Assembly (NCBI RefSeq): GCF_021298855.1
Contig: NZ_JAJTHI010000022.1
Span: 62,001 to 126,000, forward strand
Source of the DNA: Gemmatimonas sp.
GTDB taxonomy: Bacteria; Gemmatimonadota; Gemmatimonadetes; Gemmatimonadales; Gemmatimonadaceae
Length of the DNA stretch: 64,000 nt
Direction: 5' to 3'
In this document: positions 1-64,000 of the stretch, in pieces
Position numbering within the stretch: position 1 is the stretch's first letter
How the letters are laid out: every line of letters begins with the position of its first letter
Program-made: the position numbers and the translations under genes
The notes under the pieces: generated by a model
What the model was told of the DNA's origin: nothing
The model's input: only the letters and a program-made list of their open reading frames with translations
Databases searched by the model: none

Positions 1-1
1 G

Positions 2-907
2 CTGGTGCTGGGCGCGGGCATGGTCGCGACATTTCTCTCGTCGCCGACGGACGGTGCGCTGCTGCCGCTGCGCCTGGGCGACCCGCGGTCCACCTTCTCG
101 TGGTTTCCCGAAGTGCTCCGCGCCCTCGTCTGGCGACAGGCCGGGAGCGTTGGTCTCGCCCTGCTGGACGCGGGACTCATGGGCGCGTCGCTGCTGGCCG
201 TGCGGGATCTGGCGCGCCGGGACCGCTGGACGTTGTGGGGGACACGCCTCGTCCTCGGGTTGCACGTACTGCTCTGGCGTGTCGTGCAGCCGGTCACGAG
301 CCCACTGCTGGTGCTGGCCATCGCCCTGCCCCTGGCCTGGAGTGCTGCCCTGCGCCTGCGCGACGGCACATGGGGGGCGGGTACGCTGATGGCCGCCTTG
401 GCCGCCACGCTGGCCGTGAACAGCCACGTCCTGTTCCCGCTGGGCATGCTGCCGGTGGCGCTCCTGCTGGCCGATCGCCGACAGGCGTCGCCCAACGCCA
501 TATGGCGCTTTGCTGCCGTCACACTGATTGGATGGTGCGCCACGCCATACCTGTTCGACCTGCCGGGCACACTCACGCGCTTCGTTGCGCGCGGCACGCT
601 CGTTGGCGGCGGCGCGGCCATGCAGGAGCTTGCCCCCGGGTTCGCGGGGCTCGCGCACGCGCCACCGGACCTGCTGCTCGCGACCCTCTTCCTGCTGGTG
701 CTGCCGCTGCTCCCGGCCAGCATGGGGCAGCACGTTGGCCGGCTGCGCTGGCTCGCCGTGCCGTGGCTGGCCGGGCTGCTGCTCTTCGCCCTGACGGTGC
801 GCGGGCTGTGGCTCTGGTGGCTGTTGGCCCTGCCTCTTGTGGCGGCAACCATGGGCGCGATTCCGCTGCCCCCACCGCTGGTGCAATCGGAGCCCACGGG
901 TGAATAG
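2..907 (+). CDS. Integral membrane protein, 5' end cut by the window edge
   Basis: The reading frame is open to the left edge, so the true start lies outside the window. The 300 visible residues are mostly hydrophobic and leucine/alanine-rich, with at least seven probable membrane segments separated by short arginine-containing loops. I recognise no catalytic motif. Multi-pass proteins of this composition include glycosyltransferase-type and other polytopic envelope proteins, but nothing visible selects one. It ends 31 bp before the start of the molybdate transporter gene and could be cotranscribed with it. The coding call is firm; the function is unknown. Confidence 0.75.
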   Translation: MVLGAGMVATFLSSPTDGALLPLRLGDPRSTFSWFPEVLRALVWRQAGSVGLALLDAGLMGASLLAVRDLARRDRWTLWGTRLVLGLHVLLWRVVQPVTSPLLVLAIALPLAWSAALRLRDGTWGAGTLMAALAATLAVNSHVLFPLGMLPVALLLADRRQASPNAIWRFAAVTLIGWCATPYLFDLPGTLTRFVARGTLVGGGAAMQELAPGFAGLAHAPPDLLLATLFLLVLPLLPASMGQHVGRLRWLAVPWLAGLLLFALTVRGLWLWWLLALPLVAATMGAIPLPPPLVQSEPTGE

Positions 908-938
908 TGGGCCGTGGCGGCATTCGTCTCTTCCCACG

Positions 939-2123
939 ATGGACTCCATGCGTAGTGCCCCATTCGTTCGTGCTGTCGCACCGCCTTCGCTTTCCTTCTC
1001 CCGCCACGAGCTCGCCGGCGCGTTCGGTGACCTCGGAACCGACCTCCCGTTGCTCGTGGGGGTGGTGCTGGCCACCGGTATGGACGCCCCTGCCGCCTTC
1101 GTCGCCTTTGGCGTGCTGCAGATCCTCTCGGGACTCGCCTACCGGCTGCCCATGCCGGTGCAGCCGCTCAAGGCCATGGCCGCCATTGCCATCGCCGGAA
1201 AGATCGCGCCGCCGCTGCTCGCCGCCGGCGGGCTCATTGTCGGCGTCACCATGCTCGTGCTCGCGAACTCGGGCGCCCTCGAGTGGATCGCCCGGACCGT
1301 CCCCAAGGCCGTGGTCCGCGGCATTCAGGTGGGGCTGGGTCTCCAGCTGCTCACGCTCGCCGTCACCCGGTTCCTCCCGTCGGGAGGAGGCCTTGGCTGG
1401 GCGATGGCCACCGCTGCGGTCGCCATCGTCGTGGGGCTCCGACGGAACCGCCTCGTGCCACCGGGGCTGCTGGTCCTCGCCCTCGGTCTGACGGTCGCTG
1501 CCGTCACCTGGCCCGCCGATCTCCCGGGTCCGTGGGGCTTCCATCTCCCCAGTCTCCCCAGCCGTTGGCCTACGCCGCAGGAGTTCGGGCGCGCGGCGCT
1601 GCTGCTGGCGCTCCCGCAGATTGCCCTGTCGCTCGGCAACTCGGTGCTCGCGACCCGGCAGGTGGTGACCGACTTCTTTCCCGACCGCGACCCCCCCTCG
1701 GTACGCCGCATCGGTACGACCTACGGGCTCATGAACCTGCTGGCGGCACCCGTGGGCGGGTTGCCCGTCTGCCATGGCTCCGGCGGGATCGTGGGCCATT
1801 ACGTGTTTGGCGCCCGCACCGGCGGAAGCGCGGTCATTTACGGCGCCGCACTGGTGTTGGCCGGGCTGTTTCTCGTGGGGGACCCGGCCGCCTTTCAGCG
1901 GCTGGTCCCCGGTCCCATTCTGGGGGCCCTGCTCCTCGTCGAAGCGGTGGCCGTACTCCTGCTCGTTCGGGATCTGTGGCGGTGGCCTTCCGCCTTTGCC
2001 TTGGCGCTGGCCTGCGGCGCCACGGCCGCCTTTGCGCCTTATGGCTACGCGCTGGCCCTCGTGCTGGGCACCGTGAGCAGCCTTCCTCTCCGGCGCCGTT
2101 GGTCACTGCAGGCAGGTACCTGA
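939..2123 (+). CDS. MOT1-type molybdate (or sulfate) transporter
   Basis: This 394-residue multi-pass membrane protein resembles the MOT1 molybdate-transporter family, a branch related to SulP sulfate carriers. It shows two similar halves. The first carries FGDLGTDLPLLVG near residue 28, a typical family signature, followed by the MPVQPLKAMAAIAI segment. The second half has the LVPGPILGALLLVEA region. The likely role is molybdate import across the inner membrane. The ATG at 939 was chosen because the longer frame upstream overlaps the previous gene and adds an arginine-rich stretch unlike a membrane-protein N terminus. A molybdenum hydroxylase pair lies about 47 kb away in this window and would use the cofactor. 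Sulfate transport remains an alternative. Confidence 0.82.
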   Translation: MDSMRSAPFVRAVAPPSLSFSRHELAGAFGDLGTDLPLLVGVVLATGMDAPAAFVAFGVLQILSGLAYRLPMPVQPLKAMAAIAIAGKIAPPLLAAGGLIVGVTMLVLANSGALEWIARTVPKAVVRGIQVGLGLQLLTLAVTRFLPSGGGLGWAMATAAVAIVVGLRRNRLVPPGLLVLALGLTVAAVTWPADLPGPWGFHLPSLPSRWPTPQEFGRAALLLALPQIALSLGNSVLATRQVVTDFFPDRDPPSVRRIGTTYGLMNLLAAPVGGLPVCHGSGGIVGHYVFGARTGGSAVIYGAALVLAGLFLVGDPAAFQRLVPGPILGALLLVEAVAVLLLVRDLWRWPSAFALALACGATAAFAPYGYALALVLGTVSSLPLRRRWSLQAGT

Positions 2124-2174
2124 CAGGCTCCTGACAGGCTCCTGGCAGGCTCCTGGCAGGCTCCTGGCAGGCGG
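2120..2174 (+). repeat. Five direct copies of an 11-bp unit over a stop codon
   Basis: The unit CTGRCAGGCTC is repeated five times without spacers (2120, 2131, 2142, 2153, 2164; the last copy degenerates at its end). The TGA stop of the transporter gene lies inside the first copy. The unit length is not a multiple of three. A GGCAGGC...GCCTGCC hairpin spanning about 2166-2190 follows and could act as a terminator stem, but there is no T tract. Confidence 0.85.
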
Positions 2175-2245
2175 CCTGCGGGGCCTGCCCCCCGTCCGGG
2201 GCAACCCGTCAACCGGCTGCCGTTGACAGGATCGCGAAACACACC

Positions 2246-2274
2246 GTGACGTTGGTCCGTACCACAGGTATCCT
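2246..2274 (+). promoter_or_regulatory. Possible sigma-70 promoter for the small secreted protein
   Basis: GTGACG at 2246-2251 and TATCCT at 2269-2274 are 17 nt apart. The -10 is identical to that proposed for the PepSY gene at 42287. Transcription would start near 2281 and give a leader of about 70 nt. The -35 is only a partial match, so this is tentative. Confidence 0.35.
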
Positions 2275-2352
2275 TTGCATGGGCGTCGGGTATCCTCCGG
2301 TCTGTCCTCCCGGCGCCTCCCTCCAGAACGTCCCATTCTCCAGAGACCAGCC

Positions 2353-2739
2353 ATGTCCTTGCCCCGTCGCCTTCTCGCCTCGCTCTCGCTTGTTGCCGCC
2401 GTGGCCAGTGTCGCTGCGGCCGCCCCGCGCATCATCGCCGACCTGACCGGCAAGTGGAACGTGTCGGTTGCCACCCCCGGCGGAGACCAGCCCTCCGTCA
2501 TGACCATCACCCAGAAGGGCGACTCCGTGACCGGCACGCTCGAGTCGGAACTTGGTGCGGCCCCCATGGCGGGTGTGGTGAAGGGTGACACCCTGCGCTT
2601 CACCTTCCAGCTCGACATGGGCGGGCAGCAGCTCCTCATCAACGGCGTGGGCGCCATCAAGGACAAGGACAACATGAACGGCGCCCTCGATGTCTCGGGC
2701 ATGGGCGTCATGCCGTTCACCGCCGTTCGCCAGCCGTAA
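2353..2739 (+). CDS. Small secreted beta-rich protein of unknown function
   Basis: The 128-residue product starts with a clear Sec signal peptide (MSLPRRLLASLSLVAAVASVAAAA). The mature part has the pattern LTGKWNVSV...MTITQKGDSVTGTLES...GVVKGDTLRFTF. Such proteins alternate short beta strands with conserved glycines and are predicted to form a small lipocalin-like barrel. Homologous domains are common in secreted proteins of Gemmatimonadota and Acidobacteria, but no function is known to me. The ATG at 2353 is preferred over the longer frame because it starts the signal peptide exactly. The last 23 bp overlap the end of the convergent VWA gene. Confidence 0.8.
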   Translation: MSLPRRLLASLSLVAAVASVAAAAPRIIADLTGKWNVSVATPGGDQPSVMTITQKGDSVTGTLESELGAAPMAGVVKGDTLRFTFQLDMGGQQLLINGVGAIKDKDNMNGALDVSGMGVMPFTAVRQP

Positions 2740-4984
2740 CACCGAGCGCGCGCCACTGTTCAACCAGCCGGACGAACTCGGCGCGATAGCCACCACGATC
2801 TTCCCCCAGCGCCGCGCGGGCCTGCTCCAGGACCTGCGCGGCGCTGCTGTTTCCCCGGTACTCGCTGTCGCGCAGCAGCATACCGAAGCTCGCCACCGCA
2901 GCAATGAACCGGGCATCGGTGCTCGGGCGTGCCGAGATTCGTGATGGCACGGCGTGCGACAGCAGCTGGCTCGACGCATTGCCGGGACGCTTGTAGCGCA
3001 GCTTCACGAAGAGCAGTTCGTCGCCAGCGGCGCCGCCGGCCCTCCGCATGGAAACGTCGGGTGTGACATAGCGCAGCGAGTCCACCGTACGCACGGGCAC
3101 GGTGCCTTGCACCCCCGCGGGCACGACCTCGTACAGCGCCGTCACCTGATGCCCGGTGCCAATATCACCGGCATCCTTGGCGTCGTCGTTGAAGTCTTCG
3201 GTGGCCAGCAGGCGGTTCTCGTACCCGATGAGCCGGTACGACTGCACCCGTGAGGGATTGAACTCCACCTGCAGCTTCACGTCGTTGGCCACCGTGAGCA
3301 GCGTGGCCCCCAGCTCTTCCACGAGCAGCTTGCGGGCTTCGGCCGGCGAGTCCACGTAACCGGAATTGCCGTTCCCCACCTTGGCCAGCTTTTCCATCTT
3401 CGCTGCCTGGTAGTTGCCCGTGCCGAAGCCGAGCACCGTGAGGTACGTGCCGTCGCGACGGTGCTGCTCGACGAGCCGCTCGAGCTCGGCGTCGCTGCTC
3501 ACCCCCACGTTGAAATCGCCGTCGGTGGCCAGGATCACCCGGTTGTTGCCACGCTCGAGGAAGTGCTCGCGTGCCGTGCGGTACGCCAGTTCGATGCCCG
3601 CCCCGCCTGCGGTGGATCCGCCGGCCTCGAGCCGATCGATGGCGTCGGCAATGCGCGCCTTCTCGTCGCCGCTGGTGCTGGGCAGCACCAGCCCCGCGGC
3701 GCCGGCATAGGCCACGATGGCCACGCGATCCTGCGGCCGCAGTTCGTTCACCAGCAGGCGCAACGACTGCTTCACGAGCGGCAGCTTGTTCCACTCGTTC
3801 ATCGAGCCGGACACGTCGACGAGGAAGACGAGATTGCTGGGGGGCAAACTGGCCGTGGCGATGCGCCGTGTCTGGAGCGTAATGCGCACCAGCCGGTGCT
3901 GCGGCTGCCACGGGGCCGTCATGACCTCGCTGCTGATGGCGACCGGATCGGCGCCGCGGGGCTCGGGCAGCTCGTACGGGAAGTAGTTGATGAGCTCCTC
4001 GATACGCACCGCGTCCCTGGGCGGGCGCTGTCCGCTCGAGAGGAAGCGGCGCACGTTCCCGTAGCTGGCGCGGTCCACGTCGATGGAGAAGGTGGAGAGC
4101 GGGTTCGTGCGCACGCCGAGGAACGGATTGTCCTCGATCCGGTCGTACTGCTCGCGATTGGCACGGGCCCCGGGGGCGCGTCCGTCGCCCCGCCGAGGTG
4201 GCGCCACGTCCGACGCCGGGGCGCTCGCCAGACGGCGGGCGGATGGGACGCCGGCACCGGCCATCGGGGGCGCGGGCGTCGGCGCCATGGGCATTGGCGC
4301 GGCCGCCACCCGGCTGGCCGCCGCCTCCGCCGTCCCCTGCTTGCCGGGGAACGCCGTGACTCCGCTGGTCATGCCGTCGTTCAGCGCCGTTGCCGACGAC
4401 GTGGTGCCAGGGCGCGGGGAAGCAACAGGGGCGGCGCCTCCGGATGCGGTCTCACCCGCAGGAACCGCTGCGGCTGGTACCACGGCCATCGGCGTGGTGG
4501 CGCCAGGTGCGGCCAGCGGCGGGGCCTCCGGCGTGACCGCAGGCGTGTCCGCAGGCGTGACCGCAGGCGCGGCCACTTTCCCGGCGCGTTCCGCCCCGCC
4601 TCTCCGTTCGGCATGCCGCAGCAGCATCGTCCCCCCGATCACCACAACCAGTCCGGCGGCCGCACGCCACCACCACTGCGGGCGCCAGCCGATCCCGCCG
4701 CCCTTGGCGATCGCGGCCCGCGCCTTCACCGCCGCGGGGAGCGCAGCCGGTGACGCGTCGAGCGCCCCCAGCACACGACTGCTGGCGGCCACCAGGCCAC
4801 GCGCTTCGGCCACCTGGGCCGCGCACACCACGCACTCGGCCACGTGCCGCTCCACCCACGCGGCTGCGGCGGCATCCATCGCCCCATCGAGCCAGGCGTG
4901 AATCGTACCGTCCTCCACATGACCGGCCTCGTCGAACACGGGCGACAGGCGCTCCTCGGGTACCACGAACCCATCAGGCAACAT
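2717..4984 (-). CDS. Zinc-finger anti-sigma domain fused to a YfbK-like VWA protein
   Basis: This 755-residue protein is read from a start overlapping the end of the upstream ECF sigma gene by 11 bp. Its N-terminal cytoplasmic part has an H47-x3-C51-x2-C54 zinc motif as in ZAS-type anti-sigma factors, then one membrane helix at about residues 108-122. A long Ala/Pro/Thr-rich linker follows, then a YfbK-type region with the conserved lead-in FSIDVDRASYGN, a von Willebrand A domain with the MIDAS motif DVSGSMN near residue 388, and the usual C-terminal extension. The topology puts the VWA domain outside the membrane, a plausible sensor for the sigma factor. The sigma-controlling role is inferred from the zinc motif and the gene order. 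Confidence 0.88.
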   Translation of the reverse strand: MLPDGFVVPEERLSPVFDEAGHVEDGTIHAWLDGAMDAAAAAWVERHVAECVVCAAQVAEARGLVAASSRVLGALDASPAALPAAVKARAAIAKGGGIGWRPQWWWRAAAGLVVVIGGTMLLRHAERRGGAERAGKVAAPAVTPADTPAVTPEAPPLAAPGATTPMAVVPAAAVPAGETASGGAAPVASPRPGTTSSATALNDGMTSGVTAFPGKQGTAEAAASRVAAAPMPMAPTPAPPMAGAGVPSARRLASAPASDVAPPRRGDGRAPGARANREQYDRIEDNPFLGVRTNPLSTFSIDVDRASYGNVRRFLSSGQRPPRDAVRIEELINYFPYELPEPRGADPVAISSEVMTAPWQPQHRLVRITLQTRRIATASLPPSNLVFLVDVSGSMNEWNKLPLVKQSLRLLVNELRPQDRVAIVAYAGAAGLVLPSTSGDEKARIADAIDRLEAGGSTAGGAGIELAYRTAREHFLERGNNRVILATDGDFNVGVSSDAELERLVEQHRRDGTYLTVLGFGTGNYQAAKMEKLAKVGNGNSGYVDSPAEARKLLVEELGATLLTVANDVKLQVEFNPSRVQSYRLIGYENRLLATEDFNDDAKDAGDIGTGHQVTALYEVVPAGVQGTVPVRTVDSLRYVTPDVSMRRAGGAAGDELLFVKLRYKRPGNASSQLLSHAVPSRISARPSTDARFIAAVASFGMLLRDSEYRGNSSAAQVLEQARAALGEDRGGYRAEFVRLVEQWRALGVTAGERR

Positions 4985-5531
4985 CAGACCCCTCCATCGC
5001 CGCGCGCACGCCGGACCGGGCGCGCTGCAGCGTCTCGTAGACTTCGACCAGACGACGTCGGGCCCGGGAGAGCGTGGTGCCCACGCTCCCCACGCTCAGC
5101 CCCAGCGCCGCCGCGATTTCGTGATAGTCCAGCCCCTCTTCACGCATGAGCAGCGCCATGCGGTCGCGCTCGGCCAGCGCATCCACCGCCTCACGCGCCA
5201 GCGCCTGCTCTCGCAGACGGGCGGCGGTGGCTTCGGCCGTCTGGTCGCTCTCCGTTGCCTCATCCGCCAACGGTCCTGCCGCGTTCAGCTCCTCCTGCAA
5301 CCGCACGAGGCGCAGGCGTTCCCGGGCATCGCGGCGCACTTCGTCGCGCAGCAGGTTGGTGGCCACGGCAAAGAGCCACGCGCGCTCCCGCGCCACCGGC
5401 CCCTGTCGCAGCGCCCGCACGAAGGTCTCCTGGGCCAGCTCCTCGGCGAGATCACGGTCGCCCAGGCGTCGCGTCAGATACCGGACGATGGGACCGTGAT
5501 ACTGCCGGAACAGTCGTTCGAGAGTGTCCAT
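4974..5531 (-). CDS. ECF-type RNA polymerase sigma factor
   Basis: The 185-residue product has the two ECF regions: sigma-2 near the N terminus (RYLTRRLGDRDLAEELAQ, then ETFVRAL) and sigma-4 at the C terminus (ERDRMALLMREEGLDYHEIA, then ALGLSVGSVGTTLSRARRRL). It should direct RNA polymerase to a stress or envelope regulon. The ATG at 5531 starts the typical MDTLERLFRQYHGPIVRYL N terminus; the open frame further upstream is not sigma-like. Its stop overlaps the start of the zinc-finger/VWA gene, the normal arrangement for a sigma and its anti-sigma. The leader has no Shine-Dalgarno sequence and is pyrimidine-rich. Confidence 0.93.
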   Translation of the reverse strand: MDTLERLFRQYHGPIVRYLTRRLGDRDLAEELAQETFVRALRQGPVARERAWLFAVATNLLRDEVRRDARERLRLVRLQEELNAAGPLADEATESDQTAEATAARLREQALAREAVDALAERDRMALLMREEGLDYHEIAAALGLSVGSVGTTLSRARRRLVEVYETLQRARSGVRAAMEGSDVA

Positions 5532-5672
5532 GATGGAAAAGGGTGGATGACAGGGTCGACCGGGGTACCCCCACGCCGTCACCCCGTAGGACGCCACCCA
5601 CCGCGGAACTTGCACACCGGCTGGCCCGGGGGGATCCTTCGGAGTCCTTCTTCTCTCCTCCCGCAACACCAC

Positions 5673-8198
5673 ATGGCTCGGAACATTCCTGTTGCAGCGC
5701 TCTGTCTGGCCGTTGGCGCCGGTGCCACCTGGGCCGGTATCGGCGGCATTGGCGAGGTGCCGCCCCTGGGGGCGCTGCTTTCCCCCGCGGTCGGTCTGTG
5801 GGCCAACACCACCAACGACCTCCCCGCCACCGCGTCGGCGAAGATCCCCGGGCTGACCGACGCCGTGGACATCCGCTACGACGCCCGCAGCGTGCCGCAC
5901 ATCTTCGCGGCCACGGAACTCGATGCGGTCCGCGCGCTGGGGTATGTCGTGGCGCGCGATCGGCTGTTTCAGCTGGAGCTGCAGTCGCGTGCCGGTGAGG
6001 GGACGCTCACGGAGCTGGTTGGCGATGTGGCGCTCATGGCGGATCAGGAGACGCGCCATCTCGGTATGCCGCGCGCGGCCGAGCAGCGCATGCGGGCGCT
6101 CGATACGAGCAGCATGCACTACCGCATCCTCGCGGCGTACGCCGACGGCATCAACACGTACCGCCGCTCGCTCTCCACGGCGCAGTGGCCCATGGAGTAC
6201 AAGCTGCTGCAGCGCCCCCCGCGGGAGTGGCTGCCGGTGCACTCCATGCACCTGCTCAACCGCATGGGCTACACGCTGGCGCACTCCCCCATCGAGCTGG
6301 ATCTGCTGCAGGCGCGTGCGCTCGTGGGGGACAGCGCCGCCCGGGCGTTCTGGGACAGCTCCTCGCCGGTGCAGGAGCCCATTCAGCCGGCTCCCCGCAG
6401 TGCGCCGCGCGAGGCCTTGAGCGCCGTACCGGCGCCGGGCGCCCCCGACACCGCGGCGCTGCGGCAGGTGGCGGCGTTGGGGCATGGCGCCGGTGCGCTG
6501 CGCTGGTCACGCGATGCCACGGTCGACCCCGAATCGCGCTTCGCGCTGCAGCAGGAGCGCGCGTTCGCCTCGAACAACTGGGCCGTCGCCCCAGGGCGCA
6601 GCGCGAGCGGGCGGGCGCTGCTCGCGGGTGATCCCCACCTCGAGCTGACGTTGCCCAGCATCTGGTTCGAGGTCCATCTCGTGGTGCCAGGGGTGATGGA
6701 TGTGGGCGGCGTCACCATTCCCGGTCTCCCCGGCGTGACCATCGGGTACACCCGCGCCCTGGCGTGGAGCTTCACCAACACCGGCGCCGACGTCATGGAC
6801 TTCTGGCGCGAAACGGTGGACAACGCCACGCGCCCCACCCGCTACCAGCTGGATGGCGCGTGGCAGCCACTCGAAGCGCGCGTGGAATCGTATCGGGACA
6901 AGGCGGGGCGTCTCGTGGCCACCGATACCGTGTACTACACGCACCGTGGCCCCATGCGAAAGCAGGGACGCGAGTGGCTGTCGATGCGGTGGACGGTCCT
7001 GGAGGCGGGCAATGAGCTCATGGGATTCTTCGCCGCCCTGCGCGCGCCGTCGGCGGCGGGATTCCTCGATTCGCTGGCCGTCTACTACACGGCCCCGGCG
7101 CAGAACATGATCGTGGCCGACACCGCGGGCACCATCGCCATCCGCTCCACCGGCAAGCACCCCATTCGGGCACGGCAGGGGCGAGGCACGGAGATTCTCG
7201 ACGGGAGCACACGCGCGAATGATTGGATCGGCTTCCGCACGGTCGCGCAGTATCCGCAGAGCCTCAACCCGGCCCAGGGATTCCTCGCGTCCGCCAACCA
7301 GGAGCCGGTCGATCCGCTGCTCGATTCGCTCTATCTCGGCACCGATGTGCACTACGAGATCTGGCGAGGGCTGCAGGTCAACCGCCTGCTGCGCGCCGAC
7401 AGCCGCGTGACCCCCGACAAGATGCGCCGGATGCACACCGACCCCGGCAGCGTCCGCGCCGAGCGCCTGGCTCCCGCCTTCGTGGCGGCGGCGGACGCGC
7501 GGCGACTGCAGGGCGATACGTCGCGCAGTCTCGCCGCCGCGGCGGCCATGCTGCGCGCCTGGGACATGCGCTACACCAAGGACAACACCGGAGCGCGGCT
7601 GTTCGAGACGGCCATGGGGCGAGCGGTGTCGTTGCTGTGGGACGAGTTCATTCCGCCGGGGGAGTCGGCACCGTCGGTGCGCCCGTCGGAGTCGCGCCTG
7701 CTGCAGCTGGTGCGCGACTCCGCGAGCGTCTGGTGGGATGATCGCCGCACGGCCAGCGTGCGCGAGGATCGCGATGCACTGCTCGCGCGCGCGCTCCGTG
7801 CGGCATACGACACGCTGCGGGCCGAGTTCGGTGATCCGGCACAGTCGCCGTGGACATGGGGCACGGTGGCGCCCGCACGGCCGCGGCACCTGCTGCGGCT
7901 CGATGGGTTCGCGGCGCCGCCTACGCCGATCGACGGGGGCCGCGGTACCCTCAATCCTTCGGTGGGCTCGGCGTACGCCAACTTCGGCGCCAGCTGGCGC
8001 ATGGTGGTGGAGCTCGACGGGACGCCGCGCATCCACGCGGTGTATCCGGGCGGGCAGAGTGGCAACCCGGCCAGCCCGCGGTACCTCGATCGCCTCGCGC
8101 TGTGGGGCAACGGGGCGCTCGACAGTGTCCGTACGCCGCGCACGGCATCCGAGCTGGCGGCGTCGGATGTGCGGGCCGTGCTCACGCTCACCCGCTGA
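5673..8198 (+). CDS. Penicillin-acylase-family amidohydrolase (Ntn hydrolase)
   Basis: The 841-residue precursor begins with a hydrophobic export signal, followed by the alpha-chain region with VARDRLFQLELQSRAGEGTL. The beta chain should start at Ser300 in the motif ASNNWAVAP, followed by LLAGDPHLEL, the hallmark of penicillin/cephalosporin and acyl-homoserine-lactone acylases. The serine becomes the N-terminal nucleophile after self-cleavage. Family members hydrolyse amide bonds of acylated substrates in the periplasm; the substrate here cannot be read from sequence. Two plausible uses are quorum-signal quenching and amide scavenging. The start follows a pyrimidine-rich leader without Shine-Dalgarno. 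It is divergent from the sigma gene and 11 bp upstream of a small membrane gene. Confidence 0.93.
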   Translation: MARNIPVAALCLAVGAGATWAGIGGIGEVPPLGALLSPAVGLWANTTNDLPATASAKIPGLTDAVDIRYDARSVPHIFAATELDAVRALGYVVARDRLFQLELQSRAGEGTLTELVGDVALMADQETRHLGMPRAAEQRMRALDTSSMHYRILAAYADGINTYRRSLSTAQWPMEYKLLQRPPREWLPVHSMHLLNRMGYTLAHSPIELDLLQARALVGDSAARAFWDSSSPVQEPIQPAPRSAPREALSAVPAPGAPDTAALRQVAALGHGAGALRWSRDATVDPESRFALQQERAFASNNWAVAPGRSASGRALLAGDPHLELTLPSIWFEVHLVVPGVMDVGGVTIPGLPGVTIGYTRALAWSFTNTGADVMDFWRETVDNATRPTRYQLDGAWQPLEARVESYRDKAGRLVATDTVYYTHRGPMRKQGREWLSMRWTVLEAGNELMGFFAALRAPSAAGFLDSLAVYYTAPAQNMIVADTAGTIAIRSTGKHPIRARQGRGTEILDGSTRANDWIGFRTVAQYPQSLNPAQGFLASANQEPVDPLLDSLYLGTDVHYEIWRGLQVNRLLRADSRVTPDKMRRMHTDPGSVRAERLAPAFVAAADARRLQGDTSRSLAAAAAMLRAWDMRYTKDNTGARLFETAMGRAVSLLWDEFIPPGESAPSVRPSESRLLQLVRDSASVWWDDRRTASVREDRDALLARALRAAYDTLRAEFGDPAQSPWTWGTVAPARPRHLLRLDGFAAPPTPIDGGRGTLNPSVGSAYANFGASWRMVVELDGTPRIHAVYPGGQSGNPASPRYLDRLALWGNGALDSVRTPRTASELAASDVRAVLTLTR

Positions 8199-8209
8199 GG
8201 AACCTGACC

Positions 8210-8560
8210 ATGTCCACGATCTTCGTGTTCCTCGCCGCGCTGCTGCTCCAACTTGCGGCGCAGGCCTTCGGCGGGGTGTGGGGAGCGGCAGCGGGCGGCC
8301 TCCTCATCGGTGTCGCGCTGCGCCGTGCGGGCGCGTTCCGTATCGGCTTCACGGCGGCCGCCGCGGCGGCGGCACTGCTGCTGGGATGGGTGGCGCTGCG
8401 CGGCGGCAACGTCATGGCGTTCGCCGCCATGCTCGGCGGCAACTTCAAGCTGCCGGAGTGGGGCGTTCTCGTTGCCACGTTCGCGCTTCCGGCGCTTCAG
8501 GCTGGGGGCCTTGCCGGCGGAACGTCGAGACTGCTGCGCAACGATCGCGCGAACGCCTGA
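8210..8560 (+). CDS. Small membrane protein of unknown function
   Basis: The 116-residue protein is strongly hydrophobic, with four probable membrane helices (roughly 3-20, 22-38, 44-62 and 75-100), ending in a short basic tail. It starts 11 bp after the acylase stop and is likely cotranslated with it. I recognise no family. Its stop codon lies at the very edge of the large inverted repeat that fills the next 600 bp, so the TGA and the preceding ACGCC are part of the left arm. Confidence 0.72.
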   Translation: MSTIFVFLAALLLQLAAQAFGGVWGAAAGGLLIGVALRRAGAFRIGFTAAAAAAALLLGWVALRGGNVMAFAAMLGGNFKLPEWGVLVATFALPALQAGGLAGGTSRLLRNDRANA

Positions 8561-9171
8561 CCAGCGGTCGGGGGTGGTCGTGGTCGGGGTACAGCCACCG
8601 CGGTCGGGGTACGGCCACGGCAGTCGGGGCCCTGCCACCGCGGTCGGGGCCTTACGAGCGGTCGGGGTCGTGGCCGGGCCCGGGGTGGGTCGGCGTTAGC
8701 GGGTCTCGGTCGGGGCGCAGCGGTATGGCAGCGCGGGGTGGGGTCGGGGTCTGGGGGCGCGCGGCGCTGCGCTGGCGCTGGGTCGGGGTCGACGGCGATA
8801 CGGCGGTCGTGGCTCCGGCCGCGGTCGGGGGGCGCGACGCTGCGCTGGCTTCGTCGGGGTTGGGGCCCCGACCCCGACCCGCGCGCAAAGCGCCGCGCCT
8901 CCAACCAGGACCCCGACTGCTTCACCGCAGTCGACCCCGACCAGCGCCAGCGCAGCGTCGCGCACCCCCGGACCCCAACCCCACCCCGCGCCGCCGTGCT
9001 GCTGCGCCCCGACCTCGACGCTGGCCCAGACCCACCCCGGGCCCGGCCGCGACCCCGACTGCTCGTAGGACCCCGACCGCAGTGGCAGGGCCCCGACTGC
9101 CGTGGCAGTACCCCGACCGCGGTGGCTGTACCCCGACCCCGACCACCCAAGACCGCAGGTCAGGCGTCGGT
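8553..9171. repeat. About 620-bp imperfect palindrome rich in GTCGGGG
   Basis: The two halves are reverse complements with scattered mismatches and small gaps, folding about GGGGCCCC at 8862-8869. Matching outer segments include ACGCCTGACC (8552 and, inverted, about 9162-9171) and GGTCGGGGTACAGCCACCGC (8582-8601 and, inverted, about 9117-9136). Inner arms match too, for example GGCCGGGCCCGGGGTGGGTC. The motif GTCGGGG or its complement occurs tens of times. The element lies exactly between two convergent genes. No gene is supported in it: open frames exist in many phases but only reflect base composition. See findings. Confidence 0.9.
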
Positions 9172-9173
9172 CG

Positions 9174-10124
9174 TCAGCGCAGTTCGCCCGCGAGTTCTTG
9201 CCACACCCGCCGAATGGCGATCGGTGCCTGCTGGTCGACCAGGAACCAGGTGGCGTACGGCCCCCATTGCGCCTGCTTCACCGCCGCATCGAAGGGCAGC
9301 CCCGCGGCGCGCAGGCGGGTGGCCTCGGCAATGACCGCCGTGATGGCATCGCGGAACGCGACGAGCTCCTCGCGCGAGCGCTTGGCCTTTTCGATGAACC
9401 CGTGCCCCGGCACGAAGCGCTTCACCCGCTCGAGCGCGAGCGCCGCGTCAATCGCGCGCGCCCATTCGGACGGATACGCACTGCGCATCGCCGGAAACAC
9501 GCGATTCAGGAACGCCTCACTCATGAACAGGATCTGTTCCCTGGGCAGATGCACCATGAGATCGCCGCCCGTGTGCGCGCGCCCCAGGAACCGCACGACG
9601 ACCTCCGTCGTGCCGAGGTCGATGGTCTGCGTGGTGCCCGTCATGGCCGTGGGCGGCACCACCACCGGGCGCGCGGCCGTCGCCGCCGCCGAGTCGCGCT
9701 TGAGCTGCGCCAGCGAGGTGGGATGCACCACCCACGTGATGCCGGCCGGCAGCACGTGGTTGCCCGCCGTGTGGTCGCCGTGATCGGAGCCCACCACGTA
9801 CCACTTGACCGGCAGCGGCGTGATCGTGCGGATGCGATCGAGCATCGTCTGCGTCGCCGCCGCCGATCCCTGCGCGTCGGCAATGAGCACGCCCTCCTTC
9901 CCGATCACGATGAGGCTCACCGTGGTGAAGCCCGGCTGGCGGATCTCCTCGTAGCCGTACACATGCTTCGAGAGCTTGACCAGTCGCGGGAACGCGCTGA
10001 GCGGAACGCCGCGCACTGCCGGATCGGCGGTACGGATCTGCGCCCGCGCCGCGGCGGGCACGGCCAGCGCGAGAAACAGCCAGGTGACGCCACGCAACGC
10101 GCGACGGAGCGGGGAAGTGGGCAT
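9174..10124 (-). CDS. Secreted metallo-beta-lactamase-fold protein with altered metal motif
   Basis: The 316-residue product has a signal peptide (RALRGVTWLFLALAVPAAARA) and an MBL fold. The metal motif reads GSDHGDHTAGN, where the usual HxHxDH has a serine in place of the first histidine; the later GRAHTGGD and VPGHG histidines are present. Relatives in this fold hydrolyse esters, lactones or lactams. Loss of one ligand may change the metal content or activity. The ATG at 10124 is preferred to the ATG at 10142 because a CATAAT hexamer ends exactly 7 nt upstream of it, the same geometry as other candidate leaderless genes here. It is divergent from the aquaporin gene. Confidence 0.85.
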   Translation of the reverse strand: MPTSPLRRALRGVTWLFLALAVPAAARAQIRTADPAVRGVPLSAFPRLVKLSKHVYGYEEIRQPGFTTVSLIVIGKEGVLIADAQGSAAATQTMLDRIRTITPLPVKWYVVGSDHGDHTAGNHVLPAGITWVVHPTSLAQLKRDSAAATAARPVVVPPTAMTGTTQTIDLGTTEVVVRFLGRAHTGGDLMVHLPREQILFMSEAFLNRVFPAMRSAYPSEWARAIDAALALERVKRFVPGHGFIEKAKRSREELVAFRDAITAVIAEATRLRAAGLPFDAAVKQAQWGPYATWFLVDQQAPIAIRRVWQELAGELR

Positions 10125-10130
10125 GTCACG

Positions 10131-10136
10131 ATTATG
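10131..10136 (-). promoter_or_regulatory. -10 hexamer CATAAT of the MBL gene, leaderless geometry
   Basis: On the minus strand CATAAT is followed by six bases and the ATG at 10124. The upstream ATG at 10142 would lie inside the promoter, which argues for the shorter protein. No convincing -35 was found. Confidence 0.5.
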
Positions 10137-10243
10137 CCTCACCGTGCGCCCACCGGCAAACCGCGGCTCGCGGGGCGGTGATCCGCAACGTACAATCCCG
10201 TCGGCACGAGCCCGCCTCCCTTCCTCCGTTCACCCGCGCCACC

Positions 10244-10972
10244 ATGCCTGCCACCGTTCTGGGCGAGTTCTTCGGCACCGTCATTCTCCTGCTGCTCGGC
10301 AACGGCGTCGTGGCCAACGTGTTGCTCACCGACGCCAAGGGACACGGGGGCGGGTGGATCGTGATCACCACCGGCTGGGCCTTCGCCGTGATGAGTGGCG
10401 GCATGGTCGCCGTGGCGCTCGGGGCGCCGGGCGAACTCAATCCCGCGGTGAGTCTCGCCAACGTGGTGACCGGCGTGTATCCGCTGGCCACCGGCCTGGC
10501 GCACGTGGGGGCGCAGATGCTGGGGGGCATCGTGGGCGCCACGCTCGTCTGGCTGCACTACCTGCCGCACTGGGCGCGCACGAACGATCCCGAACTCATC
10601 CGCGCCTGCTACTGCAACTCGCCGGCCGTCCGCAGCACGGGCCCCAATCTGGTGGCCGAGATCATCGGCACTGCGGTACTGGTCATTGTCGCCGGCGCCA
10701 TTGGCGCCAAGGGCGTGCTGGGCGCGTCACCGGCCACCAACCTTGGCAGCTTCCTCGTGGGCTGCCTGGTGTGGGGCATTGGCCTGTCGTTGGGCGGCCC
10801 CACCGGCTACGCCATCAATCCCGCGCGCGACCTGGGCCCGCGCATCGCGCACGCGCTGCTGCCGGTGGCCAACAAGGGCGGCAGCGACTGGGGCTACGCC
10901 TGGATTCCCGTGGTGGGGCCCATCGTGGGCGCGACGCTCGCCGCGGGGCTCTGGAAGTCCCTCACGGCCTGA
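10244..10972 (+). CDS. Aquaglyceroporin / glycerol uptake facilitator
   Basis: The 242-residue protein has six membrane helices and the two NPA half-helix boxes of the MIP family: ELNPAVSLANV in the first half and AINPARDLGPR in the second. The aspartate after the second NPAR box is typical of glycerol-conducting GlpF-type channels rather than strict water channels. It would allow passive flow of glycerol and small polyols across the inner membrane. No glycerol kinase is adjacent. The ATG at 10244 directly starts the first helix; its leader is pyrimidine-rich without a Shine-Dalgarno sequence. Confidence 0.93.
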   Translation: MPATVLGEFFGTVILLLLGNGVVANVLLTDAKGHGGGWIVITTGWAFAVMSGGMVAVALGAPGELNPAVSLANVVTGVYPLATGLAHVGAQMLGGIVGATLVWLHYLPHWARTNDPELIRACYCNSPAVRSTGPNLVAEIIGTAVLVIVAGAIGAKGVLGASPATNLGSFLVGCLVWGIGLSLGGPTGYAINPARDLGPRIAHALLPVANKGGSDWGYAWIPVVGPIVGATLAAGLWKSLTA

Positions 10973-10984
10973 GCGGCGCGTACC

Positions 10985-10999
10985 CTCCGCCATGCGGAG
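10985..10999. terminator. Short hairpin between convergent aquaporin and tgt
   Basis: CTCCGC-CAT-GCGGAG forms a 6-bp stem in the 42-bp gap between the two convergent stops. There is no clear T tract, so termination is only a suggestion. Confidence 0.3.
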
Positions 11000-11014
11000 C
11001 AACTCGAGGCGGGG

Positions 11015-12226
11015 TCAGCTGAGGCGTCGGTAGCGCCGCAGCCAGTCGCTGCTCCAGGTGGTGTAGTTGCCGTGGGTCAGCTCCTGGCGCGCCCGCGCCA
11101 TGAGCGTGAGGAGAAAGGTGATGTTGTGCAGCGCCAGCAACCGCGGCCCCAGCGGTTCCTCGGTGACCATGAGATGCCGCAGGTACGCGCGATCGTAGTG
11201 CGTGCAGGCGGGGCAGGGGCACTCGGCCGTGAGCGGCCGGCGGTCGGTGCGATGACTGCTCTTCTGCAGCTGCACCTTGCCGTCGGGGGTGAACACCGTG
11301 CCGTGCCGCCCCATGCGCGTGGGCGCCACGCAATCGAACAGGTCCATGCCACGCCCCACGGCCTCGAGCAGATCGTCCGGGAAGCCGACCCCCATGAGGT
11401 AGCGGGGCCTGTCCCACGGCAGCAGCGGCGCACAGGTGTCGAAGGTGTCGTACATCGCGTGCTTGGCCTCGCCCACCGAGAGCCCGCCCACCGCCACGCC
11501 CGCCCAGTCGCCCGTCTGCAGGATGCCGGCAATGCTGGCCGCGCGCAGGTCGGCGTAGGTTCCGCCCTGTACGATCGGAAAGAGCGCCTGCGGCGGCGCC
11601 ACGAGGTCGTCGATGTCGTGGTGCGTGTCGAGCCGCGGCGAACCATCGGTGGCCGCGTACGCGTGGACCGGTGCCCGGCCCTCTCGCGTGAGCCGGTCGA
11701 ACTCCACACGGCAGCGCTCGAGCCAGCGCAGGCTGCGCTCCATGGCGTGGCGCGACGCGCGGTGATCGGCGCCCCCCTCGATCAGCTCGTCGAGCTGCAT
11801 GATGACGTCGGCGCCGATGTTGCGCTCGATCTGCATGACGCGTTCGGGGGTGTACTGATGCAGCGACCCGTCGAGCTTGTTGCGGAACTCCACGCCGGCC
11901 TCGCGCACCGTGCGATAGCGGGCCAGCGAGAACACCTGATAGCCGCCGCTGTCGGTGAGCATGGGGCCCTGCCAGCGGGCAAACCCATGAAGCCCCCCGA
12001 GCGCGCGTACCATTTCGTCACCCGGACGCAGGTACAGGTGATACGCGTTGGCGAGAATCATGTGCGCGCCGGCGTCACGCACCTCGTGCATCGCCAGTCC
12101 GCGCACGCTCGCGTGGGTGCCCACCGGCATGAACGCGGGTGTGGCGACGTCCCCGTGCGGGGTACTGAAGGTCCCCGCACGCGCGGCGCCCTCCGTGGCG
12201 TCCACCCGAAAGGCAAAGCCGCTCAC
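11015..12226 (-). CDS. tgt: tRNA-guanine transglycosylase (queuine tRNA-ribosyltransferase)
   Basis: The 403-residue enzyme exchanges guanine at the wobble position of GUN-anticodon tRNAs for the queuosine precursor preQ1. Visible signatures are MPVGTHASVR, the substrate loop LTDSGGYQVFSL with its catalytic-region aspartate, QLDELIEGG, VGGLSVGE, FDCVAPTRMGRHG, and the C-terminal zinc site CPCPACTHYDRAYLRHL. The start is a GTG at 12226 that overlaps the TGA of the upstream HD gene as GTGA, indicating translational coupling; the open frame continues far upstream through that gene, but nothing there matches Tgt. The enzyme is complete. Confidence 0.96.
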   Translation of the reverse strand: MSGFAFRVDATEGAARAGTFSTPHGDVATPAFMPVGTHASVRGLAMHEVRDAGAHMILANAYHLYLRPGDEMVRALGGLHGFARWQGPMLTDSGGYQVFSLARYRTVREAGVEFRNKLDGSLHQYTPERVMQIERNIGADVIMQLDELIEGGADHRASRHAMERSLRWLERCRVEFDRLTREGRAPVHAYAATDGSPRLDTHHDIDDLVAPPQALFPIVQGGTYADLRAASIAGILQTGDWAGVAVGGLSVGEAKHAMYDTFDTCAPLLPWDRPRYLMGVGFPDDLLEAVGRGMDLFDCVAPTRMGRHGTVFTPDGKVQLQKSSHRTDRRPLTAECPCPACTHYDRAYLRHLMVTEEPLGPRLLALHNITFLLTLMARARQELTHGNYTTWSSDWLRRYRRLS

Positions 12227-12840
12227 GACGGCCCGGGGCGTACCGCGCGTGTTCGCGACTCGCCATCCCGCTCCCGCGCCCGGCGCTCGGTTTCCTCGTC
12301 GAGCACGGCGCGAATGGTCCGCAGAATGGGATCGTCCGTCGTGTACTTCGCCCCGTACTGCAGGTTGAAGCGGAAGTCGAACCCCTCGGGCATCGCGCCC
12401 TGATTGTGCTGCAGGATGGTTTCCAGCTTGTCGAGCCCCTTCGCAATGCGCGCTTCGAGCGACGCCGCCTGCTCGTACTCGTCCCACAGCGCCACGATCT
12501 CGGCGCGGGTGTGCGCCGGCAACGGCGCGGTGAGCTGCAGCAGGTCCTTGCGCTCCTGCTCCGCCTTGTGCGGCATGCTCGCCTGCAGCGTGGCCGAGAT
12601 GTCGCCGCCAATGGCTTCGCCCAGATCGTGCACGATGCAGATGCGCAGCAGTTTGCCCACATCCACCCCGGGGAAGCGCGGCGCGAACACCAGCGCCATG
12701 AGGCAGAGCCGCCAGGTGTGCTCGGCGACGCTCTCCTGCTGGCCGGTGGACGTCCACGCCACGCGCGTGGTGTGCTTCAGCGCCTCGGCGGCCCGCAGGA
12801 AGTCGAGGATGCCGTGGAGATCGGTGGGAGCAATGGACAT
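12223..12840 (-). CDS. HD-domain phosphohydrolase (YfbR/5'-nucleotidase type)
   Basis: The 205-residue protein has the HD metal motifs SVAEHTWR (about residue 37) and CIVHDLGEAIGGDI (about residue 68), matching the small YfbR-like 5'-deoxynucleotidase group. Its likely role is hydrolysis of nucleoside monophosphates in the cytosol, with substrate unproven. It is the first gene of a two-gene unit with tgt, whose GTG start overlaps its stop. On the minus strand a TAGTTT hexamer (12852 to 12847) ends 7 nt before the ATG, so the mRNA may be leaderless. Confidence 0.88.
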   Translation of the reverse strand: MSIAPTDLHGILDFLRAAEALKHTTRVAWTSTGQQESVAEHTWRLCLMALVFAPRFPGVDVGKLLRICIVHDLGEAIGGDISATLQASMPHKAEQERKDLLQLTAPLPAHTRAEIVALWDEYEQAASLEARIAKGLDKLETILQHNQGAMPEGFDFRFNLQYGAKYTTDDPILRTIRAVLDEETERRARERDGESRTRAVRPGPS

Positions 12841-12846
12841 GAGGGC

Positions 12847-12852
12847 AAACTA
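12847..12852 (-). promoter_or_regulatory. -10-like TAGTTT of the HD gene, leaderless geometry
   Basis: The hexamer is followed by six bases and the start codon at 12840. No good -35 is visible. Confidence 0.4.
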
Positions 12853-13413
12853 TCTGGGCTCCCCATGTCCCGCAGGGCTCCCTGACGTGTGCACCCACCG
12901 CTCGACCGCTTTCGCCCCGCCGTTGCGGACGAGCCAGGCAAACACCATGGTGCGGGTCAGGCGCCCGGCGAGCAGTGCCAGCGTGAACGTCGTGAACGGC
13001 ACACCGGCCGCTCCCGACGCCATGCTGGTGAGCTTGGTACTGAGGGGACTCATCGTGCTGGCGAAGATCGCCCAGCCTCCCCATTCCGCGAGCCGGGTGC
13101 GATAGGCCGCGAGGTCGGCTGGCGACAGCTCCACCAACCGCGTGACCGGGCCCTGCAGCCACACCAGCGCTTCGGCACCAACCCAGTACAGCACCATGCT
13201 GCCAATGAGCGTGCCGCTGGTCGCGACCAGCGCCAGGCGATAGGCACGCTCGGGACGTGCGATGGCGAGTGGCAGAAAGAACAGATCGGCCACTCCGGGG
13301 AAGACCAGCCCCTGCAGCAGCCCCCACGTGAACACGACGCTGTTCGACCAGCCGGCGTCGGCCCACTGCTGCAATCGCGCAAACAGGCGCGCGGCGGGAC
13401 CGGGATGAGCCAT
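12850..13413 (-). CDS. VTT/DedA-like (YqaA-type) membrane protein
   Basis: The 187-residue protein has four to five membrane segments and the arrangement of small VTT-domain proteins: FPGVADLFFLPLAIARPERAY near residue 38, ATSGTLIGSMVLYWVGA, and STMSPLSTKLTSMASGAAG. YqaA and DedA relatives are linked to lipid flipping and membrane homeostasis. The exact substrate is not known. It lies on the same strand upstream of the HD gene but probably has its own start signal, as TAGCTT (13425 to 13420) ends 7 nt before the ATG. Confidence 0.78.
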   Translation of the reverse strand: MAHPGPAARLFARLQQWADAGWSNSVVFTWGLLQGLVFPGVADLFFLPLAIARPERAYRLALVATSGTLIGSMVLYWVGAEALVWLQGPVTRLVELSPADLAAYRTRLAEWGGWAIFASTMSPLSTKLTSMASGAAGVPFTTFTLALLAGRLTRTMVFAWLVRNGGAKAVERWVHTSGSPAGHGEPR

Positions 13414-13419
13414 GCCACA

Positions 13420-13425
13420 AAGCTA
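13420..13425 (-). promoter_or_regulatory. -10-like GGTAGCTT of the VTT gene, leaderless geometry
   Basis: On the minus strand GGTAGCTT ends six bases before the start codon at 13413. It closely matches the elements before the kinase and glycosidase genes. Confidence 0.45.
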
Positions 13426-13494
13426 CCGACCCGCGCAAACGGCGGCAGCACGCGCCGAAATCCGCCAGTGGGGCCCGAGCAGCGCGTCCCGCGG

Positions 13495-13500
13495 TAGATT
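13495..13500 (+). promoter_or_regulatory. -10-like GGTAGATT of the glycosidase gene, leaderless geometry
   Basis: TAGATT is followed by CGCGCC and the ATG at 13507. No typical -35 lies 16-18 nt upstream, so an extended -10 or another sigma factor may be used. Confidence 0.45.
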
Positions 13501-13506
13501 CGCGCC

Positions 13507-14715
13507 ATGCCCCCCTTCGTTCGCCATGCCGCGGTGCTGCTCGCGTGTTTCCTGGCCGGCTGTCGTGCGCCCGCGCACATGGATGCCCGGCCGTTGACCC
13601 TGGCCGCGACCATGGCCGATTCGGTGGTCACGACCCCGGTGGCCCCGGGTGCGCGCCTGCATCGGCTGGTGAACACCACGTTGCCGTGGCGCGCCTTCGT
13701 TCTCGAAGTGGATCTCACGTGCAGCCGCCTGCAGGCGCTCAAGGGCGGGGCAACGGCAGTGGGGCGCACCACGACCAGCCGTTTGCTGGCGGCGTTGCCC
13801 GACGACATGGACGCCATTGCAGCCATCAACGCCGACTTCTTTCTCTTCGCACCACCAGGGGTGCCCACCAACCTGCATGTGGAGCGCGCCGTGATGCTGG
13901 CGGGCCCCGGTCCCAAGCCGGTCATTTTCACCGACGGACGCCGGGTGCAGATCGATTCCGTAATCGCCCACGGACGGCTGACGACCAACGGGGGGGACCT
14001 GCGCCTCGAGTCGTGGAACCGCCCAGCTCCCACTCGCGTCGGCATCGTGGACGCGCGCTGGGGCGTGGCGCTCGATTCCCTCGAGCGCCGGCAGGTGTGG
14101 CGACTCGACCCGCTGGCCGGTCGTGGTGCCCGCGCGCCCGGCACCGCGGCCAGTCTCGACGGGCGCTACCGGGTGCGCCCTGCGGTGTCCGCCGATACAC
14201 TCGTCTTCGGGGATACCCTGCTGGTGCACCTGCCGCCGCCTCGACCGGGCAGCCCCGCTCCCACCATGCGCGCCGGCGACACGGTGCGGATCCGGCTTGG
14301 CCTCGCCACTGCCCGCGGCCCGGTACGCATCACCGACGCGGTCGGTGGGCGTCCCATCGTGCTCGCCGACAGCACCATCACCCGCGACGTGGACACGGAA
14401 GGCAACGCGGGGTTCCGCAATCTCAACCCGCGCAGCGCCATCGGTGTCAATCGGGCCCGCACGCGCGCCTGGCTCGCGGTCATCGACGGGCGACAGCCCG
14501 GCTACAGTATGGGCATGACGCTGCGACAGGTGGGGGAACTCATGCAGGCCCTTGGGGCCACCCACGCCCTCAACCTCGATGGCGGCGGCTCGAGTGCGCT
14601 CGTCCTGCGGTCCAGCGGCGACACCACCGTACGCGTGGTCAACCGCCCGTCGGACCAAACCGAGCGACCGGTCGGCAATGCCCTCGCCGTGCTCTCCCGG
14701 TGCACCGGCACCTAG
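13507..14715 (+). CDS. Phosphodiester glycosidase (NAGPA domain) lipoprotein
   Basis: The 402-residue product begins with a lipoprotein signal ending in LAGC (Cys about 18). The body has the NAGPA/DUF2233 signatures AINADFF and, near the C terminus, MGMTLRQVGELMQALGA followed by ALNLDGGGSSAL. The mammalian relative removes N-acetylglucosamine from phosphodiesters; bacterial relatives act on exopolysaccharide or wall-linked sugar phosphodiesters. An outer-envelope glycan role is therefore likely. It precedes the nitrilase gene by 26 bp and is probably cotranscribed with it. Confidence 0.88.
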   Translation: MPPFVRHAAVLLACFLAGCRAPAHMDARPLTLAATMADSVVTTPVAPGARLHRLVNTTLPWRAFVLEVDLTCSRLQALKGGATAVGRTTTSRLLAALPDDMDAIAAINADFFLFAPPGVPTNLHVERAVMLAGPGPKPVIFTDGRRVQIDSVIAHGRLTTNGGDLRLESWNRPAPTRVGIVDARWGVALDSLERRQVWRLDPLAGRGARAPGTAASLDGRYRVRPAVSADTLVFGDTLLVHLPPPRPGSPAPTMRAGDTVRIRLGLATARGPVRITDAVGGRPIVLADSTITRDVDTEGNAGFRNLNPRSAIGVNRARTRAWLAVIDGRQPGYSMGMTLRQVGELMQALGATHALNLDGGGSSALVLRSSGDTTVRVVNRPSDQTERPVGNALAVLSRCTGT

Positions 14716-14741
14716 CACTCACCCGCACCCATTTCGTTCGC

Positions 14742-15701
14742 ATGTCCGACACCCTCCGCATCGCCGGGGCGCAGCTCGCTCCCGTGTGGCTGCATCGTGA
14801 CGGCACCATCGCGAAGGTCGTGCAGTCCATCACCGAAGCGGCGGCGGACGGCATCGCGCTGCTGGCGTTCCCCGAAGCGTTCGTGCCCGGATACCCGTTC
14901 TGGATCGAGCAGACCGACGGCGCACGGTTCGACAGTCACATGCAGAAGGTGCTGCACGCCCACTATCTCGATCAGGCGGTGCAGATCGAGGCCGGGCATC
15001 TCGACCCCGTCGTGGACGCGTCGGCGCGCCATGGCATGACCGTGGTGCTCGGCATCATCGAGCGACCACGGGACCGCGGTGGTCACAGCATCTACGCCAG
15101 CTGCGTCACCATCACGCCCACGCACGGCATCGTCACGGTGCACCGCAAGCTCATACCCACGTACGAAGAGCGGCTCAGCTGGGCCCCCGGTGACGGCCAT
15201 GGCCTGCGCACCACCCGCGTGGGCGCCTTCACTCTGGGGGCGCTCAACTGCTGGGAGAACTGGCTGCCCCTCGCGCGCGCGGCGCTGTATGCCCAAGGGG
15301 AAGACCTGCACGTGGCCATCTGGCCCGGCAGTGTGCGCAACACCGAAGCCATTACCCGCTTCGTGGCGCGCGAGGGGCGGTCGTACGTGCTCTCCGTGTG
15401 CAGCGTGCTGCGTCGTGACCAGCTGGGGGCGCACATCCCGTTCATCGACGATCTGCGCGAACGCCTGCCGGAGGTGATCAGCGAAGGCGGCACGGCCATC
15501 GCCGCTCCCGACGGGACGTGGATCGTGGAGCCCACGCCGCACGTGGAGCAGCGGTTCGTGGCCGACATTCAGCACGCGCGCGTGCGGCAGGAGCGGCAGA
15601 ACTTCGACGTCGCCGGACACTACGGCCGCCCCGACGTGCTGCGGCTGCAGGTGAACCGCGAGCGCCAGACCATCGCGCGGTTCGACGAAGGGGTGACCTG
15701 A
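14742..15701 (+). CDS. Nitrilase-superfamily C-N hydrolase
   Basis: The 319-residue enzyme carries the full catalytic triad of the nitrilase fold: Glu in FPEAFVPGYP, Lys in HRKLIPTYEE and the nucleophilic Cys in LNCWEN. The PTYEERLSW and CWENWLPLAR sequences resemble true nitrilases (branch 1) more than amidases or carbamoylases. The reaction would be nitrile plus water to carboxylic acid and ammonia, in the cytosol. The ATG at 14742 begins the typical ...RIAGAQLAPVW strand. It is convergent with the suf operon, with only 39 bp between the stops. Confidence 0.92.
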   Translation: MSDTLRIAGAQLAPVWLHRDGTIAKVVQSITEAAADGIALLAFPEAFVPGYPFWIEQTDGARFDSHMQKVLHAHYLDQAVQIEAGHLDPVVDASARHGMTVVLGIIERPRDRGGHSIYASCVTITPTHGIVTVHRKLIPTYEERLSWAPGDGHGLRTTRVGAFTLGALNCWENWLPLARAALYAQGEDLHVAIWPGSVRNTEAITRFVAREGRSYVLSVCSVLRRDQLGAHIPFIDDLRERLPEVISEGGTAIAAPDGTWIVEPTPHVEQRFVADIQHARVRQERQNFDVAGHYGRPDVLRLQVNRERQTIARFDEGVT

Positions 15702-15740
15702 TTTCGCGGACACGCAGCCGCGATACCCTCGACGTCTCGC

Positions 15741-16205
15741 TTACGTGAGCGCCTCGCGCAGCGCCTGCCACGGCAGGCGTGCGCAGCCATGCCGCCCCGC
15801 GAACGGGGCAACGCCGCGCAATGGCGCGAGGACCTCCGGCAACTCCACCTCGCCGCCGCCGAGCATGCGTTCCACGGTCTCGCCGAGCGCGAGCGCTGCC
15901 TCCACCCGGAGCCCGCGCACCGCGTCGGTCATCATGCTGGCGCTGGCGGTGGCCACGGAGCAGCCGCGCCCGGAGAATGCGACCTCGGTCACCACCCCGT
16001 CCGCCAGGCGGACGGCCACCGTGATGTCGTCACCGCACACCGGGTTGCGCTGCGACGCCGTGGTGGTGGCGTGTAGGAGCTCGCGGCGGTTGTGCGGCGC
16101 CCGGTGATGCGCGAGCAGCGCTTCCTGGTAGATGGCGGCAAGGCGCGCCACGCTCGTGCCGGACCCCGCGGTCACTCCCGGGGCCCAGGCGTTGCGGCCG
16201 AACAC
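15741..16205 (-). CDS. Second SufU-like Fe-S scaffold or sulfur-acceptor protein
   Basis: About 154 residues with the SufU/IscU-N fold: IYQEALLAHHRAPHNRREL, then Cys in NPVCGDD, Cys in GRGCSVATASASMM and Cys in HGCARLPW. All three cysteines and the GD aspartate are kept, so it should bind zinc and accept sulfur as SufU does. It is only moderately similar to the SufU at 17892 and is the last gene of the suf operon, 13 bp after sufS. The start is uncertain: GTG codons at 16205, 16175 and 16151 all precede the conserved part; 16205 has a purine-rich stretch upstream but very close to the codon. Confidence 0.85.
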   Translation of the reverse strand: MFGRNAWAPGVTAGSGTSVARLAAIYQEALLAHHRAPHNRRELLHATTTASQRNPVCGDDITVAVRLADGVVTEVAFSGRGCSVATASASMMTDAVRGLRVEAALALGETVERMLGGGEVELPEVLAPLRGVAPFAGRHGCARLPWQALREALT

Positions 16206-16218
16206 GCCACCCCCGGAA

Positions 16219-17442
16219 TCATTCGACGGAGGCGAACAGCTGCTGCGCCGCCGTGAGCGCACCCACCAGGGCATGTACGTCGGCCTCGTCGCTGTACACG
16301 TAGAAGCTGGCGCGGGCGGTGGCACTCACGCCCAGCCGCCGCATGAGCGGCTGCGCGCAGTGGTGACCGGCGCGAATGCATACGCCGTGCTGATCGAGAA
16401 TGGTGGCCAGGTCGTGCGGATGCACGTCGGCGAGGGAGAAGCTCAGAACGCCGCTGCGCTGCGCGGGCGGTGGCCCATAGACGGTGACCCCGGGGAGCGC
16501 CCGTACCGCGGCCTCCGCGCGCTCCAGCAATGCCACCTCGTGTGCCCGCACGTTGGTCATGCCGAGCTGCTCGAGGTAGCGGATGGCGGCCGCCAGCGCC
16601 ACCGCATCGGCGGCGTTGGGGGTTCCCGCCTCGAACTTGTGCGGAATGACGTTCCAGGTGCTGTCGGTGTCGCGCACCCACTCGATCATGTCGCCGCCGT
16701 ACTGGTACGGCGGCATCTTCTCCAGCAGGGCGCGGCGCCCGATGAGGCAGCCGATGCCCATGGGCCCCAGCAGCTTGTGTCCACTGAAGGCGTAGAAGTC
16801 GATGTCGAGGGCATCGAACGTCACCGGCAGGTGCGGCACGGCCTGGGCCCCGTCCACGACGATAACGGCGGCCGACCGGGCCCGCACCAGATGCACCACC
16901 TCGTCGAGCGGCGTGATGGCCCCCACGGCATTCGAGACGTGGGTGATGGCCACCAGCTTGGTGCGCGTGGTCACGAGCGCACGCAGCTGGTCGAGGTCGA
17001 TGGTCTGGTCGTCGCGCAGCTCCACGATGCGCAGCGTGGCTCCGGTGGCCAGCGCCAGCTGCTGCCACGGAACGAAGTTCGCATGGTGCTCGAGCGCCGT
17101 GATCACGATCTCGTCACCGGCCTGCACGTTCGCGCGCCCCCAGCTCGAGGCCACGAGGTTCATCGCCTCGGTGGTGCCGCGCGTGAAGATCACCGCGTCG
17201 GCATCCGCCACCCCGACGAAACGCGCGATCGTGGCCCGTGCCTCGTGGTACAGATCCGTGGCGCGCGCACTCAGCGCGTACGCCCCGCGATGGGGGTTCG
17301 CATTCGCGGTCGCGTAGAAATCGCGAATGGCGTCGAGCACGGCCGCCGGCTTCTGGGACGTGGCCGCGGAGTCGAGGTAGTGCAGGCCGGGATTGGCGGC
17401 CAGCAGCGGAAAGTCGGAACGCGGAGCAAGCGGGGAGAGCAT
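16219..17442 (-). CDS. sufS: SufS-type cysteine desulfurase
   Basis: The 407-residue PLP enzyme takes sulfur from cysteine for iron-sulfur cluster assembly. Visible are YLDSAATSQKP at the N terminus, the PLP lysine in SGHKLLGP near residue 224, and the active-site cysteine in RAGHHCAQP near residue 364. This arrangement is that of group II SufS. SufU-type partners activate such enzymes, and two lie beside it. The ATG at 17442 has a purine-rich GAGAAGG upstream and starts at the usual family position; the frame upstream runs antisense-free through the Rieske gene but is not SufS-like. Confidence 0.96.
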   Translation of the reverse strand: MLSPLAPRSDFPLLAANPGLHYLDSAATSQKPAAVLDAIRDFYATANANPHRGAYALSARATDLYHEARATIARFVGVADADAVIFTRGTTEAMNLVASSWGRANVQAGDEIVITALEHHANFVPWQQLALATGATLRIVELRDDQTIDLDQLRALVTTRTKLVAITHVSNAVGAITPLDEVVHLVRARSAAVIVVDGAQAVPHLPVTFDALDIDFYAFSGHKLLGPMGIGCLIGRRALLEKMPPYQYGGDMIEWVRDTDSTWNVIPHKFEAGTPNAADAVALAAAIRYLEQLGMTNVRAHEVALLERAEAAVRALPGVTVYGPPPAQRSGVLSFSLADVHPHDLATILDQHGVCIRAGHHCAQPLMRRLGVSATARASFYVYSDEADVHALVGALTAAQQLFASVE

Positions 17443-17510
17443 TGAAGCCTTCTCGTGCAAGTGGAAAACATCGGTGACGACGGAGGCGGCGGGGAACGGG
17501 CTTTGTGAGA

Positions 17511-17885
17511 TCAGTTCCCCTCGACCCCGCCCCCAACCAACACCACGCCGTTCACCTGCAGCACCGGGTAGACGCGCACGGCGTCCCCCTCCGACGGCCC
17601 CTGCACGCAGTGGCCGGTGCGGACATCGAAGCGCGCCCCGTGAAACGGACACTCGAGGCACCCCTCGGCCACATCCCCCCCGGAGAGCGGGAAATCGCGG
17701 TGCGGACACCGGTCTTCCACCGCGAACACTTCGTCGTGGACACGCACGAGGCACACCCGCCGCCCATCCACCAGCGTCACGGCGAGCGGGAAGTCCGAGG
17801 GCACCTCCTCCACACGCGCCACCCGTTCCCACGTACCGCCAACGCCCGCCGCGGGTTCCGTGCGCACGCCATCGTCAGACGCCAC
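17511..17885 (-). CDS. Rieske-type [2Fe-2S] ferredoxin in the suf operon
   Basis: The 124-residue protein has the Rieske motif CPHRDFPL...CPFHGARFD, with Cys/His pairs about 17 residues apart, as in dioxygenase ferredoxin components. It starts with GTG six bases after the sufU stop. Small Rieske proteins also occur within suf clusters of Actinobacteria, usually next to sufD. A role as an electron donor to the assembly machinery or as a cluster-bearing accessory is possible but unproven. Confidence 0.92.
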   Translation of the reverse strand: MASDDGVRTEPAAGVGGTWERVARVEEVPSDFPLAVTLVDGRRVCLVRVHDEVFAVEDRCPHRDFPLSGGDVAEGCLECPFHGARFDVRTGHCVQGPSEGDAVRVYPVLQVNGVVLVGGGVEGN

Positions 17886-17891
17886 GCGCGG

Positions 17892-18347
17892 CTACTCGGT
17901 GCTGACGGCAGCTGGGCCTGCGGCTTCGCTTTCGAGCGCGGCCTTGAGCGTGTGCCACGCCAGCGACGCACACTTCACGCGCACCGGGAACCGCGACACA
18001 CCGCTGAATACCACCAGCGGCCCGAGATCCTTGCCGGCGTCGGCATCCTTGCCCAGCACGAGCGTGTGAAAGCGCTCGAAGAGCGCCTCGGCTTCGGCCC
18101 GGGTCTTGCCCTTCACCGCCGCCGTCATGAGTGACGCCGACGCTTTCGAAATGGCGCACCCGTGGCCGGTGAACCGCACGTCGGTGATCGTGTCGTCCTG
18201 GAGCACCAGCGCCACGTGCACCTCGTCCCCGCAGAGCGGGTTCTTGCCGTCGGCTTCCCGATTCGCCTCCGGCAGCGCACCGAAATTGCGCGGCTTCCGG
18301 TTGTGGTCGAGAATGACGGACTGGTACAGCTCCTGAAGGTCGGTCAT
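17892..18347 (-). CDS. sufU: SufU scaffold / sulfur-transfer protein
   Basis: The 151-residue protein matches SufU closely: MTDLQELYQSVILDHNRKPRN at the N terminus in register with the family (start well supported), then Cys in NPLCGDE, Cys in GHGCAISKASASLM and Cys in VKCASLAWH. It binds zinc and receives sulfur from SufS. It is separated from sufD by 90 bp that hold a repeat hairpin, whereas the downstream Rieske gene follows after 6 bp. Confidence 0.95.
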   Translation of the reverse strand: MTDLQELYQSVILDHNRKPRNFGALPEANREADGKNPLCGDEVHVALVLQDDTITDVRFTGHGCAISKASASLMTAAVKGKTRAEAEALFERFHTLVLGKDADAGKDLGPLVVFSGVSRFPVRVKCASLAWHTLKAALESEAAGPAAVSTE

Positions 18348-18360
18348 GGCAACCTTACTC

Positions 18361-18437
18361 GTTACTCGCCACCCGAAACCCGAAACTCCTCGTGGTCTGC
18401 GGGAGTTTCGGGTTCCGAGTCGCCGGTGGTGGGTCGA
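18361..18437. repeat. REP-like hairpin (GAGTTTCGGGTTTCG family), copy 1
   Basis: Inverted repeats ACCCGAAACTCC and GGAGTTTCGGGT (with spacer CGTGGTCTGC-type loop) fill the gap between sufD and sufU. Its minus strand shares GAGGAGTTTCGGGTTTCGGG and eight further bases with copy 2 at 20533. Confidence 0.85.
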
Positions 18438-19754
18438 CTAGTGACTCGAACTGCCCGTGAACCGCTCCACGGTGAGCTTCTCGAGCGCCTCCACGATGAG
18501 CGGGTTCTCGATGGTCTCCAGCACGTCCGCCGCAAAGGCGTACATGAGCAACTGCTTGGCCAGGACCTTGCCCACACCGCGGCTCTTGAGGTAGAAGAGC
18601 GACGTCTCGTCCATGCGGCCCACCGTGGCGCCGTGCGTGCACTTCACGTCGTCGGCGAAGATCTCGAGTTGCGGCTTCGTGTCGATCTGCGCCTTCTCGG
18701 AGAGCAGCAGCGTGTGGTTGGTCTGCTTGCCGTCGGTCTTCTGCGCCTCGGGGTGCACGTACACCTTGCCGTTGAAGACGCCGTGCGCGGCGTCGTCAAT
18801 GAGCCCCTTGTAGGCCTCGCGGCTGAAGCAATTCTCCTTCACGTGCTCCACCCGCGTCTGGTGGTCGCCGTGCTGCTCGCCGTCGAGCATGTACAGCCCG
18901 TTGATGGTGCAGCCGCACCCCTCACCGCCAAGCACCGTGTACACATTGCTGCGCGACAGCGCCGCACCGGTCTGGAAGGTGAACGTGATGAAATGGCTGT
19001 CCCGGCCCTGGCGCGCTTCCACCGTGCCCACATGGTGGGCCGCACGGGCCTCGCGCTGAATGCGCACCACGTTGAGGGTGGCGCCATCCTCCACGAAGGC
19101 CTCCACTACCGCATTGGTGAAATACGGCACGTCGGCCAGGCTCACGTAGCTTTCCACCACGCTCGCCTTGGCGTGGCGTTCCACCACCAGCACGTGGCGC
19201 GGGTGGCTCATGACACCGGCGCCCGACTCGTCCATCACGTGCAGCAGGTGGATGGGATGCTCGATCACCATCTCCTTGGCCACGTGGATGAAGGTCCCCT
19301 CGCCGGCGAACGCCGCGTTGAGCGCGGTGAAGCCATCCCGGTCGGCCGGCGCCGCGGTGCCGAGCACGCGCCCGAGCTGTTCGGGCTGTTCCGCCGACGC
19401 CGTGGCCATGTCCAGCACGCGGATACCGGCGGGCAGCGCTCCCAGCGTGGAGAGCGACGGCGCGAAACGGCCATTCACGAACACCACCAGCGGCCAGTCG
19501 GCGCCGAAGGTGAACGGCGCCAGCGATGCCGCCGTCACCGCCCCGACGTGCGCCGGACGATCGATCGCCGGCACGTACTGCGCCGACGCGATGGCCGAGA
19601 CGCTGGTGTAGTGCCAGTCTTCGTTGCGCGTGGACGGAAAGCCGAGCGTCTGGAAGGCCGTCGCCCCCGCGGCGCGCAACGCCCGGATCGAGCCGGGCGC
19701 GTCGGCCACCGACGCCTCCACGGCCTGTTCGGCAAATCGCAGCCCCGTGGTCAC
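18438..19754 (-). CDS. sufD: SufD, Fe-S cluster assembly complex subunit
   Basis: The 438-residue protein is the SufD partner of the SufBC2D scaffold complex. Recognisable features are the beta-helix core with HVLVVERHAKASVVESYVS, the conserved histidine region EHVKENCFSREAYKGLIDDA, and MDETSLFYLKSRGVGK near the C terminus. It starts with GTG overlapping the sufC stop (GTGA), so sufC and sufD are translationally coupled. Length and motifs are complete. Confidence 0.95.
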   Translation of the reverse strand: MTTGLRFAEQAVEASVADAPGSIRALRAAGATAFQTLGFPSTRNEDWHYTSVSAIASAQYVPAIDRPAHVGAVTAASLAPFTFGADWPLVVFVNGRFAPSLSTLGALPAGIRVLDMATASAEQPEQLGRVLGTAAPADRDGFTALNAAFAGEGTFIHVAKEMVIEHPIHLLHVMDESGAGVMSHPRHVLVVERHAKASVVESYVSLADVPYFTNAVVEAFVEDGATLNVVRIQREARAAHHVGTVEARQGRDSHFITFTFQTGAALSRSNVYTVLGGEGCGCTINGLYMLDGEQHGDHQTRVEHVKENCFSREAYKGLIDDAAHGVFNGKVYVHPEAQKTDGKQTNHTLLLSEKAQIDTKPQLEIFADDVKCTHGATVGRMDETSLFYLKSRGVGKVLAKQLLMYAFAADVLETIENPLIVEALEKLTVERFTGSSSH

Positions 19755-20500
19755 GCCACCGTCTCCAGCACCCAGTCGTACCCGCGCGCTTCGAGTTCCA
19801 GCGCCAGCGACTTGTCACCGCTCTTGATGATGCGGCCCCCGGCCAGCACGTGCACATAGTCGGGCACGATGTAGTTGAGCAGGCGCTGGTAGTGTGTCAC
19901 CACGATGCTCGCATTGTCGGGGCGCTTGAGCGCGTTCACGCCCTCGGCCACGATGCGCAGCGCGTCGATGTCGAGGCCGGAGTCGGTCTCGTCGAGGATG
20001 CTGAGCGTGGGCTGCAGGACCGCCATCTGCAGGATTTCGTTGCGCTTCTTTTCGCCACCCGAGAAGCCCTGGTTCACCGAGCGGTTGAGCATGGACGCGT
20101 CCATGTCCACCAGCTTGAGCTTCTCCTCGACCAGGTCGAGGAACTCCATGGGGTCCACTTCCTCGAGCCCCTTCGCCTTGCGGATCTCGTTGTAGGCGGC
20201 ACGCAGGAAGTACGCGTTGCTCACGCCGGGAATCTCCACGGGGTACTGAAAGGCCAGGAAGACTCCATGCTGGGCGCGCACCTCGGCGTCCATCTCGAGG
20301 AGATTCTCCCCCTGGTAGAGCACCTCGCCACCGGTGATCTCGTAGGCCGGATGCCCCGCGAGTACCTGGGCGAGCGTGCTCTTGCCCGACCCGTTGGGGC
20401 CCATGACGGCGTGCACTTCACCGGCGTTCACGGTGAGCGAGATGCCCTTGAGAATGGGCTTGCCGTCGATGGAGGCGTGGAGGTCTTTGATCTGGAGCAT
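19751..20500 (-). CDS. sufC: SufC ATPase of the Fe-S assembly complex
   Basis: The 249-residue ABC-type ATPase has Walker A GPNGSGKST, the Q-loop region, the SufC-type signature NQGFSGGEKKRNEI and Walker B LSILDETDSGLD. It drives the SufBCD scaffold in the cytosol. The ATG at 20500 opens the usual MLQIKDLHAS. The leader immediately upstream is pyrimidine-rich and lacks Shine-Dalgarno, and a 124-bp gap with repeat copy 2 separates it from sufB. Confidence 0.97.
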   Translation of the reverse strand: MLQIKDLHASIDGKPILKGISLTVNAGEVHAVMGPNGSGKSTLAQVLAGHPAYEITGGEVLYQGENLLEMDAEVRAQHGVFLAFQYPVEIPGVSNAYFLRAAYNEIRKAKGLEEVDPMEFLDLVEEKLKLVDMDASMLNRSVNQGFSGGEKKRNEILQMAVLQPTLSILDETDSGLDIDALRIVAEGVNALKRPDNASIVVTHYQRLLNYIVPDYVHVLAGGRIIKSGDKSLALELEARGYDWVLETVA

Positions 20501-20532
20501 ATATGGAGAAGTAGGAAATTTTGTGTGAAGCA

Positions 20533-20622
20533 GAGGAGTTTCGGGTTTCGGGTGGCGAGTGGCGGGTCGATCAGGAGCGGGGTACCCGCAACCGGATACC
20601 CGAAACTCCCCGACGCCCACGT
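20533..20622. repeat. REP-like hairpin (GAGTTTCGGGTTTCG family), copy 2
   Basis: GGAGTTTCGGGT near 20534 and ATACCCGAAACTCC near 20597 form arms about 50 bp apart, with GGGTACCCGC inside. It lies between sufB and sufC, so it would be in the operon transcript. Confidence 0.85.
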
Positions 20623-20626
20623 CAAC

Positions 20627-22056
<1,430 letters not shown>

Positions 22057-22060
<4 letters not shown>

Positions 22061-22761
22061 GCCTGCTCCTGTTTCACCGTCGAAAGGTGACCTGACACGC
22101 CATATTCACAGTGACCGCAGCCGCCCAGCCGATGCGCCTGGCGCACGAGCGGGACACCCAGCAGTCGCTCCACGAACTTTTCTTCCACTGCACATGCCTG
22201 CGGAAACCGCTCGGCGATCTCCCGCATCGCGCAGTTGTGGATGCGGAGCGTGACGCGCGGTGCCTCGCTCGCCCCCTCATCCACGATGCGCTCCGGCAAG
22301 GTCGACACGACCTCCGCCATGTATCCCTTGGCCGTCAACAGCTCGGCCACCAGCGGTACCCGCTCTTCCAACGGCAACGCCTCGAGTACCGGCCCGGCTT
22401 CATCTGCCAGCCGACGCCACTCGGCCTCCAACACCGCCTCAACGGCCTGCTCGCCCGTATGGGTCCGTAACGCTTCGAGCGCCGTGGCCAGCACCTGGAC
22501 GTACGACCGCGGAAACAGCGCTTCCCCGGCCGTGGTCAGAGAGTAGGCGAACACCGGGGCCCCCACGCCACGCACGTCCCGCTCGTAGCGCACCAGCCCG
22601 TCCTCCTCGAGCGCCTTGAGGTGCCGGCGCAGCGCGTTGGCGGTCAGGCCGAACTGCTCGCCGAGTTCGTGCGCAGTGAGCGGTTGCGCCTTGCGCAGCG
22701 CGACCAGCAATTCGGCACGAACCCCGCGAAATCCCCCAAGCGCCCCAACGACGTCCTCCAT
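22057..22761 (-). CDS. sufR: SufR-like Fe-S-sensing transcriptional regulator
   Basis: The 234-residue protein has an N-terminal winged helix ([20 protein letters not shown]) and a C-terminal cysteine cluster: HNCAMREI, a second Cys in [10 protein letters not shown] and [10 protein letters not shown]. This is the arrangement of SufR, which binds a cluster and represses suf genes when Fe-S supply is sufficient. The start at 22761 (MEDVVGAL) is chosen over the ATG at 22782 because a strong promoter covers the latter: the -35 is at 22795-22790 and the -10 at 22773-22768. The -10 then ends 7 nt before the ATG, so the operon mRNA may be leaderless. The gene heads the sufRBCDU operon. Confidence 0.92.
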
Positions 22762-22795
22762 GCCGACAATATAGTTCGGCATTTGAGTTCGTCAA
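22760..22795 (-). promoter_or_regulatory. suf operon promoter with probable SufR operator
   Basis: On the minus strand TTGACG (22795-22790), a 16-nt spacer and TATATT (22773-22768) form a good sigma-70 promoter. A perfect inverted repeat ATGCCGA-N9-TCGGCAT (22782-22760) encloses the -10 and the start point. Autoregulation by SufR through this palindrome is inferred. Confidence 0.75.
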
Positions 22796-23010
22796 CGAAA
22801 GTGTGCACGAATGCAGTGGATCTGGAGGGACAGGTCGCGCTCCGGCGGGAGTTTCCCCGCCTTGTGAAATGGTGTACTGTATGACATGCGTCATTCGGGT
22901 CGGCGTTCGGACCAGACCGGTCGCGAGCGAGGGGTTCGCGCCGTCAACGAAGCTGCTCCGCCAATGATGGCCGCGACACGCATCTCACTTTTGCCACGGG
23001 TGCTGCGGTA

Positions 23011-23424
23011 GTGCGACTGTCCGTATCGGTAGCCATAGTGGTGTTGCTGCTGGGGCTGTTCGCGCTGGCCCGGGCAACACGCATCAATCGTCAGTCTATC
23101 GAGCGGGATGGGCTCTCCCGCTTCCGCGACGCGTTCCGCGGCCGCTTTCCCGAGAATCTGCTGGCGCAGGTGTACGGCTATCTCGCCGAGCGGCACGGGG
23201 CGCAGGAACCGCAGTACATCGTCAATCCGACCGACGACCTCGCCCGCGTTTTCGGACTTGCCGATCTCGATCTCGAGGACGCCGTGCTGGTGATCGCCGA
23301 TCGCGCCGGGGCTCGGCTGCCGCGCGCCCAGGAGCTCGACAGCCTCAAGACGTCAGTGCGCACCGTGGAAGACCTGCTGCGCTATCTCGAGCCGTACTTC
23401 CGCCCCCAGGTCGTCAAAGGGTAG
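23011..23424 (+). CDS. Membrane-anchored small protein of unknown function
   Basis: The 137-residue product has one N-terminal membrane helix (MRLSVSVAIVVLLLGLFAL) and a soluble part of about 110 residues. The segment NPTDDLARVFGLADLDLEDAV and later DLLRYLEPY loosely resemble four-helix carrier-protein-like folds with a DxL motif, but no phosphopantetheine serine is evident. It starts with GTG at 23011 and leads into the M23 peptidase after 7 bp. The family is not recognised. Confidence 0.7.
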   Translation: MRLSVSVAIVVLLLGLFALARATRINRQSIERDGLSRFRDAFRGRFPENLLAQVYGYLAERHGAQEPQYIVNPTDDLARVFGLADLDLEDAVLVIADRAGARLPRAQELDSLKTSVRTVEDLLRYLEPYFRPQVVKG

Positions 23425-23431
23425 CTGGCGG

Positions 23432-24085
23432 TTGAGCAGTCTTGGTCTGGTGCGTTTATGGCTCATTGGTGTTTCTGTAATGCTGGCGGCCTGTTCGCGC
23501 ACGCGAGCGGAACCGGAGCCGCTCCCCGCTCCCCGGCCGCCCGAACGAGCGCCCGCGCCGACGCGGGCCATCGGAGCCACGCCCGGCCATAACGGCCCCC
23601 GCGACGCCGCTGTCACCGACGACGATCTCGACGCCCTGTGGCAGCGACAGCTCATGATCCCCGTCGAGGGGGCGGCGCGGCATACCATTCGGGACAACTT
23701 CACCGCCCCGCGCGGCAACGGACGCCTCCACGGCGCCCTCGATTTGCTTGCCCCGCGCGGCACCCCGGTCATGGCCGCCACCGATCACATCATCGGGCGG
23801 CTCGCTGAGGGGCCCGTGGGCGGCATCGTCATCTATGCCTACGACGCCGATGAGCGCTTCGTGTACTACTACGCGCATCTCGAGCGGTATCGCCGCGGCC
23901 TCGCCGTGGGCGATCGAGTCGCCAAGGGGTCCGTGATCGGCTACGTTGGAACGACGGGGAATGCGTCCCCCAAGACCCCCCACCTGCATTTCCAGGTGAT
24001 GAAACGTGGTCGCGGGCGCGCCTGGTGGGACGGTCCCCCGATCAATCCGTTTTCGTTTTTCGCCTTCGACGGGATTCGTCCATGA
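23432..24085 (+). CDS. M23-family peptidase lipoprotein
   Basis: The 217-residue protein begins with a lipoprotein signal (lipobox LAAC) and a proline-rich linker. The M23 (LytM) domain follows, with metal ligands in HGALDLLAPRGTPV (HxxxD) and the HLHFQV motif near the end. It probably cleaves or binds peptidoglycan peptides in the periplasm. The start is TTG at 23432 or GTG at 23450; both give a usable signal. The stop overlaps the next ATG as ATGA. Confidence 0.88.
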   Translation: MSSLGLVRLWLIGVSVMLAACSRTRAEPEPLPAPRPPERAPAPTRAIGATPGHNGPRDAAVTDDDLDALWQRQLMIPVEGAARHTIRDNFTAPRGNGRLHGALDLLAPRGTPVMAATDHIIGRLAEGPVGGIVIYAYDADERFVYYYAHLERYRRGLAVGDRVAKGSVIGYVGTTGNASPKTPHLHFQVMKRGRGRAWWDGPPINPFSFFAFDGIRP

Positions 24086-24387
24086 GCATGACCGGCAAGG
24101 AGCGTGCGGGATTGCGCTCCGAAGCACACCACCTCGACGTCCTGGTGCACATCGGGCACGCGGGGATCACGCCGACCCTGCTCCAGAGCCTCGACGATGT
24201 GCTGCGGACCCGGGAACTGGTGAAGGTGCAGGTGGCCAAGGGGGGTGAGCTCTCGGCGAAGGCGGCCGCCAACGACGCCGCGCAACAAATGGGGGCCGAG
24301 GTCATCCAGGTCATCGGCCGCACCTTCACGCTCTTCCGGGAGAATCCGGAGCTCAAGCGCGGCGAGCTGCCGCCCTGGCGCCGGTAA
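24082..24387 (+). CDS. YhbY-type CRM-domain RNA-binding protein
   Basis: The 101-residue protein is a single CRM domain: [20 protein letters not shown] at the N terminus and the [12 protein letters not shown] strand near the end. YhbY binds pre-50S ribosomal particles and helps assembly. The ATG is coupled to the M23 peptidase stop. Length and motifs agree with the family. Confidence 0.9.
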
Positions 24388-24487
24388 CGTCCGGACACTC
24401 TCCGCGCTTGTTCCGCGTTCACCGCGTAGTATCTTCCCGCATCGCCAGCTACCACCGTTCCGGCTGGCCAGACCCGAGCTTCGTCCC

Positions 24488-24751
24488 ATGCCCTACGTCA
24501 TCACTGAAGCCTGCATTTCCGTCAAGGACAAGTCGTGCGTCGACGTGTGTCCCGTCGACTGCATCTACGAGGGTGAGGACCAGCTGTACATCCACCCCGA
24601 CGAATGCATCGACTGCGGTGCCTGTGAGCCCGAGTGCCCGGTCACGGCCATCTTCCCCGAGGAAGACGTACCGGTGCAGCTGAAGAGCTTCATCGGCAAG
24701 AACAAGGACGTCTTCAACGGCGCGAACCCGCCGGGGCGCCCCACACGCTGA
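24488..24751 (+). CDS. 7Fe ferredoxin (FdxA-like)
   Basis: The 87-residue protein carries the cysteine pattern of [3Fe-4S][4Fe-4S] ferredoxins: [18 protein letters not shown] and later [15 protein letters not shown]. The C-terminal region [14 protein letters not shown] is as in bacterial FdxA. It acts as a cytosolic low-potential electron carrier. The nearby suf operon would supply its clusters. It is followed by a strong terminator. Confidence 0.94.
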
Positions 24752-24777
24752 TCATCGGCGCTGTCGCATTGCCATGA

Positions 24778-24809
24778 GGGCCGCCACGCATCGCGTGGCG
24801 GCCCTTTGT
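24778..24809 (+). terminator. Rho-independent terminator after the ferredoxin gene
   Basis: A perfect 12-bp stem GGGCCGCCACGC / GCGTGGCGGCCC with a 3-nt loop (ATC) is followed by TTTGTTTGT. It is the clearest intrinsic terminator in the window. Confidence 0.92.
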
Positions 24810-24813
24810 TTGT

Positions 24814-24921
24814 ATCCTGCTGCCTGCGTCCTGCTGCCTGCGTCCTGCTCCCTCCTGGAGCCGCGAAAAGGACGCAGGGGGCAGGACGCAGGGAGCAGGG
24901 AGCAGGGAGCAGGAAGGAGGC
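24814..24921. repeat. Inverted repeat of CCTGCGTCCTGCT / AGCAGGACGCAGG units
   Basis: The left part repeats GCCTGCGTCCTGCT-like units and the right part their complements (GGACGCAGGG, then GGGAGCAGGGAGCAGG), folding about GAGCCGCGAAAAGG. It lies between convergent ferredoxin and methyltransferase genes. Related G/A-rich units occur near 29711 and 31990. Confidence 0.85.
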
Positions 24922-24926
24922 AACGG

Positions 24927-25538
24927 CTACAGCTGGCCCTTGTACCAGAACGCCGCGATGATCACCACGTACTGCAGCAGCGTCGACCGCTCGCTCCAGA
25001 TGGCTTCCTTCCAGTCGTGCGGGCCTTCCGTGCTCCCCGCCGGCGGACGCCCGAACCAGCGCGGGGTGCGGGCCTTGTACTCCAGATACTCCTGCCCGAA
25101 GATCGATTCCAGCACCCCCTCCTCGTAGCGCACGATGAGCGTGTACTCGATCGCGAAAATCACGATGGCGACGGGCAGGAACCAGAACACCCCGCTCACG
25201 ACCGTGAAGCCCATCCACGCGAAGAAATTGCCCACGTAGAGGGGATTGCGGCACCAGGCGAATGCGCCGTACGTGACCAGCCGCTGCACGTCGCGCGACC
25301 GTCGCCGCGTAACGGTCCCGGCCGCCGCCACGCCGGCGGTGCGAATGAGCTCCCCGAGCGCCACCAGCAACAGGCCAACCATCCAGGTGGTGGCGGTCTG
25401 GTTGCCGGGCGCGAGCAGGGGCACCGCGAGAAAGGGCACCGGCAGCCAGCCGCGATTCTTGAATAGCACCTGCCCGATACGGGCAGCGGTGGAACGTTCG
25501 GCGGCGGAAATGGCGGGCGCGGCGGCGTCGGTGGTCAT
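24927..25538 (-). CDS. ICMT/PEMT-family membrane methyltransferase
   Basis: The 203-residue multi-pass protein contains the family signature YGAFAWCRNPLYVGNFFAWMG and the C-terminal RYEEGVLESIFGQEYLEYKA, typical of isoprenylcysteine carboxyl methyltransferase-like and phospholipid methyltransferase-like enzymes. In bacteria these SAM-dependent enzymes methylate lipids or small molecules; the substrate is not known here. Its ATG overlaps the upstream hydrolase stop (ATGA), making it the last gene of a three-gene operon. Confidence 0.87.
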   Translation of the reverse strand: MTTDAAAPAISAAERSTAARIGQVLFKNRGWLPVPFLAVPLLAPGNQTATTWMVGLLLVALGELIRTAGVAAAGTVTRRRSRDVQRLVTYGAFAWCRNPLYVGNFFAWMGFTVVSGVFWFLPVAIVIFAIEYTLIVRYEEGVLESIFGQEYLEYKARTPRWFGRPPAGSTEGPHDWKEAIWSERSTLLQYVVIIAAFWYKGQL

Positions 25539-26332
25539 GCCAGAGTGGCGAGAAAGTCGGAAAGGGCGTGCGTGGTGGCGGCAGGGCGCTCGAGGCAGGG
25601 GACATGTCCCGCTCCCGCAATGATTTCGAGCCGCACCCGCGCGGCGGAAGGTAATGCCTCGGCCATGGCGCGCGCCTCCTTGATGGGGGTCAGCGCATCG
25701 TCCTCGCCCACCACCACCAACGTCGGCACGCTGATCGTCCGCAGGGTTTCCCGCGAATCGGGACGGTCGCGCAGCGCCTGAAGCGCCCCAATCACCCCCG
25801 CCGCCGACTGACGCCCCATCATGGCCCGCAGTGCCGCCACGACCTCCGGGCGCCGGTTTCGCGTCGCCGGCCCCACCATGCCCGTGATCTGCGCGTCGGC
25901 AATGACCCGGGTTCCTCCCTGCTTGACCAGCGCCGCCAGATCATCGCGGCGCACCCGTCCTTCCTCGGTATCGGGCCCCGCCTTGGTATCGCAGAACACG
26001 AAGGCGCGTACCCGCTCGGGGTGTCGACGCCAGAGCGCCATCGCGATGTAGCCCCCCATGGACAGGCCGCACACCACCGCCTGCTCGAGCCGAAGCGAAT
26101 CCAGCAGCATGACGACATCATCGGCATACTGGTCCATGGAGTACGGGCCGTGCGTGCTGCTGTGGCCGAAGCCGCGAATGTCCGGCACGATGCACCGCGC
26201 CTGAGGCGCCAGCGCCACCCGTTGCACTGCCCACAGGGTGCGATCGTGCGGAAACCCGTGCAGAAAGACGACGGGGAGTCCCTCCCCCTGATCGTCGTAC
26301 CCGATCCGAAAGCCCGGAAACTGCGCGATCAT
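25535..26332 (-). CDS. Alpha/beta-fold hydrolase
   Basis: The 265-residue enzyme has the oxyanion segment VFLHGFPHD, the nucleophile elbow GLSMGGYIA (Ser about 92), an acid in VVGEDDALTP and the catalytic His in AGHVPCLE. This is the pattern of small esterase/peroxidase-type hydrolases such as the 3-oxoadipate enol-lactonase group. The substrate is unknown. It is coupled by ATGA overlaps to both neighbours. Confidence 0.9.
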   Translation of the reverse strand: MIAQFPGFRIGYDDQGEGLPVVFLHGFPHDRTLWAVQRVALAPQARCIVPDIRGFGHSSTHGPYSMDQYADDVVMLLDSLRLEQAVVCGLSMGGYIAMALWRRHPERVRAFVFCDTKAGPDTEEGRVRRDDLAALVKQGGTRVIADAQITGMVGPATRNRRPEVVAALRAMMGRQSAAGVIGALQALRDRPDSRETLRTISVPTLVVVGEDDALTPIKEARAMAEALPSAARVRLEIIAGAGHVPCLERPAATTHALSDFLATLA

Positions 26333-27651
26333 GGCGGAGTCGTCGGGACGACGGGCGCGTCACCGGCTTCCACCATGGGCCCACGGTCGGCCTCCCCCAT
26401 CACGTCCTCCGGTGTGATCTCCGCCCGCATCAGATCCTGCCGAGCCTTGCTGCCGCGCACGAGCAGCTTCTCCCGCGCGTTCTCCCGCTCGGCCATCATC
26501 CGCAGCGGCACGAGCACCGCTGCGGTGAGCGGCACCGCCACCATGAGGCCCAGGAAGCCGAACACCAGCGTCATGAGCGTCTGCGCCACGATGGTGATCG
26601 CCGGCGGGAGGTCCATTTCCCCGCGCATAAGGAAGGGGATGAGCAGGTTGTTCTCGACGAACTGAATCCCCCAGTAGGCGATGGCCACCGCCAACGCCTT
26701 TTCCGGCGAGTCGACGAAGCCCATGAGCACCGCCGGGATGGCGCTGAGCACCGGCCCCACCGTGGGGATGAACTCGAGCAGCCCCGCGATGAAGCCCAGG
26801 GCAAAGGCTGCCTTCACGCCGAGCAGCAGCAGCACCACGTACGACACCGTGCCGATCACAACCATGGCGACCAGCTGCGTGACCAGCCACTTGCGCAGCA
26901 CTTTCGAGATCTCGGCCAGCACGATGCGCGTCTGTGCCCGCGACGTAGCCGGCACCATGGCCAGCATCCACCCGCGGTACACGTCGGGCTCGGCGCCGAT
27001 GTACATGGCCAGGAAGATCAGCAGCACGAAGGCGGCGATGGCCGCCAGCGTATTCGACACGAATGAAAAGAGATACTTGCTGACACTTCCCAGGCCGTCG
27101 CTGAGGCGGCGCTTGATGGCTTCCGTGGCCGATTCGGTCGCCGCCTGGCCGGACGCGTCGACCGCCGGGGCTACCGGGGCCCCGCCGGAGGGCACCACCG
27201 CGGCCATCGAGTCCACCGGCGTGCCGGTGCCGGCGGCCGAGGAAATGAGCGACCCCAGCAGACCGCCACGCTTGCTGTCGATCCACGTCTGTACCTTCGA
27301 CACGGCCGCCGGAAACTCCCGCTGCAGCTGCCGGCCCTGTTCCACCAGCGTGGGGGCCGTCAAGGCGAGCACCCCCCCAATCGCCCCCAGCGTCCCCAGC
27401 ACGATGAGCGCCGACGCGATACCGCGCCGAATGCGGAACCGCTCGAGGGAATCGACCCCGCGGGCCACGGCCACGCCGAAGAGCGTCGCCAGGAAGACGA
27501 GAATCGCCAGCGAGCGGACCGACCAGAGCAGTTGCAGGCCAAACCACACCGCCAGCACCGTGAGCGCCGCGCGCGTGAGGTCGGCGGTGCGCCAGCCCCG
27601 CCGCTCCGGGGGGAGCGGGTCGGGGAGCAGAGTCTCGTCCTTGATGGTCAT
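26329..27651 (-). CDS. AI-2E-family (PerM-like) transporter
   Basis: The 440-residue protein has about eight membrane segments and the family core FALGFIAGLLEFIPTVGP, then AYWGIQFVENNLLIPFLM and VFGFLGLMVAVPLTAAV. The family includes the autoinducer-2 exporter TqsA as well as Na+/H+ antiporters, so the cargo is open. An insert of about 50 residues rich in Ala/Gly/Pro lies in the loop near residue 160. It is the first gene of a three-gene operon. GGTAGTTT on its strand ends 8 nt before the start and may serve as -10. Confidence 0.9.
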   Translation of the reverse strand: MTIKDETLLPDPLPPERRGWRTADLTRAALTVLAVWFGLQLLWSVRSLAILVFLATLFGVAVARGVDSLERFRIRRGIASALIVLGTLGAIGGVLALTAPTLVEQGRQLQREFPAAVSKVQTWIDSKRGGLLGSLISSAAGTGTPVDSMAAVVPSGGAPVAPAVDASGQAATESATEAIKRRLSDGLGSVSKYLFSFVSNTLAAIAAFVLLIFLAMYIGAEPDVYRGWMLAMVPATSRAQTRIVLAEISKVLRKWLVTQLVAMVVIGTVSYVVLLLLGVKAAFALGFIAGLLEFIPTVGPVLSAIPAVLMGFVDSPEKALAVAIAYWGIQFVENNLLIPFLMRGEMDLPPAITIVAQTLMTLVFGFLGLMVAVPLTAAVLVPLRMMAERENAREKLLVRGSKARQDLMRAEITPEDVMGEADRGPMVEAGDAPVVPTTPP

Positions 27652-27658
27652 GGTCCCG

Positions 27659-27664
27659 AAACTA
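27659..27664 (-). promoter_or_regulatory. -10-like GGTAGTTT of the AI-2E-family gene
   Basis: The hexamer ends 8 nt before the ATG at 27651. A TAGCTT (27675-27680) on the opposite strand, 11 nt before the RNase D start with its GGGGAG ribosome site, may be the divergent promoter. Confidence 0.38.
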
Positions 27665-27690
27665 CCGAGCAGTGTAGCTTACGGGGAGAC

Positions 27691-28863
27691 ATGCCACTGC
27701 CGCCCGCCCCTCTCTATCTCGACACGGCTGACGCCGTTGATCGCTTTCTCTCCGGACTGACCGGCGTGCGCGCGCTCGCGCTCGACACCGAAGGCGCGAG
27801 TTTTCACCGCTTCGTCGATCGCATCTATCTGCTGCAGCTGTCCACGCTGCACCATGAAGCGGTGATCGATCCCCTGCCCATCGGCACGCCGTCGCGCCTT
27901 GGCACCCTGCTCGAGGATCGCACCGTCGAGGTCGTGCTGCACGACGCCGATTACGATCTGCGCCTGCTGCACCAGGATTACGGGTGGCGTGTCACGCATC
28001 TCTTCGACACGCGCGTGGCCGCGCAACTGCTGGGCATTCGCGCGTTCGGGCTCGCCGCCCTGCTCGAACAGTTCTTCAGCGTGAAGCTGGACAAGAAGCA
28101 TCAGCGCGCCGATTGGAGCATGCGCCCACTCACGGCCGACATGCTCGATTATGCGGCGCAGGACACACGCCATCTGCTGGCGCTACGTGACCGGCTGCAC
28201 GATGAACTCGAACGCAAGGGACGCCTGCACTGGGCGCGCGAGGAGTTCGCGCGTGCCGAGGGCACGCGGTGGGACACCGACGGCGCCGATCCGGCCTTTC
28301 TCCGGCTCAAGGGAGCGCGGGACCTCACGCGCCGCGAACTCGCCAGGCTGCGCGAACTGGTGCAGTGGCGCGACGGCATCGCCGCCGAACTCGATCGCGC
28401 CACCTTCCGCGTGGCCGGCAACGAGGTCCTGCTCGACCTCGCCCGATCGGCGCCCACCACGCGCGAGGCGCTCTTCGGCGTGAAGGGATTTCCGCGCGGC
28501 ATGAACGAGGGGCGCGCCACCGAGGCGCTGCAGGCGATCGCCCGTGGCAACGCCGTGCCCGACTCCGAACTGCCGCGATTCCCCAAGAGTGCGCGCTGGG
28601 ATCGCGAGCCCGACTTCGACGATCGGGTGGCACGGCTCAAGTCGGTACGCGATACCGTCGCGGCCAGGCTCGACCTCGACCCCGGCGTGCTTTGCTCGCG
28701 TGACCGCATGGAGGCGGTCGCCCGCCGCAAACCGCGGCACGTGGACGATCTCGCCGAGATTCCCGAGCTGAGAAAGTGGCAGATCGAGGTCCTGGGCGCC
28801 GATTTCGTGAAGGCGCTCGCCGGTTTTGCGGCCAAGGACGATTCCCCGTACAAGCCCGGCTGA
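27691..28863 (+). CDS. rnd: Ribonuclease D
   Basis: The 390-residue 3'-5' exonuclease has the DEDDy motifs: ALDTEGASF (Exo I), VLHDADYDLRLL (Exo II) and LDYAAQDTRHLL (Exo III). An HRDC region follows (LRELVQWRDGIAAELDRATF), then a second HRDC-like region at the C terminus. RNase D trims tRNA and other small RNA 3' ends. The ATG at 27691 is preceded by GGGGAG, one of the better ribosome sites here. It is divergent from the AI-2E-family operon. Confidence 0.93.
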   Translation: MPLPPAPLYLDTADAVDRFLSGLTGVRALALDTEGASFHRFVDRIYLLQLSTLHHEAVIDPLPIGTPSRLGTLLEDRTVEVVLHDADYDLRLLHQDYGWRVTHLFDTRVAAQLLGIRAFGLAALLEQFFSVKLDKKHQRADWSMRPLTADMLDYAAQDTRHLLALRDRLHDELERKGRLHWAREEFARAEGTRWDTDGADPAFLRLKGARDLTRRELARLRELVQWRDGIAAELDRATFRVAGNEVLLDLARSAPTTREALFGVKGFPRGMNEGRATEALQAIARGNAVPDSELPRFPKSARWDREPDFDDRVARLKSVRDTVAARLDLDPGVLCSRDRMEAVARRKPRHVDDLAEIPELRKWQIEVLGADFVKALAGFAAKDDSPYKPG

Positions 28864-29107
28864 CCTGTCGCACCAGCGCCACGTTCCTGTTGGGTGGCGC
28901 AACGTCCGGTTGTGGCGCCCGTCCAACGAGGCGGGCGGGGTGAGCAGGGACGGGGCGACGCGGGTTTTCCGTAACTGCATGCAAATATGCACGTTGCGTA
29001 CGGTGTTCGACTCTCGATGGGCCACGTGACGAACGGCTGCGCTGCGGCACGTGAGGTGCGTACGGGGACTGGCACACGGTAGTCGACTCCTTCCGGATGC
29101 CTGACGC

Positions 29108-29671
29108 ATGTCTGTCTCCATGCCTCCACGCTCGCTTTCGCCGATCTCCGGCGAATCCCCCCTCCACCGCTACCTCGGAGTGGCGGCCATCGCGGCGGCC
29201 ATCGACCTCCTGACCAAGGAGGCCGCAGTTCGGTCGCTCGGGGAGTACGGCCTCTACACGCTTACCGACTGGTTCTCGCTGACGGTGGTGTGGAACCTCG
29301 GTGCTGCCGGCGGAACCGTGGTGGGGCCGTTTGTATGGCTCCTGAACGTGGTGGTCTCGGTGCTGGCGCTTGGCCTGGTCCTGTCGGTCGTGCGTCCCAT
29401 GGCGGCGGTCGATCCGCGCTCGACGGTGGCGCTCGGTCTGGTCAGCGGCGGGGCGCTCGGCAACCTCGCCAGTATCGTGGCGGGCCCCAAGGGTGTGGCG
29501 GACTTCCTCGCGGTACGACTCACCCAGAACGTAACTATGGTGGCCAACGTGGCCGACCTGTTCCTCTGGAGTGGCGCGCTCATGCTGATCCCCGTGGCGA
29601 TCACGGTGCTGCGCATGGCGCGCGCGGAACGGGGAGCAAAGGGCGTACCCGCGCGGGCGCGCATGGCGTGA
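29108..29671 (+). CDS. LspA-like membrane protein lacking a catalytic aspartate
   Basis: The 187-residue protein has four membrane helices and the LspA outline: DLLTKEAAV near the start, VWNLGAAGGTV, GALGNLAS and NVADLFLW. In active signal peptidase II the third motif is GNxxDR with a catalytic Asp; here the position reads GNLAS, while the second Asp in NVAD is present. It may therefore be inactive or altered, and the housekeeping LspA should be elsewhere. The 244-bp gap before it holds no recognisable gene. A terminator follows. Confidence 0.8.
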   Translation: MSVSMPPRSLSPISGESPLHRYLGVAAIAAAIDLLTKEAAVRSLGEYGLYTLTDWFSLTVVWNLGAAGGTVVGPFVWLLNVVVSVLALGLVLSVVRPMAAVDPRSTVALGLVSGGALGNLASIVAGPKGVADFLAVRLTQNVTMVANVADLFLWSGALMLIPVAITVLRMARAERGAKGVPARARMA

Positions 29672-29710
29672 ATGCTGCCAGCCTCGCCCGGTGGGGGCTG
29701 GGCGAACGGG

Positions 29711-29835
29711 CAACGAGCAGGGAGCAGGGTGGGACATGACAAAGACCCGGAGCGCACCGCGCCCGGGTCTTTCCTTTTCCCCATATGCTTCTCCCTGCCT
29801 CCTGCTTCCCGCTCCCTGCCTCCCTGAGGAAGCAG
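29711..29835. repeat. GCAGGGAG-family inverted repeat around the terminator
   Basis: GAGCAGGGAGCAGGG near 29715 and complementary CTCCCTGCCTCCTGCTTCC near 29791 flank the terminator stem. The unit is the same as at 24.8-24.9 kb. Confidence 0.75.
29741..29772. terminator. Bidirectional-type terminator after the LspA-like gene
   Basis: AAAGACCCGG (29741-29750) and CCGGGTCTTT (29763-29772) form a 10-bp perfect stem with a 12-nt loop, followed by CCTTTTCC. It sits between convergent genes and is flanked by GAGCAGGGAGCAGGG and CTCCCTGCCTCC-type repeats. Confidence 0.88.
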
Positions 29836-29868
29836 TCCCGCCGTCCATCACCGGACGGCGATGCCCAC

Positions 29869-30219
29869 TCAGAAGCCCATGTACGCGCGGACGCGCGGTT
29901 CGATTCGCTCGGGAGTCCAGGGCGGCGACCAGACGAGATTCATCTGGACATCGGTCACCCCGGGGAGCGTGCGGATCTGCTGTTCCGCTTCACCCATGAT
30001 TTCGGGGCCCGAGGGGCACCCCGGCGAGGTGAGGCTCATGTCCACGCGCACTGTGCTCCCCTCGACAGTGATGTCGTACACCAGCCCGAGGTCGACGATG
30101 TTGAGGTTGAGCTCGGGATCCTTGACCCGGCGCAGTGCCAGCTTGGCCTGATCGGCCGATACGGCACCGGCGGCAGGGGCCGGCGTTTCGCTCATGACTT
30201 CGTCCATGGCAGGGTTCAT
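29869..30219 (-). CDS. DUF59/MIP18-family protein, SufT-like
   Basis: The 116-residue protein is a single DUF59 domain: ALRRVKDPELNLNIVDLGLV, then the motif LTSPGCPSGPEIMGEAE with the conserved cysteine, and VNLVWSPPWTPERI-type ending. DUF59 proteins such as SufT and PaaD help load Fe-S clusters into target enzymes. In Actinobacteria sufT sits in the suf operon; here it is 7 kb away, but its start region has a palindrome resembling the SufR operator (30220-30236). Starts at 30219 or 30195 are possible. Confidence 0.88.
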   Translation of the reverse strand: MNPAMDEVMSETPAPAAGAVSADQAKLALRRVKDPELNLNIVDLGLVYDITVEGSTVRVDMSLTSPGCPSGPEIMGEAEQQIRTLPGVTDVQMNLVWSPPWTPERIEPRVRAYMGF

Positions 30220-30236
30220 ACCGAACTATAGTCGGT
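30220..30236 (-). promoter_or_regulatory. SufR-like palindrome and -10 before the DUF59 gene
   Basis: The plus strand reads ACCGAACTATAGTCGGT: arms ACCGA/TCGGT around ACTATAG. The suf promoter palindrome has CCGAACTATATTGTCGG, the same half-sites two bases further apart. On the gene strand TATAGT (30230-30225) ends 6 nt before the ATG. Shared SufR control is inferred; the spacing difference is a real caveat. Confidence 0.5.
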
Positions 30237-30268
30237 AGAGCAATCCCCGGTTCCCAACTCGGGATTCC

Positions 30269-31870
30269 TCAGCCCTTGGAACGGGACGACGTCGCCTTGC
30301 CGCCACGCTTGGCCGAGGTGGTCTTCTTGCCGCTTGCCACCGACTTGCGCTTGGTGGCCGCCTTGCCTTTGGCGACCGAGGTGCCCTTGGCGGCTGCCTT
30401 GCTCTTGCCGACTGCCTTCCGCTTCCCGGCCGAGTTGGACGCCTTGCCGGTGCTGCGCGCGGCGCTGCTCCCCTTGGCCGACCGGCCCTTGGCGGCCGAC
30501 CGCTTGGCGGCCGCGCGCCTGGCGGCGGCCGCCTTGCGGCGCGCACTGGCACTCGAGGCGCGGCGCGCCCGCAGGGGGCGATTCCAGTCCTGGGCCAGAT
30601 CAGCCCGGAAGCTGGCCGGCATGGCCATGACGCCACCCGGGTCGTCCATGACGGCCAGCACGGCGGCATCGGCGAGGTCGTTGCGCACGTCGGCGATGAC
30701 CTTGCTGGGGCGGCGCGCGCGCGCGGCATGCACCCGATTGGTCAGGAGCACCACGAACATCTGGCGATCGGGGTCAATCCAGAGCGACGTCCCCGTGAAG
30801 CCGGTGTGGCCAAAGGCGCGCTCACTCATGAACTGCCCGCACCCGGCGCCGCCGGCGCAGGTGTCCCACCCCAGCGCGCGGTGCCCGGCGGCACGGCGCG
30901 TGAACAGCTGTACGGTACTGTCGGCCACGATTCGGGTGCCGTTGTACACGCCGCCGTCGAGGAGCATCTGGGCGAAGACCGACAGGTCGGCGGCCGTGCT
31001 GAACAGCCCCGCGTGCCCCGCCACGCCACCCAGCGCGTACGCGTTTTCGTCGTGTACTTCGCCCCGCAGCGGATACCCGCGCGGCGGCGCGATTTCGGTG
31101 GGCGCAGTGCGCGCCGCATCGGCGTCGGAGAGCCGGAAGCGGGTGTCGTTCATGGCCAGCTTGCGGAACACCTGCTTCTGCAGCAACCCCTCGAGCGACT
31201 CGCCGCTCACCGCCTCGGCAATGAACCCGAGCAGGTCGGCGCCCAGATCCGAATACTCGTAACAGGCGCCCGGTGTGCAGTTGATGGGGGAGCTGATCAC
31301 CGCGGCGCGAGCTTCCGCCGGTGTGCTCGCCATGCGCCACAGTTCGCGTCCCGCCGACAGGCCCGCGCGATGGGTGAGCAGGTGACGCACCGTGACCTGG
31401 TCCTTGAGCCCGCCGCTGAATTCGGGGAGGTACGTCGAAACGGGGGCATCCAGCTCCACCTTCCCCTGGTCAAAGAGCACCATGAGGGCCGTGGTGGTGG
31501 CCACGACCTTGGTGAGCGATGCCAGGTCGTACAGGCTTTCGTTGGCGGTCACGCGCGACGTGCGCGTCCAGTCGAGGGTGCCGTAGCCGCGTTGCCAGAT
31601 GGCGTATCCCTTGCGCCCCACCACCAGCGACGCACCAGGATACCCGCCCGCCTCGATGCCGCGCTGCACCACCCGGTCAATGGTGGCCAGCCGTTCGGCC
31701 GACATGCCGACCGCCGCCGGCTCCCGTTCGGGGAGGCCGCCCGGCAACGGCCGGGCCACGGCAGTGACGTCGGCGGCAGCGATGGCAAGCGCGGCGAGCA
31801 GGAACACGTGGATTATCCGGCCGTAGAGTATGGCGAAGGGATGCACGGGGCCGCGCGCGGTGCCGCCCAC
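30269..31870 (-). CDS. Secreted class C beta-lactamase-fold hydrolase with histone-like tail
   Basis: The 533-residue protein has a Sec-type signal (VFLLAALAIAAADV) and a serine beta-lactamase/transpeptidase fold with SLTK (active Ser and Lys), YSDLG (in place of YxN) and HTGFTG. Such proteins are esterases or D-aminopeptidase-like enzymes in the periplasm. The last 100 or so residues are a low-complexity Lys/Ala/Ser/Arg tail with many AAK/SAK/KGK units resembling histone H1. The GTG at 31870 is chosen because GGAGGG stands 8 nt upstream; other GTG/TTG starts exist. The tail is in frame with no stop and is part of the gene. Confidence 0.88.
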   Translation of the reverse strand: MGGTARGPVHPFAILYGRIIHVFLLAALAIAAADVTAVARPLPGGLPEREPAAVGMSAERLATIDRVVQRGIEAGGYPGASLVVGRKGYAIWQRGYGTLDWTRTSRVTANESLYDLASLTKVVATTTALMVLFDQGKVELDAPVSTYLPEFSGGLKDQVTVRHLLTHRAGLSAGRELWRMASTPAEARAAVISSPINCTPGACYEYSDLGADLLGFIAEAVSGESLEGLLQKQVFRKLAMNDTRFRLSDADAARTAPTEIAPPRGYPLRGEVHDENAYALGGVAGHAGLFSTAADLSVFAQMLLDGGVYNGTRIVADSTVQLFTRRAAGHRALGWDTCAGGAGCGQFMSERAFGHTGFTGTSLWIDPDRQMFVVLLTNRVHAARARRPSKVIADVRNDLADAAVLAVMDDPGGVMAMPASFRADLAQDWNRPLRARRASSASARRKAAAARRAAAKRSAAKGRSAKGSSAARSTGKASNSAGKRKAVGKSKAAAKGTSVAKGKAATKRKSVASGKKTTSAKRGGKATSSRSKG

Positions 31871-31927
31871 GTGACGATCCCTCCGTGCCCTCAAGGCATC
31901 TAAGGCGACCGGTCACCCCCGTCAATA

Positions 31928-31953
31928 CCCCGGACGGGTGAAACCGTCCGGGG
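31928..31953. other. Perfect 10-bp hairpin in a divergent promoter region
   Basis: CCCCGGACGG-GTGAAA-CCGTCCGGGG lies 58 bp upstream of the beta-lactamase-fold gene and 190 bp upstream of the sigma gene. A TGACGTCA palindrome follows at 31974-31981. Because both genes point away, it is more likely an operator or leader element than a terminator. Confidence 0.6.
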
Positions 31954-31989
31954 GCAACGGCGGGTGTGTGACATGACGTCACCGGGTCG

Positions 31990-32093
31990 CAAGGGAGGGG
32001 GCAGGGGGGAAGGCAGTCAGGAAGAAGGACGCCGGTCGTGGCGTTCCCCCCCGCCCCCTGAACGCCTTCCCCTGCTCCCTGCGTTGTCATGAA
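31990..32093. repeat. GCAGGGAG/CTCCCTGC inverted repeat in a divergent gap
   Basis: AAGGGAGGGGGCAGG near 31990 pairs imperfectly with CCTGCTCCCTGCG near 32072, with CATGAC (31972) and GTCATG (32086) outside. It is a weaker relative of the elements at 24.8 and 29.7 kb. No gene is seen in 31871-32144. Confidence 0.55.
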
Positions 32094-32144
32094 ACGCCGC
32101 AGGCAACCATCCCCCGCCCGCCTGTGACAGATTCCACAGCCCCC

Positions 32145-32756
32145 ATGGAGACTGACGCCGCCATCGTTCGACGGGCGATTGACGGGGATGAACGCGCCAT
32201 GCGGCTGCTGTGGAATCAGCATGCGCCGCACGTGGACGCGGTCGTCCGCCGCCTCGCCGGAGATCCCGACCTTGCCGAGGATATCGCGCAGGAGGTCTGG
32301 ATCCAGATATTTCGTGCGCTCCCGTCCTGGCGTGGTGACGCCAAGTTCAGCACGTGGATTCATCGGGTGGCCATCAATCGTACGCTCAATGCGTTGCGCA
32401 GCGTGAAGCGGCTGGCGGCCACCGAAACGGGGATCGAGGAGGATTCGGCGATCGTGGAACAGGATGCGGAGCGCCGCATGTTGGCGCAGAGCATCGACGA
32501 GGCGGCGCGGCAGCTCAGTCCAGGCGCCCGCACGGTGTTCCTGCTGCACGACGTCGAGGGGTACACGCACGAGGAGATCGCGGCCGAGTTGGGGATCACT
32601 GCCGGTGGTTCCAAGTCGCAGCTCTTCAAGGCGCGGGCGAAGTTGCGGCGGCTCCTGGCGCCGTTCGTGGAGCAGCGGCGTGGCCACGAAGGCGCGGCCC
32701 GGCATTTTGCAGACGGATATGGTGAGTCTTATGGTGGAACCTATGCAGCCCAGTAG
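32145..32756 (+). CDS. ECF-type RNA polymerase sigma factor
   Basis: The 203-residue protein has sigma-2 (LAEDIAQEVWIQIFRALPSW) and sigma-4 (VFLLHDVEGYTHEEIAAELG and KSQLFKARAKLRRLL) regions. It should activate an envelope regulon that includes its own operon. The ATG at 32145 matches the family N terminus; a GTG at 32124 is possible. The 3' end overlaps the anti-sigma gene by about 26 bp. Confidence 0.93.
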   Translation: METDAAIVRRAIDGDERAMRLLWNQHAPHVDAVVRRLAGDPDLAEDIAQEVWIQIFRALPSWRGDAKFSTWIHRVAINRTLNALRSVKRLAATETGIEEDSAIVEQDAERRMLAQSIDEAARQLSPGARTVFLLHDVEGYTHEEIAAELGITAGGSKSQLFKARAKLRRLLAPFVEQRRGHEGAARHFADGYGESYGGTYAAQ

Positions 32757-33567
32757 TCCGCACCTCGCTGCCGAGCGGCTGGCGGCGTTCGACGACGTTC
32801 CTCTGTCGGCTGGCGAGCTTGCCCATTTGGCGGCGTGCGCCGATTGCCGCACGGAGTACGAGGCCGTGACGGCCGTCGTCGCGATGGCTGGCGCGCTGGG
32901 GGCGCAGCCGCCATCGCCCGACGCACCGCGACTGGTCGAGTTCGACGCCATCCTTGCCGGCGTGGGCCGGAGCGAGGCAGCGCGTGCGGGGGCGTCGTGG
33001 GTCACCGGTGGGCAGAACGCGGCGGCCGCGCAGCATGTCGTGCGACCGGGTGCCGACAGCCCCGCCACGATGGCGCCACGTCGCGCGGTGGCGTCCCGCT
33101 GGCGGCAGGCCGCTGCCGCCCTGGTGCTGGTCAGCGGTGGGGCCATGCTGGGGCGCTTCACGAGCGGTACGGCGCTGACCGGGGCGTCAGTGTCCCTGGC
33201 AGGCGCTGCTGTTGGCGCGCGGCGGGCGCCCGTCGCGCCGGTGTCGCTGGCCGAACGCCCGTTTGCCGACGAGACGTACGGCAGTGTGGAGCAGGCCACT
33301 CTCGCGCTCAATGAAGCGCAGCGGGAGTACGAACGGGCGTCACTCTGGCTGGCATCGAACGACACGACGATGCGTGATCCGGAGGTGTTCCGGGCGCGTC
33401 TGGCAGCACTGGACCAGATGATGGAAGCCTCGCGCGTGGCGCTGCGGGATGCGCCGCAGGATCCGGTGCTCAATCACTACTATCTCGCCGCGTACAGTGC
33501 GCGCGAGGCCACGTTGCAGGCGCTCAGCAGCGCCCTGCCCGTGGACAAGATCATCGAACGGTACTGA
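32731..33567 (+). CDS. Zinc-finger anti-sigma factor
   Basis: The 278-residue protein has the ZAS-type motif HLAACADC (HxxxCxxC) near the N terminus, one membrane helix around residues 124-142, and a periplasmic region ending in a helical bundle (YGSVEQATLALNEAQREYER). The position directly after and overlapping the sigma gene supports anti-sigma function. The start is uncertain among ATG at 32719, 32731 and 32743; 32731 has GGTGAG upstream. Confidence 0.85.
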   Translation: MVEPMQPSSPHLAAERLAAFDDVPLSAGELAHLAACADCRTEYEAVTAVVAMAGALGAQPPSPDAPRLVEFDAILAGVGRSEAARAGASWVTGGQNAAAAQHVVRPGADSPATMAPRRAVASRWRQAAAALVLVSGGAMLGRFTSGTALTGASVSLAGAAVGARRAPVAPVSLAERPFADETYGSVEQATLALNEAQREYERASLWLASNDTTMRDPEVFRARLAALDQMMEASRVALRDAPQDPVLNHYYLAAYSAREATLQALSSALPVDKIIERY

Positions 33568-33570
33568 GCG

Positions 33571-34899
33571 ATGGGTGGCATGAGGGAGACGGGCGGCACG
33601 ACCTCTCGGCGGCATACCGCCCCGCTGCTGGCGGTGCTGGCGGCCACGGGGCTCGTGACCGGGGTGCTCGATGCGCAGACGCCGGTGAGCAGCCGCACGC
33701 GCGCCACCGTCAGGCGGGTGGCCCCGGGACCGCTCACCAGCACCAACGTCTGCACCGAACTCGAATCGTCACCGTCGCCGCTGGTGCACGCGCCCGAGGG
33801 GTTGGCGCTGCTGCGCCTCAAGCGCCAGCTGGAGAGTGCGGCGCTCACGCTCGAGCAGCAGCAGCAGCTCGAACGCGACCAGCTGCAGCGCATTGCGCAG
33901 GTGCGGCGCGGTATGGATTCGCTCATGCAGGTGGTGGTGCGCTTCACGCGTGACGAAAATGCCGAGCGGGTGGAACGTGCGCCCGTCTACGCGCCGCCGG
34001 TGACCGGGCGGCGCATGTTCGTCACGGTGGACAGCGGGAATGGTCCGGTGACGATCGACATGGAGGCGATGATGCGCGGCGTTGCGCCCCTGGTGCGTCG
34101 GGCGGTCGACAGCACGTTCGTGCTGATCGCGCCCCAGGTCAATCGCGTCATCCGCGCGCTGCAGCCGCAGGTGGCGGCGTTCGCCGGTGAGGCGGAAGCG
34201 GCACTGCCGGGGGCGCTGGTGGCGCCGTCGGGGTACATGGGCCTGTCGTTGAGCGGTGCACAGATCCGCATCGTCACACCCGACGGCGTGATGACGAGTC
34301 ACTGCGAGTACCCGCTCGTCGAGACGGTCGATGTGGGTTCACCGGCGGCGCGGGCCGGCCTGTCCGCCGGGGACACGCTGGTGGCGTACAACGGGCGCGA
34401 CGTGATGCAGGCGGCGGTGAACTACGCGGAGCTCATCACCGCCGGCAGCACGGTAAAGGTGCGGGTGCGCCGTGCCGGCAAGCCGCGTGAGGTGCCGGTG
34501 CAGGTGGACGCGCGCCGCGACGAAAGCGCCGCCGCGCCGGTGCGCCTCCTGCTGCGGGGGACCCCCGATCGGTCGGCGCCGTTTCCGCCGCAGCTGTCGC
34601 TCCAGATGTTCAGCCCCAACGGGGTGGCCGTACTCGCCGGGGCGCAGTTCGCCACCATGGACGCCGACTTCGCGCAGAGTCTCGGGCTCGAGCCCGGCGT
34701 GCTGGTCCTGCGTGTGCCCGCCGGCACCCCGGCGGCCGACGCCGGACTCAAGGCTGGTGACGTCGTGCGCACGGTGAACGGCCTGGCGGTGCGCGACGTG
34801 AACGTGCTGCGGCGCGTCATGCAGGGGGCACGCGACGCGCGCCTGCAGGTGCAGGCACGTGGGGCGGCGCCGAGGGTGGTGACGATAGGCGGGCGGTAA
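33571..34899 (+). CDS. Periplasmic protein with two PDZ domains
   Basis: The 442-residue product has a signal peptide ending near DAQ (residue 36), a long coiled-coil-like part (LESAALTLEQQQQLERDQLQ), and two PDZ domains: one around residues 215-310 (SPAARAGLSAGDTLVAYNG) and one around 345-440 (TPAADAGLKAGDVVRTVNG). No protease domain is present. It starts 3 bp after the anti-sigma gene and may bind misfolded or cleaved envelope proteins as the signal input to the sigma pair; that role is inferred. Confidence 0.88.
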   Translation: MGGMRETGGTTSRRHTAPLLAVLAATGLVTGVLDAQTPVSSRTRATVRRVAPGPLTSTNVCTELESSPSPLVHAPEGLALLRLKRQLESAALTLEQQQQLERDQLQRIAQVRRGMDSLMQVVVRFTRDENAERVERAPVYAPPVTGRRMFVTVDSGNGPVTIDMEAMMRGVAPLVRRAVDSTFVLIAPQVNRVIRALQPQVAAFAGEAEAALPGALVAPSGYMGLSLSGAQIRIVTPDGVMTSHCEYPLVETVDVGSPAARAGLSAGDTLVAYNGRDVMQAAVNYAELITAGSTVKVRVRRAGKPREVPVQVDARRDESAAAPVRLLLRGTPDRSAPFPPQLSLQMFSPNGVAVLAGAQFATMDADFAQSLGLEPGVLVLRVPAGTPAADAGLKAGDVVRTVNGLAVRDVNVLRRVMQGARDARLQVQARGAAPRVVTIGGR

Positions 34900-34902
34900 C
34901 GG

Positions 34903-35126
34903 CGGTCGGGGTCTACTGCAGACGGGAGACGGCAGGAACCACAGTGGGCAGACGGCAGGGATGCGGAAGAACAACACGGCGGCGTGCGCTGCGCGCCGCC
35001 GCCGATGTCCCAACCGCAAAGGAAATCGGGCGCCCTGCGAAGCAGTGGCGCCCGTTTTGTTCGACCACATCCCTGCGGCCTGCACACTGTGGTTCCTGCC
35101 GTCTCCCGTCTGCGGTCGACCCCGAC
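34903..35126. repeat. Convergent-gap repeat element, copy A
   Basis: Outer arms of about 45 bp are inverted repeats (GACGGGAGACGGCAGGAACC near 34922 and its complement near 35091). Inside are a GC hairpin GGCGGCGTGCGC...GCGCCGCCGCC, the linker ACCGCAAAGGAAATC, and a second hairpin GGGCGCC...GGCGCCC. The same order is found, inverted, at 46451-46648. Located between the convergent PDZ and matrixin genes. No protein-coding signal. Confidence 0.9.
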
Positions 35127-35143
35127 TGCCGGCCCGCCCCCGG

Positions 35144-36007
35144 CTACCGCTTCACCGACCCCGCCGGCACCGAGTACACCAGACGTACCGTCGCCTTGTC
35201 CGCGTCACTCAGCTCGCGCACCCGCACGCGGGCCGACATGATGTTGTCGGCGTTCGTGGTGTGATCGAGGCCCAGCAGGTGTCCCACTTCGTGCAGCGCA
35301 ATGGCCCGCATCTGCGGCGCGGTGATGGTGCCACCATTGGGATGGGACACGGCCAGCTGGATGTCACTTGAAAGCAGCCAGTGACTGCCGTCCCGGCTCC
35401 ACACCGTCTTCCCGCTGATGCCGTTCGCGAAGTGATCGACGAAGTGCACGGTGATGTCGGCGCCCGCCGAGTCGCGCACGAAGGTGAAATGCACGGGAAT
35501 GCCCGCCTGCGTCCAGGTATCGAAGGCATCGCGTACGGCAGGGGCGAAATCGGAATTCCACCCCTCCAACGCCACGGCGTCGCGCATGAAGACGCGCAAC
35601 GGCCGCGTGACCCGCTCGGGCCAGCGGGCGATCGCCGAGTCGCGGGCGGTGAGCAGTTCATCCAGGTAGGTGCCGCTCGCTCCAACGGTCAGGCGGCGGC
35701 GTACATCGTCGAGGTCACGGCGGCGGTCGCGCCGTTCGCCACCGGTCACCAGGATCTCCTCGACGTGGCCGATGTCGGTATCGCCGCCCACGCTGCTGCT
35801 GGTTCCCGTCCCGCTGCCTGTCCGGTTGCCCGCGGAGCTCCCCGGGCCCGAGTCGCCGGTGGGACGCGCGATCCCGCGTGCCGGCCTGCCGGCAATCGTG
35901 CCGTCCGCCTCGTCGAGAACCGCCCGCCGCGCTCCCAGCGTCTGCCCACCAATGAAGCAGGCGAGTCCCACCACACCACAGGCGAGCAGCGTTTCGGTGA
36001 GCTTCAC
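35144..36007 (-). CDS. Matrixin-like zinc metalloprotease
   Basis: The 287-residue protein has an N-terminal hydrophobic signal or anchor, a Gly/Ser/Thr-rich linker, and a metzincin domain with HEVGHLLGLDH (HExxHxxGxxH) followed by the Met-turn NIMS. This is a complete matrixin (M10) active site, so a secreted or surface protease is likely. It starts with GTG 9 bp after the prolyl-peptidase-like gene and is the last member of that operon. Confidence 0.92.
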   Translation of the reverse strand: MKLTETLLACGVVGLACFIGGQTLGARRAVLDEADGTIAGRPARGIARPTGDSGPGSSAGNRTGSGTGTSSSVGGDTDIGHVEEILVTGGERRDRRRDLDDVRRRLTVGASGTYLDELLTARDSAIARWPERVTRPLRVFMRDAVALEGWNSDFAPAVRDAFDTWTQAGIPVHFTFVRDSAGADITVHFVDHFANGISGKTVWSRDGSHWLLSSDIQLAVSHPNGGTITAPQMRAIALHEVGHLLGLDHTTNADNIMSARVRVRELSDADKATVRLVYSVPAGSVKR

Positions 36008-36016
36008 AGGTGCAAC

Positions 36017-36943
36017 TCAGGAGGCCGGCGCGTCCTCCGCGAGGAAGGTGTGCACCGCGGCAAAGAATGCGTCGGGTGCTTCCCAGAAAGGGTTGTGCCC
36101 CGCCTCGGGAATGGGCACGAGGTGCGCGCGCGCCAGCAACCGCGCGGTACGCTCGGCCTCCGACAGCGGCAGGACGTCTGCCGCGCCATGGACGACGAGC
36201 GTCGGTACCGGCAGGTCACGAAGCGGGTCGCGCCAATCGTACCCGTCACGGCGCAGACGTGCCGCCACGTGGGCGCCGGTTTCGCTGTGGCCGCGCGGCG
36301 CGCTCACGTGGCGCGCAAACGCCGGGTCGGCGAACCAGGCCGGAAAGTACGCCTGCGCATAGTCGGCGTGAACGGTGAGATCGGGGCGCGTGAGCGCCTG
36401 CACATCGCACGCGGCCAGTCGGTCGTGCGCAGCCCCCGTGAGTCGGGCCAGCCCCGCGTCATGCAGCCGCGGCAACCAGTCGCCGGTCACCCCCACGGCG
36501 TTCACCAGCACCAGCCGCCGTACGGCTGCGGGAGTCGTGGCGACGTCCAGGGCGGTGGCCAGCATCGCGATGCCGCCCCCCCACGAGTGACCCAGCACAT
36601 CCCACTGGGCAATGCCGAGCGCCTCGCGCAGCGCGGGCACGTCCCCCGCGTCGAACGCAATGCGCGACGCCTGCATACCGGGTGGCGCCTGCGACGCGCC
36701 TCGGCCGCGTTGGTCGTACAGCATGAGCTGCCGGTGGGTCGCCAGCGGGGCCAGCGCCGGCCACAACAGCGTGTGATCGAAGAGCAAGCCGCCGTTGATG
36801 CACAGCAGTGGTGGCGCGCCCTCCACCGGCGGTGTTTCGTACACGGCAAAATCAAGCCCGCGTGCCCGCACCGTGCGCCGCGTCAGTGGTGGCCGCGGCG
36901 GCAGCGTGCGACGGAAGGCGAGATAGCGGTCCAGGGCGGACAC
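36017..36943 (-). CDS. Proline iminopeptidase-like alpha/beta hydrolase
   Basis: The 308-residue enzyme has the fold LLCINGGLLFDHTL, the elbow GHSWGGGIA (nucleophilic Ser), an Asp in VVHGAADVLP and His in PEAGHNPFWE. GHSWGG and GG near the oxyanion hole are typical of proline iminopeptidases (S33). It would release N-terminal proline or hydrolyse related amides or esters. The start is GTG at 36943, five bases after the S9 peptidase stop; the longer frame upstream overlaps that gene. Confidence 0.88.
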   Translation of the reverse strand: MSALDRYLAFRRTLPPRPPLTRRTVRARGLDFAVYETPPVEGAPPLLCINGGLLFDHTLLWPALAPLATHRQLMLYDQRGRGASQAPPGMQASRIAFDAGDVPALREALGIAQWDVLGHSWGGGIAMLATALDVATTPAAVRRLVLVNAVGVTGDWLPRLHDAGLARLTGAAHDRLAACDVQALTRPDLTVHADYAQAYFPAWFADPAFARHVSAPRGHSETGAHVAARLRRDGYDWRDPLRDLPVPTLVVHGAADVLPLSEAERTARLLARAHLVPIPEAGHNPFWEAPDAFFAAVHTFLAEDAPAS

Positions 36944-36948
36944 GGCGG

Positions 36949-39159
36949 TCAGCGCCGCCCCAGATACCGGTCGAAGTGCGCGACCAGTTTGCCCAGCAGG
37001 TAACGCGCATGCTGCGGCCGCGCCGTCCATCCGTGCGTCGCACTCGGCGCGATCACCATGTCGAAATCCTTCCCCTGCCGCATGAGCTCCTCGGCCAGAT
37101 CGGCCGTGGTCTTGAATGGCACCACGTCATCCATGAGCCCGTGGATGAGCATGAGGTGATCCTGCAGCCCGCCCGCGTACTGCAGCGCGCCCCGCTTGAA
37201 CGCCTCGGGGTGCGACTGCGGCCGGCGCGTGATGGCCACGTCGTCGCTTCCGTAGAACCGAGGGTCGGTGGCCGACGCGCCCGCCACCCCGGCCTTGAAG
37301 AGCCCGGGCCGCGTGAACAGCGCATACACCGTGATGAGACCGCCGTACGACGATCCGAAGATGCCGGTGCGTGCGGTGTCGGCCCACGGTTGCGCGCCGA
37401 GCCACTGCTTGGTGGCCGCGAGATCGTCGAGATCCTTGCCGCCCCACTCGAAGAGGAACGCCTCGCGGAAGGCGCGACCGTACCCCGTGCTGCCGCGCAC
37501 ATCCACCTGGATCACGGCATAGCCGCGCTGTACGAGCAGCTGCTGCAGCAGGGCATACGTGCCGCCCCACCGGTTGCGCACCGTGTTGGAGTACACCGGC
37601 CCGAAGATCACGGGCACGCGTTCGCCACGCGTGGCCGCCTCGGGGAGCCACAGCTTGGCGTGCAGCGAGTCGGCACCCGGCACATCGCCGGCACCGGGAA
37701 AGCGCACGTATTGCGGTGCCGCCACCCGGGCCGCCGCCAGCGCCGCGCCACCGGGCGTGGTGATGACCTGCTCGGCGCCACGCGGCCCGCTCACCAACAC
37801 CAGATGCGGCGGCGTTACATCGTCGCTCACGATGCTCGCCACCGCGCGGCCGTCGGGGGCGATGAACACCCGGTGCGTACCGGCGCGGCGCGTGACCTGC
37901 ACGGGGGCCTTCCCGCGATCCATGCGCCAGAGATGCCGTTCACTCACCACCGGAGCCGATGACAGCCAGGCGACCGCGCCATTGGGCAATGCCATGGCGG
38001 CGCCCTGCACGTCACTCGTGGCCGGCGTCACGGGCACCGGCGTCGTGTCGCTCAGAAGTACCGCGTACACTCGATAGCGATCGTCGCGATCGGTGGTGAG
38101 CAGCAGCGAACGGCCATCGTGCGCCCACGTGGACCCGTGTTCGGTGTAGATGCGCGATTCGCGGCGGTCGCTGTACACCAGCTGCGGTGCCGCGCCCGGG
38201 CGCACCACGTGCACCCAGCGACGCGTGGCGTCGTCGGCTTCGCGGTCCACCATGAGCACGCCCTGCGGCGACCACGCGAAGTTGAGGATCTGCACGGCCG
38301 TGGGGTCCTCGAATGCCAGCGGCGTGAGGGTGCCGCTGGCCACATCCACCAGAGCCACCTGCCGCGATTCGTTGGGATCCCCCGGGTACGAGCGACGCAG
38401 CTGGTTGAGCTGCGTGTCGGCGCCCAGATAGTACGGGAACGGCACGGTGCGCACCGCCCGCCGGTCCACCAGCTGCACGGCCAGGGTGCGACCATCGGGT
38501 GCCCACGCGAACGACGGCGCCGCGGTACCCCACGTGCCGGAGCCGATCTCGCGGTCGAGCCGCGCGTACGTACCGAGCGGCACGGTGGCAATGGACGGCA
38601 CGCTCACCCGGGTCAGCGGTGCCGGCGTGGCCCGTGGGGCGGTGAGCGACACCGTCCACACATCGCCATTGCGCACGTAGGCGGCCCGATCGCCGGTCGG
38701 CGAGAGCGCCAGTTCGCGCGCGTCGGTGGCAACGACCGCCATGGTGTCGAGCGCGACGCGCCCCGCCGGAGCATCAGCGAGCGTCGCGCGCAGCAGCAGC
38801 TCGCCACGCAGCAGGTACAGGGCACGACTGTCGGCGCGCCAGGCGATTTCGCGTACGGCGGCGCCGCGAGCGGCCGGTGCCCCTTCGGCGGCGAGCGACA
38901 GCGCCCGGCGTGTGCGGCCGTCGGCACTCACCAGCCACACGTCGCGCGTGCCGTTGCCGCCGGTGCTGTCCCACACGAAGGCCATGGTGCGGCTGTCCGG
39001 TGCCCACACCACCGGCCCCGGGGTGCTGCCGGTGATGGCGCCGCTCTGCACGACCTGCGGCAGGGTGAGTGACTGCGCGGCGGCGCGCCCGGCGGGCAGC
39101 ACCGCCGCGCCCGGCAGCGCCGCCAGCAGCAGCGCCACCGACCGCCGCGGCCGCCTCAC
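36949..39159 (-). CDS. Dipeptidyl-peptidase IV / prolyl-oligopeptidase (S9) family protein
   Basis: The 736-residue protein has a signal peptide (RSVALLLAALPGAAVLPAG), a beta-propeller N-terminal half and a C-terminal hydrolase with FGSSYGGLI (Ser), HGLMDDVVP (Asp) and SATHGWTA (His). It likely removes dipeptides from proline-containing peptides in the periplasm. The start is GTG at 39159 overlapping the glutamate dehydrogenase stop (GTGA). The longer frame upstream runs antisense-like inside that gene and is not real. Confidence 0.93.
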   Translation of the reverse strand: MRRPRRSVALLLAALPGAAVLPAGRAAAQSLTLPQVVQSGAITGSTPGPVVWAPDSRTMAFVWDSTGGNGTRDVWLVSADGRTRRALSLAAEGAPAARGAAVREIAWRADSRALYLLRGELLLRATLADAPAGRVALDTMAVVATDARELALSPTGDRAAYVRNGDVWTVSLTAPRATPAPLTRVSVPSIATVPLGTYARLDREIGSGTWGTAAPSFAWAPDGRTLAVQLVDRRAVRTVPFPYYLGADTQLNQLRRSYPGDPNESRQVALVDVASGTLTPLAFEDPTAVQILNFAWSPQGVLMVDREADDATRRWVHVVRPGAAPQLVYSDRRESRIYTEHGSTWAHDGRSLLLTTDRDDRYRVYAVLLSDTTPVPVTPATSDVQGAAMALPNGAVAWLSSAPVVSERHLWRMDRGKAPVQVTRRAGTHRVFIAPDGRAVASIVSDDVTPPHLVLVSGPRGAEQVITTPGGAALAAARVAAPQYVRFPGAGDVPGADSLHAKLWLPEAATRGERVPVIFGPVYSNTVRNRWGGTYALLQQLLVQRGYAVIQVDVRGSTGYGRAFREAFLFEWGGKDLDDLAATKQWLGAQPWADTARTGIFGSSYGGLITVYALFTRPGLFKAGVAGASATDPRFYGSDDVAITRRPQSHPEAFKRGALQYAGGLQDHLMLIHGLMDDVVPFKTTADLAEELMRQGKDFDMVIAPSATHGWTARPQHARYLLGKLVAHFDRYLGRR

Positions 39160-40568
39160 GGGAAGATGCCCATGTCGACGTACGACTGCGCCACCTTGTT
39201 GATGGCACTCACCATGGCCGCCGTCCGCAACGTGACCGCGGGGTCGCCAATGCCACGGTGCACCTCGGCCAGCTGGCGATACGCCACGATCATCGACTCG
39301 GCGAGCCCCGAGGCCACCAGATCCTCCTCGTCGGCTCCCTCGGTGAGCGACAGCGCCTCGGCGTCGGTGAACGTCTGCCCCGTCTTGCTCTCGATGGCGC
39401 GCAGCAGCTTGCGCAGCGTCTCCTCCTCGTGACGCTTCTGCATGCGGCCGAAGCGCACGTGCGAGAGATTCTTGAGCCACTCGAAGTACGACACGATCAC
39501 GCCACCGGCGTTGAGCCACACGTCGGGGAGCACGAGGATGCCGCGGGCGGCGAAGATCGCCTCGGCTTCGGGCGTGGTGGGCCCGTTGGCGGCTTCGGCG
39601 ATGATCTTCGCCTGAATGCGCGGCGCGTTGTCTGCGGTGAGCTGATGCTCGAGCGCGGCGGGAACGAGGATGTCACAGGGCAGTTCGAGCGCCGACATCG
39701 CGTTGGGGATGTCCGTGGCACCGGGGAAGCCGAGCAGCGTGCCGTGCTGCTTGCGCCAGGCATCGAGCGCCACGATGTCGAGCCCCTTCTCGTTGGCCAC
39801 GGCGCCGTTGTACTCGGCAATCGCCACCACGAGCGCACCCGCTTCCTGCAGGAAGCGCGCGGCCCAGTAGCCCACGTTGCCGAGCCCCTGCACGATGACG
39901 CGCTTGCCTTCGAGGCCGCGCGTGAGTCCGAGCTGCTTCATGGCCTCGCCGTCGTCGCACGCTTCACGCAGGCCGTAGAAGACGCCGCGGCCCGTGGCTT
40001 CCGTGCGGCCGCGAATGCCGCCCTGCGCGAGCGGCTTGGCGGTCACGCAGGCAATGGCGTCGAGTTCGCCGTTGGCGAGTGAGGCGTAGGTGTCGGCGAT
40101 CCACGCCATCTCCTTGGAGGACGTGCCGTAATCGGGGGCAGGCACGTCGATGCCGGGGCCGATGAAGCGCTTGCGCACCAGCTCGAAGGTGTAGCGGCGC
40201 GTGATGCGCTCGAGCTCCGCTTCCGAGTACTGGCGGCGATCGATCTTCACGCCGCCCTTGGCGCCGCCGAAGGGTACGTCGACGATGGCGCACTTGTACG
40301 TCATGAGGGCCGCAAGGGCCTGCACTTCGTCGTCGCTCACATTGGGCGCGTAGCGGATGCCCCCCTTGGTGGGCGACTTGTGCTGCGAGTGCTCGGCGCG
40401 CCATCCATGGATGACCTCGATGGAGCCGTTGTCGCGGCGAATGGGGAAGCTCACCATGTAGACCGCGTTGCAGGCGCGGATCTGCTCGAGGAGCGTACGG
40501 TCGTGTTTCGTGTGAGCGGCGGCGCGATCGAACGCGGCGTTCACCTGGGCCAGGAAGCTCGTGGACAC
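39156..40568 (-). CDS. Glutamate dehydrogenase (Glu/Leu/Phe/Val family)
   Basis: The 470-residue enzyme converts glutamate to 2-oxoglutarate with NAD(P). Visible are SPTKGGIRYAPNVS, the catalytic lysine region VPFGGAKGGVKID, the aspartate in PAPDYGTSS, and the Rossmann segment VIVQGLGNVGYWAA. Length exceeds the usual 420 by a 45-residue insert near the end with unclear role. It starts with GTG at 40568 behind a CT-rich leader, and heads an operon with an S9 peptidase, an S33-like hydrolase and a matrixin protease. Confidence 0.94.
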   Translation of the reverse strand: MSTSFLAQVNAAFDRAAAHTKHDRTLLEQIRACNAVYMVSFPIRRDNGSIEVIHGWRAEHSQHKSPTKGGIRYAPNVSDDEVQALAALMTYKCAIVDVPFGGAKGGVKIDRRQYSEAELERITRRYTFELVRKRFIGPGIDVPAPDYGTSSKEMAWIADTYASLANGELDAIACVTAKPLAQGGIRGRTEATGRGVFYGLREACDDGEAMKQLGLTRGLEGKRVIVQGLGNVGYWAARFLQEAGALVVAIAEYNGAVANEKGLDIVALDAWRKQHGTLLGFPGATDIPNAMSALELPCDILVPAALEHQLTADNAPRIQAKIIAEAANGPTTPEAEAIFAARGILVLPDVWLNAGGVIVSYFEWLKNLSHVRFGRMQKRHEEETLRKLLRAIESKTGQTFTDAEALSLTEGADEEDLVASGLAESMIVAYRQLAEVHRGIGDPAVTLRTAAMVSAINKVAQSYVDMGIFP

Positions 40569-40767
40569 GGGGCGGGGGAGAGAGGTGGGAGGCGGCTCGC
40601 CCGTTCGCCAACGTCGGCAAACACGAGCCTGTGCAAACCGTGCAGATGTACCTACAAAGCTAGGCGGGGGAACCGCGCAACGGGGAGCGCCGAGGCCGGT
40701 GGTACGGGCCCCGTTCCTCAGGGTTCGGCCGTGTGCGTGCCGGCACGTACTGCCCGCGCGCGGTCGG

Positions 40768-41829
40768 CTACCACGGTTGCACGTGGTCGGCGAGACGCCC
40801 GGTTTCGATCATCTCGTGCAGCGCCTCGCCGAGCGCGCTGCTCATCGCGTTCACGCGTTCCCAGCGGGCGAACCGCTCGGCGTCGGGGAGCGTGTAGAAA
40901 TCGCGGCGATCGGGGATCTTGCCGCCCGGGAGCGCGGCCACGAAGGCGGCACTGGGCGCGATGAGCAGGGTGCGCGCGAAGTTGCGCGCCCCGGCGCGGC
41001 GCCAGGGCAGGGACTTGTCGAACCAGCCAGGGATGACCCGATCCACGAAGTGCGGAAAGAGCACGAGCCCCTCGCCGTTGCCGTAATCGAGATCGAGGTG
41101 GTAATCGGTCACGCCGCCATCCCAATGCACGCCGGGTGTGTCGGGGATGCGTACGCCGTCGAGCAGCAGGGGAATGGAGCCGCTGGCCAGCAGCGCCGCC
41201 CGCACGTTGTCGGCCGTGAGGGGGCGGTGCACCGTAGGCAGGTCGCGCAAGTGGCAAAAGGGGGACGCGCGGCCGCAGGCATGGAAGATCGTGCGTCGCA
41301 GCTGCAGCGCGAGCGAGCGTCGTGAGACGAGGTTGGCCACCGCGGCAAACGCCATGGCGGTGGCCAGCACCAGGCGCGTCTCGCTTGCCGCCGGGCCACG
41401 CGCTTCGGCGGTAATGATGTGCACGCGCACCGTGGGGTGGCGCACGATCTCCTGCGCGCCGTGGGGGCCCAACAGATGGTCGAGGCAGCGGGTCAGCACC
41501 TCGGTCACCTGACGCGGCGTCGGATTCGCGGGATACACCTGATGGCGCGTATACGCGTCGTGTCCCCGCTCGAGGGCGGCCAGCGGGTCCTGCTGTGCCA
41601 GACAGGCCATGCGCCAGCTGCCAATGGAGCTGCCAATGGCGTGCAGCGGCCGCGATCGTGGCGCCTGAAGGAAGGTGCCGAACAGATAGCGGTCGAGTCC
41701 CGCCAGGGCGAGCCACTTGGCCCCCCCGGAGGCGCCGGGAAGAATGTCCACGTCCTCGGCGCGCAGCCCTCGTTCACGGAGCAGAGCGAGCGCATGCGGA
41801 CCGGCGCGGAGAGTCAGGAGGCGCGACAT
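40768..41829 (-). CDS. Patatin-like phospholipase
   Basis: The 353-residue protein has an oxyanion loop GASGGAKW near residue 32, the nucleophile motif GSSIGSW near residue 66 and the catalytic DGGVTDY near residue 240. The arrangement is that of patatin-type lipid acyl hydrolases, which use a Ser-Asp dyad. The substrate may be membrane phospholipid. The 199-bp gap down to the glutamate dehydrogenase gene contains no gene. It is divergent from the PepSY gene across a repeat-rich spacer. Confidence 0.9.
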   Translation of the reverse strand: MSRLLTLRAGPHALALLRERGLRAEDVDILPGASGGAKWLALAGLDRYLFGTFLQAPRSRPLHAIGSSIGSWRMACLAQQDPLAALERGHDAYTRHQVYPANPTPRQVTEVLTRCLDHLLGPHGAQEIVRHPTVRVHIITAEARGPAASETRLVLATAMAFAAVANLVSRRSLALQLRRTIFHACGRASPFCHLRDLPTVHRPLTADNVRAALLASGSIPLLLDGVRIPDTPGVHWDGGVTDYHLDLDYGNGEGLVLFPHFVDRVIPGWFDKSLPWRRAGARNFARTLLIAPSAAFVAALPGGKIPDRRDFYTLPDAERFARWERVNAMSSALGEALHEMIETGRLADHVQPW

Positions 41830-41894
41830 GAGCCAAGGAAACTACGCGGGGGACCACGCGCGATCGACGACGCATTGGCGACCACGCGCTGGCG

Positions 41895-42217
41895 GAAACG
41901 CGTTGGCGGGGACGCGTTGGCACCAACGCGGAACAGCGTGGGCGCCAACGTGACACACGGACGTCCGGCAACTACGCGGGTCGGGGTCGGGGTCGGGGTC
42001 GGGGGGCGGCTGCGCCGGCGTCGTTGCCGGCGTCGGTGCCGGCGTCGGTGTCCGCGTCGGTGTCCGCGTCGGTGCCGGCGTCGGTGCCGGCGTCGGTGTC
42101 CGCGTCGGTGCCAACGCGTCGGTGCCAACGCGTCCCCGCCAACGCGTCCCCGCCAACGCGTCCCCGATCGCGCGTTCCTCCGCGCGTTCCTCCGCGCGTT
42201 CCTCCGCGCGTTCCTCC
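41895..42217. repeat. Tandem and inverted repeats in the patatin/PepSY spacer
   Basis: Within the 501-bp spacer: TCGGGG four times from about 41980; eight 12-bp units of GCCGGCGTCGGT or GTCCGCGTCGGT (42014-42109); four 14-bp units based on GCCAACGCGTCCCC (42110-42165); and four 12-bp units of GCGTTCCTCCGC (42170-42217). An inverted copy of the 14-bp unit lies at 41899-41923, so the stretch can fold. No gene is supported here. The unit AACGCGTCC also recurs inside the PepSY gene. Confidence 0.9.
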
Positions 42218-42263
42218 GCGCATCGTCCCCTCGTCGCCCCTGCGTCTCCCCGTCCAATCCCGA

Positions 42264-42321
42264 TTGACGCGGTCGGCAATTCCCCTTATCCTCCGGTATA
42301 CGTTTCTGAGAACCATTCTCA
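42264..42321 (+). promoter_or_regulatory. Promoter and Fur-box-like site of the PepSY gene
   Basis: TTGACG (42264-42269), a 17-nt spacer and TATCCT (42287-42292) form the promoter. Downstream, TGAGAACCATTCTCA (42307-42321) is a palindrome (TGAGAA-N3-TTCTCA) much like Fur binding sites, placed 10 bp before the ATG. Repression by iron-loaded Fur is the likely control. Confidence 0.75.
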
Positions 42322-42330
42322 TCTAGGGTC

Positions 42331-43542
42331 ATGCGCGCGCTCCGCCCAATCCTCTTCTGGACTCACCTCGTGTCCGGTGTCGTCGCCGGGGCGGTCGTGC
42401 TCATCATGTCGGTGACCGGGGTGTTGCTGACGTACCAGAAGCAGATGACGCTCTGGGCGGACCTGCGCGGGGTCGAGGCCGGGCCTCCCACACCGGGGGC
42501 GGTGCGCCTCGCGCCCGACTCACTCCTGGCGATCGTCACGGCGCGCGGCGGCACGGCGCCCACCACCGTCGTCTGGCGCAATGGCGCCCAGATGCCCGTC
42601 GAGGTGCAATTCGGCCGGGAAGGGCGGCAGTACCTGAGCGCCTATACCGGCGAGGTCCTGGGCACCGGCAGCGTGACCATGCGCAAGGTCTTCAGCGTGG
42701 CAACCGAGTGGCATCGGTACCTGGCCATGACGAATGCGCAGCGTCCCACGGGCAAGGCCATCACGGGGTGGTCCAACATGGCGTTCCTCGTGCTCGTGCT
42801 CACCGGCATGGTCCTCTGGTGGCCGCGCAACCTCACCTGGGGTGCCGTGCGCAACGTACTGCTCTTCCGTCGCGGCCTCTCGGGCAAGGCGCGCGACTTC
42901 AACTGGCACAACGTCATCGGCATCTGGAGCGCCATTCCGCTGGCGCTGGTGGTGGCCAGCGCCACGGTGATCTCCTTCCCGTGGGCCAGCGATCTGGTCT
43001 ACAAGGCCGTGGGTGAGGCGCCGCCGTCGCGTGCCCCCGAGGGGAACGCCGCCCGGGGCGCGACCATCGGCGCGTCTGGCAACGCGTCCGGCAACGCGTC
43101 CGGCAACGCGTCCGGTGGCGGGCAGCCCGCTCCCGTCGCCACGCCACGACTGGGCGATGTATACGCCGTGGCCGCCGAACGCATGCCCGACTGGCGCGCC
43201 CTCTCGCTCGCGTGGCCCAAGACCGCCGACGCACCGCTCGTGTACACCGTTGATCGCGGCATGGGTGGCGAACCCACCAAGCGGGCCACCCTCACCGTGT
43301 CGCGGAACGGGGAACCCACCTCGTGGCAGCCGTTCGATTCCCTCACCACGGGCCGTCAGGTACGCACCATCATGCGCTTCACGCACACGGGTGAGGTCCT
43401 CGGGTTCTGGGGGCAGACGCTCGCCGGTCTCGTGTCGCTTGGCGCCTCGGTGCTGGTGGTCACCGGCCTCCTGCTCTCGCTGCGACGGCTGCTGGCGTGG
43501 CGGCGACGCGGGGCGCGTGTGGACGTGCCGCTCACAGCGTAG
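42331..43542 (+). CDS. PepSY-associated membrane protein (iron-uptake related)
   Basis: The 403-residue protein has the PepSY-TM layout: an N-terminal helix starting ALRPILFWTHLVSGVVAG, a periplasmic PepSY region, the motif LVLTGMVLWWPR, RDFNWHNVIGIWS, a further loop and a C-terminal helix. Histidines in WTHLV, EWHRY, WHNV and FTHTGEVLG could bind heme. Related proteins reduce ferric siderophores or accompany TonB receptors. The loop near residue 252 holds a GNAS repeat (ASGNASGNASGNAS). A Fur-like site in the promoter supports an iron role. Confidence 0.88.
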   Translation: MRALRPILFWTHLVSGVVAGAVVLIMSVTGVLLTYQKQMTLWADLRGVEAGPPTPGAVRLAPDSLLAIVTARGGTAPTTVVWRNGAQMPVEVQFGREGRQYLSAYTGEVLGTGSVTMRKVFSVATEWHRYLAMTNAQRPTGKAITGWSNMAFLVLVLTGMVLWWPRNLTWGAVRNVLLFRRGLSGKARDFNWHNVIGIWSAIPLALVVASATVISFPWASDLVYKAVGEAPPSRAPEGNAARGATIGASGNASGNASGNASGGGQPAPVATPRLGDVYAVAAERMPDWRALSLAWPKTADAPLVYTVDRGMGGEPTKRATLTVSRNGEPTSWQPFDSLTTGRQVRTIMRFTHTGEVLGFWGQTLAGLVSLGASVLVVTGLLLSLRRLLAWRRRGARVDVPLTA

Positions 43543-43662
43543 CGAGCAGCGCACGGGGAACCGCCAACGCCGTTCACTGCTCCCGAAGACAGACGCGACA
43601 CCGGTCGCGCGACAGCGGTCGCACGGCACGCGACAGCGGCCGGGGGCAGCACGTACCGCACC

Positions 43663-44172
43663 GTGGCATCCGACTGCGGGCATGACACGTGGGCGGTCAC
43701 CATCCCCATGACGTCGCGTGACGACCACGGCATCCATGGGGAGTTCCGCGCTCCGGTCTGTGGCCAATACCTCGGCAATCCCACGCGCATCACCGGGCGA
43801 CATCGGGGCACGGTGGCACGCGCCATCGCCGCCGACGTCGAACTCGCGCTCGATGCCGCCCATCGCGTCGCGCCGACCAGGGGTCGTACACCGTCAACAG
43901 GCCGGGCCATCACCCTCAACACGATCGCCGATCGCCTCGAGGAGAATCGCGAAGCGCTGGCCATGATCGAGACCATCCACCGCTGCCTCTCCGTCGCTGG
44001 TGTGCTGCGGGCGCGGCCGAGCACCCGCTGCCTGTACCCGGCGCACGCCGCCTTCGGCGGCGACAAGCAGCGCGGCATACGGCGGAAGAACCGCAAGATC
44101 ATGCGCAGCCACTCCCGGCAGACCACGAACCTGCTGGTGCGCTACAGCCCCCACGCGCTGTGCGTCTTCTGA
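43663..44172 (+). pseudogene. Aldehyde dehydrogenase remnant with large internal deletion
   Basis: The 169-residue frame joins the two ends of an NAD-aldehyde dehydrogenase (ExaC/AcoD-type). Its N-terminal part (GEFRAPVCGQYL, DVELALDAAH, IADRLEENREALAMIETI) corresponds to residues about 20-100 of the family. Its C-terminal part (YPAHAAFGGDKQRGI, QTTNLLVRYSP) corresponds to the last 45 residues. Roughly 380 residues with the catalytic Cys and Glu are missing, at about 43975-44020. Conserved positions have decayed (FGGYK to FGGDK). The frame has stayed open, so translation is possible, but it cannot be an aldehyde dehydrogenase. Confidence 0.85.
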
Positions 44173-44283
44173 GCATCGGCGTGGTGCCGGCGCCTGCTCT
44201 GCGGCCACGCCCAGTCGGGGCGCTGACGCGTGAGAGGGAGCCGGGGCGGGGGACGCAGGGATAGGCTCACCGTTCCCCTCCAC

Positions 44284-44350
44284 TCGAAACGCGAAACCCG
44301 AAACTCCCCGTGATCCGCCGGGAGTTTCGGGTTTCGTGTCGCGGGTAGCC
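44284..44350. repeat. REP-like hairpin (GAGTTTCGGGTTTCG family), copy 3
   Basis: CGAAACCCGAAACTCC near 44292 and GGGAGTTTCGGGTTTCG near 44320 form a strong stem, located between the aldehyde dehydrogenase remnant and LPOR. Same unit as at 18361 and 20533. Confidence 0.88.
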
Positions 44351-44378
44351 GGTTCGCGAGATCAACGCACCGACACGA

Positions 44379-45491
<1,113 letters not shown>

Positions 45492-45544
45492 TCACGGCTG
45501 CGTCCGCCGCTTGCCGCCGCCCCTACCCGGTCGCATTGTGGGGG

Positions 45545-46414
45545 ATGGCGTCAGCCCCCGAAGTGCGACCGCTCCCTCCGCCTCCTCGCGACGACGAACT
45601 CGACCTGTTCGGGATTACCCATCCCGGTCGGGTGCGGACCAGCAACCAGGATCAGTTCCTGCTCTGTACCGTGCACCCGCAGGTCGTCGTGCACGGCACC
45701 AGCCTGGCCGACACCTCGGCCATCACGCTGCGCGGCGAACGGGTGGCCACCATCATGCTCGTGGCCGACGGTGTGGGCGGCAGTGCCGACGGCAGCGAAG
45801 CCAGTCGGCTCGCCACCATTTCGGTGACCGAGTACTTCGCCTCGGCCATGAAGTGCTGGCACGCGGCCGGCTCGGCCTCGGAGTACGAGTTCACCGCCGC
45901 GCTGCGGGAGGCGGCCATCGAGGCGCACCGGCGCGTAAAGGAGCAGAGCGCCGTGCAGTTCGAGGGGCGCAACATGGCGACGACGCTGTCGGTGGGCATC
46001 GTGGTGTGGCCCTGGCTCTACGTCATTCAGGTGGGCGACAGCCGCTGCTACCACTTCCAGGACGGGCAGCTGCGGCAGGTCACGCGCGACCAGACGCTGG
46101 CGCAGGAGATGATCGATCGCGGGGCGCTCACGCCCGAGCGCGCACACAACTCGCCGCTCAATCACGTCCTGTCGAGTGCCATCGGTGCCGACGATGCCGT
46201 GCCGGAGATTTCCCGCGTCGACGTGCGCCAGCGGGGGGGCATCACCCTCGTGTGCAGCGACGGGCTCACGAAGCACGTGAGCGACGAGGAGATCGCCGCT
46301 GCCTGCGCGCGCATTGTCAACAGCGAGCAGTTGTGCCGCGCCCTGCTCGATCTCGCGCTCGAGCGCGGCGGCAGCGACAACATCACGATCGTGTGCGGAC
46401 GGGCATTGCCGTAG
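45545..46414 (+). CDS. PP2C-type Ser/Thr protein phosphatase
   Basis: The 289-residue protein has PP2C motifs: VRTSNQDQFL (metal Asp), VADGVGGSADG, NMATTLSVGIV, VIQVGDSRCYHF, VTRDQTLAQEM, LVCSDGLTKHVSDEEI and the last GGSDNITIV. It is a manganese/magnesium-dependent phosphatase in the cytosol. A Ser/Thr kinase is encoded 6 kb downstream and could be its counterpart, though they are not adjacent. The ATG at 45545 is preferred to TTG 45536. Confidence 0.92.
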   Translation: MASAPEVRPLPPPPRDDELDLFGITHPGRVRTSNQDQFLLCTVHPQVVVHGTSLADTSAITLRGERVATIMLVADGVGGSADGSEASRLATISVTEYFASAMKCWHAAGSASEYEFTAALREAAIEAHRRVKEQSAVQFEGRNMATTLSVGIVVWPWLYVIQVGDSRCYHFQDGQLRQVTRDQTLAQEMIDRGALTPERAHNSPLNHVLSSAIGADDAVPEISRVDVRQRGGITLVCSDGLTKHVSDEEIAAACARIVNSEQLCRALLDLALERGGSDNITIVCGRALP

Positions 46415-46450
46415 GGGGAGTGTGGCGAGGGCCGTGCGTGCGACACACAG

Positions 46451-46648
46451 CAGACGGCAGACGGCAGGAACTACAGCACGCAGTACGGCAGGCATGTGGT
46501 ACAACACAACGGGCGCCACCGCTTCGCGGGGCGCCCGATTTCCTTTGCGGTAGGGATATCGGCGGCAGCGCGTGGCGCACGCCGCCGTGTTGTTCTTCCG
46601 AATCCCTGCCCAACTGCGTGCTGTAGTTCCTGCCGTCTGCCGTCTGCG
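46451..46648. repeat. Convergent-gap repeat element, copy B (inverted to copy A)
   Basis: Read on the minus strand this matches copy A (34903-35126) in the same order: arm, GCGGAAGAACAACACGGCGG hairpin, ACCGCAAAGGAAATC linker, GGGCGCC hairpin, arm. The central 115 bases look close to 90% identical by eye. It is between the convergent PP2C and phosphoglucomutase genes. Confidence 0.9.
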
Positions 46649-46669
46649 TGTGGTCGCCCACACCACCTG

Positions 46670-50577
<3,908 letters not shown>

Positions 50578-50579
50578 GG

Positions 50580-51092
50580 TCAGTTCTCCTCCTCGTGCTT
50601 GCCCGACCCGCTGCTCGAGCCCACGGCGGCACCGCCGGCCTTGATCTCGGCGGCGCGATGGACCGCCGCGCGAATGCGCAGGTAGGTGGCGCAGCGGCAG
50701 AGGTTCGTGTTCAGCGCCGTATCGATGTCCGCGTCGGTGGGCTTGGCGGTCTTCGCCAGCAGGGAGGCGGCGGCCATCATCTGCCCCGCCTGACAGTACC
50801 CGCACTGCGGCACATCGAGCTCCTCCCACGCCTGCTGCACCGCATGGGCGCCCTTGACGTCGAGCCCCTCGATGGTGGTGATCTCGGCGCCGGCGGCCCG
50901 CGAGACCGGCAGCGTACAGGTGCGCTGTGCGACGCCGTTGATGTGCACCGTGCAGGCGCCGCAGCGGTTGGCGCCGCAGCCGAATTTGGTGCCCTTCAGA
51001 TCGAGTTCGTCGCGCAGCACCCAGAGCAGGGGCATGTCCGCGGGAGCATCCACCGTGCGGGTGGCGCCGTTGACCTTGAGCGTGATCGCCAT
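50580..51092 (-). CDS. [2Fe-2S] small subunit of the molybdenum hydroxylase (IorA-like)
   Basis: The 170-residue protein has the two-cluster layout of xanthine-oxidase small subunits: [18 protein letters not shown] with a fourth Cys in RTCTLP, and then [10 protein letters not shown] with [10 protein letters not shown]. It passes electrons from the molybdenum subunit. It lacks its own signal and probably travels with the Tat-exported large subunit. The leader is pyrimidine-rich with no Shine-Dalgarno. Confidence 0.93.
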
Positions 51093-51268
51093 GGGACCGG
51101 AGGTCGGGGGGAAGGAAGGCGTAACCGGTGAAATCTCGCCTCCCGTGGCGGGGGCGTCCAGAGAGCCCGTCCCCGCCCGACATCCGACCGTGGACCTTTC
51201 TCCGGACGCCGACGTCCCGTAATCATCAAAGAGCCGAACGCCGGCACCGAATCCGGATCACTCCCGAT

Positions 51269-52459
51269 ATGCCCGAGGTTCACGTGCGCCCCTTGCTTGC
51301 CGTTGCTGTCGTGCTTGCTGCCTGCACGCAGGCTCCGCCGGCCACCCCGATCGGCGAGAACCCGGGGAGCCCGCCATCAGCGCAGCCGCCTGCCGACCGC
51401 TCCCCCACGCCCGCCAACACACGGGGCGTCGTGATTGCCGAAACCGTGGCTGGCGGACTCGTGAACCCGTGGGCCATCGAGTTTCTCCCCGACGGTCGCG
51501 CGCTCGTGACTGAACGGCCAGGGCGGTTGCGCGTACTCTCCGCCACGGGGCAACTGTCGGCGCCGGTCACCGGCGTACCGGCCGTGTTTGCGCAGGGGCA
51601 GGGCGGGCTGCTCGACGTGGCCGTGGACCCGCAATTCTCGCAGAACCAGCTGGTCTATCTGTCATTCGCCGAGTCCGGTGAAGGCGGCGCCGGCACGGCG
51701 GTGGTGCGCGCCCGGTTCACCGGGACCGCGCTGGTGGACGTGCAGGTGATCTTCCGCCAGACCCCGAAGCTGAATGGTGGTGGGCACTACGGATCGCGGC
51801 TCGTCTTCGATCGTCACGGGCTCCTCTACGTCACCCTGGGAGACCGCATGAACTGGCGCGATCGCGCCCAGGACCTGTCCATGGGGCAGGGCAAGATCAT
51901 GCGCATCACCAGCACCGGCTCGGCGCCGAGCGACAATCCCTTCGTGGCGGTGGCGCATGCGCAGGCAATCTGGTCGTACGGTCACCGCAACGTGCAGTCA
52001 GCCGCCCTGCATCCGGAAACCGGCCAGCTGTGGACCGTCGAGCATGGTGCGCGTGGTGGCGACGAACTCAATCGTCCCGAGCGCGGGAAGAACTACGGGT
52101 GGCCCGTCATCACGTACGGCGTGGACTATTCGGGCGCACGCATCGGCGAAGGCACGACCAAGGCCGGTCTGGAGCAGCCGGTGTACTACTGGGATCCCGT
52201 CATTGCGCCTTCCGGCATGGCCTTCTACACCGCCAGCGCCATTCCCGGATGGCGCGGCAGTGTGCTCATAGGCTCGCTGTCACCGGGGGCGCTGGTGCGC
52301 CTCGAACTCACCAACGGCCGTGTCACGCGCGAAACGCGCTATCTGGGCGAACTGGGCGAGCGCATTCGTGACGTGACCGTGGGCCCCGACGGCTTCGTGT
52401 ACCTCGTGACCGACAGTGGGAATGGCCGCGTGCTGCGCGTGAAGCCGGCGGCGGGGTAA
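51269..52459 (+). CDS. PQQ-dependent aldose sugar dehydrogenase-like lipoprotein
   Basis: The 396-residue lipoprotein (lipobox LAAC) has a six-blade beta-propeller of the glucose/sorbosone dehydrogenase type: LVNPWAIEFLPDGRALVTER, GGLLDVAVDPQF, LNGGGHYGSRLVFDRHGLLY, WSYGHRNVQ, EHGARGGDELN and NYGWPVITYG. Conserved histidine and arginines at the PQQ site are present. It would oxidise soluble aldoses in the periplasm and pass electrons to the respiratory chain. The ATG at 51269 begins the signal. Confidence 0.92.
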   Translation: MPEVHVRPLLAVAVVLAACTQAPPATPIGENPGSPPSAQPPADRSPTPANTRGVVIAETVAGGLVNPWAIEFLPDGRALVTERPGRLRVLSATGQLSAPVTGVPAVFAQGQGGLLDVAVDPQFSQNQLVYLSFAESGEGGAGTAVVRARFTGTALVDVQVIFRQTPKLNGGGHYGSRLVFDRHGLLYVTLGDRMNWRDRAQDLSMGQGKIMRITSTGSAPSDNPFVAVAHAQAIWSYGHRNVQSAALHPETGQLWTVEHGARGGDELNRPERGKNYGWPVITYGVDYSGARIGEGTTKAGLEQPVYYWDPVIAPSGMAFYTASAIPGWRGSVLIGSLSPGALVRLELTNGRVTRETRYLGELGERIRDVTVGPDGFVYLVTDSGNGRVLRVKPAAG

Positions 52460-52463
52460 GCCG

Positions 52464-53510
52464 CTACTTCAGCATCCACCAGCCCGCCGCCACCAGCAGC
52501 ACCACCACCAGCGCACCGAGCCACACGGGCAGCGGCGTACGAGCCTGCGGCGCGGGCGACTCGGGAGCCGCCAACGATGGCGCCGCCGGCGGCGCCGCGA
52601 GCCCATCGAGCACTTTCACGACCGCCGTTGCCGAAAGCGGGCGCTGCAGAGGATCCTTTTCCAGGCAGCGCATGAGCAGGTCGGCCAGCGGCGACGGCAC
52701 TTCCTGACGCAACTGCGCGAGCGGTGTGGGGGTCGCCGACACCTGCGCGCTCATGGTCGCGCGCAACGATGCACGCACGAAGGGCGGTGCCCCCGTCAGC
52801 ATCTCGTAGGCCACACAGGCGAAGGCGTACAGATCAGCTTTGTGGTCCACGACGCGGGCATTGCTCACCTGCTCGGGCGCCATGTACGCCGGCGTGCCAA
52901 GAACCATGCCCACCGTGGTCAGGCGACGTCCGCTGGAGACGGCGTCGGCACTGGCCTCTTCCAGCGCCTTCGCCACGCCGAAATCGGAGATCATCGCCAC
53001 GCCGTCGCTCAGCAGGATGTTCTCCGGCTTGATGTCACGATGGACCACTCCCTTGGCGTGCGCATAGGCAAGCGCCGAGGCCAGCTCCCGCAGCAGCCGC
53101 AAGGCTTCGGGCAACGGCAGTGCCCCGCGTCGGGTCAGGTGCTCACGCAATGTTTCCCCTTCCACGAACGGCATCGCGTACCAGCGCAGCGTCGACGCGG
53201 TGGCGGCGGCTGCACCGTTCGGCTCGCCCGGCACCGGTTCCCGCGCGCTCAGCAGCGGCACGAGATGCGGATGCTGCAGGCGCGCCGCGATGAGGATCTC
53301 GCGATGGAATCGCGTGCCGTCCACCCCGTCGGCGAGCTCGGTCGGCAGCACCTTCAGCACGACGGCGCGCTCGAGTGCCACCTCGGTCGCGAGGAACACT
53401 CGTGCCGATCCGCCGCCGCCCAACTCGCGCGTGATCACATACGCGTCGCCAAGCGAGCGCTGCAAGCGCTCGCGGAGCGAGCCCTCGGAGGCGGAAGGAA
53501 AGAAACTCAC
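52464..53510 (-). CDS. PknB-type Ser/Thr protein kinase with C-terminal membrane anchor
   Basis: The 348-residue protein is a Hanks-type kinase: ELGGGGSARVFLA, lysine in VVLKVLP, HRDIKPENILL, DFGVAKA, GTPAYMAPEQ, DLYAFACVAYEMLTG. A short Pro/Ala linker leads to a single membrane helix at the very C terminus (LGALVVVLLVAAGWWML), with no extracellular sensor. The start is GTG at 53510; GGTAGATT ends 7 nt upstream, the leaderless geometry. It is convergent with the sugar dehydrogenase gene, with 4 bp between the stops. Confidence 0.94.
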   Translation of the reverse strand: MSFFPSASEGSLRERLQRSLGDAYVITRELGGGGSARVFLATEVALERAVVLKVLPTELADGVDGTRFHREILIAARLQHPHLVPLLSAREPVPGEPNGAAAATASTLRWYAMPFVEGETLREHLTRRGALPLPEALRLLRELASALAYAHAKGVVHRDIKPENILLSDGVAMISDFGVAKALEEASADAVSSGRRLTTVGMVLGTPAYMAPEQVSNARVVDHKADLYAFACVAYEMLTGAPPFVRASLRATMSAQVSATPTPLAQLRQEVPSPLADLLMRCLEKDPLQRPLSATAVVKVLDGLAAPPAAPSLAAPESPAPQARTPLPVWLGALVVVLLVAAGWWMLK

Positions 53511-53516
53511 CCGGAC

Positions 53517-53522
53517 AATCTA
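53517..53522 (-). promoter_or_regulatory. -10-like GGTAGATT of the kinase gene, leaderless geometry
   Basis: On the minus strand the hexamer is followed by GTCCGG and the GTG at 53510. It lies just beside the hairpin that may terminate the upstream LVIVD gene. Confidence 0.45.
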
Positions 53523-53526
53523 CCGA

Positions 53527-53559
53527 CCGAGGGGCGCGAATCCGACTGGCGCCCCTCGG
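53527..53559 (-). terminator. 11-bp hairpin after the LVIVD gene
   Basis: CCGAGGGGCGC / GCGCCCCTCGG with an 11-nt loop stands 15 bp past the LVIVD stop. No T tract follows, so it could be Rho-assisted or only an RNA-stability hairpin. Confidence 0.55.
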
Positions 53560-53574
53560 CAGCCCGGCGTGGAC

Positions 53575-55320
53575 TTACTTGGCGAGCTGTCGCACCACGT
53601 CCTGCAGCAGGCGGACCTTGGCGGCATCACGCGAGCGCGACGCGTCAGCCGTCAGCTGCGAGGCGAGCAGTGTGAGGGCCTGCCGGCGCGCCGCGGGCGC
53701 GGCCTTTTCGGCGGCATCGAGGGCACGCGACACGGTCGTGAGGCGCGCCGCCGGCAGGCCGTTGGAACGGTGCAGCTGGTCGATGTAGGCGCGGGCCACC
53801 GGAAAGGCCGCCGGCCAGGTAATGCGCATCTGCAGCTGCGGGTTGACCTCGTCGTACCGCACCAGCTTGGCGGCGTCGATTTCGTTCTTCGTGAGGAACT
53901 CGCTGGGCTGCAACTCGAAGAGGTCGAGGCCGCGACCAATCTCCGACCCCACGATGTAGCCGTTGTACCAGTACGTGCTCCAGAAGCCCGCCAGCGTCAG
54001 CTGGTCGGCAATGGGCCCGCGATCGAAGAAGGCGATCTCCACCGGACTGGCGGGATTGCTGAAATCGAAGACCGACAGTCCGCCCTGGTACCACGCCTGC
54101 GCCATGATGTCGCGGCCGGGCACCGGAATGAGTGACCCGTTGTGGGCCACGCAGTTCTCGCTGGCCGCCTGCGCGGCGGGAATCTTGAAGTAGCCGGTGT
54201 GCTGCAGCTTGCGGTCGGCGCCCAGGGAGAAGAGCGCGTTGGCGCCCCATGTGGGGCGATCGGAAGCTCGGCAGCGCGGAGCGGTGCCACCGCCCCATTC
54301 GTCGGTGAACAGCACTGTGGTCCCGGCGTTGTTGAAGGTGGCCGAGTGCCAGTAGGCGAAGTTCGGATCGATCACCTCGTGGATGCGCCGCGGGTTTTCG
54401 GGAGTGCTGATGTCGAGCAGGATGCCGTTCCCCGAGCAGGCGCCTGCCGCCAGCCCGATCTCCGGGTACACGGTGATGTCGTGGCACTGATCGGTGGTGC
54501 CGGTGTTCTGGGTTCCCTCGCCATGACTGCCACCCTTCCAGAGCCCGGCGATGTTCCCCTGCGCATCGGCGAAGATGCGCGGGGCATTCACCACGCGCGC
54601 CTCCTGCGGCGCTGCGAGCGGCACCTTGATGACCTCGATGCGGAACAGCGCCGACGCCGTGTCCTGGGCGCTGCGGACGCAGCCGGCCAGCTCATTGGGA
54701 GAACGCACCGGCCCCGTGCCCTGCACGTACAGGTACACGTTGGCCTTGTCGTTCTTGTCGGTCACCAGCGTATGGGTGTGCGAGCCGCGACACGTCTGCA
54801 CGGCCGCGACCTGCCGGGGGTTGTCCAGATCGCTGATGTCGAAGATGCGCACGCCGCGGAAGCGCTCGCTGCTCACCGTATCGCGCACGCCCTGCGTGCC
54901 GCAATCCACGCGCCCCACGAAGTCCTCGACCGACATGAACAGCAGCGTGCCATGAATGGAGAGGTCGCCCTGCCCGCCCTGGCAGACGAACGCCTTGCGC
55001 AGTCGCGGGGCCTTGGGGTTGCTGATGTCCCAGGCCTGCCACCCGTGCCAGCCGCCCTGGAAGACCAGGTTCTTCTGGAAGGCCAGATCGGAGTTCGCGT
55101 AGTCGAAGCTGCCGATGTTCTTCGGGTCGAACCACCCCTCCTGCTTGGGGGTGTTGGACACGTGGGTGAGGTGGCGAATGGCTTCACCAGCGTCGCGGAA
55201 GCCGGTCTTGAGACCCACGCGGGGATCCTGGGCCCCGGCGGCAGTCGCCGTGCCCAGCAGGGCAGCGGCACCAAGCGCACCAGCGAAGGCGCGCACGGAT
55301 GGAAACGAAGGGAACGTCAT
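53575..55320 (-). CDS. Secreted LVIVD-repeat protein
   Basis: The 581-residue protein has a signal peptide ending near AGAQ and then LVIVD-type beta-propeller repeats, for example GWQAWDISNPKAPRLRKAF, FRGVRIFDISDLDNPRQV and GGLSVFDFSNPASPVEI. The C-terminal 80 residues are helical. Such proteins are secreted or choice-of-anchor surface proteins with unknown ligands; several cysteines may form disulfides. The ATG at 55320 is preceded by a CT-rich leader (CTTCTTCCCGCCACC) without Shine-Dalgarno. It is 25 bp downstream of the DUF305 gene and may be coexpressed. Confidence 0.87.
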   Translation of the reverse strand: MTFPSFPSVRAFAGALGAAALLGTATAAGAQDPRVGLKTGFRDAGEAIRHLTHVSNTPKQEGWFDPKNIGSFDYANSDLAFQKNLVFQGGWHGWQAWDISNPKAPRLRKAFVCQGGQGDLSIHGTLLFMSVEDFVGRVDCGTQGVRDTVSSERFRGVRIFDISDLDNPRQVAAVQTCRGSHTHTLVTDKNDKANVYLYVQGTGPVRSPNELAGCVRSAQDTASALFRIEVIKVPLAAPQEARVVNAPRIFADAQGNIAGLWKGGSHGEGTQNTGTTDQCHDITVYPEIGLAAGACSGNGILLDISTPENPRRIHEVIDPNFAYWHSATFNNAGTTVLFTDEWGGGTAPRCRASDRPTWGANALFSLGADRKLQHTGYFKIPAAQAASENCVAHNGSLIPVPGRDIMAQAWYQGGLSVFDFSNPASPVEIAFFDRGPIADQLTLAGFWSTYWYNGYIVGSEIGRGLDLFELQPSEFLTKNEIDAAKLVRYDEVNPQLQMRITWPAAFPVARAYIDQLHRSNGLPAARLTTVSRALDAAEKAAPAARRQALTLLASQLTADASRSRDAAKVRLLQDVVRQLAK

Positions 55321-55345
55321 GGTGGCGGGAAGAAGGAAGGAGGGA

Positions 55346-55972
55346 TTACCGCGTGGCGAGCAGCGCGCGCATGCGGCGGATCTCGGCGCGCTGGTCGGTG
55401 TCCACATCGGAGGCGAACTGGAAAATCATGGGATCGCGCGCCGCGTCGGCCGTGGCGAGCAGCTGCGCCACCATGACGAGGGCGCCCTCGTGGTGTTGGA
55501 TCATGTACTCCAGGAACAGCCGGTCGAACGAGGCGCCGCGCGCGCGAGCCAGCGTGTCCATCTGGGCCGGCGACAGCATGCCGGGCATGGTGTGCGCGGC
55601 ATGGGTGTGCTCGGCATGTCCCGGCGCCGGAGCATGCCCGGTGGTATCACGCGCGTCCCGCACTACGGGGGCGAGCGCAGGCACCGGGAGCCCGCGCGCC
55701 TCGAGCCACTGGCGCATGATGGCGATCTCATCCTGCTGGGACACGCTGAGGCGTTCCGCGAGCAGCGCCAACTGCGGATGCGACGAACGTTCGGCAACCA
55801 GGGCGCACATCACCAGCGCCTGCGCGTGGTGTCCGATCATGCCCTGCATGAACGTCACGTCGGACGGCGTGTAGCGCACGGGGGGCTGGGCCGCAGGCAC
55901 GCCCTGCTGGGCCACGAGCGGGGCCGGCAGCGTGGCCATCATGAGCAGCAGGGGACAAACAAGGCGAAGCAC
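55346..55972 (-). CDS. DUF305-family secreted protein
   Basis: The 208-residue protein has a signal peptide and two DUF305 halves: FMQGMIGHHAQALVMCAL near residue 45 and FLEYMIQHHEGALVMVAQLL near residue 155, with the paired His residues of the family. A His-rich linker (HAPAPGHAEHTHAAH) lies between. DUF305 proteins are four-helix ferritin-like domains often found near copper or metal genes; function unproven. The GTG at 55972 has AAGGAG six bases upstream. Confidence 0.88.
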   Translation of the reverse strand: MLRLVCPLLLMMATLPAPLVAQQGVPAAQPPVRYTPSDVTFMQGMIGHHAQALVMCALVAERSSHPQLALLAERLSVSQQDEIAIMRQWLEARGLPVPALAPVVRDARDTTGHAPAPGHAEHTHAAHTMPGMLSPAQMDTLARARGASFDRLFLEYMIQHHEGALVMVAQLLATADAARDPMIFQFASDVDTDQRAEIRRMRALLATR

Positions 55973-56025
55973 GTCATCTCCTTCGGGTGTCCCGAAAGAT
56001 ATGCGCCCCCTGCGGCATGAGGCGA

Positions 56026-56532
56026 TCAGTCGGGACGCTTGGTGGTGATCTTGATGACGCCGTTGCTGCCGCGCACGCCGAATTCGGCGGTGGAAACGGC
56101 GTCCTTCAGCACTTCGATTTTCCGGATGTCCCGCGGATTCAGGCCAATCAACCCGCCGGAGCCCGGCGTGAGTTGCTGCCCGTCCACGAGGATGAGCGGT
56201 TCGGTGTTGGCGTTGATCGACGCCGCGCTGCGAATGCGCACCTGCACCTGACCATTCACACTGTACACCTGTACCCCGGGAAAGCGCCCCACGAACAGCT
56301 CTTCCACGCGGTTCACCGGTTGTTGTCCGAACTGCGACTCGTCGAGCGAGTTGGCCGATTCCATGGTGGCGGCGACGCGCACGGAATCCTTGCGGCCCCC
56401 CGCGGGCGCTGCGGGTGCCGCAGCCGCCGTCGCCGCCGGGCGGGGGCGCGCACAGGCGGACAGGGCGGCAACGGCCAACAGGGCGGCGGGCAGCATGGTG
56501 CAGCGACGGCGGCTCGAGCTGGTACGGCGCAT
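56026..56532 (-). CDS. Standalone TonB-receptor plug-domain lipoprotein
   Basis: The 168-residue protein has a lipoprotein-type signal (ALSACARP) and then a SusC/RagA plug domain: RVEELFVGRFPGVQVYSV, EPLILVDGQQL, INPRDI-like LNPRDIRKIEVLKDAVSTA and RGSNGVIKITTKRP. The beta-barrel of a full receptor is missing: the gene ends after the plug and no barrel frame follows. It may be a free plug that works as a binding protein, or a truncated receptor. Confidence 0.87.
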   Translation of the reverse strand: MRRTSSSRRRCTMLPAALLAVAALSACARPRPAATAAAAPAAPAGGRKDSVRVAATMESANSLDESQFGQQPVNRVEELFVGRFPGVQVYSVNGQVQVRIRSAASINANTEPLILVDGQQLTPGSGGLIGLNPRDIRKIEVLKDAVSTAEFGVRGSNGVIKITTKRPD

Positions 56533-56672
56533 GGTTCCCCCGGTTCGATCGTGGGCTTCGCTGCAAGAGTGTTACCGACAAACACCCGCCGTCGCTGCCG
56601 TGTGTCCGCTGGCGGCCGGATTCATGAACACCTAATGCACGTGTCGGCAGTTGGAACAGAGAAGTACTTAGC

Positions 56673-56701
56673 TTGAAAATAATCGTCCAAACAGATAGAA
56701 T
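56673..56701 (+). promoter_or_regulatory. Strong leaderless-type promoter of the VOC gene
   Basis: TTGAAA (56673-56678), a 17-nt spacer and TAGAAT (56696-56701) are followed by GTGGAG and the ATG at 56708, so transcription should begin at or next to the start codon. Confidence 0.78.
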
Positions 56702-56707
56702 GTGGAG

Positions 56708-57631
56708 ATGAGCGGTTCCACGCGCGACATCTTCGGCGGCGCGCCCGTGGCGCAGCCCGCCCTGTCTGGCTCCTACGGGGCGCCCCCGCCTGGCTACCGC
56801 CTCCCGGCCGGTACCCGACTGGGCGCGGTACGCCTGCAGGTGAGCCACCTCGAGCGTTCGCTGGCCTGGTATCAGGAGATACTGGGCATGGAGCTGCTCG
56901 ACGCGTCGGGGGACGTGCGCAGCCTCGGCGTGCGGGGGGCCAACGAGCCGCTGGTCGTGCTCGAGTATCGCCCCGGCACGCGTCCGGTACACCCCGGCTC
57001 GCGCCTCGGGTTGTATCACGTGGCCATCCTGCTCCCCGATCGCCCGGCGCTGGGGCGTTTCGTGCAACATCTCGCGCAGCGCGGCGTCCGTGCCGGTGCC
57101 AGCGACCACCTGGTCAGCGAAGCGCTGTACCTGCACGATCCCGACGGGTTGGGGATCGAGGTGTACCGCGACCGGCCCCGCTCCGCATGGCAGCGCATCG
57201 GCACCGAGCTCATGATGGCGACCGACCCGTTCGACGCGGCCGGGGTGGTGGAGGCAGCGGCCGACGAGCCGTGGCAGGGATTGCCGAGCGGAACGGTCAT
57301 TGGCCACGTGCACCTGCACGTCGGCAACCTGGCCCGTGCCGCAGTCTTCTACAGCGATGCCCTGGGCTTCGACCGCATGGTCTGGCGCTACCCGGGGGCA
57401 CTCTTCCTCGGCGCCGGTGGCTATCACCATCACCTCGGCGTCAACAGCTGGGCGCAGGGTGCTCCCGCACCGCACGCCGACGACGCGCGCCTGCTGGAAT
57501 GGCGTCTTGTGGTCGACGAGCCCGCACGGGCGCTCGAGTCCGTGCGCGCTGCCGGGTTCGAAATGAACGGAGCGCTCGCTCTGGATCCCTGGGGCACGGC
57601 GGTACGGCTCAGCGCGACATCGAACGGCTGA
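56708..57631 (+). CDS. VOC-family (glyoxalase/ring-cleavage dioxygenase-like) protein
   Basis: The 307-residue protein holds two VOC modules: one around residues 38-155 (VRLQVSHLERSLAWYQEILG, YHVAILLPD, LHDPDGLGIEVYRD) and one from about 195 (GHVHLHVGNLARAAVFYSDA, YHHHLGVNSW). This resembles CatE-type catechol-2,3-dioxygenase-like proteins. Possible metal ligands are the His residues in YHVAI, HVHLHV and YHHHLG. The substrate is unknown. The ATG at 56708 is preferred over GTG 56702 on promoter grounds. Confidence 0.87.
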   Translation: MSGSTRDIFGGAPVAQPALSGSYGAPPPGYRLPAGTRLGAVRLQVSHLERSLAWYQEILGMELLDASGDVRSLGVRGANEPLVVLEYRPGTRPVHPGSRLGLYHVAILLPDRPALGRFVQHLAQRGVRAGASDHLVSEALYLHDPDGLGIEVYRDRPRSAWQRIGTELMMATDPFDAAGVVEAAADEPWQGLPSGTVIGHVHLHVGNLARAAVFYSDALGFDRMVWRYPGALFLGAGGYHHHLGVNSWAQGAPAPHADDARLLEWRLVVDEPARALESVRAAGFEMNGALALDPWGTAVRLSATSNG

Positions 57632-57632
57632 C

Positions 57633-57662
57633 TTGATACCGGGAGGGGGTATCAGGTAGCAT
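57633..57662 (+). promoter_or_regulatory. Copper promoter with CsoR operator
   Basis: TTGATA (57633-57638) and TAGCAT (57657-57662) are 18 nt apart. GATACCGGGAGGGGGTATC (57635-57653) fills the spacer as an inverted repeat like known CsoR sites (ATACCC...GGGTAT), and ATACCCCCTC follows at 57661. The downstream csoR gene should repress this promoter until Cu(I) binds. Confidence 0.85.
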
Positions 57663-57689
57663 ACCCCCTCACCCTATCGGGAGCGACAC

Positions 57690-57899
57690 GTGCAGAAAGC
57701 CACATTCGAGATCGCCGGCATGTCCTGCGGGCATTGCGTGAAGGCGGTTGATCGGGCGTTGCAGCAGACGCCAGGCGTCACGGTGGAGCAGGTGGCTGTG
57801 GGGTCCGCCACCGTCGCGTTCGACGCCCAGCAAACAAGCGCCCCCGCCATCGCGCAGGCCATCGACGACGCCGGCTATCAGGTCCTCGCTACGCGCTGA
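57690..57899 (+). CDS. copZ: Copper chaperone CopZ (HMA domain)
   Basis: The 69-residue protein is a single heavy-metal-associated domain with the Cu(I) site GMSCGHC near residue 10 and the usual babbab fold. It carries copper to the ATPase encoded next. The start is GTG at 57690, with GGGAG upstream. It is the first gene of copZ-copA-csoR. Confidence 0.95.
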
Positions 57900-57943
57900 T
57901 TGCCCGGCACCCGTTTCGCTGGCCTGCACCCGGAGTTCGCGTC

Positions 57944-60325
57944 ATGAGCGCGCCGTCCGTCGACCCCCGTCTCGCCACGCTGCGCATCCCGGTGACCGGG
58001 ATGACCTGCGCGGCCTGTTCCTCCCGTGTGCAGCGCATGCTGCAGCGCGCGCCGGGCGTGAGCGACGCCGCGGTGAATCTCATGATGAAGAGCGCCACCG
58101 TCACCTTCGACCCGCAGGCCACCTCACCCGACGCGCTGCTCACGGTCATCCGTGATACCGGCTACGGGGCAAGTCTCGCGGACAGCAGCGAAACGGCGTT
58201 TCAGGAGCAGGAAGCACGGGATCGCGCGCAGGGTGCCGAGTACCACGATCTGCGCGCGAAAGCCTGGGTGAGCGGCCTCATTGGCGTGGTGGCCATGGTC
58301 GTGAGTATGCCGCTCATGAGCGCAGCCCCGGCCGGCGGGGACGGCGTCCATGCCCACGGGGTGGTGGCCGACCCGTTCATGCGCTGGGCCATGACCTCGC
58401 TCGATCCGCTCATGCGCGCGGTCCTCCCGGCGCTGTACGCACAGCCGCCGCGTCTGCTCACCGTGGGGCTGCTGGGGGCGACGCTGCTGGTCATGGTGTG
58501 GGCCGGTCGGCACTTCTACACCCGGGCCTGGGCGGCGCTGCGTCATGGCAGCGCCGACATGAACACGCTGGTGAGTGCCGGCACCCTCGCGGCGTTCGGC
58601 TACTCGCTGCTGGCCACGCTCGCGCCGGCGTTCTTTACCGCCCGCGGGGTGATGCCCGACGTGTACTACGAAGCGGTCATCATCATCATTGCCCTCATCC
58701 TCACCGGCAACGCCTTCGAGGCGCGCGCGAAGATGCGCACGTCGGTGGCCCTGCGCGCTCTCGTGGATCTGCAGCCCGCCACGGCGCGTGTCGTGCGCTT
58801 TGGCGAGGAGGTGGACGCGCCCGTCGATACGGTGGAGCCCGACGAGATCATCGTCGTGCGCCCGGGGGAGCGCGTGCCGACTGACGGGGAGCTGGTGGAG
58901 GGCGAGAGCGCCGTGGACGAAAGCATGCTCACCGGCGAGTCGCTGCCGGTGGCGAAGCAGCCGGGCGACCGGGTCATTGGTGGTACCATCAATCGCACGG
59001 GCGCCTTCCGCTATCGCGCCACGTCCCTTGGTGCCAACAGCGTGCTCGCGCAGATCGTGCGGCTCATGCGTGACGCTCAGGGGAGCCGCGCCCCCATTCA
59101 GCACCTGGCCGACCGCATCAGCGCCGTGTTCGTGCCGGTGGTCATGGCACTGGCGCTGCTCACCTTCGGTGTCTGGTACGTCGCCGCCACCGAGGCACCG
59201 CTGGTGCGGGCCTTTGCCGCCGCCGTGGCCGTGCTCATCATCGCCTGCCCGTGTGCCATGGGGCTGGCGGTCCCCACCGCAGTCATGGTCGCCAGCGGCA
59301 AGGGTGCCGAGATGGGGATTCTCATCAAGGGCGGTGACATCCTCCAGCGGGCAGGGGATGTGCGCACGGTGGTGCTGGACAAGACCGGCACCATCACCGA
59401 GGGACGTCCGGCGGTGACCGATGTGCTGCTCTCTGCCGCGGCCGTATTCGACGAGCACACGCTCCTGCAGCGCGTGGCCAGTCTCGAACGGCTCAGCGAG
59501 CATCCTCTGGCAGACGCCATCGTGCAGGAGGCAACGGTACGGGGACTGGTGCTCACGCCTCCGGAGGCCTTCCAGTCCGTCACCGGCCGTGGCGCGCACG
59601 GCGTCGTTCAGGGCACGTCCCTGGTGGTGGGCAATGCGGCGCTCCTCGCCGAATGGGGGGTCAGCACGCAGTCACTCGACGCGGCGGCCACGCAGCTGGC
59701 GACGGCCGGCAAGACGCCCATGTTCGTGGCCGCCGACGGTACGCTGGCGGGGATCATCGCGGTGGCCGATCCCATGCGTGCCTCATCGCGCGACGCCATC
59801 GCCCGACTCCATACCATGGGGCTGCAGGTGGTCATGCTCACCGGTGACAACCCGCGCACGGCGCAGGCGGTTGGTCGTGACGCGGGTGTGGACGCCGTGG
59901 TGGCCGGCGTGTTGCCGGAGGGGAAGGTGGCCGAGGTACGGCGACGGCAGCAGGCCGGGCAGGTGGTGGCCATGGTGGGTGACGGCATCAACGATGCGCC
60001 CGCACTGGCGCAAGCCGATGTCGGGATGGCCATCGGGTCGGGCACCGATGTGGCCGTGGACGCGGGAGACATCGTGCTCATGCGCGGCGACCTGCAGGGC
60101 GTGGTACGCGCCATTGCGCTGTCCCGGCGCACGATGCGCACGATGAAGCAGAACCTCTTCTGGGCGTTCATCTACAACATCGTCGGCATTCCCATCGCCG
60201 CCGGGGTGCTCTATCCCGCGTTCGGCCTGCAGTTGAGTCCCATCCTGGCCAGCGCTGCCATGGCGTTCAGCTCCGTCAGCGTGGTCGCCAACTCGTTGCG
60301 GCTGCGCCGCGCGCGCTTCGACTGA
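57944..60325 (+). CDS. copA: Copper-exporting P1B-type ATPase
   Basis: The 793-residue pump has an N-terminal HMA domain (GMTCAAC, Cys22 and Cys25), eight membrane helices, the TGES loop ([11 protein letters not shown]), the transmembrane ACPCAMG site near residue 435, the phosphorylated aspartate DKTGT near 479, the HP motif (SEHPLADAI) and [10 protein letters not shown] near 680. A short His/Gly loop lies near residue 130. It exports Cu(I) across the inner membrane. It follows copZ by 44 bp. Confidence 0.97.
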
Positions 60326-60351
60326 TCGCACTCTCCTTCTTCCCGCCACAC

Positions 60352-60783
60352 ATGCCCAACGTCTCCTCGACGCGCCGGTCCGCACGCAGCACGTCGGCCA
60401 TGCCCGACGCGACTGCCGCCCCCGCCGCGCCGCTGGCCGAGCCCCTCGCCGGGTGCGGATGCACCGTCCCCATGGCCTCCGCCAACGGCGAGCCCCGCAA
60501 GGCCGTGGCGGTGGATGCCGGGGCCAAGGAGCGCAACCGCAAGCGTCTGCGGCGGATCGAGGGGCAGGTGCGTGGTCTGCAGAAAATGGTAGACGACGAT
60601 CGCTACTGCGCCGACATCCTCACGCAGATCGCCAGCGTACACGAGGCGCTCCGCGCCGTGGGACGTGAGCTCATGCGCAATCACCTCAAGCACTGCGCCA
60701 CTGCGGCCATTCGGCAGGGGCAGACCGAAGCGGAGGGGATGTACGACGAGCTCGTGGAGATGGTCTATCGCACGGCGCGGTAG
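60352..60783 (+). CDS. csoR: CsoR-family copper-sensing repressor
   Basis: The 143-residue protein has the CsoR/DUF156 helical fold (RRIEGQVRGLQKMVDDDRYC) with the Cys-His-Cys copper site: Cys in DRYCADI, His and Cys in NHLKHCATA. An extra N-terminal segment of about 55 residues contains GCGC and is not part of the typical 90-residue protein; it could bind metal or be a mis-set start. The leader is CT-rich. It should bind the site at 57635. Confidence 0.93.
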   Translation: MPNVSSTRRSARSTSAMPDATAAPAAPLAEPLAGCGCTVPMASANGEPRKAVAVDAGAKERNRKRLRRIEGQVRGLQKMVDDDRYCADILTQIASVHEALRAVGRELMRNHLKHCATAAIRQGQTEAEGMYDELVEMVYRTAR

Positions 60784-60802
60784 GCGCGGCGCACCGCGCG
60801 GT

Positions 60803-61417
60803 TCAGGTGGCGCCGCGGAACAGATCGATTTGGGGCGGCGTCAGCGGCAGGCGCAGTGCTCGCAGTGCCGCGTTCGTCCAGTCGGCGCGTGCCTCGGGGT
60901 CGAGCCGCACGGCCTCGACCCCGAACCGGTGCAGCAGCTCCTCGATGATCTCGTCGATCTGCCGCTGAAAAGCGGGGCTCACCGCCCGCTTGCCATCGAA
61001 CGTGGGGGCGGCGGTCACCGGCACCTTGAACAGGGTGTGATAGCTGCGCACCCACTGCAGCACGAGGGGCTCCAGTTCGGGCTGCCGTCCGGCGCTTGCC
61101 ACCAGATACGCGTAGTTGTCGAGGACCGAGCGGTCGCATACCACCACCTCGTACTGCGCGGCCGCTTCGATCTCCTCGGCGATCTGCGTGTGGAGAATCC
61201 ACGCCTGGGCATCGAACGTGGTGTCCTCGTTGATGGGCAACGGACACCGCCGTGCGACCTCCTTCACGATGTCCACACCCAGATCGAGACGCTTGAGCTG
61301 CGCGGCCAGATCGAAGCACAGCGTGGTCTTGCCCACCCCGTGGGTACCCACGAACGCGACCTTGAGCTGATGACGCCCGAGGGCATTGGCGGGGAGCAGG
61401 AGCGCGGCGCTGGTCAT
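60803..61417 (-). CDS. P-loop NTPase (AAA_28/NadR-kinase-like)
   Basis: The 204-residue protein has Walker A VGTHGVGKTT near residue 25 and VVVCDRSVLDNYAYL as the second site, an arrangement of nucleoside/thymidylate-kinase-like AAA_28 proteins. The reaction is unknown. The ATG at 61417 is chosen because TACGAT on its strand ends 7 nt before it, like other leaderless starts. It is convergent with csoR (19 bp between stops). Confidence 0.82.
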   Translation of the reverse strand: MTSAALLLPANALGRHQLKVAFVGTHGVGKTTLCFDLAAQLKRLDLGVDIVKEVARRCPLPINEDTTFDAQAWILHTQIAEEIEAAAQYEVVVCDRSVLDNYAYLVASAGRQPELEPLVLQWVRSYHTLFKVPVTAAPTFDGKRAVSPAFQRQIDEIIEELLHRFGVEAVRLDPEARADWTNAALRALRLPLTPPQIDLFRGAT

Positions 61418-61539
61418 CCCTGCATCGTAACGGCACCCTGCGCCGGCGGGCATCCCTTGCCAATCGCGCGCCCTCCGCGCATTTGAGAGGCGTGGCCCGT
61501 CCGCATCGGACCGGGGGCACGTTCTTTCTTCCGTTCACG

Positions 61540-62676
61540 ATGAGTCGCCTGCACACCACCGGGGCCGTGCTGCGCCGCCACGCGCGGGCGCGCCCGTATG
61601 ACGTGACCCTCCCGCTCGCCCTCGAGCGTCTGTCGTTGGCGGCACCCCAGCCTGGCGAGGTGCTGGTGCGCGTCACCGCCGCGGGGCTGTGCCACTCCGA
61701 CCTGTCAGTCATTGATGGGAGCCGCGTACGCCCCCTGCCAATGTTGCTGGGGCACGAAGCCGTGGGGGAGGTTGTCGAGCTGGGCAGCGCCGTCCGTGAT
61801 CTCGCCGTCGGCGATCAGGTGGTCTGCACCTTCGTGCCCTCGTGCGGCAGCTGTCGGTCCTGCGCCGTGGGGCGGCCGGCGCTGTGCGAGCAGGCCGCCG
61901 CCGCCAACGGGTCCGGCGCACTGCTCGAAGGGGGGAGCCGCCTGCGCGACGGCACCGGCGCAGTCGTGCATCATCATCTCGGGGTCTCCGCCTTCAGCGA
62001 ATACGCCGTGGTCTCGCGACGGTCCCTGGTGCGCATCGACCACGCCGTCTCGCCGCAGATTGCCGCCCTCTTCGGCTGCGCCGTCATGACCGGCGTGGGC
62101 GCCATCGCCAACACCGCCGCGCTGCGTCTTGGCGAGACGGTGCTGGTGACGGGACTGGGCGGGATCGGGTTCGCCGCGCTCCTCGGTGCCCTGGCCGGGG
62201 GAGCGAGCACCGTGATTGCCGCCGATGTGAGCGACGGCAAGCTGTCACTGGCCCGCACGCTCGGTGTGCAGCACACGGTCAACGTGGCCGATCCGCAGGC
62301 GCTCGAGCAGGTCCGTGACCTCACCGACGGCGGGGTGGACATTGGTTTCGAGGCGGCCGGTGCCGTGGCCGCACTCGAGTTCACGTACCGGGCCACCCGA
62401 CGTGGCGGGCGAACGGTCACCGCCGGGTTGCCGCACCCGGAGCAGCAGGTGGGGCTGGCTCCCGTGCAGCTGGTGGCCGAGGAGCGCACGCTGCAGGGAA
62501 GCTATCTGGGCGGCTGTGTCCCCCTGCGCGACATTCCGGCGTATATCCGCCTGTACCAGCGTGGCCGGCTGCCGATCGATCGGCTGCTCACGCACGAGAT
62601 GCCGCTCGCGGAGATCAATACCGGGTTCGAGCGCCTCGCGGCGGGCGAAGCCATTCGACAGGTCGTGCGGTGCTGA
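61540..62676 (+). CDS. Zinc-dependent alcohol dehydrogenase (MDR)
   Basis: The 378-residue enzyme has a catalytic zinc site GLCHSDLSV and GHEAVGEVVELG, a structural zinc loop CGSCRSCAVGRPALC, and a NAD-binding GLGGIGFAALLGALAGG. This is the class III-like branch also used for 4-hydroxybutyrate or aryl alcohols. It precedes a succinate-semialdehyde dehydrogenase by 19 bp, so a pair oxidising an alcohol to its aldehyde and acid is likely (for example 4-hydroxybutyrate to succinate). Confidence 0.92.
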   Translation: MSRLHTTGAVLRRHARARPYDVTLPLALERLSLAAPQPGEVLVRVTAAGLCHSDLSVIDGSRVRPLPMLLGHEAVGEVVELGSAVRDLAVGDQVVCTFVPSCGSCRSCAVGRPALCEQAAAANGSGALLEGGSRLRDGTGAVVHHHLGVSAFSEYAVVSRRSLVRIDHAVSPQIAALFGCAVMTGVGAIANTAALRLGETVLVTGLGGIGFAALLGALAGGASTVIAADVSDGKLSLARTLGVQHTVNVADPQALEQVRDLTDGGVDIGFEAAGAVAALEFTYRATRRGGRTVTAGLPHPEQQVGLAPVQLVAEERTLQGSYLGGCVPLRDIPAYIRLYQRGRLPIDRLLTHEMPLAEINTGFERLAAGEAIRQVVRC

Positions 62677-62695
62677 CGCCGGCCGGAGAGAACAG

Positions 62696-64000
62696 ATGAC
62701 CGTGACCCTGTGGCACGAGCAGGCGTATGTGAACGGGGCGTGGGTACCCGCAGAGACGGCGCGCACCTTCGATGTGCACAATCCGGCCACCGGCGAACTG
62801 CTCGCGCGCGTGGCCAATGCGGGTACGGCGGAGACCGAGCAGGCCATTGCCGCGGCGCACGCGGCCTGGCCCGCGTGGCGCGACCGCACCGCCAAGGCGC
62901 GCGCCGTGGTGTTGCGCCGGTGGCATGATCTCCTGCTGGCGCACCAGGATGAGCTGGCCACGCTCATGTCCCGGGAGAGCGGCAAGGTCATAACGGAAAG
63001 CCGTGGCGAGGTGGCGTACGGCGCGGCGTTCGTGGAATGGTTTGCCGAAGAGGGGAAGCGCGCCTACGGTGACGTGCTGCCGTCGTCGGCACGCGATCGC
63101 CGGCTCGTGGTCCTCAAGCAGGGGATCGGGGTTTCCGCCGCCATCACGCCGTGGAACTTCCCCCTGGCCATGATCACGCGCAAAGTGGCACCGGCGCTGG
63201 CCGCGGGGTGCCCGGTAGTCATCAAGCCCGCGGCGGAAACGCCGCTCACGGCTCTCGCGCTCGCGGCGCTGGCCGAGGAAGCGGGGTTTCCCTCCGGTGT
63301 GTACAACACGCTACCCACCACCGACAGCGACGCGGTGGGCAAGGTGCTGTGCACGCATCCCATGGTGCGGAAGCTGTCGTTCACCGGGTCCACCGCGGTG
63401 GGCCGGCAGCTCATGGCGCAGTGTGCGCCCACGCTCAAGAAGCTGTCACTCGAGCTGGGAGGGAACGCCCCGTTCATCGTGTTCGAGGATGCGGACGTGG
63501 AAGCGGCGGTGCGCGGGGCGCTGCTGGCCAAGTACCGGCACAACGGGCAAACCTGCGTGTGCGTGAACCGCATTCTCGTCCAGCGCGGTGTGTACGATGA
63601 GTTCGTGGCCCGTTTCAGTGAAGCGGTCGCCGGGTTGCGCAGCGGTGACGTGTTCGATCCGGCGGTGCAGGTGGGGCCGCTCATCAGTGATCGCGCGGTT
63701 GCCAAGGTGGAAGCGTTCGTGGCCGATGCCGTCGCGCACGGGGCGCGGGTGGTATGCGGTGGGCGCGCCCGCGGGGGGCGCTACTTCGAGCCTACGGTGC
63801 TCGCCGATGCCACCCCCGCCATGCGCCTTGCGCGCGAGGAGGTGTTCGGCCCTGTGGCGCCCATCTTTGTCTTCGATACGGAGGCGGAGGCGGTGGCGAT
63901 GGCCAACGACACGGCGTACGGACTCGCTGCCTACTTCTACAGCCGCGATGTGGGGCGCTGCTGGCGCGTGGCCGAGGCGCTGGAGTACGGCATGGTGGGC
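62696..64000 (+). CDS. gabD: Succinate-semialdehyde dehydrogenase, cut by the window end
   Basis: The 435 visible residues show a NAD(P)-aldehyde dehydrogenase of the GabD type: TPWNFPLAMITRKVAPALAA, KPAAETPLTALAL, LSFTGSTAVGRQLM, LELGGNAPFIVFEDAD (Glu), NGQTCVCVNRI (catalytic Cys) and EEVFGPVAPIF. The frame is open to base 64000, so roughly 45 C-terminal residues are missing. The ATG at 62696 has GGAGAG upstream. It follows the alcohol dehydrogenase by 19 bp. Confidence 0.93.
   Translation, partial: MTVTLWHEQAYVNGAWVPAETARTFDVHNPATGELLARVANAGTAETEQAIAAAHAAWPAWRDRTAKARAVVLRRWHDLLLAHQDELATLMSRESGKVITESRGEVAYGAAFVEWFAEEGKRAYGDVLPSSARDRRLVVLKQGIGVSAAITPWNFPLAMITRKVAPALAAGCPVVIKPAAETPLTALALAALAEEAGFPSGVYNTLPTTDSDAVGKVLCTHPMVRKLSFTGSTAVGRQLMAQCAPTLKKLSLELGGNAPFIVFEDADVEAAVRGALLAKYRHNGQTCVCVNRILVQRGVYDEFVARFSEAVAGLRSGDVFDPAVQVGPLISDRAVAKVEAFVADAVAHGARVVCGGRARGGRYFEPTVLADATPAMRLAREEVFGPVAPIFVFDTEAEAVAMANDTAYGLAAYFYSRDVGRCWRVAEALEYGMVG

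Follow-up and report, generated by a model that had tools for sequence, protein, structure and literature searches.

A long GTCGGGG palindrome between convergent genes in Gemmatimonas is one copy of an extragenic repeat family with mirrored arm evolution

Several described systems come close to the element reported here. REPs are 20–40 bp long, carry GTAG or CGTC tags, and are linked to RAYT (PMC3733652), and the MITE-like palindromic repeats ERIC and YPAL measure 127 bp and about 170 bp, respectively (PMC2267715, PMC2229807). Inverted repeats are also known at 3' ends in E. coli (PMC6060812), and template switching has been documented to make and keep hairpins (PMC8794818). For Gemmatimonadota, a chromosome paper reported 86 repeats outside the strand-biased region in G. 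phototrophica, in a text that mentions no palindromes, convergent genes, or terminators (PMC11237797). No description of such a Gemmatimonas palindrome was found in the papers searched. A first-pass annotation, made from the sequence alone, had known no named element like it; in kind the element resembles REP and ERIC repeats.

The window, meaning the whole stretch of 64,000 nucleotides that was analyzed, contains a palindrome at 8553–9167. Self-alignment of this region matched 85% of columns with a score of 712, compared to 54 for the best of 100 dinucleotide shuffles and a maximum of 63 when the halves were shuffled apart. Based on these controls, chance symmetry of GGGG runs was rejected. 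Mechanical repeat finding returned two inverted repeats, I1 at 8553–8701/9019–9167 (149 nt, 91% complementary) and I2 at 8703–8781/8941–9019 (79 nt, 87%). The palindrome fills the gap between a plus-strand gene for a 116-aa protein without a Pfam match (8210–8560), which ends within the left arm, and a minus-strand gene for a metallo-beta-lactamase-like protein (9174–10124), whose weak Pfam match lies just under the curated cut-off.

Each outer arm consists of three 20-bp units of the form GTCGGGGTACNGCCACNGCG. The left units and a last GTCGGGG are located at 8583–8649 on the plus strand (direct-repeat family D3), and their mirror is located at 9071–9137 on the minus strand (direct-repeat family D1). 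The inner left arm (8650–8781) pairs with the inner right arm (8941–9070) through I1 and I2. The outermost 10 bp, ACGCCTGACC at 8553–8562, are mirrored as GGTCAGGCGT at 9158–9167. The left copy includes the end of the upstream gene with its stop codon (8558–8560), and the right copy lies 6 nt outside the stop codon of the minus-strand gene (9174–9176). The outer arms mirror each other around an axis near 8860, with GGGGCCCC at 8862–8869, and the symmetry of the centre (about 8782–8940) is far below that of the outer 230 nt of each arm.

The long imperfect palindrome, its GTCGGGG-built arms, and the convergent flanking genes were all correctly recognized in the first-pass annotation. The symmetry that it read across nearly the whole length applies to the outer 230 nt of each arm and is much weaker in the centre. 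The motif that it placed beside each stop codon is mirrored on both sides as described, except that on the left it contains the stop. The dispersed family, the other palindrome families in the same niche, and a restriction-modification cassette between the arms in a relative had been overlooked.

When the whole element was folded as single-stranded RNA, it formed one giant hairpin of −628 kcal/mol, compared to −364 ± 5.6 kcal/mol for shuffles (z = −48). A single half folded no better than its own shuffles (z = −1.4). No U-tract terminator was present at 8200–9500 around the window copy. Rfam 15 gave no match at or above the gathering score in the window, and its one sub-threshold hit in the element was at chance level.

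The element belongs to a dispersed family. The 4.09-Mb source genome (G000, 91 contigs) contains more family arms with 72–84% identity, mostly located at contig ends, where dispersed copies or a fold-back centre would be expected to stop the assembler. The other copies in this genome match mainly from query position 10–14 onward. Among the 40 relatives searched, strong matches were found only within the genus (G015, G005, G008, and G017), and weak matches only were obtained in G001, G004, G022, and a few order-level relatives. An exact-motif scan of the genomes of 84,980 species returned only Gemmatimonas-related MAGs (UKL202c, RE-15aug16-119, C8_MAG_00034, and CoA2_M2). A pair of DNA uptake sequences was rejected as an explanation, since paired GGTCGGGG occurs at only 27 places in 4.09 Mb.

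An assembly artefact was rejected because G015, assembled separately, carries both arms between the same two genes. A fold-back read was rejected as well because the arms differ by 9–15%, and the artefact reading is further weakened by UKL202c (G005), which has many copies within long contigs.

Sequences related to the GTCGGGG arms were observed in other arrangements. Long (GTCGGG)n runs lie within or replace the palindrome centre at L073, L080, L082, and L075:8469-8734, which suggests slippage expansion. At 41830–42330 of the window, the gap between divergent genes is made up of repeated ACGCGTTGGC- and GCCAACGCGT-type units and a (GTCGGG)n run and is imperfectly palindromic; a 1-kb relative of this gap is present at G000:C31:225828-227123. 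In G042, palindromes at C1:211080-211415 and 219510-219864 have (CAGTTCTGGACTGCCACTG)n arms around two hairpins, one of which ends in GCGCATTCCTTT. These arms resemble the 20-bp GTCGGGG units and may represent a divergent branch of the family.

A second palindrome family with GCAGACGGCAG arms occupies two other convergent junctions of the window, at 34888–35140 and 46434–46663, and about 40 or more loci in the source genome. Half of the inspected copies (11/22) were in convergent gaps and none (0/22) in divergent gaps. The second family mostly starts 17–54 nt from a stop codon, and in tandem gaps the next gene is located 34 to 748 nt away. Double changes (C-G to G-C and G-C to A-T) preserve pairing in its two core hairpins, where most stem pairs are rarely or never violated, and a T-rich tract, ATTTCCTTT, comes after the first hairpin. 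The hairpin and U-tract of an intrinsic terminator are thus both present in the second-family core, and the window copy lacks this combination. Because the core hairpins covary and the T-rich tract follows, the second family looks, by its sequence, like mirrored arms placed around a terminator core.

To relate palindromes to gene orientation, all intergenic gaps of five Gemmatimonas genomes (about 2.06 Mb) were scored for self-complementarity, with at least 80 nt and a self-score of at least 70 as the palindrome cut-off. Palindromes were present in 33/179 convergent, 41/637 tandem, and 7/276 divergent gaps; genes were called with a simple home-made codon-usage script that can miss small genes, and some divergent or tandem assignments of very long gaps may therefore be wrong. 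The odds ratio for convergent gaps versus the others was 4.1 (p = 4e-8). G020 was the clearest genome, with palindromes in 7/38 convergent, 2/131 tandem, and 0/53 divergent gaps. The palindrome covers a median 93% of the convergent gap, and its first half is purine-rich in 30 of 33 cases. In a 200-kb sample of E. coli K-12 analyzed for comparison, none of the 19 convergent gaps contained a palindrome. These dispersed copies and the convergent-gap excess agree with an early prediction from the window alone of many genomic copies at convergent junctions.

The palindrome families differ in sequence, and every surveyed genome has its own. A strict terminator survey found a stem with a T-run in only a minority of convergent gaps and did not discriminate. 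Ordinary terminator hairpins were observed beside or inside inverted GCAGGGA / GCAGGAC-type arrays in two convergent gaps of the window (24752–24926 and 29672–29868). G005 contains head-to-tail arrays of more than 1 kb of a palindromic CTGCCGTCTG...CGGCGCG unit at L198 (G005:C1:6941-8111) and L202 (G005:C1:97274-98749), and single units of this family at several gene ends.

The same junctions were then compared in relatives. The right-hand gene is present in 29 of 30 genus genomes. At the window junction, nine species (G023, G013, G024, G019, G041, G014, G016, G045, and G043) have a gap of 11–38 nt and no palindrome. In G008 and G017, the palindrome measures 120 nt and belongs to a different family; G042, G012, and G021 have yet other palindromes, and an ordinary hairpin occurs in G011. 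Searching with joined flanks was informative at two other loci. At one, convergent stop codons overlap by 4 nt in G042, G005 has a 320-nt GTCGGGG palindrome, and G008 has an insert of similar size at that site. At the second, G042 has one two-way terminator and G005 has two terminators that flank the palindrome. Relatives therefore include both filled and empty sites, a feature shared with MITEs of the ERIC/YPAL type. Since many relatives have short gaps, gain is more likely than loss; the palindromes appear to have been gained at existing junctions and not always to be needed for termination.

The empty sites also bear on a reading without function. Without any selected role, the palindromes could originate, grow longer, and spread through template switching, slippage, or some unknown mobilisation, and persist only where they are harmless, in convergent gaps and after stop codons, which hold no promoters or start sites. 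The nine window junctions without a palindrome and the G005 copy that is redundant beside ordinary terminators are consistent with this, as are the missing U-tract of the window copy, the frequency of unmirrored single-arm changes, and the copies in tandem gaps. However, the distance of the second family from the stop codon is nearly constant even where the next gene is 748 nt off, and its covarying core hairpins precede a T-rich tract. Accumulation without any function is possible in our judgement, though doubtful.

Neither a transposase nor a target-site duplication could be linked to the family; a check for target-site duplication at the L078 site showed only TAGC/TACC shared at the ends. 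A RAYT-mobilised REP was rejected, because each of eight genomes has one Y1_Tnp gene and the sides of these genes carry no GTCGGGG palindromes. These single RAYT-like genes (L288-L295) are flanked by other hairpins, and the GGGGTCAGAGTCGTT hairpins near several of them look, from their sequence, like the REPs of the Y1_Tnp transposase.

In G015, where the protein at the window junction is 97% identical, the palindrome is present as two half-palindromes about 7 kb apart. Between the halves are genes for a 1051-aa ResIII protein, a DUF3800 protein, and an 892-aa type III DNA methyltransferase. This type III restriction-modification cassette (Res-like, DUF3800, and Mod) at L107 (G015:C1:160500-174500), 3627-10376, lies exactly between the half-palindromes. 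Either it entered the palindrome centre or it was lost from G000.

The cassette at this orthologous locus and the regularity of the 20-bp units would suit an element that acts as DNA. It could be bound by a chromosome-organising protein, form a supercoil-absorbing cruciform or a G-quadruplex array, or receive accessory genes as an insertion target. Supercoils driven by transcription run into each other in convergent gaps, which also counts for this reading. However, only one clear cargo case was found, and families of wholly different sequence in one niche argue against a single sequence-specific binder. The G-quadruplex array, suggested in the first-pass annotation, is weak, with three G4-type motifs on the two strands of a 619-nt stretch. 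We consider a DNA-level role of this kind extremely unlikely.

The outer arms matched their own partner best in 33 GTCGGGG copies (z = 8.3) and 21 second-family copies (z = 5.0), in a test that favours true pairs somewhat since element limits were taken from self-alignment. A rank test with 62-nt second-family arms was weak because the inner part of this family differs by side, and the shorter outer arms gave the signal. At the window locus, comparison of G000 with G015 showed 12 columns changed in both arms, 4 changed by side, and 1 crossed. Among orthologous loci of G005, G008, and G017, some had 16–18 side columns and at most one mirrored column, and others had mirrored-to-side ratios of 8 to 2 or 3, 6 to 1, and 5 to 1. 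The mirrored pattern is thus episodic across orthologous loci. The mirrored changes and the best matching of own partners support gene conversion between arms, one of the explanations offered at the outset.

The outermost ten bases, ACGCCTGACC, are mirrored in both G000 and G015 and lie outside the part that the other family copies have in common, as expected if copying overran the end of the family. Mirroring past the family end was also clear in a few second-family copies (scores of 34, 22, and 18) and was not significant overall (p = 0.06). The G015 arms are 93% identical although they are now 7 kb apart. This leaves either a recent insert or an added contribution from ordinary recombination, which the identity may require besides template switching.

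Mirrored arms could alternatively result from direct selection on RNA, if the transcribed arms pair with each other and compensatory changes keep every base pair of the helix as a terminator, an RNase III site, or an mRNA stabiliser. The position of the elements at 3' ends, a hairpin far more stable than shuffles, and the double changes that keep pairing in the second-family core are consistent with this. The RNA hairpin suggested in the first-pass annotation would indeed form; however, the arm mismatches show no G-U preference, with 142 G-U and 162 A-C in tandem copies. Since the pair that RNA tolerates is not preferred, selection along the arms does not act on RNA pairing. Furthermore, some loci show bursts of mirrored changes and others show none, and the G015 arms have remained alike with about 7 kb of genes between them. 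Direct RNA selection is disfavoured, and we regard it as very unlikely. The sequence comparisons point to episodic DNA-level copying from arm to arm, by template switching or gene conversion, rather than to steady selection for RNA pairing, and occasional hairpin template switching or gene conversion is the best account of the mirrored arms.

Overall, the element is probably a repeat of the REP/ERIC kind whose arms are copied from one to the other and which probably functions as a two-way barrier. It is one member of a lineage-specific family of long palindromic repeats that are non-coding and intergenic, with tandem-unit arms facing each other as halves, and would act like a very long REP/BIME- or ERIC-type repeat. 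Copies lie just 3' of stop codons, most readily in convergent gaps, which they typically fill, and have probably spread to these sites. Occasional DNA-level copying, by hairpin template switching or gene conversion, probably keeps the arms alike. Both genes run off into such a gap, where either transcript would form a very stable hairpin. The most likely consequence would be that transcription is ended or insulated from both sides. From position and hairpin stability, a two-way barrier to run-off transcription, one of the roles proposed in the first-pass annotation, is plausible. Since the window copy has no U-tract, any barrier effect would have to come from structure, RNase III, or Rho. Because the copy at the L074 site is redundant and many relatives have none, the element is at most helpful and not required.

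More tentatively, the palindromes could be genus-wide convertible two-way gene-end elements, a reading to which we give limited credence. Convergent junctions would take up long palindromes from any of several lineage-specific families, arm copying would equalise both 3' ends, and the centre could take accessory cassettes. If true, one copying event would rewrite the ends of two transcripts together, and the centre could take in, for example, restriction-modification systems.

Long palindromes are usually unstable in bacteria. Gemmatimonas genomes keep many of them in one defined niche, with halves alike, and in the source assembly they coincide with contig ends. One gene pair is found without a palindrome, with unrelated palindromes, and with corrected or uncorrected arms, which provides a natural experiment. 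With this set, a role of template switching in maintaining bacterial 3'-end hairpins, and of such repeats in setting transcript ends, can be tested.

Compared to known systems, the Gemmatimonas palindromes are similar to REPs and BIMEs, which are palindromic, extragenic, and multi-copy, lie mostly 3' of genes or between convergent or same-direction genes, and often form inverted pairs (PMC3733652). The elements described here are likewise palindromic, extragenic, multi-copy, and near gene 3' ends. However, they are 80 to over 600 nt long and have tandem-unit arms, and the window copy has 615 bp with 20-bp GTCGGGG units. ERIC and YPAL, compared by their descriptions, are closer in size than REPs, and they share a long single stem-loop, an intergenic, dispersed, and genus-specific occurrence, and predicted folding once transcribed (PMC2267715). 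They differ in that, here, unrelated families occupy the same type of site, arms are made of tandem units, and signs of copying between the arms can be seen.

Bidirectional intrinsic terminators also lie at facing 3' ends, and the second-family core hairpin followed by a T-rich tract resembles them (PMC6060812). However, the Gemmatimonas palindromes are roughly ten times as long, a U-tract is missing from the window copy, and true terminators make a sister copy redundant. Quasipalindrome correction equalises imperfect arms in one event, which leaves mirrored multi-base changes and extended arm identity (PMC8794818, PMC7202029), as in the arms described here; the difference is that here it is inferred for a dispersed family of bacterial repeats, with arms that reach about 300 bp. 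We place the element as a variant in a known class, the long palindromic extragenic repeats.

Follow-up and report, generated by a model that had tools for sequence, protein, structure and literature searches.

The window, a stretch of 64,000 nucleotides of Gemmatimonas sp. (NCBI RefSeq assembly GCF_021298855.1, contig NZ_JAJTHI010000022.1, positions 62,001 to 126,000 of the forward strand), contains a repeat-rich spacer between two divergent genes. On its left lies a gene for a patatin-like (PNPLA) protein (40768–41829, minus strand; Pfam Patatin, E = 1.4e-05, under the curated cut-off), whose start codon is about 13 bp away from the repeats, and on its right a PepSY_TM gene (42331–43542, plus strand; E = 1.1e-44). 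Further on, ORF 43663–44172 looks like a gene remnant, being an aldehyde dehydrogenase fragment (Pfam Aldedh, 1.5e-06) that matches over residues 43–106 only. The repeats form a single element at 41842–42221, its edges drawn by eye to within about 15 bp. TRF and direct reading recovered the arrays where the sequence-only reading had placed them: four 14-bp units (42110–42166, plus strand; 4.1 copies, 93% match), of which three are exact GCCAACGCGTCCCC and one is the variant GCCAACGCGTCGGT; a 12-bp array of GCCGGCGTCGGT (42014–42126, 9.2 copies); and a coding array within the PepSY gene. Overlooked at that stage were an outer 12-bp array of CGCGCGTTCCTC (42169–42221, 4.4 copies), a 6-bp GGGTCG array (41978–42004) near what proves to be the tip of a palindrome, and a left arm (41865–41921, minus strand), in which TRF and unit search find the 14-bp unit of the right arm inverted (GCCAACGCGTNNNN on the minus strand).

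The two ends bear ACGCGCGATCG/CGATCGCGCGT and have CGATCGCGCG in common, within end modules that each depart from the family pattern by one mismatch (left, ACGCGCGATCGACGACGCATTGGC, 41856–41879, plus strand, by a 41-arm alignment; right, ACGCGCGATCGGGGACGCGTTGGC, 42152–42175, minus strand). Because the unit is inverted in the left arm and the ends are shared, 41842–42221 is one long imperfect palindrome. Its predicted RNA fold has an energy of -262.9 kcal/mol (z -6.86), and none of 100 shuffles folds as well. The 14-bp units of the arms are a multiple of 7 bp; the inner and outer arrays have 12-bp units. The suggestion that the spacer grew by tandem expansion, with variable repeat number, is borne out between species: the element measures 379 bp here and 471 bp in the sister species. 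In what follows, G000 denotes the genome of the window itself, G015 the sister species and G003 a third species that carries the element.

Upstream of the PepSY gene lies TGAGAACCATTCTCA (42307–42321), a putative site that we take to be Fur-box-like from its sequence. Together with a CCCGATTGAC...TCGG stretch it occupies 42260–42321, and both resemble the PepSY upstream regions of congeners that are without the element. Within the gene, and outside the element, three tandem GGCAACGCGTCC units (43078–43113, plus strand; 43071–43115 and 3.8 copies by TRF) encode GNASGNASGNAS (GNAS) in a hypervariable loop, a placement based on sequence, alignment and profile. The word AACGCGTCC is common to spacer and gene: it occurs seven times in the window against 1.09 expected (100 shuffles, largest 5), and all seven copies fall either in the spacer array or in the PepSY repeat. 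From this the sequence-only reading had proposed that a local unit, having expanded in the spacer, went on to enter the PepSY gene, where it lengthened a loop. The loop is a length-variable linker: across 12 aligned PepSY proteins, the window's included, the segment after an AVGEAPP-like motif is a differing low-complexity stretch in most species. The spread of the spacer unit into the gene does not survive the comparison. The loop sequences differ in all 11 orthologues and AACGCGTCC is found in none of them; the nearest orthologue, that of G015, has GGAACCGCCACC repeats (GTAT), though the spacer element is present in that species. The codons of the loop in homologues are unrelated, the outcome that the proposal had itself named as speaking against it, and none of the 55 matches of the element profile to the own genome lies on the PepSY repeat. 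The GNAS codons are usable (GGC 0.58, AAC 0.79, GCG 0.41, TCC 0.16) and the coding word represents about 3% of all GNAS spellings, both figures resting on codon use in seven ORFs. Since the loop differs among species and carries GGAACCGCCACC in G015, the shared word is, judged by these alignments, most likely a coincidence of two GC-rich tandem expansions, and its spread from spacer to gene is scarcely credible.

The spacer element belongs to a dispersed family. Exact GCCAACGCGTCC occurs in 32 copies in the own genome and in none in a reversed control, mostly as pairs of a left arm (minus strand) and a right arm (plus strand) with a few hundred bases between them. A search of 100 genomes for two spaced units, GCCAACGCGTNNNNGCCAACGCGT, gives 60 matches in G000 and 32 in G015; the remaining 98 genomes, among them 28 congeners, have none. 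A 59-column profile built from 41 arms, run against 30 genomes of the genus, yields 55 matches in G000, 50 in G015 and 13 in G003. Each of five further genomes (G006, G021, G025, G002 and G009) has one or two weak matches, together six of 124, and these were dropped for want of paired arms with an end module. Among other named genomes the pattern matched seven stretches (four in Verrucomicrobia-type MAGs, two in Planctomycetes-type MAGs and one in a Streptomyces), each with only two or so units and without the end module of this family, and these were likewise rejected as family members. Four Verrucomicrobia-type MAG loci (L020, L021, L023 and L025) have in common a short word like GGAACGCGTTGGCCCCAACGCGTT, in a layout unlike that of the window family. 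In form the window element resembles a MITE, being short, gene-less, bounded by terminal inverted repeats and dispersed. Six draft contigs of G000 (C8, C55, C66, C68, C72 and C76) end within such elements, so the palindromes seem to break assembly.

The family occupies 13 loci in G000, 14 in G015 and seven in G003. Although two of the G000 loci are split over contig ends and others are cut by them, all 13 match G015 loci by their flanks, some on one side only where a contig ends; 13 of 14 positions are thus common to the two species, which implies little recent movement. Three of the seven G003 loci can be matched by flanks to G000 or G015. Most G003 copies spell the unit CCCAACGCGT and the end CCACCGCGCG, and those of G000 and G015 spell GCCAACGCGT and CGATCGCGCG; this species-specific spelling indicates that copies within one species change together. 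Presence and absence differ between species at particular sites. The start-to-start distance between the PNPLA and PepSY neighbours is 501 bp in G000 and 558 bp in G015, against 114–206 bp in the eight congeners that have both genes, where the element is absent (three more congeners have the PepSY gene with no PNPLA match in the locus and stand outside this comparison). The G015 copy at C4:379.6-380.1 kb is absent from G000, where its flanks lie one base apart in the alignment; the site is filled by a different palindrome in G001 and by other sequence in G020 and G028. Of the four G003 loci with no G000 or G015 counterpart, the comparison covered one site (C55). It is occupied in G015 by an S23 element of another family, and apparently also in G000, across two contig ends, and the gap is only about 50 bp in G028 and 40 bp in G020. 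No clear target-site duplication was seen: a 3-bp overlap occurs at one plasmid site only, and the spacers compared elsewhere, as at the C4 site of G015 and G000, are highly diverged.

Of 17 distinct loci, 16 place the element no more than 28 bp from a gene 3′ end, the position shortly behind an upstream gene that is also typical of intergenic heptamer repeats. The neighbouring genes are convergent at six loci, tandem at 10 and divergent at one, as called by a simple codon score with no gene finder and with G003 locus C96 omitted because of its Ns. The divergent locus is that of the window, which as the sole such site breaks the rule of a position behind a stop codon.

One long copy of the same family carries an ORF at the centre of its palindrome (G000:C31:225.8-227.1 kb; G015:C4:394.1-395.1 kb; G003:C161). 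The G015 protein matches TIGR02436, four helix bundle protein (8.2e-23), and PF05635, 23S_rRNA_IVP (9.4e-20), hereafter S23. One flank of the site is common to all three species and the other to G000 and G015 only, and the right array differs between species, with 10 units in one and five in another. The dN/dS ratio of S23 is 0.087, 0.109 and 0.095 for the three species pairs; at about 0.1, it indicates that the protein is kept under purifying selection. S23 is the only gene found in longer family copies, and no known transposase was found with the element. The window copy has the inverted repeat and no ORF, and all nine S23 matches of G000 lie elsewhere. Another S23 protein of G015, used as a phmmer query, matches the solved structures 2gsc (Xanthomonas campestris XCC0516) and 2rld; a solved homologue is quoted as a homopentamer in PMC4990558. 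The elements sit between protein genes and not inside a 23S rRNA gene, and an Rfam scan of 20 S23 loci from G000, G015 and G003 gave no matches.

The pairing of S23 genes with inverted arrays is general and recurs in several phyla. Of the genomes scanned for PF05635, 28 of 30 in the genus and 100 of 121 in the order contain it; none of 14 control genomes does. The left flank of each S23 gene was aligned with the reverse complement of its right flank, mismatched flank pairs serving as the control; the loci analysed cover part of the S23 matches in genus and order, and both here and in the period test they include orthologues, so that not all are independent. Within the genus, 32 of 44 S23 genes score above 16.0, the 95% point of 284 mismatched pairs, and the copies of the window family reach 202.0 (G000), 118.5 (G015) and 58.5 (G003). 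The 99% point for the genus (155.5, exceeded by only two of 44) is raised artificially by homologous elements, which pair among themselves; the 95% point was therefore used, together with a positional control (n = 183) whose 95% point is 14 and whose maximum is 207. Of 28 S23 genes from the order's other genera, 26 exceed the 95% point (15.0; 756 mismatched pairs) and 14 the 99% point (22.7). Short flanks led to the omission of L109 and L104 from the genus and L152 from the other genera. Plasmids carry an S23 relative in 14 records; leaving out H10, the twin of H9, nine of 13 exceed both the 95% (17.6) and the 99% (22.35) points of 156 mismatched pairs. The arm words include TATCAGG, GTGTCGG and GAGAGTT in the order, and TAGGGAG, GGGAACA and GGTGTAG in cyanobacteria. 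By a strict period test, in which S23 positions in order-wide loci were assumed from the locus layout, 29 of 172 S23 flanks are periodic (143 fail) against seven of 497 control segments; the period is 7, 14 or 21 in 16 of the 29 flanks.

S23-less palindromes related to S23 flanks also occur elsewhere in the window. Those at 8564–9156, 34915–35117, 46437–46652 and 44277–44331, and shorter ones, match S23 flanks of G000 or G015. At E 1e-5 the window is matched by flanks of seven of 20 S23 genes, and three of the seven belong to the window family itself. Matches are made by 11 of 39 S23 flank segments against eight of 152 control segments, four of those eight lying on one stretch at 52.8–53.5 kb, three at 32.5 kb and one on window palindromes.

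One of these palindromes, about 600 bp at 8564–9156, is built of GGTCGGGG-type 20-bp repeats; its arms match S23 flanks on G000:C17 and G015:C8, and no S23 family match lies inside it. Those at 34915–35117 and 46437–46652 match the flank of an S23 gene at the end of contig G000:C6. At 44277–44331, 18364–18412, 20535–20612 and 24815–24926, GTTTCGG and TCCTGCTGCCTGCG words form small palindromes or arrays that match flanks of S23 genes on G000:C58 and G015:C16.

In cyanobacterial plasmids, S23 elements appear as clean inserts between genes: at four of the five loci tried, inserts of 477–518 bp face gaps of -3 to 42 bp in relatives. In Nostoc sp. ATCC 53789 pNsp_c, a 503-bp S23 insert with GGGAAAA-type arms lies at the TAATG junction of two genes; pC052_A of Nostoc sp. 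C052, whose flanks are 91–94% identical, has this junction uninterrupted. Calothrix, a genus in which STRR heptamers occur, provides a further case: plasmid1 of Calothrix brevissima has about 518 bp where plasmids of Nostoc carneum, Tolypothrix and Aulosira have 10–11 bp. Nostoc sp. C052 pC052_D has 477–486 bp against 36–42 bp in two C057 plasmids, and at the same site pNsp_c of Nostoc ATCC 53789 keeps array-like arms without the S23 gene (L190). Nostoc edaphicum pNe_5 has 494 bp in place of 13 bp of a Calothrix plasmid. At the fifth locus, 849 bp lie between cas6 and cas4 of Anabaena sp. 90, and Dolichospermum, with flanks 98–99% identical, has 273 unrelated bases there, so this pair is a replacement and not a clean insert. 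Three plasmid S23 genes (L168, L173 and L178) lie within CRISPR gene clusters, in the orders cas6-S23-cas4 and cas10-S23-cmr3. The plasmid inserts, which have other arm words, support the class of elements and not the window family directly.

Taken together, the spacer is best read as a MITE-like member of a dispersed palindrome family, a copy without S23 that derives from an IVS-like selfish element outside rRNA, a reading to which we give a probability of roughly two in three. On this reading a full element is a long inverted repeat with the S23 gene at its tip. Tandem arrays, in many cases with a 7-bp unit or a multiple of it, make up the arms, and such elements fill intergenic gaps, as a rule right behind a stop codon, leaving the genes intact. 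The window copy would have lost its S23 gene or never had one. S23 might recognise or bind the arms and act in trans; hairpin DNA or RNA could be the moving or copied form, new copies arising with host enzymes, and the arrays would then change length by slippage and be homogenised between copies within a species. Several observations tell against this reading: the window locus is the lone divergent site of 17, target-site duplications are not consistent and nearly all positions are common to G000 and G015. Different palindromes at one site in different species could reflect turnover in place rather than insertion; the arm words of the plasmid inserts are unrelated, and we infer the link between S23 and movement. 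Moreover, 12 of 44 S23 genes in the genus are without significant inverted flanks, and just 16 of 29 periodic flanks have a multiple of 7.

The same palindromes could instead be resident 3′-end structures that act as transcription terminators or as stabilisers of mRNA, in the manner of BIME/REP, and are retained for that role; slippage and gene conversion would drive their evolution, and S23 genes would have entered some of them secondarily. The abutment of 16 of 17 loci on a gene 3′ end, six of them convergent, fits such a role, as do the stable fold, positions mostly common to sister species and the species-specific unit spelling, which suggests homogenisation. However, congeners lack the element at the corresponding gaps, the window copy lies between divergent genes with no T-tract after its hairpin, and in cyanobacterial gene clusters the arms arrive with the S23 insert, all of which makes this origin rather unlikely. 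Two further alternatives involve a transposase. The copies have inverted tandem sites at each end, much like multi-site transposon ends, and might be internal-deletion remnants of a vanished conventional insertion sequence with subterminal transposase-binding arrays, no autonomous transposase copy of which is seen in the family's loci. Yet S23, present at a single locus in three species, is the only gene seen inside any copy, and other genera and phyla repeat the layout of S23 plus arms with arm sequences that are unrelated, so we consider such remnants improbable. The dispersed intergenic palindromes, and the single Y1_Tnp gene in each of G000 and G015, would also suit a REPIN/RAYT-like family moved by a Y1 (TnpA_REP) transposase. 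This is very improbable: Y1_Tnp occurs in only eight of 30 genus genomes and not in G003 (59% complete), which has seven elements; the G000 gene sits on contig C30, which has no profile match; and G020 and G028 have S23 genes without Y1_Tnp. No Y1 (RAYT) gene was found linked to the element, and RAYT identity was rejected.

Heptameric intergenic repeats are a close parallel to the arms. PMC4692102 describes tandem arrays of GGGAATC in Xanthomonas and GGGGA(T/C)T in Nostoc, and mentions heptanucleotides in Calothrix. The Xanthomonas repeats form 70 and 75 inverted pairs in two genomes and lie about 28 nt behind the 5′ neighbour gene, with 7–8% between divergent genes; the authors state that the heptamers are generally not found with mobile elements, and in the available text S23 or four helix bundle proteins go unmentioned (PMC4692102). 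The family shares with these repeats its tandem arrays, inverted pairs and spot just behind the upstream gene, and differs in its words. The TAACTGA arrays of Beggiatoaceae are also intergenic heptamers, for which a mobile carrier was considered and, in the available text, S23 is unmentioned; unlike the inverted arrays here, they are mostly direct repeats upstream of start codons (PMC4679880). No report of the repeats of this genus, or of a link between S23 and repeats, was found in the open-licence PMC literature.

We tentatively propose, at somewhat less than even odds for the whole, a class of tiny mobile elements that spans phyla, is defined by S23 genes and has no known transposase. In it S23 would lie between inverted, often heptameric arrays, and insertion would be into the gap that separates a stop codon from the following gene. 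The rRNA IVS would then be a special case, one that landed in rRNA, the heptamer repeats of cyanobacteria, Xanthomonas and others would be arms and gene-less derivatives, and the S23 ring would read the arrays and move or maintain them. S23 is a widespread protein of obscure role, best known for its place in rRNA insertions, and intergenic heptamer repeats are a recurrent finding that has been left unexplained; pairing the two makes both testable, with S23 as the protein partner of the repeats. The proposal offers a simple account of the long palindromes in many Gemmatimonadales intergenic gaps, and of gene clusters that gain inserts without gene loss.

MITEs and REPIN/RAYT elements are short, gene-less, palindromic and dispersed. 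The window copy resembles them in these respects and differs in having no Y1 link, a partner gene in S23 and long arms of variable arrays. A close likeness for the full element is the 23S rRNA IVS. In Coxiella burnetii, according to PMC4990558, the IVS is an S23-bearing stem-loop in 23S rRNA, called selfish, in which GACAGAT tandem heptamers precede an S23 ORF reported to be decaying and probably not expressed. Like that IVS (PMC4990558), the full element carries an S23 gene in the loop of an inverted-repeat stem; unlike it, the family described here lies outside rRNA in intergenic positions, has many S23-less copies and keeps an S23 gene with a dN/dS of about 0.1.
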